DNA of 47,260 bases from Kordia sp. TARA_039_SRF (GTDB lineage Bacteria > Bacteroidota > Bacteroidia > Flavobacteriales > Flavobacteriaceae): NCBI GenBank assembly GCA_006383075.2, contig SMNH02000016.1, forward strand, positions 1 through 47,260. Direction: 5' to 3'. The notes under the pieces were generated by a model. The model had not been told where the DNA came from. It made no database searches and saw nothing but the letters and a program-made list of their open reading frames with translations. Made by a program: the position numbers and the translations under genes. Positions 1-47,260 of this stretch are shown here, piece by piece; positions within the stretch are counted from its first letter, which is position 1; every line of letters starts with the position of its first letter.

Positions 1-54
1 TGTTTTTTCTCTTCTGGTGTCATAATAACTGTGTGTTATAAAATTATACAAAAA

Positions 55-84
55 TTTAAGGCGGGTTTTAAAACCCGCCTTAAA
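55..84. terminator. Perfect 30-bp palindrome, possible bidirectional terminator
   Basis: A perfect GC-cored palindrome (arms tttaaggcgggtttt and its complement) lies at the left edge. Its A/T-rich flanks would let it act as an intrinsic terminator in either direction. The gene it serves on the left is outside the window. Confidence 0.45.
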
Positions 85-126
85 TCATACTTTACACAGT
101 ATTTTGGATACTACCAATAAAAACAT

Positions 127-159
127 AAAGAACCATCTCAAAACTTGAGATGGTTCTTT
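127..159 (-). terminator. Intrinsic terminator of the 195-719 gene
   Basis: A perfect 14-bp stem (127-140 with 146-159) closes a 5-nt loop just past the stop codon of the reverse-strand gene at 195-719. On that strand the stem is followed by a T-rich stretch. Geometry and position fit a Rho-independent terminator. Confidence 0.7.
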
Positions 160-194
160 ACATAGCGTAGGCTATTTCAGGTAATTAGGTTGTA

Positions 195-719
195 TTATTT
201 CATGTCAATCACTTCAATTTCATATACATCATTATTTGACATGATAATGTTATACATTCCTTTTTTTGTTAACATATTTACCTTTTTCTTATTGTAGTCA
301 GATTCAATTTTATGAATTTCTTTCACTTTCATTCCATTTTCTGTACACCATACATTCAATCCGCTTTTTGTCAACATAAAGTCATAATTGAAATTTTCTG
401 GCTTTACATATTTAATGGTGATTTCTCTCTCATAATTTGAATCTCTGTCCATATCCAATTTGAAAGTAGTCTCTAAAGCTGGTGCTACAATCAAACGTTC
501 TTGGTTTAAATCGTACTTATCATCACTTTCAAAAGCTACTGGATATACTGCTTTAGTATCTTCATAAATTCTTACTTCAGAGTTTATAGCTTTTTCTACA
601 ATTTCATATTCAGTTACATTTGTACGTACAATTTCTGAAGTACTTACATCATTTTGGGCAAATGACATTGTAGTTGATAATAATATTGTTGGGACTAATA
701 ATTTTATATAATTTTTCAT
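195..719 (-). CDS. Small exported protein of unknown function
   Basis: I do not recognise this 174-residue protein. Residues 1-21 form a clear Sec signal peptide (Lys at 2 and 6, hydrophobic core, cleavage after SFA before Gln22), so it is periplasmic or secreted. The mature part is acidic and charged, predicted mainly beta or mixed, with a single Cys near residue 125 and no lipobox, so it is probably neither disulfide-linked nor a lipoprotein. The gene stands alone: a terminator follows at 127-159 and dps lies more than 100 bp upstream on the same strand. The ATG chosen is the only one giving an intact signal peptide. The call is sure as a gene, blank as to function. Confidence 0.8.
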   Translation of the reverse strand: MKNYIKLLVPTILLSTTMSFAQNDVSTSEIVRTNVTEYEIVEKAINSEVRIYEDTKAVYPVAFESDDKYDLNQERLIVAPALETTFKLDMDRDSNYEREITIKYVKPENFNYDFMLTKSGLNVWCTENGMKVKEIHKIESDYNKKKVNMLTKKGMYNIIMSNNDVYEIEVIDMK

Positions 720-748
720 AATAATCTTTATTTTTTTTTGTTATTCAT

Positions 749-780
749 GATGTCATACTTTGTATTGCTGCGATGACATC
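749..780. repeat. Inverted repeat between dps and the 195-719 gene
   Basis: An 8-bp perfect inverted repeat (gatgtcat at 749-756, atgacatc at 773-780) has a 16-nt spacer. It lies 3' of dps and 5' of the next gene on the same strand. No T-run follows it on the reverse strand, so it could be a weak terminator or a protein-binding site for the downstream gene. Confidence 0.3.
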
Positions 781-831
781 TTCAACAGCTTTTTAAATCT
801 ACTATGCGTAAATATTTTTTGATTGATATTC

Positions 832-1335
832 TTAGGCTTTTACCATAGAATTGTTCAACTGTGCAGAGGTCTTTTTAGTCCAAGCATTTAACATCCAACT
901 AGCTTTTTCTAACTCTCTAATGTATGCTCCAATTAAGTCAATAGTACCTTCATCTCCTGCTTTGTTGGCATGATCAATTACTACTTTCATTTGTGCTAAA
1001 ATTAATTTGTGGTCATTGATTAAAATTTCAATCATTTCGGAATCGGTCAATAATGGACTTGATTCTTTTACGGCAGAAATTTCTAGATAATCACTCATTT
1101 TACTGATTGGGTGATATTTTAAGGTCAACACACGCTCTGCAATCTCGTCAATTTTTGTTTGTGCGTTGGTATATAATTCTTCAAATTTTTCGTGTAAATC
1201 AAAAAAGTTTTTTCCTAAAATATTCCAGTGAAAACTTCTTAATTTTTGATAGTATACGTGATAATTAGCGAGCAGCGTATTCAATTCTACTACTACTGGG
1301 ACTAATTTTTCATCGCTCATATTTAGATAATTCAT
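832..1335 (-). CDS. dps: Dps family ferritin-like DNA/iron protection protein
   Basis: A 167-residue Dps protein. The family assembles as 12-mers that oxidise Fe(II) with peroxide, store iron and protect DNA in stationary phase or oxidative stress. The intersubunit ferroxidase ligands are visible by comparison with E. coli Dps: H36 (in FHWNI), H48 (in DLHEKF), E52, D63 and E67. The length is normal and there is no signal peptide, so it is cytoplasmic. Two starts are possible, Met1 and Met6 (MSDEK); the first is used here. The gene appears monocistronic, with nearly 500 bp of upstream non-coding DNA. The N-terminal tail is short and acidic, so direct DNA binding like that of the E. coli protein is not suggested. 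Confidence 0.95.
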   Translation of the reverse strand: MNYLNMSDEKLVPVVVELNTLLANYHVYYQKLRSFHWNILGKNFFDLHEKFEELYTNAQTKIDEIAERVLTLKYHPISKMSDYLEISAVKESSPLLTDSEMIEILINDHKLILAQMKVVIDHANKAGDEGTIDLIGAYIRELEKASWMLNAWTKKTSAQLNNSMVKA

Positions 1336-1827
1336 AATATATTTAATGTTTTTGGATTAATAATTGATTTTTAAAAAGAAACACTTGGCTTGAACTTTGG
1401 AGAACCCAAAATGAAATTTTCAAGAAGTAATTTGTGTGTTTCTATCGTGATTTGTAATAATCACACTTTCAATATAAAGGCTGAGAAAAAAATGTCAAGC
1501 GATTTAACAAAACTTAACTCGTAGCAAGAAAAATTAACTTAAAATATGTTAACAAAAAACAAATAATGTTAAAATTTTAACATTTAATTCATTTTGAAAA
1601 ATGGCTTGTTTTTGAATAAAAATTAAAAATAAATTATAAAAAGTATTTTTATTGATGAATTTTCAATAAAAATACTAAAAATCGAATAATTATTCAAAAA
1701 CTAAAAACGTAGTTTAAAATGGTTTTTCGTGCGATGTTGGCTTTCAAATTTTAACAAATTCAAATTGTAATTTTTAGGTGCGATGTGACAGCTTTTTTAA
1801 ATCTTTGTATCTTTAAGGAAAAAAGAA
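1336..1827. other. Intergenic region between divergent dps and CIA30-like gene
   Basis: 492 bp of very AT-rich DNA with no credible ORF or RNA gene. It must hold the promoters of the two divergent genes. Near the right gene there is only an imperfect -7-like match (aatctttg, 1800-1807) without a well-spaced TTG. Several short runs of A/T are present but no convincing long inverted repeat. Confidence 0.5.
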
Positions 1828-2376
1828 ATGAATACATTTTACACGCTGTGTTTTTTACTACTATCACAACTCTTTTACGCACAACAATCTGACATTGACT
1901 TTGGTACTTACAAAGACGGTGAACGTTGGCAAATTACCAATGACGGAGTGATGGGCGGACTTTCTCAAGGCGATTACCGATTTACAGATGATGGTGTCGT
2001 TTTTAGCGGAACCATTTCCTTAGAAAATAACGGCGGATTTTCTTCCTACAGAAGCCAATATGCAAAACGCAATCTATCTTCCTATAAAAAAATAATCATT
2101 CGGTATCGTTCCAAAGACTATGCAATGGGCTTTACGCTAGAAATGGACAAACGCTGGTATGTGCCGTATTATAAAGCCGATTTACCAACAACCGATTGGA
2201 AATGGGAAGAAAAAGAAATCAAATTCAAAGACTTTGTGCGTTACAACATCGGTCGCAAACGTTCAGGAAAACCGACACAAGAAGAATTAGCGAACATATT
2301 ACGCATCGGATTCATCTCCAACGAGAAAAAAGCTGGACCTTTCAAAATTGAAATTGATTATATTAAATTTGAGTAA
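1828..2376 (+). CDS. Exported CIA30-like (NADH:ubiquinone oxidoreductase intermediate-associated fold) protein
   Basis: 182 residues with a signal peptide (1-18, cleavage after FYA before QQ). The mature part matches the CIA30/galactose-binding-like fold: the hallmark 'ITNDGVMGGLSQG' at about residues 36-48 and 'ENNGGFSS' at about 67-74, followed by alternating strands and a terminal 'IEIDYIKFE'. In mitochondria CIA30 helps complex I assembly. Bacterial members are mostly uncharacterised, and an exported copy probably does not have that role. The stop TAA overlaps the ATG of trmL by one base (TAATG), so the two are translationally coupled, although no functional link is apparent. The family call is good and the function is unknown. 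Confidence 0.85.
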   Translation: MNTFYTLCFLLLSQLFYAQQSDIDFGTYKDGERWQITNDGVMGGLSQGDYRFTDDGVVFSGTISLENNGGFSSYRSQYAKRNLSSYKKIIIRYRSKDYAMGFTLEMDKRWYVPYYKADLPTTDWKWEEKEIKFKDFVRYNIGRKRSGKPTQEELANILRIGFISNEKKAGPFKIEIDYIKFE

Positions 2377-2831
2377 TGGCATACAATATTGTATTGGTTG
2401 AACCCGAAATACACACAAACACAGGAAATATAGGCCGTTTAAGCTTGGCTTCAGGCTCAAATTTACATTTGGTAAAACCGTTTGGTTTCGAAATCACAGA
2501 TGCGCGACTCAAACGTGCGGGACTCGATTATTGGAAACATTTAGATGTGAAAATCTATGAAAGCATTGACGAATTCTACGCGAAAAATGCTGATAAAAAA
2601 ATGGTGTATTTAACTAGCAAAAGTCAAAAATCATACACAGAAATTCCGTTTGAAGATGAATTGTTTTTAGTATTTGGGAAAGAATCTGTGGGATTGTCAG
2701 AATCAATAACAGAAGCCAATAATGACCATTTATACACCATTCCAATGTTTAGCGAACACATACGAAGCCTAAATTTAGCCAATGCCGTAAGTATTGTGGT
2801 GTACGAAGGAATTCGTCAGTTACACATATGA
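2376..2831 (+). CDS. trmL: tRNA (cytidine(34)-2'-O)-methyltransferase TrmL
   Basis: A 151-residue SPOUT-class methyltransferase of the TrmL/YibK type, which methylates the 2'-OH of the wobble nucleotide of tRNA-Leu isoacceptors using SAM. Diagnostic segments are the N-terminal 'EPEIHTNTGNIGRL' (about residues 9-22), 'PFGFEITDARLKRAGLDYW', the first knot strand with 'FGKESVGLS' (about 102-110), and the knot loop 'IPMFSEHIRSLNLANAVSI' near the C-terminus. This is the minimal stand-alone SPOUT domain with the usual family length. It overlaps the preceding CIA30-like gene by one base and is therefore in the same transcript. No terminator is obvious after it; a repeat-like tract (2851-2873) follows. 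Confidence 0.95.
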   Translation: MAYNIVLVEPEIHTNTGNIGRLSLASGSNLHLVKPFGFEITDARLKRAGLDYWKHLDVKIYESIDEFYAKNADKKMVYLTSKSQKSYTEIPFEDELFLVFGKESVGLSESITEANNDHLYTIPMFSEHIRSLNLANAVSIVVYEGIRQLHI

Positions 2832-2941
2832 AATTACGAAATTCAGATTGTCAGTTTGAGCGCAGTCGAAAACAGCTAAAATCAGAGAGTCTAACAAGTC
2901 TAAAAACCTAAGTAAGTCTGCAAAAACCAACAACAATTGTG

Positions 2942-2968
2942 TTGGAGCGAGTCTATGACTCGTTCCAA
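2942..2968 (-). terminator. Possible terminator overlapping the 3' end of the GT4 gene
   Basis: An inverted repeat (2942-2953 with 2957-2968, 12 bp with one G-U, 3-nt loop) overlaps the stop codon of the reverse-strand glycosyltransferase. No clear T-run follows, so it may instead be a repeat fragment. The tract just left of it (2851-2873) resembles a dispersed intergenic repeat. Confidence 0.3.
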
Positions 2969-4092
2969 AGAGAAACATACTGCTCCGCAACTATTTTATA
3001 GTGGTGAAATTCTTCCACAAACGCACGTGCACGCTTTCCAATAGCTATCAATTCATCCGGATTTTCTATGAGTAGACTAAGTTTTTCAACCAAATCATCA
3101 ACATTTGGAGTTGCGTTAATCAATACAGGTTTTTCAATAGTGTAATAGGCTAAAAAATCTTTTTCCGCTCCAGAAAACACTACTTTTCCTTTCGCCATTG
3201 CTTCTAGCGCGTTATATCCTTGATCGTAACCGTACAATTGATCCATAATAATATGCGCTTCGTTATACGTTTGAATATATTCTGAATACGGTAAATTCTC
3301 AACCGTTTTAACCTCAACCTGAGTTGGATATTTTTTGGCAACAAGTTGCAAGGCTTTCGCAATCAAGTCGTTTCCTTTTTTTAAGTAATTGACTCTATTA
3401 ACACCATGAAAAATAATCACTTTTCCGTTGTAGTGTAACGGTTGAAACTTTAATAAATCTATATTGATTGGAAACGGAATCAAAGGCAATACTTTCGGAT
3501 GATTTCGATACGCCATTTCATAATCAAAATTTGCAGGAATAATTCCATTGACGTTTTCCATTACAAAATGATGCAGCTTTTCATGCGACTTCGATAAATA
3601 TTGAAGCGAATACTGAAACCATTTTTTAGTGCTTTTATCTTTTTCATATGCTGACAACATATGATAAGGCAAATCGGCATTCAAAATAAAATTCACATAA
3701 TAAAAATCATCGCCACAAGAGGACAAAAACACTTTTTTATTATGCTTAAAGAGATATTTCAATAATTTTCGCTCCACAAAAGGTGTTGTAGCAAACGGAA
3801 ACTCGTTAACCAATTGTACAACATCGTAGTTGCGAAACGACTTTCGGTGTTTGTAAAAACGATAGGTAATCTCTAAAAAAGCAATATCAATCTTAAAAAT
3901 TTTAAAGAATAACTGGCGAAACGCATTGGGAATCTTTTTATGAAAAAAAGTAGCTTCGAGCGAAACATCAATTGGGTAATTTTTAAAGTTGTCAGCGCGA
4001 CCGATGAGCGTAACATCGTGCTGTAACTTTTGTAGACCTTCTTTAAGCGAATTGTGAAATCTACTGTATTCTCCAACCAATAATATGCGCAT
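2953..4092 (-). CDS. Family 4 (GT-B) glycosyltransferase
   Basis: A 379-residue cytoplasmic GT-B glycosyltransferase. The N-terminus 'MRILLVGEYSRFHNSLKEGL' is the first Rossmann strand and glycine-rich acceptor loop. The C-terminal nucleotide-sugar domain contains 'YNALEAMAKGKVVFSG' (about residues 294-309), corresponding to the E-x7-E region of GT4 enzymes although the first Glu is not in its usual place, and ends 'FVEEFHHYKIVAEQYVSLW'. Such enzymes transfer activated sugars to lipid-linked or LPS/capsule acceptors; the sugar cannot be read from sequence. It is divergent from another GT4 gene, with 38 bp between the start codons, and sits in a glycan-assembly neighbourhood, so a role in a surface polysaccharide is inferred. 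There are no transmembrane segments. Confidence 0.85.
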   Translation of the reverse strand: MRILLVGEYSRFHNSLKEGLQKLQHDVTLIGRADNFKNYPIDVSLEATFFHKKIPNAFRQLFFKIFKIDIAFLEITYRFYKHRKSFRNYDVVQLVNEFPFATTPFVERKLLKYLFKHNKKVFLSSCGDDFYYVNFILNADLPYHMLSAYEKDKSTKKWFQYSLQYLSKSHEKLHHFVMENVNGIIPANFDYEMAYRNHPKVLPLIPFPINIDLLKFQPLHYNGKVIIFHGVNRVNYLKKGNDLIAKALQLVAKKYPTQVEVKTVENLPYSEYIQTYNEAHIIMDQLYGYDQGYNALEAMAKGKVVFSGAEKDFLAYYTIEKPVLINATPNVDDLVEKLSLLIENPDELIAIGKRARAFVEEFHHYKIVAEQYVSLWNES

Positions 4093-4098
4093 AAACAG

Positions 4099-4106
4099 TA
4101 TATTTG
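4099..4106 (+). promoter_or_regulatory. -7 element of the GT4/fdtA promoter
   Basis: TATATTTG is a perfect match to the Bacteroidota -7 consensus TAnnTTTG, 24 bp before the ATG at 4131. No well-spaced TTG is seen upstream. A reverse-strand -7-like element (TATCTTTC, 4110-4117) for the divergent gene lies only three bases away. Confidence 0.55.
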
Positions 4107-4130
4107 CGTGAAAGATAGTAGGAAAACTTT

Positions 4131-5216
4131 ATGCAGCAAAATTCTAAAAAGAAAATCTGTTTAATTGTCGAATGTCTCAGTGGCGGCGGCGCGGAAAAGC
4201 AGGCAGCCAACTTTTCAAAATCGCTTCACAAGTACGGTTTTGAAGTGACTATTATTTCGATAAAAGACCAGATTTCCTACGATTTTGCTGGAACCTTGTA
4301 CAATCTTGGAAAAGGGGAATCTTCTGTGAAAATCATCAAACAAATTCAGAAGTTTTTTGCGTTTAAAAAAGCCTACCGACAGTGTAACGCTGATATGTAT
4401 ATTGACTTTCGCTCTCGAAGTCGTTTTGTGATGGAATGGCTCTTGCATAAATTCATTTTTCAAGCTGAAAAAATGATCATGATGGTGCACAGCTATCACA
4501 TCGAGTGGCATATCCCGAAAGGAAAACTATTTCGAGAAATTTATAATAAAACGCATGCGGTAGTGGCGGTTTCAGAGGAGATTCAATGGAAATTGGGCGA
4601 TTTGTACGATTTTGAGAACTTATTGTGTATTCCGAATTATATTACTGCCGTAGAATCGCCTCAGAGCGAACCAAATGTGGCAAAAGAAGATTACATCATT
4701 GCTGTTGGACGTTTGCAAAACGACATTAAGCAGTTTGATCGATTGATAGAAACCTATCACGCATCTAAATTGGCAAAACAACAGATCAAACTGTATATTT
4801 GCGGTGATGGAGACGACCGAGCATCGTTGGGACAATTGATTTCAACATTGCAATTACAAGCGCATGTACAACTCTTGGGATTTGTTGAAAACGTGACCGA
4901 ATACATCAGAAACGCAAAATATTTAGTACTATCGAGTAGGGTAGAAGGCTTTCCGATGGTTTTATTAGAAGCATTGCAACAAAAAACGCCTGTCATTTCT
5001 TTTGATTGCAAATCGGGACCGAGTGAAATTATTCAACACAAAATCAACGGTTTGCTCGTTGAAGATCAAAACTTTGCGGCGTTGAAAGATGCAATGTTAC
5101 TTTTAATCGAAAATATGGAATTGTATATGAATTGTAAAGAAAATGCTGTATCTTCCATACAAAAATACACTGAAAACCCTATAATCCGCGAATGGATTCA
5201 ACTCATAAATGCCTAA
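4131..5216 (+). CDS. Family 4 (GT-B) glycosyltransferase
   Basis: A 361-residue retaining GT-B enzyme. The N-terminal glycine-rich acceptor loop is 'ECLSGGGAEKQAANFSKSL' (about residues 14-32), and the C-terminal donor domain has 'AVGRL', 'LYICGDGDDR' and the GT4 signature 'SSRVEGFPMVLLEALQQKTP' (about residues 267-286) with both catalytic-region Glu residues. 'SGPSEIIQHKINGLLVE' is the usual final motif. It is probably a sugar transferase in O-antigen or exopolysaccharide assembly. The stop codon is followed after 3 bp by the fdtA-like gene, so the two form an operon; this suggests that the deoxy-amino sugar pathway and this transferase work together. The promoter is at 4099-4106. Confidence 0.9.
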   Translation: MQQNSKKKICLIVECLSGGGAEKQAANFSKSLHKYGFEVTIISIKDQISYDFAGTLYNLGKGESSVKIIKQIQKFFAFKKAYRQCNADMYIDFRSRSRFVMEWLLHKFIFQAEKMIMMVHSYHIEWHIPKGKLFREIYNKTHAVVAVSEEIQWKLGDLYDFENLLCIPNYITAVESPQSEPNVAKEDYIIAVGRLQNDIKQFDRLIETYHASKLAKQQIKLYICGDGDDRASLGQLISTLQLQAHVQLLGFVENVTEYIRNAKYLVLSSRVEGFPMVLLEALQQKTPVISFDCKSGPSEIIQHKINGLLVEDQNFAALKDAMLLLIENMELYMNCKENAVSSIQKYTENPIIREWIQLINA

Positions 5217-5219
5217 AAT

Positions 5220-5645
5220 ATGTCTACAACTGTTGCTGATATTCAATTGATATCCATCCCCAAAATCGAAGACTTTAGAGGAAATATTTCTGTCGTTGAA
5301 GGTGATACAATCCCTTTTAAATGCAAACGTGTCTATTATTTGTACGATATTCCTAGTGGCGCAAAAAGAGGTGGGCACGCACACGTAGAACAGCAAGAAG
5401 TATTGATTGCGTTGAGTGGAAGTTTTGAAGTAATTTTTAAAGATGGAACGTCCAAAAGACGGTTTTTACTCAACAAACCCAACCAAGGTTGCCTGATTCC
5501 ACAAGGAATTTGGCGCGAATTGGAAAATTTCTCTTCAGGAGCGGTTTGTCTCGTTTTAGCTTCCGACGAATTTGACGAATCCGATTACATTCGCGATTAT
5601 CAAGATTATGTCATCACCAAAGAAGATGTGAAGTTGTCTAAGTAA
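5220..5645 (+). CDS. fdtA: FdtA/WxcM-like sugar 3,4-ketoisomerase (cupin)
   Basis: A 141-residue cupin of the FdtA/QdtA/WxcM C-terminal family. These convert dTDP-4-keto-6-deoxyglucose to the 3-keto isomer, the first committed step towards dTDP-Fuc3NAc or Qui3NAc. The key segment 'GAKRGGHAHVEQQEVLIALS' (about residues 47-66) supplies two histidines, H53 and H55, equivalent to the catalytic pair of FdtA. 'GTSKRRFLLNKPNQGCLIPQ' and 'WRELENFSSGAVCLVLAS' are further family hallmarks. It follows the GT4 gene by 3 bp. The aminotransferase (FdtB), acetyltransferase (FdtC) and the rmlA/rmlB genes that normally accompany it are absent here. The gene symbol rests on family resemblance; substrate stereochemistry (galacto or gluco product) cannot be told. 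Confidence 0.85.
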   Translation: MSTTVADIQLISIPKIEDFRGNISVVEGDTIPFKCKRVYYLYDIPSGAKRGGHAHVEQQEVLIALSGSFEVIFKDGTSKRRFLLNKPNQGCLIPQGIWRELENFSSGAVCLVLASDEFDESDYIRDYQDYVITKEDVKLSK

Positions 5646-5936
5646 ATTTTAGCTTCGCTCAATTTACAGTTGTGAGATGTTAGTGGTGAGTATTGAGATA
5701 CCTTCAAAAGTACATTTTGTGGAAACTTTACAATGTTTTTCTTTCCTTATTTTTAGTTGTTTAATTAGAATTTTACTGCTTTAAAATGTAAAATCATTAA
5801 TAGACAACAAGTTATGAGTGATTAGTTAAGAGTGACAAATAGATGAATCAACAAAAAACAAATAACGAAAACAAAAAATCAGCAAACCAAAAGCAAAGCG
5901 ACCTAATACCTAACACCTAAATTGAGTGTAGCGAAA
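5646..5936. other. Intergenic region between convergent fdtA and GT2 genes
   Basis: 291 bp between two converging genes. I see no hairpin with a T-run, no credible gene and only a low-complexity A-rich tract (about 5845-5895). A 25-codon ATG ORF here was rejected. Confidence 0.5.
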
Positions 5937-6878
5937 CTAAAAAGAAGTCACCCTAATATTCCGCTTTAACAAAAATCTTTTCAACTTTTTCAGCCAAACC
6001 AATACAAATCGCGGACTTTTTAATAGCAATCGCTGTTTGAAAGTTAAATTATTATAATCGATGTTTTGTAGCATATAATTTCGTTGACGCATCGCGTTTT
6101 CCAAGGTGTACATGGAAGCAAAAATATAGCGATACAAATCCAAGTATTTTTTTAAGGAAAGATTGTTCTTTGCAGCTTTTTCGAAACTATCTAAATTAGG
6201 AATACACTTTGAAGCAATAGTATCTTTGCTCATTTGGTTGGGAATTTCAAAGTGAATTTCAGCCAAAACTTCATAGTGATATGCAATGCGATATTTCAAT
6301 CCGAAGCGAATGTAAAAATCGATATCTTCTGCAAATGTAATTTTAGGATTAAAGACCTCAACATCTTCACAAATAGATTTTTTAAACGCCAAACTGCTCT
6401 GGCAAAAAATCGGCTGAAACATGCTAGCTTCAAAGAAATCAGGAATCAAAAATGAAGTTCCTTGCAAAGAAGTATCAATATTTTTTTTGGGAACTAAATT
6501 TTCATGCGAATCGTAGACTTCTATATAATCCGTTCCATACAAAGACGCTTCTGGAAATTGTGTGTATAACGCATGAATTTTTTCTAAAAAGTTAGGCAAC
6601 CAAACATCATCGGCATCTAACAACGCAATAATGTCACCTGTAGCTTTGGAAATTCCGTGATTTCGTGTAGAAGACAGTCCCAAATTCTCAGGGTTTTCTA
6701 TCAGTTGAATTCTATCGTCAGAAATTTGGGAAACTACGGAAACACTATTGTCTGTACTTGCGTCATTTATAATGAGCAATTCAAAATCCGTAAAGGTTTG
6801 TTGCAAGACACTTTCAACAGTTTGCTGAATGTACTTTTCTTTGTTATACAATGGAATAATTACGGAAAAAAGTGGCAT
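5937..6878 (-). CDS. Family 2 (GT-A) glycosyltransferase
   Basis: A 313-residue GT2 enzyme. The N-terminal 'FSVIIPLYNKEKYIQQTVES' (about residues 4-23), 'LLIINDASTDNS' (34-45) and the metal/nucleotide-binding DxD in 'IALLDADDVW' (D88, D90) are textbook for inverting GT-A transferases such as those of the WcaA/EpsE type. The C-terminal third is basic and lacks clear transmembrane helices ('RLLLKSPRFVLVWLKKLKRF' could be an amphipathic membrane-binding helix). It shares its first base region with the stop of the upstream GT2 gene (overlap of one base), making it the last gene of the four-gene reverse-strand operon. A role in surface glycan synthesis is inferred; acceptor and donor are unknown. 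Confidence 0.9.
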   Translation of the reverse strand: MPLFSVIIPLYNKEKYIQQTVESVLQQTFTDFELLIINDASTDNSVSVVSQISDDRIQLIENPENLGLSSTRNHGISKATGDIIALLDADDVWLPNFLEKIHALYTQFPEASLYGTDYIEVYDSHENLVPKKNIDTSLQGTSFLIPDFFEASMFQPIFCQSSLAFKKSICEDVEVFNPKITFAEDIDFYIRFGLKYRIAYHYEVLAEIHFEIPNQMSKDTIASKCIPNLDSFEKAAKNNLSLKKYLDLYRYIFASMYTLENAMRQRNYMLQNIDYNNLTFKQRLLLKSPRFVLVWLKKLKRFLLKRNIRVTSF

Positions 6879-7774
6879 TATTGACGCTTATCTAAGTAAC
6901 AAAGATACGTTAATCTGTATAAGTCAAAAATAAACATAGATGGATTGTTGGAAAGTAAATTTTTCTCAAAACGGTTTCCAAACCAGCGATACATCAATGA
7001 TAAAACATGATTGATTCCAACGGTTTTGACACGCTTGAACACTTTTGTAATTAAAATATCGTCGTGCTCAATCAGTCTGTTTTTTAAGAATAAAATCAAC
7101 ACTTCTACCGATTCCATCGACTTTCTGATAAATTCTTTGCTCGTGTCTAATCCCAAATGATACACAGGATTGTGAATATGCGTCATGTGAACTTCCGCAT
7201 GTTTCAAATCGTTGGCAAATAATGTATCTTCATGACGAGCATTGGGTATTTCTTCGTTGAATTTCACTTTTTGAAATACTTCTTTCTTAATCAAAAAACT
7301 CAAGGTTAAAAAACGTAAATACGACGCTTCTTCGCGCTGCTGAACACTCAATGCTTCACGTTCTTTTCCATATATCCAACGCAATACATTTTCCTGTTTT
7401 GGTTTCTCTTCTTGATATAAAATTCCGCCGTAAATCACTTCTTTTTCGTCTGAAATGGCTTCTACATATTTTGTGATAAAATCGGAGTGAACTGGCATTA
7501 CATCGGCATCCAAAAATAACAACCAATCGTACTGCGCTTTTTGGGCGAGCAAATTCCGAATTCGGCTGCGACCGATATTTTCAGGCAAAACCGTGTAGGA
7601 GGCATTGGAAAACGAGTTAATTCGCTCGTTTTTCTGAATGGTTTCTTGATTTTTAGAACAATCATCCAAACATAAAATTTCAAAAACATACGCTGTCTTC
7701 GTGAGTTGCGTGTGAATTTCCTCTACTAAAGAAGAAATGTCATAATCATACGTGGGAATCAGTATTGACAGCAT
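6878..7774 (-). CDS. Family 2 (GT-A) glycosyltransferase
   Basis: 298 residues when started at the ATG at 7774 ('MLSILIPTYDYD'); a TTG four codons earlier is possible but less likely. GT2 hallmarks are 'LSILIPTYDYD', 'EILCLDDCSKN' (32-42), 'ENIGRSRIRN' (65-74) and the DxD in 'WLLFLDADVMP' (D89, D91). 'RHEDTLFANDLKHA' around residue 185 corresponds to the catalytic-base (ED) region. The start overlaps the end of the methyltransferase gene by 29 bp and its stop overlaps the next GT2 start by one base, so translation is coupled through the operon. Probably sugar transfer in surface polysaccharide assembly. Confidence 0.88.
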   Translation of the reverse strand: MLSILIPTYDYDISSLVEEIHTQLTKTAYVFEILCLDDCSKNQETIQKNERINSFSNASYTVLPENIGRSRIRNLLAQKAQYDWLLFLDADVMPVHSDFITKYVEAISDEKEVIYGGILYQEEKPKQENVLRWIYGKEREALSVQQREEASYLRFLTLSFLIKKEVFQKVKFNEEIPNARHEDTLFANDLKHAEVHMTHIHNPVYHLGLDTSKEFIRKSMESVEVLILFLKNRLIEHDDILITKVFKRVKTVGINHVLSLMYRWFGNRFEKNLLSNNPSMFIFDLYRLTYLCYLDKRQ

Positions 7775-8510
7775 TTTTGGTCGCAATTAGTACAATTTCA
7801 GGTGATGCATACCCAAAATACGCATCGTTATTTTCAGGAGTGAAATATAAGCTTTTTACCGTAAAACCAACTTGTGTAAGTCGTGTTTTTAATCCTTCTG
7901 GCGAATAAATGCGCACATGGTCTTCTTGTCCAAAATGTTGTAACCGATCTTCGGGAGTTGTGATGCTTTCATTTTCGTAGATGTCGCCTTCTTTAAAAGG
8001 TGTTTGTATCAGTACGTTTGCGTTGGGTTTGGCAATTCTGTACAATTCCTTCATTGCTTTTAAATCGTTTGGAATATGTTCCAATACATGGAAACAAATA
8101 ATGGTGTCAAACGCAGCGTCTTTTTGGTCAATATTGGTAATGTCGAATGTATAATCGGCAATAAACTCATCCTCGTAATCGGATGTAATATAGGTAATAT
8201 CTGTTCGCTTTTTTAACTTTCGATAGATGTTTCTCGAAGGAGAAAAATGCAATACATCGCCTCGCAAGTAATTTTCAGTATTCAGAATTTTCCATAAGCG
8301 TCGATTTCTAGCCAAGCTTCCGCAGAATGGACATAGCAAGTCGTTATTTTTTAAGGAAATAAAAGTGCGCAACTTCCGATTGCACACGCCGCATTGGTGT
8401 GTTGTTCCTATAAAAAAAATACCGTGAAAAAACCTAAAAAACGGTTCGTTTTGAAATAAAAAGCGTTTCGGTAGTAGCTTTTTGAATGTCTTTTTTAGAA
8501 TGCTATACAT
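7746..8510 (-). CDS. SAM-dependent methyltransferase with N-terminal zinc ribbon
   Basis: 254 residues. Residues 40-63 carry two CxxC pairs (C40/C43 in 'CGVCNRKL', C60/C63 in 'CPFCGS'), a probable zinc ribbon. This is followed by a class I methyltransferase domain: a degenerate motif I region 'GDVLHFSPSRN', an acidic 'DYEDEFIADYTFDITNID', and motif IV/V 'FDTIICFHVLEHIPND' (about residues 133-148) typical of UbiE/Coq5-like enzymes. The substrate is unknown; its place between an ABC ATPase and two glycosyltransferases suggests sugar or glycolipid methylation (inference). It overlaps both neighbours (8 bp with the nominal 3' end of the ATPase gene, 29 bp with GT2). The basic N-terminus 'LKKTFKKLLPKRF' may contact membrane or nucleic acid. 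Confidence 0.8.
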   Translation of the reverse strand: MYSILKKTFKKLLPKRFLFQNEPFFRFFHGIFFIGTTHQCGVCNRKLRTFISLKNNDLLCPFCGSLARNRRLWKILNTENYLRGDVLHFSPSRNIYRKLKKRTDITYITSDYEDEFIADYTFDITNIDQKDAAFDTIICFHVLEHIPNDLKAMKELYRIAKPNANVLIQTPFKEGDIYENESITTPEDRLQHFGQEDHVRIYSPEGLKTRLTQVGFTVKSLYFTPENNDAYFGYASPEIVLIATKNAVNTDSHV

Positions 8511-9183
8511 TTTTCTGAACTACTTCAAACACTTTTCCGCCGTCACATTTTAGTGTTTTGGAAGGATATTTTAAAATCAGTGCGTAATCGTGTGTTGCCA
8601 TTAAAATAGTACGTCCGTTTTTATTAATTTCTTGCAACACTTCCATAACTTCTACACTTGTTTGCGGATCTAAATTTCCTGTAGGTTCATCTGCAATAAT
8701 TAATTCCGGATCGTTTAGCAATGCACGTGCAATGGCAATGCGTTGTTGCTCGCCGCCAGAGAGTTCGTAAGGATATTTAAAGTTTTTTGTTTTCATTCCA
8801 ACTTTGTCCAATACCTCATCAATTTTGGCTTTCATTTTGTCTTTATCTTTCCAGCCAGTTGCTTTTAACACAAACGATAAATTATCAGCAACCGTTCTGT
8901 CTTGCAACAATTGAAAATCTTGAAAAACAATGCCTAATTTTCTACGTAAAAACGGAATGTCTTTTTCTCTTAACGTTTTCAAGTCAAAATCTACAACAGT
9001 TCCTTCTCCTTCTGTTAACGGTAAATCGCCATATAGCGTTTTCATAAAACTACTCTTTCCAGACCCTGTTTTTCCAATCAAATACACAAAATCACCTTTG
9101 TGAATTGTGAGATTGACATCGGAAAGAATCAAGTTTTCGCGCTGAAAAATAGAAACGTTTCTAAGATTGAGAATTTGTTCCAT
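8503..9183 (-). CDS. ftsE: FtsE-like ABC transporter ATPase
   Basis: 226 residues from the ATG at 9183 ('MEQILNLRN'). A complete ABC ATPase: Walker A 'GKTGSGKS' (37-44), Q-loop 'VFQDFQLL', signature 'ELSGGEQQRIAIARAL', Walker B 'LIIADEPTGNLD' and H-loop 'ATHD'. Length and the short type II/LolD-like organisation fit FtsE, the ATPase partner of FtsX that activates cell-wall hydrolases at division. No ftsX or other permease is adjacent. Instead the gene heads an overlapping operon with a methyltransferase and two GT2 genes. It could therefore also be a LolD-type or glycan-linked ATPase. A TTG 13 codons upstream is rejected because family members start at the chosen Met. Confidence 0.8.
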   Translation of the reverse strand: MEQILNLRNVSIFQRENLILSDVNLTIHKGDFVYLIGKTGSGKSSFMKTLYGDLPLTEGEGTVVDFDLKTLREKDIPFLRRKLGIVFQDFQLLQDRTVADNLSFVLKATGWKDKDKMKAKIDEVLDKVGMKTKNFKYPYELSGGEQQRIAIARALLNDPELIIADEPTGNLDPQTSVEVMEVLQEINKNGRTILMATHDYALILKYPSKTLKCDGGKVFEVVQKNV

Positions 9184-9276
9184 GAATACTAGGGATTTTA
9201 AAAGATAACACAAAGTAAACAATTAAACCGCAATACAGAAAACTTATTGTGATAAAAGCTGTTTCTAGATAAAAAA

Positions 9277-9294
9277 AGCGAACCGAAGTTCGCT
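9277..9294 (-). terminator. UUCG-loop terminator of precursor peptide 1
   Basis: Read on the reverse strand this is a 7-bp stem (agcgaac/gttcgct) closed by the very stable TTCG tetraloop and followed by seven T. It lies about 34 bp past the stop codon at 9328. Confidence 0.8.
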
Positions 9295-9327
9295 CTATCA
9301 ATTATTTTTAAATGTTTCTGAGTATTC

Positions 9328-9522
9328 CTATCCGCAGAACAATTCAGTTTGACAATCTTCTGTAACCATCGGTGGATCACACGAACCTGTTAATTGAAAG
9401 CAACAAAGGAGCAAAACGCCATTAGTAATAAAGGTCAATCTTGGATCGCCTCCAGCAACATTTTCAAAATTTGAAATTGACTTTTTGTTCAATTTTAATG
9501 ATTTTAAATTCTTTTTTTTCAT
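9328..9522 (-). CDS. GG-leader lanthipeptide-like precursor peptide 1
   Basis: 64 residues. The leader 'MKKKNLKSLKLNKKSISNF' plus 'ENVAGG' has the pattern of Bacteroidota class I lanthipeptide leaders (basic start, KSL-x-LNK-x-xIS, terminal GG at residues 24-25). The putative core starts at D26 and contains five Cys (including a CC pair at about 40-41) with several Ser/Thr, and the motif 'QLTGSCD'. In this family Ser/Thr are dehydrated by LanB and joined to Cys by LanC, then a C39-type peptidase cuts after GG; none of these enzymes is in the window. It has its own promoter (9550-9580) and terminator (9277-9294), and two paralogues follow. The product class is inferred from the leader only; another Cys-rich GG bacteriocin-like peptide is possible. 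Confidence 0.8.
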   Translation of the reverse strand: MKKKNLKSLKLNKKSISNFENVAGGDPRLTFITNGVLLLCCFQLTGSCDPPMVTEDCQTELFCG

Positions 9523-9549
9523 GATTTAAAGTTTTAATTTTTGGTTTCA

Positions 9550-9580
9550 CTAAGATAGGTATCGTGATTGCTACAAACAA
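9550..9580 (-). promoter_or_regulatory. Promoter of precursor peptide 1
   Basis: On the reverse strand, TTG (9578-9580) is followed after 20 bp by TATCTTAG (9550-9557), a 7/8 match to TAnnTTTG. The element ends 27 bp before the ATG at 9522, which is suitable spacing. Confidence 0.5.
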
Positions 9581-9643
9581 GACATTTTTTACGTTGAAAA
9601 TAGATAGAGTTTTGAATCAAGAATCATACTGTTTTGACATAAA

Positions 9644-9665
9644 AAAACGAACCGAAGTTCGTTTT
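9644..9665 (-). terminator. UUCG-loop terminator of precursor peptide 2
   Basis: A 9-bp stem (aaaacgaac/gttcgtttt on the reverse strand) with TTCG loop and trailing T-run, located about 25 bp after the stop at 9691. Its core cgaac-TTCG-gttcg is identical to that of the terminator of peptide 1. Confidence 0.8.
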
Positions 9666-9690
9666 ATAAATTAAAAGTGATTTTAAAAGT

Positions 9691-9864
9691 TTAGCACATT
9701 ATTTCAGTAAACGTTGTATCACATGGTCCTGTAAGTTGTATTGGGCAAATAGGATCATTTGGGTACAGTAGTGAAAGTCTAAACGGATTTCCACCTGAAA
9801 CATGTTTTAGATTCGAAATGGACTTTTTGTTAAGCTGTAAAGTTTTTAATTCTTTTTTTTTCAT
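9691..9864 (-). CDS. GG-leader lanthipeptide-like precursor peptide 2
   Basis: 57 residues when started at the Met of 'MKKKELKTLQLNKKSISNLK'; the frame stays open upstream for 53 codons but that part is low-complexity and lacks the leader pattern. GG at residues 24-25 ('KHVSGG') ends the leader. The 32-residue core, starting at N26, has three Cys, including 'QLTGPCD' and a C-terminal Cys as the last residue, plus several Thr/Ser. Leader and the LTG-x-C-D core motif show it is a paralogue of the neighbouring peptides. It would be made as a monocistronic mRNA ending at 9644-9665. Modification is inferred, not shown; no maturation enzyme is nearby. Confidence 0.78.
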   Translation of the reverse strand: MKKKELKTLQLNKKSISNLKHVSGGNPFRLSLLYPNDPICPIQLTGPCDTTFTEIMC

Positions 9865-10032
9865 GGTTAAATAATTTAAGGTTTGTAATTGAAGATATAA
9901 AATAAGTAGAAAAAAATAAGTGTTTTCTGCAATTTTAACTGAATTATGAAATTTTCTAAAAAAAGAGGCTGCTGCTTTAAAAAAGTATAGTTTTTGAGAA
10001 AGAGATTGTCCGTAAGCAAACAAATAAAAAAA

Positions 10033-10050
10033 GTCAGAATTGCTCCTGAC
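10033..10050 (-). terminator. Terminator of precursor peptide 3
   Basis: Reverse-strand hairpin GTCAG/CTGAC with an 8-nt loop followed by seven T, starting 28 bp after the stop codon at 10078. It is shorter than the other two terminators of the array and lacks the TTCG loop. Confidence 0.65.
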
Positions 10051-10077
10051 CTTTATTTCTTTTGATTTTTTTCAATC

Positions 10078-10269
10078 TTAACAGTTGATTGAAGTACAAG
10101 GACCAATAGTATAAATACATGGAATCGGACAATAATCGATAGTCGTGTCGTTAACGCAATCTGGTCTTGCTGTTCTTGGGTCATTTTGTCCACCAATCAA
10201 TTTGAAGTCATTTAATTTTGAAATGGACTTTTTGTTAAGCTTTAATGATTTTAACTTTTTTCTTTTCAT
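10078..10269 (-). CDS. GG-leader lanthipeptide-like precursor peptide 3
   Basis: 63 residues from the ATG at 10269 ('MKRKKLKSLKLNKKSISKLN'). The leader has the same K-L-K-S-L-x-LNK-x-x-IS pattern and ends 'FKLIGG' (GG at residues 26-27), slightly longer than in peptides 1 and 2. The core starts 'QNDPRTARPDC', holds five Cys (one is the C-terminal residue) and several Thr/Ser, with 'TIGPCTS' aligned to the LTG-x-C motif of its paralogues. An upstream open extension of 25 codons is rejected. A -7-like TATATTTA lies about 30 bp upstream of the ATG, next to an 8-bp inverted repeat (10312-10319/10328-10335). It is the first (promoter-proximal in position) of the three-gene array. Confidence 0.78.
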   Translation of the reverse strand: MKRKKLKSLKLNKKSISKLNDFKLIGGQNDPRTARPDCVNDTTIDYCPIPCIYTIGPCTSINC

Positions 10270-10607
10270 AACGTTTACATATTTAATGTTTGCATAGCTT
10301 AAATATACTAAAAATCTTACTAATAAATAAGATTTTATTTTCAATTACTCTTGAATACAACTTAGTAACAATGCATACGTGTCTTAAAAAAAGCAGTCAA
10401 ATTGTTAAGAAATTCCTAAATACAAAGCTAAAATTGCTTTTTGTGGATAAATGATATAATTATACAAAAAAAGCGACGTTATTTAGATAATAATACTGAA
10501 TTTTTGAACCGCTCAAAATTGGCGAATCCTATTTATTTATGGTAAGTTTGTAGGGAACAGAAATTCAATCGCAATCCATTGCCAATCTCATAAAAAACAC
10601 AAGATTC
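10270..10607. other. Intergenic region between divergent precursor 3 and TPR gene
   Basis: 338 bp without a credible gene. It holds the putative promoter of precursor 3 with an 8-bp inverted repeat (10312-10319/10328-10335) and, at the right, the strong promoter of the TPR gene (10519-10550). The middle is A/T-rich and otherwise featureless. Confidence 0.5.
10519..10550 (+). promoter_or_regulatory. Promoter of the TPR/beta-barrel pair
   Basis: TTG (10519-10521), 21-bp spacer, then TAAGTTTG (10543-10550), a perfect TAnnTTTG. This leaves a leader of about 50 nt before the ATG at 10608. Confidence 0.65.
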
Positions 10608-13600
10608 ATGAGTAAAAAAAATCTTCAATTCATTCTATGCTTGGTGTTCCTTTGTTTTCAACTTTCATTAGCGCAAAAAACAAAAGTATACACACATGAT
10701 TTAAAAGAATACAACGAAGCCTTACACTTGTACAATAGCAAGCAATACCAAGCTTCGCAAACACTTTTTGACAAAGTAAAAAGAGCTACTGACGACTACG
10801 AAACGGAAGCCAATTGTGCCTATTATATTGCCAATTGTGCCGTACGATTGAATCAGTTGGGCGCGGATAATATGATGGAAGATTTTGTGAAACGCTATCC
10901 AACAAGTACTAAAAGAAACTCAGCGTATATTGATGTGGCTGATTATTATTTTGAAAATGGAAAATACTCGCGCGCATTGAAATGGTATGACATGTCGGGC
11001 GACAAAGGATTGACCAATTCACAACGGGAAGAATACAACTTTAAAAAAGGCTATGCGTATTTCACTTCAAGAAAATACGACCAGGCAAAAACCTACTTTC
11101 AAAAACTGTTAGATTCTCCAAAATACGGTTCGCAAGCCAAATATTATACAGGTTATATTGCGTATCAAGAAGATAACTATAAAGAAGCAAGCGAATATTT
11201 TGATGGTGTTTCCCAAGACGAAGAATACAACGAAAAACTGTCGTATTTCAAAGCAGACATGAACTTTAAGTTGGGGAATTTTCAAAAAGCCATCGATTTA
11301 TCGAAAAAAGAATTGCCAAATGCTGACCGTAAAGAGATTTCGGAACTTAATAAAATCATCGGAGAAAGTCATTTCAATCTTAAAGAATACGAAGAAGCAA
11401 TTCCGTATTTAAAAGCTTACAAAGGCAAAAAAGGACGCTGGAACAATACAGATTTCTATCAATTAGGTTACGCGTATTACCAGCAAAAAGACTATGAAAA
11501 CGCAATCAAACAATTTAATAAAATTGTGGATGGAAACAATTTTGTAGCGCAAAACGCATACTATCATTTAGCAGAATGTTACCTAAATACAGACAAAAAG
11601 CAACAAGCGCTGAATGCATTCCGAAATGCCTCGCAAATGGATTTTGACTTGAAAATTCAAGAAGATGCAGGATTGAATTATGCGCGATTGAGCTACGAAA
11701 TCGGAAATCCGTACGAAAGTGTGCCTTCTGTATTGACTTCCTACTTGAAAAAATATCCAGATACCGAACATCAAGCGGAATTGGAAGAATTGCTGGTAAG
11801 CTCATACATCACTTCAAAAGATTACGAAGCGGCGTTGAATTTATTAGAATCGAGCAAAAAATACAGTGACAAATCTACCTATCAAAAAGTAGCATTTTAC
11901 CGTGCTATCGAATTGTTTAATGATAGCAAATACCAAGAAGCGTTGACATTCTTTGACAAATCGCTCAAAGAAAACGAATCGCCAGAATATACGGCGAGAG
12001 CAACCTTTTGGAAAGCGGAAACCAACTATTTGTTAGATAATTATGATTTGGCTTTACAAGGTTTTCAAGCATTTGCTAATGCAAATATTGCAGATACAGA
12101 AGAAGCACAAACCATCAACTACAACTTGGCGTACACGCATTTCAAACAAAAAAATTACGCAAGTGCTATTTCGAGTTTTGAAAAATTCATCGCAAACAAT
12201 GCTGATGATTCTGCTCGTGTAAATGATAGTTATTTACGTTTGGGCGATTGTCATTTTGTAACGAGTGATTACACAAACGCTATCAAAGCGTATGACGAAG
12301 CGATTGCTATGAAAGGAATCGACGAAGATTATGCGTATTTCCAAAAAGCTATCAGTTATGGCTTTACAGGAAAAACGAATACGAAAATTAGTGAGTTGGA
12401 TACATTCATCAAAAAATATAAAAAATCGTCCTTGCGTGATGATGCTTTATACGAATTAGGAAACACGTACATCAATAACGACGAAACTACGAAAGGACTA
12501 AATACTTATGAGCAAATGGTGGCAGAATACCCAAGAAGCTCGTATGTGCCAAAAACGATGTTAAAGCAAGGCTTAATCAATTACAATTCAGGGAAAAATC
12601 AAGTGGCGTTGACAAAATTCCGTTCGGTAGTTTCCAAATTTCCAAACACAGAAGAAGCCATTCAAGCAGTAGCAACGGCGAAACTAATTTATATCGAATT
12701 GGGACAAGTAGAAACCTATGCGAATTGGGTGAAAAATCTCGATTTTGTAGATGTGACCGATGCCGAATTGGACAAAGCAACGTATGAAGCGGCTGAAAAA
12801 CAATTCATCCAAAACAATACTGACAAAGCCATTGAAGGATTTGAAAAATATGTACAACAATTTCCAAACGGACTCAACGCGGTAAAAGCGAATTTCTACT
12901 TGGCGCAATCGTATTTTAGCAAGGGAGAAACCCAAAAAACGATTCCACATTATGAATTTGTATTGCAAAGCGAGCGCAACGAATATACCGAGCAAGCCTT
13001 GGCACGATTGGCGCAAGTATTATTAGAAAAAGACAACTATGCAAAAGCGATTCCAGTCTTGAAACGTTTGGAAGAAAGTGCCGATTTTCCTCAGAATGTT
13101 ACGTACGCGCAATCCAATCTGATGAAAATCTACTACGAGCAAAACAAGTATGCAAAAACAGTTGCGTATGCTGAAAAAGTATTGGCAATTGACAAAATTG
13201 ACGATCGTATCAAAAGTGATGCACATGTATTTATAGCGCGTTCTGCAATTGCAACCAATGATGAAGACAAAGCAAAAACGGCGTATCAAGAAGTGCAAAA
13301 AATCGCGACAGGAAAACTAGCGGCAGAAGCGTTGTATTACGAAGCGTATTTCAAAAACAAAGAAAAAGACTATGAAGGTTCAAACGCCGTCATTCAAAAC
13401 TTAGTCAAAAACTATTCAAGTTACAAACAATTTGGAGCCAAAGGATTGATTTTAATGGCGAAAAACTCGTATGCCTTAGAAGATTCGTTTCAAGCAACAT
13501 ACATCTTAGAAAGTGTCATTAAAAACTTCCAAAAATATCCAGAAGAAGTGGCTGAAGCGGAAGCGGAATTGGCAAAAATCAAAGCAGCAGAAGCAAAGCG

Positions 13601-13646
13601 AAATTCATCCGTAACACCACCAAAAGATGAAGATGGAGGCAACTAA
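10608..13646 (+). CDS. Exported tetratricopeptide-repeat protein (1012 aa)
   Basis: 1012 residues. A signal peptide (1-22, cleavage near SLA-QK) is followed by TPR units along almost the entire length: repeated 'A..YY.A.. ....Y..A...F' patterns such as 'YYIANCAVRL', 'KKGYAYFTSRKYDQAKTYFQ', 'YQLGYAYYQQKDYENAIKQF' and 'LRLGDCHFVTSDYTNAIKAY'. Many belong to the TPR_6/BamD-YbgF style. Such periplasmic superhelices scaffold protein-protein contacts. The C-terminus is a charged tail ('AEAKRNSSVTPPKDEDGGN'). The next gene, an outer-membrane beta-barrel, starts 49 bp downstream, suggesting a functional pair at the envelope (inference). The promoter is at 10519-10550. The exact task is unknown. Confidence 0.88.
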   Translation: MSKKNLQFILCLVFLCFQLSLAQKTKVYTHDLKEYNEALHLYNSKQYQASQTLFDKVKRATDDYETEANCAYYIANCAVRLNQLGADNMMEDFVKRYPTSTKRNSAYIDVADYYFENGKYSRALKWYDMSGDKGLTNSQREEYNFKKGYAYFTSRKYDQAKTYFQKLLDSPKYGSQAKYYTGYIAYQEDNYKEASEYFDGVSQDEEYNEKLSYFKADMNFKLGNFQKAIDLSKKELPNADRKEISELNKIIGESHFNLKEYEEAIPYLKAYKGKKGRWNNTDFYQLGYAYYQQKDYENAIKQFNKIVDGNNFVAQNAYYHLAECYLNTDKKQQALNAFRNASQMDFDLKIQEDAGLNYARLSYEIGNPYESVPSVLTSYLKKYPDTEHQAELEELLVSSYITSKDYEAALNLLESSKKYSDKSTYQKVAFYRAIELFNDSKYQEALTFFDKSLKENESPEYTARATFWKAETNYLLDNYDLALQGFQAFANANIADTEEAQTINYNLAYTHFKQKNYASAISSFEKFIANNADDSARVNDSYLRLGDCHFVTSDYTNAIKAYDEAIAMKGIDEDYAYFQKAISYGFTGKTNTKISELDTFIKKYKKSSLRDDALYELGNTYINNDETTKGLNTYEQMVAEYPRSSYVPKTMLKQGLINYNSGKNQVALTKFRSVVSKFPNTEEAIQAVATAKLIYIELGQVETYANWVKNLDFVDVTDAELDKATYEAAEKQFIQNNTDKAIEGFEKYVQQFPNGLNAVKANFYLAQSYFSKGETQKTIPHYEFVLQSERNEYTEQALARLAQVLLEKDNYAKAIPVLKRLEESADFPQNVTYAQSNLMKIYYEQNKYAKTVAYAEKVLAIDKIDDRIKSDAHVFIARSAIATNDEDKAKTAYQEVQKIATGKLAAEALYYEAYFKNKEKDYEGSNAVIQNLVKNYSSYKQFGAKGLILMAKNSYALEDSFQATYILESVIKNFQKYPEEVAEAEAELAKIKAAEAKRNSSVTPPKDEDGGN

Positions 13647-13695
13647 ATCGCGAGACACATTGAAATCAAACACAAACTTACAAAGCAAGCACAAC

Positions 13696-15447
13696 ATGCG
13701 AAATCATATCATAAAATCAACTTGTTTATTAGCGGCTTTTTTTATAGCGAATTTGGCGACTGCGCAAGAAAAAGAGAAAGACAAGGAGAAAGACAAAAAA
13801 AATATCGGAACGGAAGTGGTAAACGTTGTAAAACCCTATACGCCATCGGTTTCGGACGCGTTTAAAATAAAACAAATACCTTCATTAAACGATAAAGAAA
13901 CGGCAAAAAAGAAGGAAATCAAATACTCTATTTTTTCATTTCCTGTGGCGTCAACATTTACACCAGCGAAAGGTAGAGCGGCAAATCTGAAAAAAGCTGA
14001 AAAGGAGCAAATTTACAATACGTATGTATCGCTTGGTTTAGGTAACTACAACACGGCAGCGCTCGATTTTTACACAAGTAGAGCCATTAGCAGAGATGAA
14101 ACTTTTGATATTGCACTGCGTCATCACTCGTCGCAAGGTGATATTGACGGTGTGGAGTTGGATAATAATTTCTTTGATACGAAATTGGATTTGGCGTATA
14201 TCAATCGCAGTCGCGACTTGTCTTGGAAAGGAAAAGCGGGATATCAGCATCAAATCTTTAATTGGTACGGTTTGCCAGATGTTGGATTAACGGCAGCGCA
14301 AATTGGAACGATTGACGAGCAACAAACCTATCATAATTTCTATTTGGGTGCAGATGTTGATATGGAAGATTCATTCTTTAATGGCGGAAACATCTTGTAC
14401 AGAAGAATGTTTGATGCCACAAGTTCGGGAGAGAACCGATTAATTCTACAACCAGAATTTGAAGTAGAAATCGCAGGCGAACTCATCAAAACCTTAGTAG
14501 ATATCGACTATGTTGGCGGAACGTTTGAAAACAATTATGCAGGAACAGGAAGTATTGATTACAGTACGCTAAAAGCAGGAATCTCGCCAAGTTTGGTCAT
14601 TCTACGTGATGATTTAACGGTAAACTTTGGCGCAGGTGTTTATATCGGAATGGACTTAGAAAACAGCGAAACGGACATCTTTATCTATCCAAGGGTAACC
14701 GCGCAATATCGCTTAAGCGGTGATAATGTTATTGCGTATGCTGGAGTAGAAGGTGACTTACGTCAAAACTCGTATTACGATTTTGTACAAGAAAACTTTT
14801 TTGTATCTCCAACGCTCGGAATTGCGCCAACGGACCAACAATACAATGGTTACCTAGGAATCAAAGGTAAGCTCACGGCTAACGTAAGTTACAATGCCAA
14901 AGCGTCGTATATGTCAGAAAAAGGCAAAGCATTGTTTAGCGTGAATCAATTTAATCCGCAGCCAGAAAATGGGTATACGTATGGAAACTCGTTCAATGTG
15001 TTATACGACGATGTCAACACGCTTTCGGTAGCTGGAGAAATAAATGTAGACATTACTAGCAATTTTAAATTTGGTGCGAAGGCGGAATATTTCAATTACA
15101 ACACTGATACGCAAGAAGAAGCATGGAACTTGCCAAACTTGGAAGCGTCTATTTTTGCGGACTATCAAATTACAGAAAATTGGTTTGCGGGAGCAAATAT
15201 CTTCTTTATTGGCGAACGAAAAGACAACATCACGTTTGCTCCAGGCACCATCATGGCGATGGATCAAGTTGTAACCTTAGACAGTTTTATTGATGTCAAC
15301 GCACACGTAGGATATCGCTTTAACAATCGTTTATCTGTTTTTGCGAAAGCGAACAATATTGCCAATCAAGACTATCAGCGTTGGGTAAATTTCCCAGTGC
15401 AGCAATTCCAAATCATGGGCGGCGCAACATATAAATTTGACTTCTAA
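13696..15447 (+). CDS. Outer-membrane beta-barrel protein, TonB-dependent-receptor-like
   Basis: 583 residues from the ATG at 13696, chosen because it gives a proper signal peptide ('MRNHIIKSTCLLAAFFIANL', cleavage after ATA-Q); an ATG at 13627 overlapping the TPR gene would bury it. A Lys/Glu/Asp-rich segment ('EKEKDKEKDKK') follows, then 'VVNVVKPYTPSVSDAFKIKQ', which recalls a TonB-box/plug start. The rest consists of alternating amphipathic strands with many Tyr/Phe and a terminal Phe ('GGATYKFDF'), the hallmark of barrels inserted by BAM. It is shorter than complete TonB receptors and I see no full plug, so it may be an accessory barrel working with the TPR protein. A terminator follows at 15518-15549. 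Confidence 0.8.
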   Translation: MRNHIIKSTCLLAAFFIANLATAQEKEKDKEKDKKNIGTEVVNVVKPYTPSVSDAFKIKQIPSLNDKETAKKKEIKYSIFSFPVASTFTPAKGRAANLKKAEKEQIYNTYVSLGLGNYNTAALDFYTSRAISRDETFDIALRHHSSQGDIDGVELDNNFFDTKLDLAYINRSRDLSWKGKAGYQHQIFNWYGLPDVGLTAAQIGTIDEQQTYHNFYLGADVDMEDSFFNGGNILYRRMFDATSSGENRLILQPEFEVEIAGELIKTLVDIDYVGGTFENNYAGTGSIDYSTLKAGISPSLVILRDDLTVNFGAGVYIGMDLENSETDIFIYPRVTAQYRLSGDNVIAYAGVEGDLRQNSYYDFVQENFFVSPTLGIAPTDQQYNGYLGIKGKLTANVSYNAKASYMSEKGKALFSVNQFNPQPENGYTYGNSFNVLYDDVNTLSVAGEINVDITSNFKFGAKAEYFNYNTDTQEEAWNLPNLEASIFADYQITENWFAGANIFFIGERKDNITFAPGTIMAMDQVVTLDSFIDVNAHVGYRFNNRLSVFAKANNIANQDYQRWVNFPVQQFQIMGGATYKFDF

Positions 15448-15517
15448 CTCGATTATCGAGATGTAAAATACTTAGTTATTTCATCTGAAGTAGTTGACTC
15501 AAAAAAATAACTTTTTC

Positions 15518-15549
15518 AAAAGCGTATCATCACTTGAAACGCTTTTTTT
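15518..15549 (+). terminator. Intrinsic terminator after the beta-barrel gene
   Basis: An 8-bp stem (aaaagcgt 15518-15525, acgctttt 15539-15546) followed by a run of T, about 70 bp past the stop codon at 15447. Confidence 0.7.
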
Positions 15550-15670
15550 GTGAATTTTCGTTAGATGGAATCTCACAGAAAAGAAACCATTTGAAAAAGT
15601 TGTATTTTTAGACTTGAAAATAATAATAAGTTACTTTTCGATATTCGTAAGTTACAGAAATTCATAGCTG

Positions 15671-15830
15671 TTCTCGATACAACGAATCAAAAATTCGTTA
15701 CTCGAACTGACGGCATGCGAAATTAAACCTAAACTCGAATTGAACTTGGAAATCAATCGTCACTTCGAGTGTTTCTCCGCACATTGAGCTTGTCGAAATG
15801 AAGGAAAAATGTATCGAGAAGTACTTTGAA
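15671..15830. repeat. Pair of inverted dispersed palindromic repeats
   Basis: A unit reading ttctcgata...actcgaactgacg (15671-15712) is followed by the opposite orientation cgtcacttcgagtg...tgtatcgagaagtactttga (15758-15830). The same unit occurs at 17742-17855 and 20803-20852, always between genes. This is a REP-like family, non-coding. Confidence 0.65.
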
Positions 15831-15853
15831 GTTCCAAATTAAACACCCAAAAA

Positions 15854-17479
15854 ATGACCAAAAAACTTCTCATTCTATCACTACTAATCGTTTGTTTCTC
15901 TTGTGTTGAAAAAGAAACGGTAGACAGCATCGTGTTCAATGCAAAAATCTACACGGTTGATAAAAACTTTTCCAATGCTGAAGCCTTTGCTGTAAAGGAC
16001 GGAAAGTTTGTCGCAGTAGGAAATACAAGCGATATTTTAGCGAATTACGAAGCCAAAAACAAAATTGATGTTGCAGGAAAAACGGTATTTCCAGGTTTTA
16101 TTGATGCGCATTGTCATTTTTACAGATTAGGAACCAACAAACAAAGTGTCGATTTAATCGGAACAAAAAGTTTTGAAGAAGTCATTCAGCGTATTTTCGA
16201 TTTTCAAAAAGAAAAAAATGTGCCGTTCATTACTGGTCGCGGTTGGGATCAAAACGATTGGGAGGTCAAGGAATTTCCAACAAAAGAACGTTTAGACAAA
16301 CTATTTCCAAACACGCCAATTGCGCTAACTCGTGTGGATGGACATGCATATTTGGTGAATCAGAAAGCGTTGGATATGGCAGGAATTACCGCAGAAACCA
16401 AAGTGGCAGGCGGCGAAGTGCAACTCAAAGACGGAAAACTTACGGGAATTTTAGTAGACAATCCAATGGATTTAATTGATAAAATCATTCCACAACCGAA
16501 TCGTACACAACAAATTCAAGCCTTGCAAGACGCACAAGACGAATGTTTTGCTTATGGATTAACAACGGTTAACGACGCAGGTTTGGATAGAAAAGTCATC
16601 GAATTAATCGACAGCTTGCAAAAAGCAGAAACACTCAAAATTCGCGTCTATGCCATGATTAGCAATACGCCAGCAAACGTGGCGCATTATATTGACAAAG
16701 AACCATACAAAACTGATTATTTGAATGTGTGTTCGTTCAAAGTATATGGTGATGGCGCGTTGGGTTCGCGAGGAGCAGCGTTGAAAGAACCATATAGTGA
16801 CCACGACAATCATTTTGGTGCGATGGTGACAAGTCCAACAGAACTTTCAAAATTGGCGGCGAGTATAGCCAAAACCAAGTATCAAATGAACACGCATGCT
16901 ATTGGTGATTCTGCCAATTATCAAGTCTTGAAAACCTATGCAAAAGTATTAGAAGGACAAAGCAATCGCAGATGGAAAATAGAGCATGCGCAAGTCATTG
17001 ACGAACCTGATTTTGACATTTTCAAAAACGAAAACATCATTCCGTCCGTACAGCCAACACACGCAACGAGCGATATGTATTGGGCTGGCGAGCGTTTGGG
17101 AGCTGAACGCGAAAAAGGAGCGTATGCCTACAAACGATTGCTGGATTTATCAGGGAAACTAGCCTTAGGAACTGATTTTCCAGTAGAATATGTAAGTCCG
17201 TTCAAAACATTTTATGCCGCTGTAGCGCGAAAAGACTCAGAGCACTATCCAGAAGGTGGTTATCAAAAAGAAAACGCATTATCGCGTGAAGAAACCTTAA
17301 AAGGAATGACCATTTGGGCGGCATACAGCAACTTCGAAGAAAATGAAAAAGGAAGCATCGAAGCTGGAAAATTCGCTGATTTCATCATCCTTGACAAAAA
17401 CCTCATGGAAATTCCAGAAGATGAAATACTAAAAGCCAGTGTATTGGAAACCTATGTTGCTGGGAAAAAGGTAAAGTAA
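15854..17479 (+). CDS. Exported amidohydrolase family 3 (YtcJ-like) lipoprotein
   Basis: 541 residues. The N-terminus 'KKLLILSLLIVCFSC' ends in a Cys fitting a relaxed lipobox, so it is a probable lipoprotein. The body is a metal-dependent amidohydrolase of the YtcJ/N-substituted formamide deformylase type: 'VFPGFIDAHCHFYRLG' gives the HxH metal pair (H86, H88), 'NTHAIGDSANYQVL' and 'RWKIEHAQVI' give further metal ligands, and 'LALGTDFPVEYVSPF' the catalytic Asp. The C-terminal 'GSIEAGKFADFIILDKNL' closes the composite beta-sandwich. Length is as in the family. These enzymes hydrolyse C-N bonds of diverse amides; the substrate is unknown. It stands alone between repeat-rich intergenic regions. 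Confidence 0.9.
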   Translation: MTKKLLILSLLIVCFSCVEKETVDSIVFNAKIYTVDKNFSNAEAFAVKDGKFVAVGNTSDILANYEAKNKIDVAGKTVFPGFIDAHCHFYRLGTNKQSVDLIGTKSFEEVIQRIFDFQKEKNVPFITGRGWDQNDWEVKEFPTKERLDKLFPNTPIALTRVDGHAYLVNQKALDMAGITAETKVAGGEVQLKDGKLTGILVDNPMDLIDKIIPQPNRTQQIQALQDAQDECFAYGLTTVNDAGLDRKVIELIDSLQKAETLKIRVYAMISNTPANVAHYIDKEPYKTDYLNVCSFKVYGDGALGSRGAALKEPYSDHDNHFGAMVTSPTELSKLAASIAKTKYQMNTHAIGDSANYQVLKTYAKVLEGQSNRRWKIEHAQVIDEPDFDIFKNENIIPSVQPTHATSDMYWAGERLGAEREKGAYAYKRLLDLSGKLALGTDFPVEYVSPFKTFYAAVARKDSEHYPEGGYQKENALSREETLKGMTIWAAYSNFEENEKGSIEAGKFADFIILDKNLMEIPEDEILKASVLETYVAGKKVK

Positions 17480-17577
17480 CCTCTTTTGACTGTTTTACAA
17501 CTCAAAATTCTTGTAAAGAAAGTGTCATTTCAATTTCTATGACAAAGGCAAAAAAGATTTTGATAAAAAATTTGAAC

Positions 17578-17678
17578 CGTCTTTACGAGCGACAGCGCGG
17601 TAATCCGTCTAAATCAAAGTAAAATTAGTCTTTGAAAGAAACAGATTGCCGCGAATTTTACAAATTCTCGCAAGGACG
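17578..17678. repeat. Degenerate long inverted repeat
   Basis: The left arm (17578-17609, cgtctttacgagcgacagcg...) pairs imperfectly with the right arm (17642-17678, ...ttctcgcaaggacg). The arms look like decayed copies of a palindromic intergenic element; no coding capacity. Confidence 0.5.
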
Positions 17679-17741
17679 AATCGTAGTACAAAAAGCATTG
17701 GTACACATTTTCAAATTATCAAATTGATACATTTAAAATAC

Positions 17742-17855
17742 CGTCACTTCGAGTGTTTTTCTGAAAGAAAAATGTATCGAGAAGTACTTTGAAAAGATGT
17801 GGTTTCTTAGCATTTCTCGATACAAAATCTCTACGAGATTTCACTCGAAATGACG
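17742..17855. repeat. Inverted pair of the cgtcacttcgag repeat
   Basis: cgtcacttcgagtg...tgtatcgagaagtactttga (17742-17792) is followed by its inverted form ttctcgatac...tcactcgaaatgacg (17814-17855). Head-to-head layout can form a long imperfect hairpin. Same family as 15671-15830 and 20803-20852. Confidence 0.65.
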
Positions 17856-18096
17856 CTTTGTCTTCTCAAATAAAAAAGTGAAAGTTAATAGTTTTTACAG
17901 CAAAGACAGATAATAAACAGCAAAAAATAAACAATGCTTCGACAGGCTCAGCATAAACAAAAAATGAGCGAAGCGAACCAAAATCTCAATTCTCAATACT
18001 AACACCTCAATACCAAATCGCAACAAGCGATTTTCAAAAAAAACCTTGAATCTTTAAATTTTTGAATCCTTGAATTGAGCAAAGCGAATAAAAACA

Positions 18097-18128
18097 AAAA
18101 CTCAGAAATCGCAAGATTTCTGAGTTTT
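18097..18128 (-). terminator. Intrinsic terminator of the DUF2911 gene
   Basis: A perfect 14-bp stem (18097-18110/18115-18128) with a 4-nt loop; T-rich on the reverse strand. It lies 34 bp after the stop codon at 18163. Confidence 0.8.
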
Positions 18129-18162
18129 CAAATAACCAATAATAACAATAAATAAAGAATAA

Positions 18163-18702
18163 TTAAAAACTAAACGGTACCGCGGCACTAATATTGTCCC
18201 ATGCTAGTACCATGCGAGCACCATCAGTTTCTTTTGTGAATGCAATGGAGAAATATTCCAACGCATCAATTTTTTTCACAGGAACGTCGAGGCGTGCTAC
18301 ATCTTTATCCTTATCATAGTAATAAGAACCCCAAACGTCTGTGTCAGAATTTATAATAATTGTCCAAGAATCTTTATTCGGAATCGTAAACAAAGTGTAT
18401 GTTCCCGTTTTAATATCTTGGTCTCCTAATTTTACATCTTTAAAAAAAGTAATCTCAGTAGCTTCGTTAGCGCCTGTTCGCCAAACTTTTCCATAAGGAA
18501 CCAAACTTCCAAAAATGGTACGACCTTTCTTTTGCGGTCTTCCATACACTACTTTAATGACAGGTGATGCATTTCGTGCTGGTTTAAAATAACTAATATC
18601 GTGTGGACTCTTATCAACATCGCTAAATTTCTGAGCAGAAACATCAATGCTGAAAAGCATCGTAAATAAAAGAATCCCAGTAACTAAAAAATGCTTTTTC
18701 AT
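18163..18702 (-). CDS. Exported DUF2911 domain protein
   Basis: 179 residues with a signal peptide (1-23, cleavage after VSA-Q). The mature protein matches the DUF2911 family common in Bacteroidota: 'DKSPHDISYFKPARN', 'IKVVYGRPQKKGRTIFGSLV', 'GKVWRTGANEATEITFFKDV' and 'GTYTLFTIPNKDSWTIIIN'. A beta-sandwich is expected and the biochemical role is unknown. The gene is monocistronic, with its own terminator and an upstream 10-bp inverted repeat (18728-18765) that overlaps the promoter and could be an operator. The call of the family is strong; nothing in the sequence hints at a ligand. Confidence 0.9.
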   Translation of the reverse strand: MKKHFLVTGILLFTMLFSIDVSAQKFSDVDKSPHDISYFKPARNASPVIKVVYGRPQKKGRTIFGSLVPYGKVWRTGANEATEITFFKDVKLGDQDIKTGTYTLFTIPNKDSWTIIINSDTDVWGSYYYDKDKDVARLDVPVKKIDALEYFSIAFTKETDGARMVLAWDNISAAVPFSF

Positions 18703-19051
18703 AGTGCTTAATTTTCAGGTTAAAAGTACTAAAAGTTCTTCTTAGCATTATGTTAAACTTTTAGTAAAGATGTTAAAATTAGCAGCAGAATAGGCAATCT
18801 GAGAAGAAACACAAAAAGATGTAAACTGTTTTTTTAAAGTGAAATCAACCTAACATTGGTTTGCTAATTTTTGTCTGAATCTCCTGTAATTTTACAATAT
18901 AAAAGTGAATGCCTGTTTTTTGTATGTAAAAAATATAATAAATAATTAAAAATACATTTTTAGGTTTTAGATTGTAATCATAAATGCCATTTGTATTTTT
19001 AAATTGAAAGTTTAAATCAATATTTGTCTTGTAATTGAAAAAAAGAAAATT
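18703..19051. other. Intergenic region between divergent DUF2911 gene and asnB
   Basis: 349 bp with no gene. The left part has the inverted repeat at 18728-18765. The right part has an imperfect -7 element for asnB (aatatttg, 19019-19026), which would give a leader of about 20 nt. The middle is AT-rich. Confidence 0.5.
18721..18765 (-). promoter_or_regulatory. Candidate operator/promoter of the DUF2911 gene
   Basis: A perfect inverted repeat actaaaagtt (18728-18737) and aacttttagt (18756-18765) is separated by 18 bp. On the reverse strand a -7-like TACTTTTA occupies 18721-18728, so the repeat spans the -7 to -35 interval. This is the arrangement expected for a dimeric regulator site. Confidence 0.4.
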
Positions 19052-20716
19052 ATGTGTGGAATCGTATGTGCCTTTGAGCTCAAAGAAAAAACAGAAGAGT
19101 TACGACCTCAACTCTTAGAAATGTCAAAAAAAATTCGTCATCGTGGACCAGATTGGAGTGGAATCTATGCTTCTGAAAATGCTATCTTAGCACACGAGCG
19201 TTTGGCTATTGTGGATCCAGCTTCTGGGAAACAACCTTTATTTAGTGAAGATAAACAATTAATTTTAGCAGCAAACGGAGAAATATACAATCATAGAGAA
19301 TTACGCAAACAATTTGAGGGAAGCTATGCATTCCAAACACAATCGGATTGTGAAGTAATTTTAGCATTATACAAAGAAAAAGGAAGTTCCTTTTTAGACG
19401 AACTCAACGGAATCTTTGGATTTGCTTTGTATGATGCACAACAAGATGCATATTTGGTAGCAAGAGACCACATGGGAATCATTCCATTGTATATTGGGTG
19501 GGACAAAAACGGAACATTTTACGTTGCTTCCGAATTGAAAGCATTGGAAGGTGTTTGTAGCAAAATTGAAGTATTTCCTCCGGGACACTATTTAGATAGT
19601 AAAATTGGTGAACTCAAAAAATGGTACCAACGCGATTGGATGGAGTTTGACGCTGTCAAAGAAAACCAAACGAGTATTGACGAATTGCGAGAAGCATTAG
19701 AAGCTTCTATTCACAGACAATTAATGTCAGATGTACCGTATGGTGTATTGCTTTCGGGCGGATTGGATTCTTCTATCACATCTGCTGTAGCGAAAAAATA
19801 TGCACAAATGCGAATTGAATCTGATGATACAACAGAAGCATGGTGGCCACAATTGCATTCGTTCTCTATCGGATTAAAAGGCTCTCCAGATTTGGCTGCT
19901 GCCAGAAAAGTTGCAGACCATATAGGAACGGTACATCACGAAATCACCTTTACCATTCAAGAAGGTTTGGACGCAATTAGAGATGTAATTTATCACCTGG
20001 AAACCTATGATATCACAACCGTTCGTGCGTCTACACCAATGTATTTAATGGCAAGAGTCATCAAATCGATGGGAATCAAAATGGTTTTATCAGGTGAAGG
20101 TGCCGATGAAATTTTCGGTGGCTATTTATACTTTCACAAAGCGCCAAATGCACAAGAATTTCATGAAGAAACGGTTCGTAAGCTGGACAAACTCTATCAA
20201 TACGATTGTTTACGTGCCAACAAATCACTAGCCGCGTGGGGAATTGAAGGTCGCGTACCTTTCCTTGACAAAGAATTTATGGATGTTGCCATGCGCATCA
20301 ATCCGAAAGATAAAATGATTAACGGCGAACGTATGGAAAAATGGGTGTTGCGTAAAGCATTTGAATCCTACTTGCCAGAAAGTGTTGCGTGGCGACAAAA
20401 AGAGCAATTCAGTGATGGCGTAGGCTACAGCTGGATTGATACCTTGAAGCAATTGGTAGAGAGTGAAGTCTCTGACGAGCAAATGGAAAACGCAAAATTC
20501 CGTTTCCCAGTACAAACACCAAGAGCCAAAGAAGAATATTATTATCGCAGCATATTTGAGGAACATTTCCCATCAGAAGCAGCTTCGTTAACAGTACCTT
20601 CTGTACCATCGGTAGCGTGTAGTTCGGTAACGGCATTGGAATGGGATGCATCTTTCAAAAACATGAACGATCCATCAGGAAGAGCTGTGGCAAATGTACA
20701 TGAGGAAGCGTATTAA
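19052..20716 (+). CDS. asnB: Asparagine synthase B (glutamine-hydrolysing)
   Basis: A 554-residue enzyme, the same length as E. coli AsnB. It makes asparagine from aspartate, ATP and glutamine. The N-terminal Ntn-hydrolase glutaminase has the catalytic Cys2 ('MCGIV') and 'HRGPDWSG', and the second domain has the PP-loop 'LLSGGLDSS' (about residues 232-240) that binds ATP, plus 'LSGEGADEIFGGYLYFHKAP'. The C-terminal region 'RMEKWVLRKAFESYLPESVA' and 'WRQKEQFSDGVGYSW' is complete. It is monocistronic, with an imperfect -7 element 25 bp upstream. Downstream lies a REP-like hairpin at 20732-20751 and a proper terminator at 20982-21016. Confidence 0.97.
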   Translation: MCGIVCAFELKEKTEELRPQLLEMSKKIRHRGPDWSGIYASENAILAHERLAIVDPASGKQPLFSEDKQLILAANGEIYNHRELRKQFEGSYAFQTQSDCEVILALYKEKGSSFLDELNGIFGFALYDAQQDAYLVARDHMGIIPLYIGWDKNGTFYVASELKALEGVCSKIEVFPPGHYLDSKIGELKKWYQRDWMEFDAVKENQTSIDELREALEASIHRQLMSDVPYGVLLSGGLDSSITSAVAKKYAQMRIESDDTTEAWWPQLHSFSIGLKGSPDLAAARKVADHIGTVHHEITFTIQEGLDAIRDVIYHLETYDITTVRASTPMYLMARVIKSMGIKMVLSGEGADEIFGGYLYFHKAPNAQEFHEETVRKLDKLYQYDCLRANKSLAAWGIEGRVPFLDKEFMDVAMRINPKDKMINGERMEKWVLRKAFESYLPESVAWRQKEQFSDGVGYSWIDTLKQLVESEVSDEQMENAKFRFPVQTPRAKEEYYYRSIFEEHFPSEAASLTVPSVPSVACSSVTALEWDASFKNMNDPSGRAVANVHEEAY

Positions 20717-20728
20717 GTAATGCTATTT

Positions 20729-20940
20729 GTCATTCCCGCGAAGGCGGGAATCTAAAATGAAATAACATTGGTACATTTTCAAATTCATGCATAAAAACAA
20801 AACGTCACTTCGAGTGGTTTTCGACAGAAAACTGTATCGAGAAGTGCTATGAAAAATAAAGGTAAAACGTGAAACTGTTATGAAAAGCTGATAGATTCCT
20901 GTCTTCGCAGGAAATCGAAGATTCGACAAAGTCAATGACA
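20729..20940. repeat. Composite palindromic repeat with inverted ends
   Basis: The left end gtcattcccgcgaaggcggg (hairpin stem 20732-20739/20744-20751) and the right end ...gattcctgtcttcgcaggaa...gtcaatgac are roughly inverted to each other. The interior carries a cgtcacttcgag repeat unit at 20803-20852. It looks like one intergenic element inserted in, or built around, another. Confidence 0.5.
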
Positions 20941-20981
20941 AAAGCGAATACTTGACACATTTATTTTCTCAATTATACGTT

Positions 20982-21016
20982 AAAAGCATCAAACCGTATT
21001 GTTTGGTGCTTTTTTT
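20982..21016 (+). terminator. Intrinsic terminator downstream of asnB
   Basis: A 13-bp stem (aaaagcatcaaac, 20982-20994; gtttggtgctttt, 21001-21013) with G-U, 6-nt loop and T-run. It is 265 bp after the asnB stop, beyond the repeat cluster. Confidence 0.7.
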
Positions 21017-21125
21017 ATGTCTAAAAGTATGCTCATGTAAAATAATGGTTAATAATTTCTATTAAAGTTTTCTTCAATAAAAAATTTAACTTACATTGAA
21101 TTTTTACCTTTTATTCTAAAATTGC

Positions 21126-24032
21126 ATGAATACGAAAAAGCATATTATATATTTATTTGTAGTATTTCTTCTTTTTAATTGTACTGAAGAAGAAGAAGTA
21201 ATTGCTGCCGCACCAGAAATAGAAATTACAGACATAGGAGAAGTCACACTTGATGCAGTTCAAGTAACCTCAATAATTACGTCAGACGGCGGTGATATGG
21301 TTTCTGCACGAGGACTTTGCTGGAGTACTTCGCCGAATCCAACCATTGATGACAGTACAACAAGTGATGGCACAGGAACAGGTACCTTTATAAGTACAAT
21401 GACGAGTTTAGTCGTAAACACAACGTATTACATTAAAGCGTATGCAGTAAATAGTACTGGTACATCCTACAGTAATCAATATGAAATAAATACGGACTTA
21501 CCTGAAGTTACTACGAATACAATTTCAAATATAATGCCTAATACAGTTGATGTGGAAGGAGAGGTTACTGATGAAGGCGGTTCAAGTGTAACGGTAAGAG
21601 GGATTTGTTGGGGAACAAATCCAAATCCAACAATAAGCGATAATACAATCGAAAATGGCGTAGGAATAGGTTCTTACATTAGTACTCTGACAAACATGAT
21701 GCCAGGAACTACCTATTATATTCGTGCGTACGCTACTAATAGTATAGGAGTTACGTATGGAAATGAAATAGAATATAATACGAATTTGCCAACAGTTACA
21801 ACCTCAGCAATTGCTAATATTATGACTGATAGCGCTGAAGGTGGAGGAGAAATAGTAGAAGAAGGCGGATCAAGTGTTATTGCTAGAGGGATTTGCTGGA
21901 GTACGAATCCAAATCCAACTATTGATGATACTATAACAGTAGACGGAACAGGAGCAGGAGTTTACACAAGCATGCTCACAGGATTAACTGCGGAAACTGT
22001 ATACTACGTGAGAGCCTATGCTACTAATAGTTTAGGAACAGCATATGGAAATGAAGTTACATTCAATACAAACTTACCCACTGTGACAACTACAGCAATT
22101 AGCAATATTACTATGACAAGTGCCGATAGTGGAGGAGAAGTCACAGATGAAGGAGGAACAAGTGTTACAACTAAAGGAATTTGCTGGAGCACCGAACCAA
22201 ATCCAACCATTGAGGATAATATAACTAATGATGGAAATGGTATTGGAGTTTACACAAGTACTATTGATGGAATATCATTAAACTCTACATACTACGTAAG
22301 AGCCTATGCTACTAACAGTATAGGTACTTCATATGGGCAAGAGGAAATATTAGAAACAAACATACTTCCTACTGTAACAACAGCGGAAATAATTAATGTA
22401 ACTAGTACAAGTGCCGAGAGTGGAGGGGAAGTTATTAGTGAAGGAAGTGCAAGTGTTACAACTAAAGGAATTTGCTGGAGCACCGAACCAAATCCAACCA
22501 TAGAAGATAATACTACTAATGATGGAAATGGTATTGGAGTTTACACAAGTACCATTAATGGAATATCGTTAAACTCTACATACTACGTGAGAGCCTATGC
22601 TACCAGTAGTATAGGTACTTCATACGGACAGCAGGAAATATTAGGAACAAACTTACCCCAAGTAACTACCCAACAAGCAGTATACCATACAGATGCTACT
22701 GCACTAATAGACGCGGAAGTTATAAATGAAGGAAGCGCAAACGTTACAGAGAGAGGAGTCTGTTGGAGTACTACTCCAACTCCAACTCTAAACGATAACT
22801 CGCTTAGTAATGGAGATGGATTAGGATCTTACTCAGTAGCAATTGATGGGTTAATGGCAAATGCAAACTACTACATAAGGGCATATGCTATAAACAATTT
22901 AGGAGTTAGTTATGGAGACGAAATTGCATATCAAAGTACTCCATGCTATAATGACCCGACCACCACAAGTGTAATTACACTTACAACACAACAAGAAGTA
23001 GATAATTTTAATTATTACTCCGTGGGAGGACTTAATATAGTAAATACCTCTATTTCAGATTTATCTCCTTTAATGTGTCTTAAAGTTATAGATGGGGATT
23101 TAACAATTATTAATAATCCAAGTTTGGTGTCATTGACAGGTTTAGAAGGTATTACAACCATTAATGGTTACATAAAAATATTAAACAATAGTTCATTGAC
23201 AAGTATTAATTTAGATAATTTCATGTCAGTTAATAGCGGGAATACTTATTGGGAAGATGCTTCTCCTACTTTTTCTATAACTGGTAACACTAGTTTGTTG
23301 AGTATTAATATGCCTAATTTACAAGGTTTTGGTGGAGCATTGTTTATTCATTCTAATAGTCTCTTGACTTCTATCAATATGTCATCCTTAAACGGTTTAT
23401 CTGTTTTATCAATCTTAGGAAATACAGAATTGTCAAGTGTTAATTTTAATAGTCTCAGCAGTATTGGAACTGTTGCTATAGGAAATGGTAGTTTAAGAGG
23501 GATATTTGCAATAAGAGATACAAAATTAACAAACCTTGATGGATTTGGAAGTTTGTCTAGTACCAAATTGGAATATTTAACAATAGCAAATAATCCATTA
23601 CTAGAAAACTTAAATATGCTTTCCAATGCTACAATAGAATCAACAAGTACGACTTTAGAAAACAATGCTTCATTGATAAACATTCAAGGTTTAAGTAACG
23701 CTGGTATTGTTAATGAAGAAATTTCTTTAGTTGTTAATAATAATGATGCCTTAACAAATATAGATGCTCTTAGTGGTTATATGAGTAATCTTTTATCTTC
23801 AATCCAAATAACAAATAATGATGCTTTGACTAGTATAGATGCATTAAGTGGCTTAGGGGCTTGCTTGATAGCAGGGGTTACTATTACTAATAATAATTCT
23901 TTAAGTGACTTATGTCCTTTAGCTAGTTATGCCAATGCAGTATTAAATTATGGTTATTGTGGCTTTAATGTCTCAGGTAACGTTTACAATCCTTCTGCGC
24001 AAGACATTGTAGACGGAAACTGTTCGCAGTAA
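21126..24032 (+). CDS. Repeat lipoprotein: six Fn3-like modules plus L-domain/leucine-repeat region
   Basis: 968 residues. 'YLFVVFLLFNC' gives a lipobox Cys at about residue 20, so it is a surface or periplasmic lipoprotein. Residues about 30-605 hold six modules of 93-97 residues, each with 'RGICWST.PNPT..D', 'G.G.Y.S.L.GL...T.YYVRAYATNS.GT.YG' and a following 'LP.VTT', a Bacteroidota fibronectin-like repeat. Modules 4 and 5 are almost identical at DNA level (22161-22330 against 22452-22621), a recent duplication. Residues about 615-950 form irregular 'NP.L.SLTGLE.I..I.G...I.NN..L' repeats like receptor L-domains. No Por sorting domain is seen. Probably an adhesin or binding protein; ligand unknown. 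Cys-containing end 'FNVSGNVYNPSAQDIVDGNC'. Confidence 0.85.
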   Translation: MNTKKHIIYLFVVFLLFNCTEEEEVIAAAPEIEITDIGEVTLDAVQVTSIITSDGGDMVSARGLCWSTSPNPTIDDSTTSDGTGTGTFISTMTSLVVNTTYYIKAYAVNSTGTSYSNQYEINTDLPEVTTNTISNIMPNTVDVEGEVTDEGGSSVTVRGICWGTNPNPTISDNTIENGVGIGSYISTLTNMMPGTTYYIRAYATNSIGVTYGNEIEYNTNLPTVTTSAIANIMTDSAEGGGEIVEEGGSSVIARGICWSTNPNPTIDDTITVDGTGAGVYTSMLTGLTAETVYYVRAYATNSLGTAYGNEVTFNTNLPTVTTTAISNITMTSADSGGEVTDEGGTSVTTKGICWSTEPNPTIEDNITNDGNGIGVYTSTIDGISLNSTYYVRAYATNSIGTSYGQEEILETNILPTVTTAEIINVTSTSAESGGEVISEGSASVTTKGICWSTEPNPTIEDNTTNDGNGIGVYTSTINGISLNSTYYVRAYATSSIGTSYGQQEILGTNLPQVTTQQAVYHTDATALIDAEVINEGSANVTERGVCWSTTPTPTLNDNSLSNGDGLGSYSVAIDGLMANANYYIRAYAINNLGVSYGDEIAYQSTPCYNDPTTTSVITLTTQQEVDNFNYYSVGGLNIVNTSISDLSPLMCLKVIDGDLTIINNPSLVSLTGLEGITTINGYIKILNNSSLTSINLDNFMSVNSGNTYWEDASPTFSITGNTSLLSINMPNLQGFGGALFIHSNSLLTSINMSSLNGLSVLSILGNTELSSVNFNSLSSIGTVAIGNGSLRGIFAIRDTKLTNLDGFGSLSSTKLEYLTIANNPLLENLNMLSNATIESTSTTLENNASLINIQGLSNAGIVNEEISLVVNNNDALTNIDALSGYMSNLLSSIQITNNDALTSIDALSGLGACLIAGVTITNNNSLSDLCPLASYANAVLNYGYCGFNVSGNVYNPSAQDIVDGNCSQ
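22161..22621 (+). repeat. Near-identical tandem modules 4 and 5 within the lipoprotein gene
   Basis: Two copies with a 291-bp period. A 49-bp run starting agtgttacaactaaaggaat is identical at 22161-22209 and 22452-22500, and most of the next 120 bp also match. The other modules are conserved only at protein level. Confidence 0.75.
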
Positions 24033-24083
24033 ATTTATTTTAGAATCAAAGCAAAACGTCAAGAGAAATTTTATCTTTAAAAG

Positions 24084-25103
24084 ATGAAACTCCAACTTGA
24101 TATACAAAGTTTTGAACTTCCGCTGCAGCATCCGTTTACGATTTCGCGGTATACGGTTACGGTACAAAAAACAGTTGTCGTTGCCATTTCTGATGGCGAA
24201 TTCACAGGGTATGGAGAAGCAACCGTAAACCCGTATTACAACAGTTCGGTGGAAAGTTTGAAAACTTCTATAGAAAATGTAAAAACTGTTGTAGAAGAAG
24301 TTTCAGAAAGTATACATCCAACACAATTTTGGAAACGGCTTGAACCAAAATTACACGACAATTATTTTGCGTTATGCGCGCTCGATTGTGCCTATTGGGA
24401 TTTGTATGCGAAACAACACCAAAAACCATTACGTCGCTTTTGGAGCGAACACGATACAAATCTCCCAAAAACAAACTTTACGATTGGAATTGACGATATA
24501 GAAGTGATGCAATCCAAAATTCTGCAGAAGCCTTGGGCGATTTACAAAGTAAAGCTAGGGACGAAAAACGATGTGGAAATCATAGAAAAGCTTCGAGAAG
24601 TCACGGATGCAGTATTCAGAGTGGATGCCAATTGCGCGTGGACCGTAGAAGAAACGCTTAAAAATGCAGTAATACTCAAAGAATTAGGTGTCGAATTCAT
24701 AGAACAACCACTAAAAGCCGATCATTGGAACGGCATGAAAATTCTTAAAAAAGAAAGTGTCTTACCAATCATCGCAGATGAAAGTTGTCAAAAATTGGAA
24801 GATGTTTCAAAATGTGCGGAAGTCTTTCACGGAATCAATATCAAACTCATGAAATGTGGTGGAATTACACCAGCCTTGCAAATGATTGAAATCGCGAAGG
24901 CTAACAATATAAAACTCATGGCAGGTTGTATGACGGAATCTTCTATCGGAATTTCAAATCTTACACAATTAGCACCTTTATTAGATTACATAGATGCTGA
25001 TGGCGCATTATTGCTGCAAAAAGATATAGCGAAAGGTGTTACATTCAACGATGGCGAAATTATTTACACTGAAAAAAACGGTTCAGGAGCTACATTATTA
25101 TAA
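24084..25103 (+). CDS. Dipeptide epimerase (L-Ala-D/L-Glu epimerase type, enolase superfamily)
   Basis: 339 residues of the muconate-lactonising subgroup of the enolase superfamily. The N-terminal capping domain ('SFELPLQHPFTISRYTVTVQ') is followed by a TIM barrel with KxK catalytic lysine 'YKVKLG' (about 155-160), metal ligands in 'VDANCAW' (Asp), 'FIEQPL' (Glu) and 'IADES' (Asp), and the second catalytic Lys in 'GINIKLMKCGG'. The C-terminal 'GCMTESSIGI' and the 'DADG' region bind the dipeptide, as in YcjG/YkfB, which epimerise L-Ala-D-Glu released from murein. Specificity can differ in relatives. A -7-like TATCTTTA ends 4 nt before the ATG, so the mRNA may be leaderless. Shared terminator with the convergent gene at 25112-25143. 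Confidence 0.88.
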   Translation: MKLQLDIQSFELPLQHPFTISRYTVTVQKTVVVAISDGEFTGYGEATVNPYYNSSVESLKTSIENVKTVVEEVSESIHPTQFWKRLEPKLHDNYFALCALDCAYWDLYAKQHQKPLRRFWSEHDTNLPKTNFTIGIDDIEVMQSKILQKPWAIYKVKLGTKNDVEIIEKLREVTDAVFRVDANCAWTVEETLKNAVILKELGVEFIEQPLKADHWNGMKILKKESVLPIIADESCQKLEDVSKCAEVFHGINIKLMKCGGITPALQMIEIAKANNIKLMAGCMTESSIGISNLTQLAPLLDYIDADGALLLQKDIAKGVTFNDGEIIYTEKNGSGATLL

Positions 25104-25111
25104 AAACAAAA

Positions 25112-25143
25112 AAACGCCCAGAATTCAAGGAAACTGAGCGTTT
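25112..25143. terminator. Bidirectional terminator between convergent genes
   Basis: A 10-bp stem (aaacgcccag 25112-25121, ctgagcgttt 25134-25143, one G-U) flanked by A-run on the left and T on the right. It serves both the epimerase gene and the reverse-strand T9SS gene. Confidence 0.7.
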
Positions 25144-25162
25144 AAGATATAAAATAAAAATA

Positions 25163-26176
25163 TTATTGTTTGATAAATTTCTTTGTGCTACTGGCTCCTG
25201 AAGCCATTTCAAGCGTTAAGAAATACATGCCTTGTTGCAAATTCGCTACCGAAATTCTGGAGGAAACGTTACTTGAAGTAAACACATTTCTTCCTTGCAT
25301 ATCTACAATAGAAACCTTGGCAATAGTTTGTCCTTCTGCAGTATTAACAGTAATAAAATTCGTTGCTGGATTCGGATAGATTTCAAACTGAGAAGCAGCT
25401 ACCGTGTTTCTTGAAAGTGTTAATCCAGTATTGCGTTCGTGGGTTTCGGTGGTTTCATTAATTCCTAAAAAGCCAGAAACAATCACAGCATTATTATATC
25501 GAAAAGCTATATTAATAGCATTATCGTCATAATAATAGTACGTAGTTTGTGTTAACGTTCCAATATTATTAAAAATAGGAGGAATGCTAAAACTCAAACT
25601 TTGATCAATACGCAAACGAGTAACATCTCCCAAATAATCACTTCCCAAAGGATTTGGAAGTGTCAATGTTCCATGCGCATCTACAGTAGTGCTTAATGTT
25701 CCCGTAAAGGTTCCGCTCGTTCCTTGGTAGGTAAAAGTACCAGCGACAGCACCAGAATTACTTTCGCCAAAAACTAAAGGAAATTGACCTAAAAAAGCAT
25801 TCGTTGTATTATAATTCAATTCAATATCACCTTGTGACGCACCCGTGATAAAAGTACCAACAGCATCAGTTTTTAAAAAGAATGTGCTTGTTGTTGGCGG
25901 CATGCCTTGCGTGGTAATGGTTTGAACTTCTGTAGTTCCAGGATACGTGGATAACTGTGTGGCATCAGGGGCAGCATAGGTGTCAATATTTGTACCTGCG
26001 GAAGTTAAATTGTCAAAAGTCCAAAAAACATTCGCACCTGTAGGCGATTGGTCCAACGGAGCTGCAGGAGTTACAATGGTAAAATTTGTACCTGGAAAGC
26101 TGGTGTAAATTGGAATTGTTTGTGAAAAACCTGCAAAACTAAAAAATAAAGCAAGTACGAGTAATTTTGTTTTCAT
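25163..26176 (-). CDS. Secreted protein with T9SS type A sorting domain
   Basis: 337 residues. Signal peptide 1-18 ('MKTKLLVLALFFSFAGFSQ'). The last about 75 residues are a Por secretion-tail domain: 'FEIYPNPATNFITV', 'VSIVDMQGRNVFTSSNVSS', 'ISVANLQQGMYFLTLEMASG' and 'KKFIKQ', which directs export through the type IX secretion system and cleavage/attachment at the cell surface. The middle, rich in Thr, Gly and Asn with predicted beta strands ('GTSGTFTGTLSTTVDAHGTL'), is an unrecognised cargo domain; no catalytic motif is seen. Monocistronic; convergent with the epimerase gene. The sorting call is firm, cargo function unknown. Confidence 0.9.
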   Translation of the reverse strand: MKTKLLVLALFFSFAGFSQTIPIYTSFPGTNFTIVTPAAPLDQSPTGANVFWTFDNLTSAGTNIDTYAAPDATQLSTYPGTTEVQTITTQGMPPTTSTFFLKTDAVGTFITGASQGDIELNYNTTNAFLGQFPLVFGESNSGAVAGTFTYQGTSGTFTGTLSTTVDAHGTLTLPNPLGSDYLGDVTRLRIDQSLSFSIPPIFNNIGTLTQTTYYYYDDNAINIAFRYNNAVIVSGFLGINETTETHERNTGLTLSRNTVAASQFEIYPNPATNFITVNTAEGQTIAKVSIVDMQGRNVFTSSNVSSRISVANLQQGMYFLTLEMASGASSTKKFIKQ

Positions 26177-28483
<2,307 letters not shown>

Positions 28484-28506
28484 TTAGATTTTTATAAAAC
28501 CAATAC

Positions 28507-28548
28507 AAAGGCAATTACGTACATTAAAGTATGTAATTGCCTTTTTTT
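28507..28548 (+). terminator. gyrB terminator
   Basis: A perfect 12-bp stem (aaaggcaattac 28507-28518, gtaattgccttt 28533-28544), with possible inner pairing of gtac/gtat, followed by T. It starts 24 bp after the gyrB stop. Confidence 0.85.
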
Positions 28549-28635
28549 AATCTAAAAATTGAAAAAAGGGGATTTTCCTGTATAAATTCTTATATGATTT
28601 CAGTATTTTTAGAAAATCAATAAAAACCTACAAAA

Positions 28636-29649
28636 ATGAAAAACCCACTGATTTTAGTACTCATTCTATTAGGAATGAGCTTTTCCAATGCGCAAGAAAA
28701 CATCAATGAACTACTAGCCGCAGGTATTGATGATGCCAAACGATTTACCACCGATTACATAGCACCAGCTTCCGACGGACTGGCGTACGGAATCAACACA
28801 GGTTGGTTTAACAATGCAAAAGCACCAAAGCGTTTTGGTTTTGAAATCTCGATTGTTGGTAATGCTTCTTTTATAAAAGACGAAAAAAAGTCGTTTCAAC
28901 TTAATGTGGCAGACTATGAAAATATTCGTTTTCCAGACAACAGTCCGTCCAAAACCGTAGCGACTGCGCTAGGAGAAAACGATCCAGATATTACCGTAAT
29001 TGTTACGTATGACGATCCTGTTTTTGGGAATCAAGAAGTCGAATTGACCTTGCCAACAGGAATTGGTTCGGAAAACGTAGACATCATTCCAACAGCATTT
29101 GTGCAAGCAAGTTTTTCTCCTTTCAAAGGAACACAAGTAAAAGGACGTTTCTTTCCAAAAGTAAATACAGAAGATGTTGAATTAAGTACTTACGGATTCG
29201 GAATTCAGCAAGAATTTACGTCGTGGTTGCCAGCAGACAGCGTTTTTCCTGTAGCAGTTTCAGGATTGGTTGCTTACACGCGCTTAGACGCAAGTTATGA
29301 CTTCACCGACTCAGGCGTTATTGCGGGAAGCGATCAAAAAGTAGAAACGGAAGTCAAAACCCTATTATTTCAGCTCATTGCAGGAACAAAATTCAAAGTG
29401 TTAAACTTTTACGCAGGATTGGGATACATTACAGGTGATTCTACAACGGACTTATTAGGAAGTTATACCGTGACCGACGGCGTATTATTTTCAGAAACTA
29501 TTACGGATCCATTTTCAGTAGAGCGTGATATTTCTGGTGTAAGAGGTACGCTTGGCGCGAATTTAAAGCTAGGATTCTTCGGTTTGAACCTCGATTATTC
29601 ACTTGGAGAATTTGACAGTGCAAGCTTGGGCATTAACTTCTCATTTTAA
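28636..29649 (+). CDS. Exported beta-barrel-like protein, probably DUF6588 family
   Basis: 337 residues with a signal peptide (1-19, cleavage SNA-Q). The N-terminal 'LLAAGIDDAKRFTTDYIAPA' and 'LAYGINTGWFNNAKAPKRFG' correspond, from memory, to the DUF6588 family of Bacteroidota. The rest consists of alternating amphipathic strands ('GFGIQQEFTSWLPA', 'FQLIAGTKFKVLNFYAGLGY') and ends with aromatic 'GLNLDYSLGEFDSASLGINF' then SF, the C-terminal Phe signature of an outer-membrane barrel. Function unknown. Flanked by the gyrB terminator and mdh, it appears monocistronic. The barrel inference is stronger than the family name. Confidence 0.75.
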   Translation: MKNPLILVLILLGMSFSNAQENINELLAAGIDDAKRFTTDYIAPASDGLAYGINTGWFNNAKAPKRFGFEISIVGNASFIKDEKKSFQLNVADYENIRFPDNSPSKTVATALGENDPDITVIVTYDDPVFGNQEVELTLPTGIGSENVDIIPTAFVQASFSPFKGTQVKGRFFPKVNTEDVELSTYGFGIQQEFTSWLPADSVFPVAVSGLVAYTRLDASYDFTDSGVIAGSDQKVETEVKTLLFQLIAGTKFKVLNFYAGLGYITGDSTTDLLGSYTVTDGVLFSETITDPFSVERDISGVRGTLGANLKLGFFGLNLDYSLGEFDSASLGINFSF

Positions 29650-29694
29650 GGATATTTTAAGCGTTCGTTCTTTTCTAAAAAGGAGATTAATTTG

Positions 29695-29702
29695 TACTTT
29701 TG
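29695..29702 (+). promoter_or_regulatory. -7 element of the mdh promoter
   Basis: TACTTTTG is a perfect TAnnTTTG, 37 bp before the ATG at 29739. Because it overlaps the alternative upstream TTG codon at 29700, translation must begin further down, which decides the mdh start. Confidence 0.6.
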
Positions 29703-29738
29703 CACCTTATAAACAATACATTAAAAAACAATAAAAAT

Positions 29739-30665
29739 ATGAAAGTTACAGTTGTAGGTGCAGGAGCCGTTGGTGCAAGTTGCGCAGAATATATCGCGAT
29801 TAAAAATTTTGCTTCAGAAGTCGTTTTGTTAGATATCAAAGAAGGATATGCTGAAGGAAAAGCTATGGATTTAATGCAAACCGCTTCTTTAAATGGTTTT
29901 GACACGAAAATCACAGGAAGTACAAACGATTATTCAAAAACAGCTGGTAGCGATATTTGTGTAATTACTTCTGGAATTCCACGTAAACCAGGAATGACAC
30001 GTGAGGAACTCATCGGAATCAACGCGGGAATTGTAAAATCAGTTTCTTCAAGCTTAATTGAGCATTCGCCAAATACAATTATTATTGTAGTAAGTAATCC
30101 AATGGATACGATGACGTATTTAGTTCACAAAACAACTGGATTGCCAAAGAATAAAATCATCGGAATGGGTGGCGCGTTAGACAGTGCTCGTTTCAAGTAC
30201 AGATTGGCAGAAGCTTTAGAAGCACCAATTTCTGATGTTGACGGAATGGTAATCGGTGGACATAGCGACAAAGGAATGGTTCCTTTAACAGCGCATGCAA
30301 CACGTAACAGTATCAAAGTTTCTGAATTTTTATCGGAAGAGCGTTTAAACCAAGTTAAAGAAGATACTAAAGTTGGTGGAGCAACTCTAACAAAATTATT
30401 AGGAACATCAGCTTGGTACGCGCCAGGAGCAGCAGTTTCAGGATTGGTTCAAGCTATTGCATGTGATCAAAAGAAAATGTATCCTTGCTCAGTATTGCTA
30501 GAAGGTGAATTTGGATTGAATGATTTGTGTATTGGAGTTCCTGTAATCTTAGGGAAAAACGGAATCGAAAGCATTGTAGAAATCGATTTAAGTAATGCAG
30601 AAAAAGACCATTTAGCAGAAAGTGCAGAAGGTGTAAAGAAAACAAACGGATTATTAGAATTATAA
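29739..30665 (+). CDS. mdh: Malate dehydrogenase (NAD-dependent, LDH-like)
   Basis: 308 residues. It interconverts malate and oxaloacetate in the TCA cycle. Rossmann NAD site 'VVGAGAVGASCAEYIAIKN' (residues 4-22), the substrate-loop arginines 'GIPRKPGMTREEL' (about 80-92), 'VSNPMDTMTYL', the catalytic 'ALDSARFKYRLAEAL' Asp/Arg, and 'GGHSDKGMVPL' with the catalytic His. The start is the ATG at 29739: a TTG 13 codons upstream overlaps the -7 element 29695-29702 and adds residues not in the family. Monocistronic with terminator at 30687-30721. Confidence 0.96.
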   Translation: MKVTVVGAGAVGASCAEYIAIKNFASEVVLLDIKEGYAEGKAMDLMQTASLNGFDTKITGSTNDYSKTAGSDICVITSGIPRKPGMTREELIGINAGIVKSVSSSLIEHSPNTIIIVVSNPMDTMTYLVHKTTGLPKNKIIGMGGALDSARFKYRLAEALEAPISDVDGMVIGGHSDKGMVPLTAHATRNSIKVSEFLSEERLNQVKEDTKVGGATLTKLLGTSAWYAPGAAVSGLVQAIACDQKKMYPCSVLLEGEFGLNDLCIGVPVILGKNGIESIVEIDLSNAEKDHLAESAEGVKKTNGLLEL

Positions 30666-30686
30666 CCCTATTTTATAAAAACAGAG

Positions 30687-30721
30687 AAAAACCTCATCAC
30701 TTACTGTGTTGAGGTTTTTTT
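30687..30721 (+). terminator. mdh terminator
   Basis: Stem aaaaacctca-t-cac / gtg-t-tgaggttttt with one internal mismatch, 5-nt loop and T-run, 22 bp after the mdh stop. Confidence 0.75.
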
Positions 30722-30739
30722 ATATTCGCAAAAATGTAA

Positions 30740-30747
30740 CATATTTG
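30740..30747 (+). promoter_or_regulatory. -7-like element of the 30797 gene
   Basis: CATATTTG matches 7 of 8 positions of TAnnTTTG, 49 bp before the ATG. A TTG ends 28 bp upstream (30709-30711), a little too far. Confidence 0.35.
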
Positions 30748-30796
30748 TAGTATTAACAACAAATTGAATAGTTGAAAACAAACAAAAATTAAAAAC

Positions 30797-31450
30797 ATGA
30801 AAAAAATATTTTTATTAGTAGCGTTGGCATTTAGTGTAATGGTTTCTGCTCAAAACGAATTAACAGAAGGAAAAATTACTTCCAAACAAACAATGTCTAC
30901 TGATAACGAACAAGTACAGGCGCAGTTTGAAATGATGGGGAAAATGGAGACAGTTACTTTATTCAAAGGACAAAACTCTCGCTCAGAACTTGACAATCCA
31001 ATGTCTGGAACGGTCACTACAGTCATCAATATGGATACAAAAAAAATGATGATGTTGATGGACAATCCAGCAATGGGGAAATTATACAACATTGAAGACA
31101 TTTCTATCACTGAAGAAGATTTAAAAAACATAAAAGTGACCAAAGGTTCTAAAACAAAAACAGTATTAGGGTACAAATGTCAGCAGTACATCACATCTGT
31201 AACAAAAGACGGCGTAACGCTTGATATGGACATGTATACTACAGATGCTATCAAAGTACCAACGCAATACACTGCAACGATGGGAGACAAAGTATCAGGT
31301 TTTCCTTTATACATGGAAATGAAAATGAACCAAATGGGAATTGATATGAAAATTACCACAGAAGTAACTAAAATTGAAAAGCAATCGGTTTCTTCTGAAA
31401 TTTTTAAAACAACTCCACCAGAAGGTTACAAAAACATGAAAGGAATGTAA
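30797..31450 (+). CDS. Exported DUF4412-like protein
   Basis: 217 residues, signal peptide 1-18 ('MKKIFLLVALAFSVMVSAQ'). Met-rich mature region (for example 'MDTKKMMMLMDNPAMGKLYN') and the segment 'TVLGYKCQQYITSV' resemble the DUF4412/DUF4292-like lipid-binding (LolA-like) beta folds of Bacteroidota, in which the peptide 'GYKCKKY' is typical. A hydrophobic-ligand or envelope role is possible but unproven. Met clusters could also relate to metal handling; I do not claim that. It is monocistronic, followed by the terminal-inverted-repeat element 31469-31602, whose hairpin may end transcription. Confidence 0.7.
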   Translation: MKKIFLLVALAFSVMVSAQNELTEGKITSKQTMSTDNEQVQAQFEMMGKMETVTLFKGQNSRSELDNPMSGTVTTVINMDTKKMMMLMDNPAMGKLYNIEDISITEEDLKNIKVTKGSKTKTVLGYKCQQYITSVTKDGVTLDMDMYTTDAIKVPTQYTATMGDKVSGFPLYMEMKMNQMGIDMKITTEVTKIEKQSVSSEIFKTTPPEGYKNMKGM

Positions 31451-31468
31451 TCCTTTCAATAGTATATA

Positions 31469-31602
31469 AAGAGACTGTCTAAAAAGTCGTAACTAACGTC
31501 ATTCTGAGCTTGACTCAGAATCTCATCGTGTTGATTTTCAACTGTTATGGGAAGCCGAATCAAGTTCGGTTTGACGAAATTGGCACTTTTAGACAGTCTC
31601 TT
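31469..31602. mobile_element. MITE-like element with terminal inverted repeats
   Basis: 134 bp bounded by aagagactgtctaaaaagt (31469-31487) and its near-perfect complement cacttttagacagtctctt (31584-31602). The interior carries a second, weaker palindrome built on cattctgagcttgactcaga. No ORF. The layout is that of a non-autonomous miniature element; I see no target duplication with certainty. It also separates the 30797 gene from the 31629 gene and may act as a terminator. Confidence 0.5.
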
Positions 31603-31628
31603 CCTTTTTAATCATATTTCTTTTAGCT

Positions 31629-32588
31629 ATGCATAAAAACTACTATATCTGCGCATTATTTTTTGTGTTGTGTAGCATCACTATCTCATGTAAAACGACT
31701 TCGAAAGTTCCCATGAAAAGTATTCAGTTGGAACTTTTAAAAGACAATATTTCTACGGCAGAAAAGTATCGAGGTATTGAAAATCTTCAAAAACGAATTG
31801 TGTCACTTGGTGCGGAAAATGTAGTTATTGCAGCACAAAACAATCAAAAAATTACATTTAATTATCAAGGAGACATCAAGCTAGAAGCTTTTGAAAAAGC
31901 ATTTATGGTGTCGGGAAAGCTAGAATTCTTCGAAGTGTGTTTAGAAAAAGAAGTTTTAGTTAAAAGCTTACTCAACTTACATTACAAAATGTCTGGCAAG
32001 GATAGTATAATCTCTGATAGAATAGATCATAAAGAAGATAATGATACGTTTTTCGGAATGTCATTTGCAGAGTTAGGATCTGTTTTTCTTGGAACTATTT
32101 CAGAAGAAAACGAAGAAGAAATCATTCCGTTGCTAAAAAAAGCGTCAATATATGTAGCGGAACAAAAAAAGTATGTCAAATTTCTATTAGGTAGAAAAGA
32201 CGAAAAAGATAGGTATGAAGTGTATGCAGTCTATGTCAACAAAGATGGCAAATCTACGTTAGATGGAAGTTATGTTGTAGCTACTGCTACTGAAAAATCT
32301 CTTTACAATGATTCGTACAATGTGAATATTGAAATGGATGAAGTTGGCGCTAAAATCTGGGAAGAATTAACCACGCATGTATATTATACAAGAGGGAATA
32401 TCGCTGTTGCGGTTGATAATGAAGTGTATATGGCTCCAACTGTTTCTAGCGGAGGAATTTCAGGTGGATTTAGTCAAATTTCAGCAAATCTCAATGAGGA
32501 AGAAGCGTCAATGTTGGCGAATGCTATACGTTTAGGAGCCATCCCGAAGGTGAAAATCATTTCTGTATCAACACTCAAACCTTATTAA
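31629..32588 (+). CDS. Exported SecD periplasmic-head-like protein (putative lipoprotein)
   Basis: 319 residues, signal sequence ending 'CSITISC' (probable lipoprotein Cys at about residue 21). It is related to the periplasmic P1 region of SecD. Residues about 255-272 'RGNIAVAVDNEVYMAPTV' match SecDF 'RGNIAVVLDNIVYSAPGV' (about 434-451), the next 'GGISGGFSQISANLNEEEA' matches 'GAISGGNTEISGQFTIQEA', and 'LANAIRLGAIP' matches 'LANVLRAGKLP'. Upstream, 'NLQKRIVSLGAENVVIAAQ' and 'KLEFFEV' match the SecD base ('VLNKRIDQFGV', 'ELEFWKT'). The SecD transmembrane helices are absent. It lies 0.9 kb upstream of secDF with one gene between. Function unknown; a free-standing head could bind exported chains or be a decoy paralogue. 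Confidence 0.8.
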   Translation: MHKNYYICALFFVLCSITISCKTTSKVPMKSIQLELLKDNISTAEKYRGIENLQKRIVSLGAENVVIAAQNNQKITFNYQGDIKLEAFEKAFMVSGKLEFFEVCLEKEVLVKSLLNLHYKMSGKDSIISDRIDHKEDNDTFFGMSFAELGSVFLGTISEENEEEIIPLLKKASIYVAEQKKYVKFLLGRKDEKDRYEVYAVYVNKDGKSTLDGSYVVATATEKSLYNDSYNVNIEMDEVGAKIWEELTTHVYYTRGNIAVAVDNEVYMAPTVSSGGISGGFSQISANLNEEEASMLANAIRLGAIPKVKIISVSTLKPY

Positions 32589-32648
32589 ATTATTTATAAG
32601 TAGCACGATAAAATTCAGCTACTTAAAGCAAAATAAAATGTGAAAAGT

Positions 32649-32662
32649 CTGCAATAATGCAG
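32649..32662 (+). repeat. Short palindrome before the 32685 gene
   Basis: ctgca-ataa-tgcag, a 5-bp stem with 4-nt loop, lies in the -35 region of the promoter of the 32685 gene. It may be a regulator site; too short to be sure. Confidence 0.2.
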
Positions 32663-32672
32663 TCATAATTTT

Positions 32673-32680
32673 TATATTTG
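32673..32680 (+). promoter_or_regulatory. -7 element placed for a leaderless mRNA
   Basis: TATATTTG, a perfect TAnnTTTG, ends four nucleotides before the ATG at 32685. With the usual spacing the transcript would start at or within a base or two of the A of AUG. No good TTG at -33. Confidence 0.5.
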
Positions 32681-32684
32681 GCGA

Positions 32685-33320
32685 ATGATTGCAAAAAAAT
32701 ACTTTAGTGCCTTCATAATTTTACTCGTACTCTTTGGTTTTTACCAAGAGCAAACGCCTGCGCCCAATCAAGAAATTGAACTTCAATTTACAGAAAGTGC
32801 GGCGGTTTCGTCTGAAACTGTTGAGGTCATTCATGCAATCAAAGAACAACTACGTTCGTTAGGTGTTGAGCATATCCAAGTGCGCGCACAGGGACAAACA
32901 CTTAAAATTTCGTATTTCAGTCAAGAAAATGTAGCGGCAATCAAAGAAGTATTGCTTGCAAAAGGATTTTTAGCAGCAAATACACTTCCAGTAATTCCCA
33001 CAGAAGACAATCGCGAAAACGCTGCGTTTCAAACGTATGCAGATGTTGATACGTATAAAATAGATGTCTACGAACTAAAATCGGCAGGCGATTCGTTTAA
33101 CGGCGTTCATGGAAAATACATTTTAGAACTTCACAAAGAATACGACAAATCTCCCACACCAAACTCATTTGCCAATACCAGTGAATTTTTTACGGGAGAT
33201 GTTGATACAACGACTTTAGAATTGGCGTATACTATCTCAGATTACACGACAATTCCAAAAGAAAACAATACATACGAAATTCCTGAAGTTCGCGCAGGAC
33301 CTTTTACTTTCCAATCATAA
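32685..33320 (+). CDS. Exported protein with SecD-base-like segment, next to secDF
   Basis: 211 residues. The N-terminus 'MIAKKYFSAFIILLVLFGFY' is a signal peptide or anchor. Residues about 50-95 include 'LRSLGVEHIQVRAQGQTLKI', which parallels 'IVSLGAENVVIAAQNNQKIT' of the preceding gene and the ferredoxin-like base of SecD P1; 'EDVAAIKEVL'-type helix follows. The second half ('YKIDVYELKSAGDSFNGVHG', 'DTTTLELAYTISDY') is not recognised and lacks the SecD head motif RGNIAV. So it may be a degenerate paralogue of the 31629 product. The -7 element 4 nt before the ATG implies a leaderless mRNA. It ends 207 bp before secDF, which has its own promoter. Confidence 0.7.
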   Translation: MIAKKYFSAFIILLVLFGFYQEQTPAPNQEIELQFTESAAVSSETVEVIHAIKEQLRSLGVEHIQVRAQGQTLKISYFSQENVAAIKEVLLAKGFLAANTLPVIPTEDNRENAAFQTYADVDTYKIDVYELKSAGDSFNGVHGKYILELHKEYDKSPTPNSFANTSEFFTGDVDTTTLELAYTISDYTTIPKENNTYEIPEVRAGPFTFQS

Positions 33321-33354
33321 AAAAACATAGTGAATTTTGATGCGAAACGTATCA

Positions 33355-33420
33355 AACGCTAGCTATCAAGAATCAAAACAAAACGGTTTCTTGATATACA
33401 ATATGTCTTTTTGAAGCGTT
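33355..33420. repeat. Nested inverted repeat upstream of secDF
   Basis: Inner perfect 9-bp arms tatcaagaa (33364-33372) and ttcttgata (33388-33396), outer arms aacgct (33355-33360) and agcgtt (33415-33420). It lies after the 32685 gene and before the secDF promoter; no T-run follows closely, so terminator or regulatory site are both possible. Confidence 0.4.
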
Positions 33421-33464
33421 CAAAAAGAACATAACATCACAATCAAATTACATATAAAAAATAA

Positions 33465-33495
33465 TTGTCAAATCACAAGTGAACGGCTATATTTG
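33465..33495 (+). promoter_or_regulatory. secDF promoter
   Basis: TTG (33465-33467), 20-bp spacer, TATATTTG (33488-33495): the best match to the Bacteroidota promoter in the window. The leader to the ATG at 33528 would be about 27 nt. Confidence 0.75.
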
Positions 33496-33527
33496 CCCGT
33501 TTAAAAATTTGACCAAAAACATTAAAA

Positions 33528-36500
33528 ATGCAAAACAAAGGATTAATTAAATTATTTGCGCTTTTATTCGGATTGGTAAGTATCTACCAATTGTCATTTA
33601 CTTTCATTACGAATAAAATTGAAAATGATGCAAAAGCATATGCTGTAGCGCAAGTGCCAAAACCAACTGATGGTGAAGACACAAAAGAAAATTCGGATAG
33701 AAGGAGTTTAGTTGAAAAAACATACTTGGATTCTATTGATAGAAACGAGCCAATCAACTTCGGAATTACTTCATTTACCTATAGTGAAGCCAAAGAAAAA
33801 GAATTAAACAAAGGATTGGACTTAAAAGGTGGAATCAACGTAATTCTTCAAATTTCTGTACGCGATATCTTAAAAGGATTGACTAACGATACAGATAACG
33901 AAACGTTTACAAAAGCTTTAGACAGAGCGGACGAATTACAAAAAGATGCCCAAGAAGATTACTTAGAATCTTTCTTTAGAGCTTTTGACGAATTAAAGCC
34001 AGAAGGATTAAAACTAGCAGATCCAACACTTTTCTACACGGCTTCGTTACAAGAAGAATTAAAAGAAAATACCTATAACACAGACGATGATGTTGTAAAA
34101 AATGTATTAAGAAGAAAAGTTGATCAATCGATTGTTTCTGCAAAAGAAGTATTAAACAAACGTATTGACCAATTTGGAGTAACGCAGCCAAACATTCAGC
34201 GTTTGGGAACTTCTGGACGTATTTTGATTGAATTGCCAGGAGCGAAAGACGTAATTCGTATTGAGAAATTATTACAAACGACAGCGGAATTAGAATTCTG
34301 GAAAACGTATAATAATACTTCAGTATTGGCTCAATATTTAGTAAGCGCTAATGAAAAATTAAAAGAACTTCCAGCATTTGCCAAAGAAGAAACTACCGAA
34401 GAAGATGATGTAGATGCTTTAGCAACGTCTACAGAGCAAGACACACTAAATGTAGTGAATCCGTTGTTTGACAAAATGTCGTTAGCACAAAACGGAAGGG
34501 GTGGTGTCATTGCTGTTGCAAAAGAAGAAAACAAAGCAGACATCTTAGCATTGCTTAATAATCCAGTTTTAAAGCAAATTCAGCCAGCAGAATTGCGTAA
34601 CGTGCGTTTTGCTTTCGGAAAAGAAGTAGATCCAGTTAGTGGAACGGTTGATTTATATGCATTGGCTGGAAACCGCAAAGGAAAAACAGCTACTCCGCAA
34701 ATGCGAGGTGATGTAGTAGATGCTGCACAACAAAGCTATGGTAACGATATGAAGCCAGTAGTAACAATGCAGATGAACGGTATTGGAGCGAAGCAATGGG
34801 AAAAACTAACAGGCGAAGTATACGATGAAAGAGGAAATATTGCCGTAGTTTTAGATAATATTGTATACTCTGCGCCAGGAGTAACAAGCGGTGCCATTTC
34901 TGGTGGAAATACTGAAATCTCAGGTCAATTTACCATTCAAGAAGCACAGGATTTAGCAAACGTATTGCGTGCAGGTAAATTACCAGCGCAAGCGGAAATC
35001 TTACAATCAGAAGTAGTTGGACCATCTTTAGGACAAGAAGCTATCAATAGTGGTTTAATGTCGTTTTTAATCGCGTTAGCCTTGGTATTAGTTTGGATGG
35101 TATTTTACTATGGTAGAGCAGGATTATTTGCTGATATTGCCTTAGTATTCAACATCTTATTAATTTTTGGAGTATTAGCCAACTTAGGAGCTGTATTAAC
35201 TTTACCTGGAATTGCAGGTATCGTATTAACTATTGGTATGTCGGTAGATGCGAACGTCCTTTTATTTGAGCGTGTTCGTGAAGAATTGGCAAAAGGAAGG
35301 TCGCTAAAAGAATCTATTGATCATGCATTTAGCTGGAAAGGAGCTATGTCTTCTATTTTTGATGCGAACATTACAACTGGTCTTACGGCTTTAATCTTAT
35401 TCTTATTCGGAACAGGACCAATCAAAGGTTTCGCAACGACGTTATTAATCGGTATTGCGACTTCATTATTTACAGCAATTTTTATTACACGATTATTAAT
35501 CGATTGGTATTTAGGAAAAGGAAAAACGTTGGCATTCTCTACAGGAGCAACGAAGAACTTATTCCGCAACATGAACATTGAGTTCTTGAAGAAACGTAAA
35601 ATTGCATACATCTTTTCAGGAATCATTATCGCGATTGGTTTATACTCTATTACGCTTGGAAGCGGATTGAATCAAGGAGTTGACTTTGTTGGTGGACGTT
35701 CTTACCAAGTACGTTTTGAAGGAACTACAAGTCCACAAGACGTGAGAGCTTCGTTGCAAGATGTATTTGTTGATGGCGAAAACGCAGTGTCATTAGAAGT
35801 AAAAACGTTTGGAGATGACAATCAGTTAAAAATCACAACCAACTACAAAGTAGACGAAACAGGAACGGAAGTAGATAATGATATCAAAAGAAAACTATTT
35901 GACGGTTTAAAATCATACTTACCAAGTACAATGAATTATGACAAATTTGTTGATGGTGCAGAAGACAAAACTGTCGGAATCATGCAGTCTATCAAAGTAG
36001 GACCAACCATTGCCGATGATATTAAGAAAGCATCTTTCTGGGCAGTATTAGGTTCGTTAGTCGTAGTATTCTTATACATCTTATTACGATTCAGAAGATG
36101 GCAATTCTCTTTGGGTGCGGTTGCCGCGGTATTCCACGATGTATTAATCGTATTAGGAATCTTCTCATTGGCATGGAAATACTTACCATTTACGATGGAA
36201 ATCAACCAAGCATTCATCGCAGCGATTCTAACCGTAATTGGGTATTCGTTGAACGATACCGTGGTTGTATTTGATAGAATCCGTGAGTTTATGAACGAAA
36301 ACTCTAACTGGAAACTTCGCAAAGTGGTAAATTCAGCATTAAACAGTACCTTAAGTAGAACGTTAAATACGTCGTTAACTACTTTAGTTGTATTACTTGC
36401 TATCTTTATTTTTGGTGGAGAATCTATTCGAGGATTTATGTTCGCCTTAATTGTAGGTGTAATTGTAGGTACCTACTCATCGATGTTTATTGCAACACCA

Positions 36501-36566
36501 ATCATGTACGATACGGTGAAAAAAGGAGATATCAACAAAGGATTAGGAGACGATACTAAAGCATAA
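33528..36566 (+). CDS. secDF: Protein translocase subunit SecDF (fused)
   Basis: 1012 residues, SecD and SecF in one chain as usual in Bacteroidota. Uses the proton gradient to pull chains out of SecYEG and finish export. First TM helix at about residues 8-28, the large periplasmic P1 region with 'LNKGLDLKGGINVILQISV' (D1 motif), 'RGNIAVVLDNIVYSAPGV' in the head, then the SecD membrane domain ('MSVDANVLLFERVREELAKG', with the conserved Asp). The SecF half has 'GVDFVGGRSYQVRFEG', a periplasmic P4 domain and 'YSLNDTVVVFDRIREFMNEN' carrying the second conserved Asp. Complete, with its own promoter; terminated at 36592-36624. Two small SecD-like exported proteins lie upstream. Confidence 0.97.
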   Translation: MQNKGLIKLFALLFGLVSIYQLSFTFITNKIENDAKAYAVAQVPKPTDGEDTKENSDRRSLVEKTYLDSIDRNEPINFGITSFTYSEAKEKELNKGLDLKGGINVILQISVRDILKGLTNDTDNETFTKALDRADELQKDAQEDYLESFFRAFDELKPEGLKLADPTLFYTASLQEELKENTYNTDDDVVKNVLRRKVDQSIVSAKEVLNKRIDQFGVTQPNIQRLGTSGRILIELPGAKDVIRIEKLLQTTAELEFWKTYNNTSVLAQYLVSANEKLKELPAFAKEETTEEDDVDALATSTEQDTLNVVNPLFDKMSLAQNGRGGVIAVAKEENKADILALLNNPVLKQIQPAELRNVRFAFGKEVDPVSGTVDLYALAGNRKGKTATPQMRGDVVDAAQQSYGNDMKPVVTMQMNGIGAKQWEKLTGEVYDERGNIAVVLDNIVYSAPGVTSGAISGGNTEISGQFTIQEAQDLANVLRAGKLPAQAEILQSEVVGPSLGQEAINSGLMSFLIALALVLVWMVFYYGRAGLFADIALVFNILLIFGVLANLGAVLTLPGIAGIVLTIGMSVDANVLLFERVREELAKGRSLKESIDHAFSWKGAMSSIFDANITTGLTALILFLFGTGPIKGFATTLLIGIATSLFTAIFITRLLIDWYLGKGKTLAFSTGATKNLFRNMNIEFLKKRKIAYIFSGIIIAIGLYSITLGSGLNQGVDFVGGRSYQVRFEGTTSPQDVRASLQDVFVDGENAVSLEVKTFGDDNQLKITTNYKVDETGTEVDNDIKRKLFDGLKSYLPSTMNYDKFVDGAEDKTVGIMQSIKVGPTIADDIKKASFWAVLGSLVVVFLYILLRFRRWQFSLGAVAAVFHDVLIVLGIFSLAWKYLPFTMEINQAFIAAILTVIGYSLNDTVVVFDRIREFMNENSNWKLRKVVNSALNSTLSRTLNTSLTTLVVLLAIFIFGGESIRGFMFALIVGVIVGTYSSMFIATPIMYDTVKKGDINKGLGDDTKA

Positions 36567-36591
36567 TTTGGTTCGAAACCTATACAAACTA

Positions 36592-36624
36592 AAAACGCTG
36601 CTCATAACGAGCAGCGTTTTTTTT
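36592..36624. terminator. secDF terminator, also facing precursor peptide 4
   Basis: Perfect 12-bp stem (aaaacgctgctc 36592-36603, gagcagcgtttt 36609-36620), 5-nt loop, eight T on the forward strand and a shorter T-run on the reverse strand. It serves secDF and probably the reverse-strand peptide gene ending at 36642. Confidence 0.88.
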
Positions 36625-36641
36625 ATAATCTTTAATGACAA

Positions 36642-36803
36642 TTATTTTTCGCAAATAACCGCAGAATTTTGACAAATACCACCACAAGTAATATTCGTTT
36701 TGTGTGTAGTTGGTGCTGCTAAACCTCCTGTAACTTTTTCAGTAGTTAATTGAGAAATTGCTGTTTTGCGTAATGCTAATGATTTTACATTTCTAGTTTT
36801 CAT
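36642..36803 (-). CDS. GG-leader lanthipeptide-like precursor peptide 4
   Basis: 53 residues, ATG at 36803-36801. Leader 'MKTRNVKSLALRKTAISQLT' then 'TEKVTGG' (GG at 26-27) keeps the K-x-x-K-S-L-x-L-x-K-x-x-I-S-x-L pattern of the array at 9.3-10.3 kb. The core begins 'LAAPTTHKTNITCGGICQNS' and has three Cys, ending 'ICEK'. It lacks the LTG-x-C motif of the other three, so it is a different core on a similar leader. It lies 75 bp 3' of the GT2-TPR gene on the same strand and could be in its transcript or have its own start. No modification enzyme is adjacent apart from that glycosyltransferase. Lanthipeptide class is inferred from the leader only. Confidence 0.75.
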   Translation of the reverse strand: MKTRNVKSLALRKTAISQLTTEKVTGGLAAPTTHKTNITCGGICQNSAVICEK

Positions 36804-36878
36804 GTGTATAAAATTTTAAGTTAATGATATCAAGATATACATCATATAGCAAACTTACTTACGGGAAAACCGTAGAAT

Positions 36879-38054
36879 TCATTGCAATGTAGTTTCTAGC
36901 GTTTTTGGTTTTTTCCATTTAGCATCTTTTTCTCTGGCTTTTCTAACAAATGCTAACGCCTTTTTTTTGTCATTCTTTTGCATAAAAATAAACGCATACA
37001 ATAGTAAAGAATCGGCTTGTAGATGTTTTTTGTGACTATCTAAATAAAGAATACATAAAAAATAGTACTTACAACTATACAAAACACTTGCAATTTTATA
37101 CACCTTATCTGCTTTTTCACAATAACACGCAATGTACATAGCATTATCAAAATCAGATGCTTTTACGGAAGTCTTTAACTTGAGGTAGTATTTTAGTGCT
37201 GTGCGATACTTTTTTAACGAAAAATAAAAATCGCCCAACAACATATTAGTGATAGTGTACGATGTGTAATTGGGGATACTTTTTAATGCTGTGATGGCTT
37301 TTTCTGTATTACCACTTTCGTGGAATAATTGACTCAAAATAACCTTTGTAGCTACTAAAATCTTTTTATTTGTTGGTTGAAACGCCGCTATACTTTTGAA
37401 TGTTTCGGTAGTATTTTTAAAATATTTCAGCGTTTTTATCTTTTGATACCTAAGCCATTCATTATCGGGATGTGCTTGTAAATAGGTGTTAATCTGTGTT
37501 AGATATTTTTGTTGTTTGGAATTGACAAACGAGATTTCTGCACTGATAAAGTGTTTTAGATAGCAATGTTGTTGAATTAATACGGGAATGTTTTCGCGTT
37601 CAAAAAAATCATCAAGTCGTTCGTGAATAGGATACTGGAATTTGGCGTTGGTTGAGCGTTTAAACAAGCGAATAATATGTACCGGGAATTGCACAAGTTT
37701 CAAATCGTGATGTTGCCTGTATATTTCTTTTCGAACAATAGAAAACGCTTTTGCGCTGGTTGTTTTTAAGTTGGGTAAAAACTGTTGGTCGTACACCAAA
37801 CGTTCATCGGCATCAATAATTAAAATCCATTCGCCAGAAGCTTTTGAAATGGTAAAATTCCGCGCCAGCGAAAAATCATTTTTCCATGCTTTTTGATAAA
37901 TAAGATTGGTGTATTTTTTTGCTATTGCTACGGTATTATCTGTAGAAAAAGCGTCTAATATGATAATCTCACTAGCAATATCCTGTACAGATTTTAAGCA
38001 TGATTCAATAGTAGACGCTTCATTTTTTGTTATAATGCAAACGGAAAGCAGCAA
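36879..38054 (-). CDS. GT2 glycosyltransferase with C-terminal TPR region, TTG start
   Basis: 391 residues. Residues 2-90 are a GT-A fold: 'LLSVCIITKNEASTIESCLK', 'IIILDAFSTDNT', 'NDFSLARNFTISKASGEWIL' and DxD 'IDADERL'; 'YPIHERLDDFF' gives the IHE acceptor/metal-site motif. From about residue 190 on, helix pairs ('GNTEKAITALKSI', 'LLGDFYFSLKKYRTALKYYL', 'KALAFVRKAREKDAKWKK') form TPR-like repeats. This architecture occurs in LPS sugar transferases and in the glycocin S-glycosyltransferase SunS. There is no ATG, GTG or other Met near the front; the TTG at 38054 is the only sensible start, three bases after the TAG of the 45-residue peptide ORF in the same frame. Donor and acceptor unknown; a peptide acceptor is a hypothesis. 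Confidence 0.82.
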   Translation of the reverse strand: MLLSVCIITKNEASTIESCLKSVQDIASEIIILDAFSTDNTVAIAKKYTNLIYQKAWKNDFSLARNFTISKASGEWILIIDADERLVYDQQFLPNLKTTSAKAFSIVRKEIYRQHHDLKLVQFPVHIIRLFKRSTNAKFQYPIHERLDDFFERENIPVLIQQHCYLKHFISAEISFVNSKQQKYLTQINTYLQAHPDNEWLRYQKIKTLKYFKNTTETFKSIAAFQPTNKKILVATKVILSQLFHESGNTEKAITALKSIPNYTSYTITNMLLGDFYFSLKKYRTALKYYLKLKTSVKASDFDNAMYIACYCEKADKVYKIASVLYSCKYYFLCILYLDSHKKHLQADSLLLYAFIFMQKNDKKKALAFVRKAREKDAKWKKPKTLETTLQ

Positions 38055-38057
38055 AAA

Positions 38058-38195
38058 CTATGAATGGTAAAAGGAACTTACTTCATTTTGTTCTGCTTCT
38101 TCGCTAGCGCCACCAATGATTTTTGAAGTATCAATAGCAGGCTTTTTTGCAAATTTTTCTAACATGGTAGACGATAAATAACGTAATAGGCTCAT
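38058..38195 (-). CDS. 45-residue GG-motif peptide, coupled to the GT2-TPR gene
   Basis: Reads MSLLRYLSSTMLEKFAKKPA through DTSKIIGG (GG at 28-29) to a short acidic, Ser-rich tail 'ASEEAEQNEVSSFYHS'. It has no Cys. The leader is not of the LNK-x-xIS type, but ending in hydrophobic-GG before a small, uncharged-then-acidic tail is typical of precursors cut by C39-type peptidases. It sits in the same frame as the GT2-TPR gene, with only TAG-TTT between the two, so translation of the enzyme is probably coupled to it. An internal ATG (Met11) would give 35 residues. It is not recognised as a known family. A -7-like element lies at 38219-38226. Whether it is a precursor, or a leader ORF that only controls the enzyme, cannot be told. 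Confidence 0.6.
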   Translation of the reverse strand: MSLLRYLSSTMLEKFAKKPAIDTSKIIGGASEEAEQNEVSSFYHS

Positions 38196-38218
38196 ATGTA
38201 AAAAGTTTTGATGAAGTA

Positions 38219-38226
38219 TAAATATA
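38219..38226 (-). promoter_or_regulatory. -7-like element of the GG-peptide/GT2-TPR operon
   Basis: On the reverse strand TATATTTA, 7/8 of TAnnTTTG, ends 23 bp before the ATG at 38195. No clear TTG at the usual distance. Confidence 0.4.
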
Positions 38227-38295
38227 GTGAAAAGAGTATAACTTTTTGTGGAAATAAAAAGAAAAACAGAAAGAAACTCTACGTAAAAAGGAGTT

Positions 38296-38772
38296 CTAAT
38301 TTTTTAGAAACGAAATACGGTCACCAACTTCCAAACTCCATGCGTCTGCCAATCCTGCTTTAATTTCTAGCACATACATTGCTGGCACTTCCGATGGTAG
38401 TCCTTCTTCATTTAACGGTTTGGCGTTTTTTTGAAAACTCACAATCTTTTTATGTTGGTCGATGTAAATAATATCCAACGGAATAAAGGTGTTTTTCATA
38501 TAAAAATTCTGCGGAAGCGCCGATTTAAAAATGAATAACATAGATTGAGAATCTTTCATTGACTTGCGATACATCAACCCTGTTTGGCGTTCATAATCTG
38601 TTTCGGCAAACTCTACATCAAGTGTTTTAATAGGAGTTCCGTCAGCTTTCAATAACGTCAATTCGCCTTCTTTGGTAAACGAAATATCTTTGGTTTGAAC
38701 TTGCGGGTTTACGGTTTCTTTACACGAAATAAACGCTACAGAAATACACAAAAAGAAGAATAACTTTTTCAT
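38296..38772 (-). CDS. DUF192 lipoprotein
   Basis: 158 residues. Signal peptide with lipobox 'SVAFISC' (Cys at about 17). The DUF192 fold follows: 'VEFAETDYERQTGLMYRKSM', 'LFIFKSALPQNFYMKNTFIP', 'LDIIYIDQHKKIVSFQKNAK' and 'YVLEIKAGLADAWSLEVGD'. DUF192 proteins are small extracytoplasmic beta-barrels with no settled function. The start codon shares one base with the lgt stop (38772), so it is translated together with lgt, whose product would attach its own lipid anchor (inference). The last gene of the run folE-cysS-yidD-lgt. Confidence 0.92.
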   Translation of the reverse strand: MKKLFFFLCISVAFISCKETVNPQVQTKDISFTKEGELTLLKADGTPIKTLDVEFAETDYERQTGLMYRKSMKDSQSMLFIFKSALPQNFYMKNTFIPLDIIYIDQHKKIVSFQKNAKPLNEEGLPSEVPAMYVLEIKAGLADAWSLEVGDRISFLKN

Positions 38773-39653
38773 TAGGAAGTTGCGGTTTTAGGAGTTTCAG
38801 TGTTTGATGTATTTGTCTTTCTAAACATAAAATAAAAACCTGCAATGATAAACGGAATGCTCAACCATTGCCCTGTGCTTAACACATTGCCAAACGTTTC
38901 TCCAAATCCACCCAAATTCTGTTTGACAAATTCTACGAAGAAACGCACGGTCCATAGTAGGACTAGAAACAACCCGAAAATATATCCGTCTTTGTGTTTT
39001 TTGTCGGTTTTCCAATACGTGTACCATAAAATTGCGAAGACAAACACATAGCAAATTGCTTCATACAACTGCGCTGGATGACGCGGTAATGCTTCACCCT
39101 TTGCTTGAAAAACAACTCCAAAATCTGAATTGGTGAGCGTTCCCACAATTTCAGAATTGAAAAAGTTTCCAATTCGCACAAAAACACCGCCAATCGCAAC
39201 AGAAATGACTACTCTGTCTAAAATCCAAAGTAAAGTTTTGTATTGGTATTTTCTTCGGTATAAATACAGCGCGACAATAATTCCGATAGCAGCTCCGTGA
39301 CTTGCCAATCCTGCAAAACCTGTGAATTTATACCCTTCTATAAAACCAAAAAGCGTAGCATTGGCATCTGCTTTAATTGGTAATAAAATTTCGATTAAAT
39401 GATCTTGATAATATGCCCAATTGTAAAAGAAAACTTCGCCCAAACGCGCACCTAACAACGTGGCAATCACTGTGTACATAAACAGTGAATCTAAATATTT
39501 TAGCGGAATGCCTTCTTTTTCATAAATCCGTTTCGTAATGTAATATCCTAAGCTAAACGCGATGATAAACATTAAGCTGTAATATCTAATTTGAATTGGA
39601 CCTAAATTCAATAAAACTTCGCTAGGATTCCAGTTGATACTTAGTAGGTGCAT
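38772..39653 (-). CDS. lgt: Prolipoprotein diacylglyceryl transferase
   Basis: 293 residues, seven-TM inner-membrane enzyme that moves diacylglycerol from phosphatidylglycerol to the lipobox Cys of prolipoproteins. Conserved 'LGARLGEVFFYNWAYY' , 'RIGNFFNSEIVG' (the Lgt signature, about residues 160-171), 'LPRHPAQLYEAICYVF' (His-containing) and 'LWTVRFFVEFVKQNLG'. The C-terminal tail 'RKTNTSNTETPKTATS' is polar. The ATG follows a good promoter (39677-39706). It overlaps the DUF192 lipoprotein gene by one base, an arrangement in keeping with both acting on lipoproteins. Upstream, yidD ends 127 bp away. Confidence 0.96.
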   Translation of the reverse strand: MHLLSINWNPSEVLLNLGPIQIRYYSLMFIIAFSLGYYITKRIYEKEGIPLKYLDSLFMYTVIATLLGARLGEVFFYNWAYYQDHLIEILLPIKADANATLFGFIEGYKFTGFAGLASHGAAIGIIVALYLYRRKYQYKTLLWILDRVVISVAIGGVFVRIGNFFNSEIVGTLTNSDFGVVFQAKGEALPRHPAQLYEAICYVFVFAILWYTYWKTDKKHKDGYIFGLFLVLLWTVRFFVEFVKQNLGGFGETFGNVLSTGQWLSIPFIIAGFYFMFRKTNTSNTETPKTATS

Positions 39654-39676
39654 AAAATGGTATAATTTATAAAGTG

Positions 39677-39706
39677 TAAATATAGGTAAACCAAACGGAA
39701 ATCAAA
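39677..39706 (-). promoter_or_regulatory. Promoter of lgt-DUF192
   Basis: On the reverse strand TTTG (39703-39706), 18-bp spacer, TATATTTA (39677-39684, 7/8), ending 23 bp before the lgt ATG. This allows lgt to be read apart from folE-cysS-yidD. Confidence 0.55.
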
Positions 39707-39780
39707 GAACACAAATCGTTAAGGAATTACATTTTGTTGAAAGTCAGGCAATGGTGTTTTTTGCAAGTTTGAAAAGATAG

Positions 39781-40044
39781 TTAATGTTTCGGTTGTTCCT
39801 TTTTTTTCTTCTTTGGAAATTCATCAGGAACAGGATCATATCCGCTTCCGCCAAAAGGATGACAACTAAAAATTCGCTTTATGGCTAAAAAACCACCACG
39901 AAACAACCCGTGTTTTTTCAGTGCTTCTGCGGCATAATGTGAACAGGTTGGTTCGTATCTGCAAGCGGCAGGCGTATACGGAGAAATTGCCGTTTGGTAA
40001 AAACGGATGATTAATAAAAAAGGATATGTGAGTATCTTTTTAAT
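39781..40044 (-). CDS. yidD: YidD membrane protein insertion efficiency factor, AUU start
   Basis: 87 residues if started at the ATT (40044-40042) that gives '[20 protein letters not shown]'. Family hallmarks: '[20 protein letters not shown]', '[20 protein letters not shown]', '[20 protein letters not shown]' and a lysine-rich tail '[12 protein letters not shown]'. The three Cys of YidD (in ACRY, TCSHY, SCHPFG) are all present. YidD is a small amphipathic protein at the inner membrane that helps insertion near YidC/Sec. There is no ATG, GTG or TTG in frame after the stop that precedes it (TAA four codons upstream); only ACG, ATT and GTC occur before the ATT used here. It follows cysS by 17 bp on the same strand. 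The gene is certain; the initiation codon is the oddity. Confidence 0.9.
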
Positions 40045-40061
40045 GACAATCGTTTATGAAA

Positions 40062-41549
40062 TTACTTTGAAAGCGAAAATGAAGTACCGTCTTTTCCGTC
40101 TTTCAGTTGAATACCTAACGCAGCTAGTTCGTCGCGAATTTTATCAGAAGTCGCAAAATCTTTGTTGGCGCGTGCTTCATTTCGCATGCCAATCAACAAT
40201 TCAACTACGCCAGAAAGTGCATCGCCTTCATCAGACGTTCCGTTTTGTGGCTCCAATCCTAAAATTTCAAATACAAAAATGTGCATGTATTTTTTTAATT
40301 CTTCCAAGCTTTCTGGTAGAATTGTGGCTTTTCCATCTTTTAACTGATTGATATATTTAACCGCTTCAAATAAATCTGCAATTAAAATTGGCGTATTAAA
40401 ATCGTCATTTAGCGCATCGTAACAATTGCGTTTCCAAACCGAAAGATTGAAACTTGTTTTATCTCCAACAGGTTGTAAGGTGTCTAGCGTTTTGATAGCT
40501 TCCATCAACTTGTTAAAGCCTTTTTCAGAAGCTAATAATGCATCATTGCTAAAATCGAGAATGCTTCGGTAATGTGCTTGCATCATAAAGAAACGCGCTA
40601 CACTTGGTGCAAATCCTTTGGATAAATGTTCGCTATCTCCAGAAAAAATTTCGCCAGGTAAAATATTATTTCCTGTTGATTTTGCCATTTTCTTTCCGTT
40701 CAACGTTAGCATATTGGCATGCATCCAATAATTGACAGGAGAAACGCCTTTGGCTGCTTCGTTTTGTGCAATTTCACATTCGTGATGTGGAAATTTTAAG
40801 TCCATTCCGCCACCGTGAATATCAAATCGGTCTCCCAAATACTTGGTGCTCATTGCGGTACATTCTAGGTGCCAGCCAGGAAAACCTTCGCTCCATGGTG
40901 ACGGCCAATGCATGATATGATTTTCTTCCGCACGTTTCCAAAGAGCAAAATCCTGCGGATTTTTTTTATCGCTCTGCCCATCCAATACACGTGTATTGTG
41001 AATTAAATCTTCTACTTTGCGTTTGCTTAACTTTCCGTATTCGTTGGTTTCGTTAAATTTTAACACATCAAAATACACAGAACCGTTGACTTCATACGCA
41101 AAGCCTTTGTCCATAATAGTGCGCACAATTTCAATTTGCTGCATAATATGTCCAGTCGCAGTGGGTTCAATGCTTGGCGGCAAAAAGTTAAACTTTTGAA
41201 GAATCGTATGGAAGTCAATCGTGTAGCGTTGTACAATTTCCATAGGTTCTAGTTCTTCTAGGCGTGCTTTTTTAGCAATGCGATCTTCACCAGCATCAGC
41301 ATCATTTTCCAAATGCCCAACATCGGTAATATTTCGCACATAGCGCACTTTATAACCTAAATGTTGCAAGTATCTAAAAATCATATCAAACGACATAAAC
41401 GTGCGTACGTTTCCTAAATGCACATTGCTATATACGGTAGGACCACATACATACATTCCAACATGACCTTCATTAATAGGTGTAAATACTTCTTTTTGGT
41501 TTGTGAGGGAATTGTATATTTTAAGTTCTTGTTCTTGATATAATTTCAT
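40062..41549 (-). CDS. cysS: Cysteinyl-tRNA synthetase
   Basis: 495-residue class I synthetase that charges tRNA-Cys. HIGH-type motif '[17 protein letters not shown]' (about residues 35-51, also with a zinc Cys), zinc-site '[10 protein letters not shown]' and '[13 protein letters not shown]', KMSKS-type motif 'KMAKSTGNN' (about 276-284) and the C-terminal anticodon/helical domain ('[20 protein letters not shown]'). The length is usual. Twenty-two bases separate it from the folE stop, and yidD starts 17 bases after its own stop, so all three are probably one transcript. The substrate specificity is clear from the strongly conserved core. Confidence 0.97.
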
Positions 41550-41571
41550 GATAAGCGATCAAAAATGGTAA

Positions 41572-42252
41572 TTAAAATTTAGTGTCTAATTTAATATAAT
41601 CTAGGAATTCTAAGCGTGTTTTTTCATTTTTAAATTTCCCGCCGAACTCCGCCGTTACAGTACTGCTTTCTATATCTCTGATTCCGCGCGAGTTCACACA
41701 TAAATGTTTGGCGTCAATTACACAGGCAACATCTTCCGTTCCGAGTACTTTTTGCAATTCTTTTACTACTTGAATCGTTAAACGCTCTTGTACTTGTGGA
41801 CGTTTTGCATAATAATCAACAATACGATTCATTTTGGAAAGTCCCACCACATTTCCATTAGAAATATAAGCAATATGTGCGCGACCAACAATTGGAAGTA
41901 AGTGATGTTCGCAGGTAGAGTAGACGGTGATGTTTTTTTCTACCAACATTTCGTTGTACTTATATTTATTGTCAAACGTAGAAGCTTTTGGTCTTCTATC
42001 TGGATGCAATCCACCAAAAATTTCCTTTACAAACATTTTAGCGACTCTATTTGGTGTTCCTTTCAAGCTATCGTCTGTCATGTCTAAGCCCAAGGTTTGC
42101 ATGATATTCGCCACATCTTTTCGGATGCTTACTATCTTTTCATCATCACTCAAGTCAAAAGCATCTTCGCGCAAAGGCGTTTCATAAGAGGTCATAATAT
42201 GATCGTCTCCCATAGCTTGTATTTCTTCTTCAAGCGCTTTATCTATTTTCAT
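41572..42252 (-). CDS. folE: GTP cyclohydrolase I
   Basis: 226 residues of the homodecameric type IA enzyme that converts GTP to 7,8-dihydroneopterin triphosphate for folate/pterin synthesis. Zinc and catalytic residues are in 'YSTCEHHLLPIVGRAHIAYI' (Cys, His, His) and in 'DAKHLCVNSRGIRD' (Cys). 'GLSKMNRIVDYYAKRPQVQE' and 'TSAEFGGKF'-like 'TVTAEFGGKF' complete the signature. The N-terminal 50 residues are a poorly conserved acidic extension. First gene of the run folE-cysS-yidD. I see no certain promoter upstream. Confidence 0.97.
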   Translation of the reverse strand: MKIDKALEEEIQAMGDDHIMTSYETPLREDAFDLSDDEKIVSIRKDVANIMQTLGLDMTDDSLKGTPNRVAKMFVKEIFGGLHPDRRPKASTFDNKYKYNEMLVEKNITVYSTCEHHLLPIVGRAHIAYISNGNVVGLSKMNRIVDYYAKRPQVQERLTIQVVKELQKVLGTEDVACVIDAKHLCVNSRGIRDIESSTVTAEFGGKFKNEKTRLEFLDYIKLDTKF

Positions 42253-42615
42253 TGATTGTATATTTCTTTATAAAAAAAAATGATAGTACAAATCGGTAAT
42301 CAAAAACCAAGATATAAAATCGAGGTATCACTGTGATTTGAAACTTTATTTTTTCCAAAAATTAACAAGACTGCAAAGATAGCTAAATAATATATATGAT
42401 ATGGTTGAAGCTGCCGTAAATAAATGTGTTAAAGAATCATGAATATCACAAAATTTTCTTAATTTTCGACGCTTCAAAAAAATTTTTTTAACACAATGTC
42501 GGTTTTTTGCGGGTGTTGTTGTTATATATAATGTAAGCAGAATGAAGTGTTTTTTAATAGAAATTGCGACGCTTCTTTTCAAAATTAATAACCTTAGAAT
42601 ACAAACACGACTGTT
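42253..42615. other. Intergenic region between divergent folE and 42616 gene
   Basis: 363 AT-rich bases without a credible gene. The string cgacgcttc occurs twice (near 42468 and 42566). No strong promoter matches were found on either side, and no strong hairpin. Confidence 0.45.
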
Positions 42616-43050
42616 ATGCGTAAAATCTATGTATGTATGATGTTTCTCTTCTTTGGACTTAGTATGAATGCACAAAATATCAATGGTTCATATAAGTTTA
42701 AAGCGCATCAAGTAGATAACTTCATCAATGAAGTTTATGGAGATCAAGCTCAGAAAGTAATTTTCTCCAACAAAAATTTGTACGGAACTTTTAAAAAATT
42801 AATTCTTGAGCGAATGGAGATTGTGCGAAAGTCGGAAATGAAAGGGAAAAAAGTACCTAAAATTACCGCACAAGGCATGTTTGATACGTATAACAGCAAT
42901 GTAAGTCATGATGCTTATTTTGATGTCAACAACTTCAATCCGCTAAAATATAAACTCGTATTTTTTGATGCTAGTTCGTATCAAGTATATGAAATAGACA
43001 ACACGGATTATCTCCTTATTATTAAGCCACAACCTAAACTACAAAACTAA
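42616..43050 (+). CDS. Small exported protein upstream of the giant surface protein
   Basis: 144 residues with a signal peptide (1-19, cleavage NAQN). Not recognised. The mature part is basic ('KKLILERMEIVRKSEMKGKK') followed by a beta-rich half ('YKLVFFDASSYQVYEIDNTD') and no Cys or TM helix. The giant protein gene begins 10 bp after its stop, so they are almost certainly one operon; a partner or chaperone role is only an inference from that spacing. The signal peptide has an internal Met-rich stretch ('MNAQNINGSYKFKAHQVDNF') which sets the start at the first ATG. Nothing similar is elsewhere in the window. Confidence 0.75.
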   Translation: MRKIYVCMMFLFFGLSMNAQNINGSYKFKAHQVDNFINEVYGDQAQKVIFSNKNLYGTFKKLILERMEIVRKSEMKGKKVPKITAQGMFDTYNSNVSHDAYFDVNNFNPLKYKLVFFDASSYQVYEIDNTDYLLIIKPQPKLQN

Positions 43051-43060
43051 ACACCTAGAG

Positions 43061-46000
43061 ATGAAAAAAATAGTTCTCTTACTTCTTATTATAACACCAT
43101 TCTTTTGTTTGGGACAAAACGTTCTTATTGAAAACGGTACCTTTAATATATGTCAAGGTACATTTTTAGATACAGGAGGAAGTGGTGCAGGGCAATATTC
43201 AAACGATGAAAATATTGTCATGACATTATGCCCAAATGCCGCAGGCGATAAAGTTCAATTAGAATTTACGTCGTTTGCTTTGCAAGACATGAGCGATTTC
43301 ATGAATATTTATGACGGTCCTGATACCACAGCACCACAATTTGGTTCATTTACAGGAACTGCGTCTCCAGGAACTGTAATTGCTACAAACTCCAATACTT
43401 CTGGATGTATTACCATAGAATTTATCTCAGATAATGCAGGTGTCAATATTGGTTGGGCAGCAACCATTTCCTGTGTAACGCCATGTCAAACAATCAATTC
43501 TCAATTAGATTCTTCTGTTCCAGCAGCAGATGGAAATGGAATTATTGAAATATGTCAAGGTGATTCTGTAACCTTTAACGGAAGCGCTACATTTAGCTCT
43601 GACGGTACAGGCGCACAATACCAATGGGATTTTGGAGATGGAAACTCTGCCAGCGGACAATCTGTAACGCATACCTTTCCAAATCCAGGAGCGTATATCG
43701 TCAATTTAAACGTGACAGATACGAACAACTGTACAAATGACAACCTTATCAATCAAGTCGTACGAGTTTCTACAACACCCGATTTTACAGGAACTACGCC
43801 TACGGATCCAATTATATGTTTCGGAGATAGTACTACCATTCCAGGAGTGGTAACACCAACACCTTTTATTGTAGAATGTACGCCGCCTGTAAGTGGAGAA
43901 ACATTTTTACCAGATGGAAGTGGTGTTTCGTATGAAACCTCTGTTGCGGTTGACTGTTTTGATTCTGACCAAGTATTAACTTCAGGTTCAGAAATATTAG
44001 AAATCTGTTTGAATATTGAGCATTCGTATACAGGTGATTTAGAAATTGTAATTATAAGTCCAAATGGACAACAAGCTGTATTATTAGAATATCCAAATTC
44101 GGGTGGTGGAACATTTTTAGGACAAGCACTTGACGACGGAAGTACCGCACCTGGAATTGGGGCAGACTATTGTTTTGGGCTTTCGGGAACTGTAACGCTA
44201 GACAACGCTCCAACAACAAACTTAGGTTCAGGAAATGCATTTCAGCCTGGAACATACCTTCCAGAAGATTCAAATGGATTTGATGACTTAATTGGAAGTC
44301 CACTAAATGGTAACTGGACAATTAGAGTGACAGATAATTTAGGTATTGATAACGGATATATCTTCCGTTGGAGTTTAGATTTTGATCCTTCAATTCTTCC
44401 TGCAGATGAATCGTTTACGCCAGTCGTTGCTTCAGAAGGGTGGTTGCCAGATGCTTCCATTACAGATACGACAGGAAATGTAATTACGGTTCAGCCTACA
44501 ACGCCAGGTCAGCATTGTTATACATATGAAATGACAGACGATTTAGGATGTACCTATTCTGAAACTGTATGTATTGATGTAACACCAGAAATTAATAACG
44601 GTGCACCATCTAACTTATCAAACTGCTCCAATAACACCACTGAAGTATTTGATTTAACGGTCAACACAGCACAAGTGCTAGCACCAATAGCCGATACAAC
44701 AGATATGGAAGTTACCTATCATTTGTCGCAAGCGGATGCAGATGCAGGAATCAATGCGCTCACGGATGCACAAGCACAAGCATACACTGCGACTGACGGT
44801 GACGTAATTTACATTAGAATCTCCTACACTGGAACGACTGCAATTGATTGTTTTCAAACAGAATCATTCACAATAAACATCGGTAATACAACTGCCAACG
44901 CAGTTCCAGACTTGGTACTTTGTGATATTGGAAATGATGGAATAGAAGATTTTGACTTATGTACGCAAACAGTCTTAGCACTTGGAACGCAAGATCCTGC
45001 AGAGTACACGGTAACCTATCATGATACACAAGCAGATGCAGACAATAACATGAATCCACTGCCGTGTATCTACACAAATACAACGGCTCCTATAGATGAC
45101 ATCTACATCAGAGTTCAAGACAATAACAGTGCAACGTGTTTTGCGGTAACTTCTTTCGATTTAATATTAAATTCAGAACCAACACTCACAACAGCGCCAG
45201 ACATGGTTGTTTGTGACGATGCTTCAAATGACGGTCAAGAAATTTTTGACTTATCAACGCAAATTCCAATCATTTTAGGAACGCAAAATCCAGCAGATTT
45301 CACAATCAGTTTTCACGCTAGTACCGCTGATGCTGATGCAAACGTAAATCCGCTACCTACGATGTATACAAACATCAATCCTTCTGATGTGATTGTAGTG
45401 AGAGTAGAGGACAATACTACAAACTGTGTGTCAACCACACAATTTAATGTAGTTGTAAATCAATTGCCAATAGCAAATCCTGTAGCGAATGTTGTTGTTT
45501 GTGATGATGATACCAATGATGGAGTAGAAGACTTTGTACTAACGAGTTTTGATACACAAGTATTGGGAACGCAAGACCCGACAGTTTTTGATATTACGTA
45601 TCATGCAACCATGGCAGATGCTGTAAATGATGCAAACCCATTAGCAGTAAACTATACAGCGACAGTGGGTACACAGACGATTTATGTTCGTATAGAAAAC
45701 AATGCAAATCCTTCTTGCAATGACACCACCCAATTTGACATTCGATTAAACGTACAACCAATCGCCAACGAACCAATGGATATGGTTGTGTGTGATGCAG
45801 ATGGCAATGGCACGGAAGACTTTGACTTTAGCACGCAAGAAGTGGCTATTTTAGGCGGACAAAACCCAGCGGATTTTAACATTACCTTCCATAACAGTCA
45901 AGCAGATGCACAAGCAGATGCGGCACCTCTTACAAGTCCCTACACTAGTAGTGGCGGAGAGACGATTCACGTTCGTATTGATAGTACAGAGCCAGGCAAC

Positions 46001-47260
46001 GACTGTTTTGCGATTACAGAATTTGACTTAATTGTAAATGAATTACCTGTAGCGGTACTACCAGCCACGATAGAGGAATGTGATGATGATGCCGATGGTT
46101 TTGCTGACTTTACCCTGACAGATGCTGATGCAGAAATTCTAGCAGGTCAAACCTCTACGGATGCTATGACCATTAGTTACTATCTAACACCAGCAGATGC
46201 ACAAGCGGGCACAGGAACGCCACTTACCTCGCCATACACCAATATGGTAGCAGATACAGGAGAAACTATCTACATTCGAATCGAAAATGATGTTACAGGC
46301 TGTTTTACCACTTCACAGGTAGACATTCAAATCAATCCAGCAGTGACGGCTACCACACCATCGGATTACAGTGTTTGTGACGATACCAATGGCAATGACA
46401 CGGACGGACTAGGAACCTTTGACTTATCTACCTTAGATACAGAAATCCTCGGCACGCTAGCAGGAACCGCAACGGTAACCTACTATGAAACTCCAGCACT
46501 TACTACGCCGCTGCCAACGATGTATACCACCAACATGGCGAACTTGCAAATCATCTACGCGCAAGTGGTAGACAATATAACCGGCTGTTTTGATGTGGTG
46601 CAAGTGACCTTAATCACCAATCCACTACCAAACTTAGACAACATCCCACCGATGATTGCCTGCGACTTTAACAATCCAGGAGACAACATAGAGATGTTTG
46701 ATTTATCTACGCATACCACAGTAGTTGAAAACGGACAAGTAGGACTAACGATTACCTATCACCCAACAGCACTAGATGCAGAAAACAATACCAATGAAAT
46801 CACCATGCCAATCAATGGTACAGATGGAGATATTGTTCACGTACGCGCAGTAAATCCACTAGGTTGTATTCAAACAGGAAGCTTTGAATTACAAGTAGAA
46901 CCATTACCAGTAATCGCAACACCAACAGACTTAGAAGCCTGCGATGATGAAACTGCTGATGGCGTAGCACCAACGGATTTAACGGTTAAAAATGATGAAA
47001 TCACTCTGTCGAATCCAGATTTAAATGTTTCGTATCACCTTACCGATGCAGATGCAGACAATGATGTCAATGCGCTTACGATGCCATATGAAAACACAGG
47101 CTCACCAACAACTTACACTGTTTCGGTACGTGTAGAAGATATCAATACAGGCTGTCATATTGTAACTCAGCTTACAGTGAATATCAATGATACTCCAGCA
47201 GTCTTCCCAGCAACTCCACTAGAATACTGCGACACAGACAACGACGGTATCGGAATCTTT
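43061..47260 (+). CDS. Giant modular surface protein (CUB, PKD, P-domain-like, tandem modules), 3' partial
   Basis: 1400 codons are open to the window edge, no stop. Signal peptide 1-19 ('MKKIVLLLLIITPFFCLGQ'). Residues about 27-142: CUB-like beta-sandwich ('FMNIYDGPDTTAPQFGSF'). About 165-225: PKD ('YQWDFGDGNSASGQSVTHTF'). About 310-440: proprotein-convertase P-domain-like ('HSYTGDLEIVIISPNGQQAV', 'NGNWTIRVTDNLGIDNGY'). From about 505 on: tandem modules of about 97 residues, each with 'CDD..NDG.EDFDL', 'TYH.T.ADA....PL', 'Y....I..RV.......C..' ; nine are complete or nearly so and a tenth begins at the end. The domain mix is that of large Bacteroidota adhesins and T9SS or gliding-type surface proteins. 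A C-terminal sorting domain is expected outside the window. Operon with the 42616 gene. Confidence 0.88.
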   Translation, partial: MKKIVLLLLIITPFFCLGQNVLIENGTFNICQGTFLDTGGSGAGQYSNDENIVMTLCPNAAGDKVQLEFTSFALQDMSDFMNIYDGPDTTAPQFGSFTGTASPGTVIATNSNTSGCITIEFISDNAGVNIGWAATISCVTPCQTINSQLDSSVPAADGNGIIEICQGDSVTFNGSATFSSDGTGAQYQWDFGDGNSASGQSVTHTFPNPGAYIVNLNVTDTNNCTNDNLINQVVRVSTTPDFTGTTPTDPIICFGDSTTIPGVVTPTPFIVECTPPVSGETFLPDGSGVSYETSVAVDCFDSDQVLTSGSEILEICLNIEHSYTGDLEIVIISPNGQQAVLLEYPNSGGGTFLGQALDDGSTAPGIGADYCFGLSGTVTLDNAPTTNLGSGNAFQPGTYLPEDSNGFDDLIGSPLNGNWTIRVTDNLGIDNGYIFRWSLDFDPSILPADESFTPVVASEGWLPDASITDTTGNVITVQPTTPGQHCYTYEMTDDLGCTYSETVCIDVTPEINNGAPSNLSNCSNNTTEVFDLTVNTAQVLAPIADTTDMEVTYHLSQADADAGINALTDAQAQAYTATDGDVIYIRISYTGTTAIDCFQTESFTINIGNTTANAVPDLVLCDIGNDGIEDFDLCTQTVLALGTQDPAEYTVTYHDTQADADNNMNPLPCIYTNTTAPIDDIYIRVQDNNSATCFAVTSFDLILNSEPTLTTAPDMVVCDDASNDGQEIFDLSTQIPIILGTQNPADFTISFHASTADADANVNPLPTMYTNINPSDVIVVRVEDNTTNCVSTTQFNVVVNQLPIANPVANVVVCDDDTNDGVEDFVLTSFDTQVLGTQDPTVFDITYHATMADAVNDANPLAVNYTATVGTQTIYVRIENNANPSCNDTTQFDIRLNVQPIANEPMDMVVCDADGNGTEDFDFSTQEVAILGGQNPADFNITFHNSQADAQADAAPLTSPYTSSGGETIHVRIDSTEPGNDCFAITEFDLIVNELPVAVLPATIEECDDDADGFADFTLTDADAEILAGQTSTDAMTISYYLTPADAQAGTGTPLTSPYTNMVADTGETIYIRIENDVTGCFTTSQVDIQINPAVTATTPSDYSVCDDTNGNDTDGLGTFDLSTLDTEILGTLAGTATVTYYETPALTTPLPTMYTTNMANLQIIYAQVVDNITGCFDVVQVTLITNPLPNLDNIPPMIACDFNNPGDNIEMFDLSTHTTVVENGQVGLTITYHPTALDAENNTNEITMPINGTDGDIVHVRAVNPLGCIQTGSFELQVEPLPVIATPTDLEACDDETADGVAPTDLTVKNDEITLSNPDLNVSYHLTDADADNDVNALTMPYENTGSPTTYTVSVRVEDINTGCHIVTQLTVNINDTPAVFPATPLEYCDTDNDGIGIF

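Follow-up and report, generated by a model that had tools for sequence, protein, structure and literature searches.

The 45-codon gene pep45 and the glycosyltransferase gene that follows it in a Kordia genome very probably form one functional two-gene unit. The reading of it that we favor, tentatively and at slightly short of even chances, is that the enzyme is a peptide or protein O-glycosyltransferase with a dedicated partner, pep45, which it would recognize by the free C-terminus and which would probably be its acceptor. Taken by itself, the statement that pep45 is the acceptor of the enzyme seems to us evenly balanced. Enzymes related to this GT2 protein occur widely (at E <= 1e-30 in 49 of the 395 genomes of a phylum survey, its own genome counted), and to our knowledge few of them have known acceptors; in this case the partner seems to be indicated by the genome, as a peptide whose free C-terminus is short and conserved.

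The window (the whole 47,260-nucleotide stretch of DNA that was analyzed) is part of a Kordia genome, G000, whose same-genus relatives include K. periserrulae (G002) and K. jejudonensis (G007). The three open reading frames that a preliminary description had placed together on one strand are all present at the positions given, on the minus strand, and they are transcribed in the order pep45, GT2-TPR gene, Cys-containing ORF. The features are as follows:

38219..38226, minus strand: TATATTTA box 5' of pep45; by eye, the same box lies at a similar distance in the four Kordia carriers, and it is a possible promoter element upstream of pep45
38058..38195, minus strand: pep45 gene, 45 aa, C-terminus ..QNEVSSFYHS; orthologs adjoin the enzyme gene in 4 of 11 Kordia genomes (its own counted) and in Flavobacterium saliperosum
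38058..38072, minus strand: codons of the C-terminal FYHS of pep45 plus the stop; all five peptides end in [FY]YHS, their codons differing synonymously
38052..38060, minus strand: junction TAG-TTT-TTG, consisting of the pep45 stop, one codon and the TTG start of the enzyme
36879..38054, minus strand: GT2-TPR glycosyltransferase gene, 391 aa, TTG start; Glycos_transf_2, TPR_8, DADE
36642..36803, minus strand: Cys-containing leader-like peptide ORF, 53 aa; a neighbor outside the two-gene unit

Occurrence and surroundings of the gene pair

Among 11 Kordia genomes, four have both pep45 and the enzyme (G000, K. periserrulae, K. jejudonensis and G004, the peptide matching at E 3e-22 to 2e-11 in the last three) and seven have neither, a co-occurrence with a Fisher p of 0.003 that ignores phylogeny and adjacency. 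The best enzyme matches in the seven non-carriers are GT2-domain relatives that align over about the first 150-180 residues (E ~1e-17 to 7e-15), and the peptide matches there are at E 0.1 or worse. The preliminary description had proposed a co-occurrence analysis of the 45-residue ORF with GT2-TPR genes and had made its case depend on conservation of that ORF; both points came out in its favor, since the two genes are present or absent together in all 11 Kordia genomes and are paired again in F. saliperosum, so that pep45 is kept in four of the 11 and in a second genus. G001 gave only a weak peptide match (E 0.34) with two internal stops and no FYHS.

The gene order cysS-lgt-DUF192-...-secDF is kept in all 11 Kordia genomes, and the four carriers have pep45 about 100 to 640 bp past DUF192. 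A tree of SecDF, Lgt and DUF192 from these genomes places the carriers on three separate branches: G000 with K. periserrulae, K. jejudonensis as sister to the non-carrier G009, and G004 as sister to the non-carrier G006 (support 100 for each of the latter two pairs). One fixed location together with carriers on three branches suits an old gain followed by repeated loss of both genes, although a single deletion can remove adjacent genes. In G004 the enzyme may be dispensable, because its gene is broken into two frames there and the 46-aa peptide, which ends in YYHS, is intact.

The F. saliperosum enzyme (locus L059) is 45% identical to that of the window and is preceded by a 46-aa ORF that ends in EVDAFYHS and stops 10 nt before the enzyme start. 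A profile built from the four Kordia peptides only, to avoid circularity, ranked this ORF first among the 82 small ORFs of the 13-kb F. saliperosum locus (E 4e-4; the next was at 0.8). Its last eight residues equal a Kordia tail at six positions, and 5575 other small-ORF tails reach at most four; this null set omitted L059, L060, L098 and all YHS-ended ORFs, so that chance FYHS ends could not score in it, and among its loci were some that the FYHS pattern had brought in. The surroundings differ from those in Kordia, with DUF4230 downstream and, upstream, a GSCFA gene together with a gene whose Nucleotid_trans/GT8 matches are sub-threshold. Because that upstream gene is weakly GT-like, a glycan context for the enzyme is still conceivable in F. 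saliperosum.

Elsewhere in the window, positions 2953-8510 hold a cluster of polysaccharide type, with two GT1/GT4-like genes, a gene for an FdtA-like cupin, two GT2 genes and a methyltransferase gene, and positions 31629-32588, upstream of secDF, encode a protein of 319 aa that has a SecDF_P1_head domain (54.5 bits) and may be an incomplete SecD-like duplicate.

The peptide

Alignment of the five peptides leaves M1, L7, S9, Q36, V39, Y43, H44 and S45 invariant, and the final four residues are [FY]YHS in every one of them; the C-terminus, on which the preliminary description is silent, is by this alignment the best conserved part of pep45. The tail codons differ synonymously among the peptides, and the dN/dS values of the window's pep45 are 0.16 against K. 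periserrulae, 0.24 against K. jejudonensis and 0.27 against G004, with 0.36 for K. periserrulae against K. jejudonensis, each pair resting on 10 to 28 changed codons out of 45. By these codon comparisons pep45 is shown to be under purifying selection at the protein level. The N-terminus varies, being cationic in Kordia and hydrophobic in F. saliperosum.

The preliminary description had given the tail as having five Ser and no Cys; the lack of Cys was borne out, and the number of Ser after the GG is four. Over the whole peptide there is no Cys in the four Kordia sequences and one, close to the N-terminus, in that of F. saliperosum. As to the hydrophobic-GG site described at the same time, the four Kordia peptides have GG with Ile at -4, but neither position -7, with T, T, P and S, nor position -12, with K, K, K and N, is hydrophobic, and GG is missing from F. 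saliperosum, the fifth peptide. A GG leader as the defining feature of the family was rejected on these grounds.

The stop/TTG junction

TTG is the start codon of the enzyme at each of the five loci; it lies 3 nt past the peptide stop in the four Kordia genomes and 10 nt past it in F. saliperosum, and the first in-frame ATG of the enzyme comes only at codon 110-296. The two ORFs share one frame in Kordia, with a single stop (TAG or TAA) between them, so are they perhaps read as one protein? Read-through of the stop seems unlikely, and reinitiation would be the simple reading of the junction, because in F. saliperosum the two ORFs lie in different frames. RNA folding of the junction was compared with shuffled sequences in four loci (all except G004) and gave z -3.57 for K. 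periserrulae and z -0.28, -0.5 and -1.5 for the other three. An RNA element at the junction was rejected, there being no consistent fold across the four loci.

The enzyme and its nearest relatives

The GT2-TPR architecture of the preliminary description was confirmed. Glycos_transf_2 (PF00535) matches at 69 bits against a cut-off of 23.3 (E 6e-19), TPR_8 at 27.6 bits is just over its cut-off of 25.7, and in the structural model helices come after an alpha/beta domain. A Pfam search of the K. jejudonensis enzyme at E 0.001 gives no TPR, and we therefore prefer to call the C-terminal half "TPR-like"; the enzyme profile weakly matches TPR domains such as HOP TPR2A (E 0.004). Invariant positions make up 20-32% of the TPR-like half and 42-55% of the GT2 half. 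The acidic DXD-type motif DADE is at residues 81-84 in all four aligned orthologs, and its invariance in a 32-row alignment is circular, LIIDADE having been one of the two patterns by which the viral rows were fetched.

An AlphaFold2 model from 32 sequences has a mean pLDDT of 86, with 288 of 438 residues at or above 90. It supersedes a model from four sequences in which the GT domain was poor and for which Foldseek gave consensus TPRs first and then SunS. Foldseek against the PDB now returns SunS and ThuS as the first six chains (2e-17 to 1e-16), with AvpGT next at 4e-10. These SunS/ThuS matches have 19-22% identity, TM values of 0.37-0.53 and rmsd of 12-16 Å over 382-410 alignment columns, and such low TM and identity and such large rmsd suggest that the modeled enzyme and SunS/ThuS have common domains that are differently arranged. 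GmaR is not among the 50 Foldseek chains listed; by phmmer it is the nearest solved sequence (8e-24, residues 3-153), with SunS at 1e-16 (residues 6-203). The preliminary likening of the enzyme to peptide glycosyltransferases thus agrees with its nearest solved relatives, GmaR, SunS and ThuS, and by sequence and model it appears to fall among peptide and protein glycosyltransferases, S- and O-linking alike.

Structure prediction of the enzyme together with pep45, a check suggested earlier, gave the enzyme model described above and left the peptide, fused in cis through the stop codon, unplaced, with pLDDT 42-66 in the first five blocks of ten. No docking on the enzyme was seen in this fusion, which says little on docking because the fusion hides the free C-terminus. 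PADLOC gave no match for three proteins at E 0.01.

Comparison with known systems

SunS and ThuS, the S-glycosyltransferases of sublancin and thurandacin, resemble the enzyme in having a GT2 domain and a helical C-terminal part, and their genes adjoin a small peptide gene. The enzyme nevertheless scores 64.7 bits against the 350-bit cut-off of the SunS family TIGR04195, and the K. jejudonensis and F. saliperosum enzymes, at 71.1 and 76.8 bits, are likewise below 350. Glycocin precursors, which bear their sugar on Ser, Thr or Cys, have a paired-Cys hairpin core that pep45 lacks, and glycocin clusters include a C39 peptidase/ABC transporter gene, none of which is linked to the Kordia enzyme: Peptidase_C39 has five matches in G000, all of them on contigs other than that of the window, is absent from the enzyme's contig in K. 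periserrulae and K. jejudonensis, and in G004 is at least 0.6 Mb from the enzyme. More generally, no transporter or peptidase gene is linked to the pair in the Kordia carriers. Because the SunS cut-off is missed, the tail is Cys-free, there is no C39 gene on the contig and F. saliperosum has no GG, the pair is not, as far as sequence can tell, a typical glycocin cluster. The excerpted text of one glycocin study describes some glycocins with a GK site in place of GG and a search for glycosyltransferases near C39-type transporters (PMC12457901); a filter for transporter proximity of this kind would miss the pep45/enzyme pair.

GmaR, the Listeria flagellin O-GlcNAc transferase, is alike in having a GT domain followed by TPR. 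According to the portions of PMC9638930 used here, it transfers GlcNAc to flagellin, and its authors propose that its TPR recognizes the substrate; it differs in that it is 637 residues long, includes a linker and an antirepressor domain and has flagellin as its substrate, whereas the enzyme here has 391 residues and a dedicated 45-aa peptide (PMC9638930). The Flavobacterium GT2-TPR-like proteins that come next after F. saliperosum in our survey are alike in the GT2 domain and in a size of 357-368 aa, but they score 96-114 bits against 687 and have no FYHS-ended peptide upstream. In seven Flavobacterium genomes (L061-L066, L068) a GT2 protein is encoded beside an aminotransferase gene, presumably for an ornithine aminotransferase, with no conserved small peptide.

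At the level of titles and abstract openings, no description of the pep45/enzyme pair was found in the literature, nor anything that joins FYHS, C-terminal and glycosyltransferase. The passages considered from a Flavobacteriaceae survey that describes Kordia as rich in gene clusters (PMC10734526) and from a Bacteroidales survey of peptide S-glycosyltransferase areas (PMC10352776) do not mention the pair.

What the pair may do

In the favored reading, the stop/TTG junction would couple translation of the two genes, the free C-terminus of the peptide would be bound by the TPR-like tail, and the GT2 domain would move a sugar from a nucleotide sugar onto a hydroxyl of pep45. O-glycosylation at the C-terminal Ser, or at the conserved Tyr, would be the most likely reaction because the tail is Cys-free and the C-terminal Ser is its sole Ser/Thr column common to all five peptides. 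A fuller proposal, which taken whole we think unlikely, is a glycocin-unlike system of Flavobacteriaceae in which the enzyme recognizes the free [FY]YHS of a coupled-translated pep45 with a Cys-free tail and O-glycosylates its terminal Ser (or Tyr), and the resulting small glycopeptide may act intracellularly or as a signal. If glycosylation is true, peptide glycosylation would gain a type that is Cys-free and has no linked transporter, and binding without glycosylation would point to a peptide-steered glycosyltransferase.

The main rival to an acceptor role is that pep45 is a dedicated adaptor or gating ligand, held at the TPR-like tail by its [FY]YHS and placing or activating the enzyme through its N-terminal part, some other target being glycosylated; we hold this to be improbable, though a serious contender. 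C-terminal peptides are ligands of TPR proteins such as HOP (EEVD) and Rap (Phr), the conserved part of pep45 is just such a free C-terminus, the enzyme has a TPR-like domain with the weak HOP TPR2A match, the junction would favor matched amounts of peptide and enzyme, and the variable N-terminus (cationic or hydrophobic) would fit as well. The nearest solved relatives, however, modify the peptide or protein on which they act, and the cis fusion gave no docking. The junction could also be explained if pep45 were a leader ORF that delivers ribosomes to a weak TTG start, its product having no function: stop and TTG are 3-10 nt apart in all five loci, there is no early ATG, and the K. periserrulae junction RNA folds better than its shuffles. 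Such a leader has little probability in our view, since the tail is conserved as protein, through synonymous changes, across two genera and in spite of differing spacing and frame, and folding is not consistently above shuffles in the other three loci tested.

GT2 domains are common in polysaccharide loci, and the preliminary description had kept LPS biosynthesis as the conservative alternative, to be preferred if the enzyme's orthologs sat in LPS loci without the peptides. That the enzyme acts on LPS, capsule or another glycan beside an incidental small ORF would fit the F. saliperosum copy, which follows the GSCFA gene and the weakly GT-like gene, and the polysaccharide-type cluster 28 kb away in the window. 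The four Kordia carriers, however, have the enzyme by cysS, lgt and DUF192, with secDF further on, and the peptide accompanies it in five of five loci, so a glycan role is a slim prospect. Slimmest is an acceptor role for the Cys-containing peptide, as in S-linked glycocins, which the preliminary description had offered as its other candidate. In the window this peptide begins 75 bp beyond the enzyme gene and contains Cys, and the enzyme resembles SunS; yet synteny over the 11 Kordia genomes speaks against it as acceptor or partner, and it was rejected as both. It lies between DUF192 and secDF in seven of them, namely three of the four carriers and four of the seven without the enzyme (Fisher p = 1.0 against enzyme presence), in G004 it is beside secDF, with 7.5 kb between it and the enzyme, and it has no match at E 1e-3 in the 14 kb around the K. 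jejudonensis enzyme. It also belongs to a leader-like family with 50-103 matches per Kordia genome (11 genomes, E <= 1, many of them weak). By gene order, the Cys peptide is a neighbor and stands outside the unit.

The class I lanthipeptide leader family NF038153 (cut-off 22 bits) matches the Cys peptide at 12.9 bits and its K. periserrulae ortholog at 18.1 bits, both below the cut-off, and the quoted part of the Flavobacteriaceae survey names only three Kordia-specific RiPP cluster families (PMC10734526). Copies of the peptide between DUF192 and secDF number three in G009 (L169, 4338-5261) and two in G010 (L261, 4014-4544). A similar peptide with GG and Cys is encoded at 9691-9870 of the window (minus strand) and scores 19.3 bits against the same 22-bit cut-off.

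Search for further carriers

Five sampled surveys (order, Flavobacterium, phylum, family and relatives of G491) yielded no carrier beyond the five loci; their samples overlap, and about 4-6 candidates were scored per genome. A single-sequence query over 395 genomes of the order found only its own genome at E 1e-28. The 398 Flavobacterium genomes gave nine matches at E 1e-25, with F. saliperosum (G491) at 687 bits and the rest at 96-114, and in the phylum survey the best match after the own genome was 178 bits, with the distant relatives G1068 and G890 matching nearly the whole enzyme length at 159 bits. The family survey of 397 genomes returned G000 and G002 at E 1e-45, and that of 296 relatives of G491 returned G491 only. 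A separate scan of genome contigs found three loci and missed G004, and hence is not exhaustive. Viral contigs contributed 75 loci with matches mostly to the GT2 domain, and plasmids two partial matches to the enzyme. Within the surveys made, the family thus appears rare, at five loci.

On the peptide side, a profile of all five sequences found the five family members and ten other matches at E 0.1-3.6. FYHS-like ends were sought in 97 loci and, outside the family, turned up just twice, in frames 8 and 14 residues long (L075, L096). The pattern TWYTAYCAYTCNTRR occurs in 4-15 places per genome in 12 genomes, and its reversed control in 1-9. The non-family places examined were those in G000 (11), K. 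jejudonensis (7) and G004 (11); 3 of these 29 end in TGG and not in a stop, and an in-frame ATG precedes four of the remaining 26 (5-34 aa); before the FYHS, none of the 26 is like pep45. This reading considered ATG starts only, leaving aside GTG and TTG starts, the places in G002 (7) and G491 (3), and the non-carriers. Other FYHS-ended peptides were accordingly dropped as extra substrates in G000, K. jejudonensis and G004. Finally, on the enzyme side, G981, G1068, G890, G1046 and G1104 of the phylum survey have open frames of 763-802 aa that the enzyme profile matches twice, which suggests two GT2 domains in one chain.
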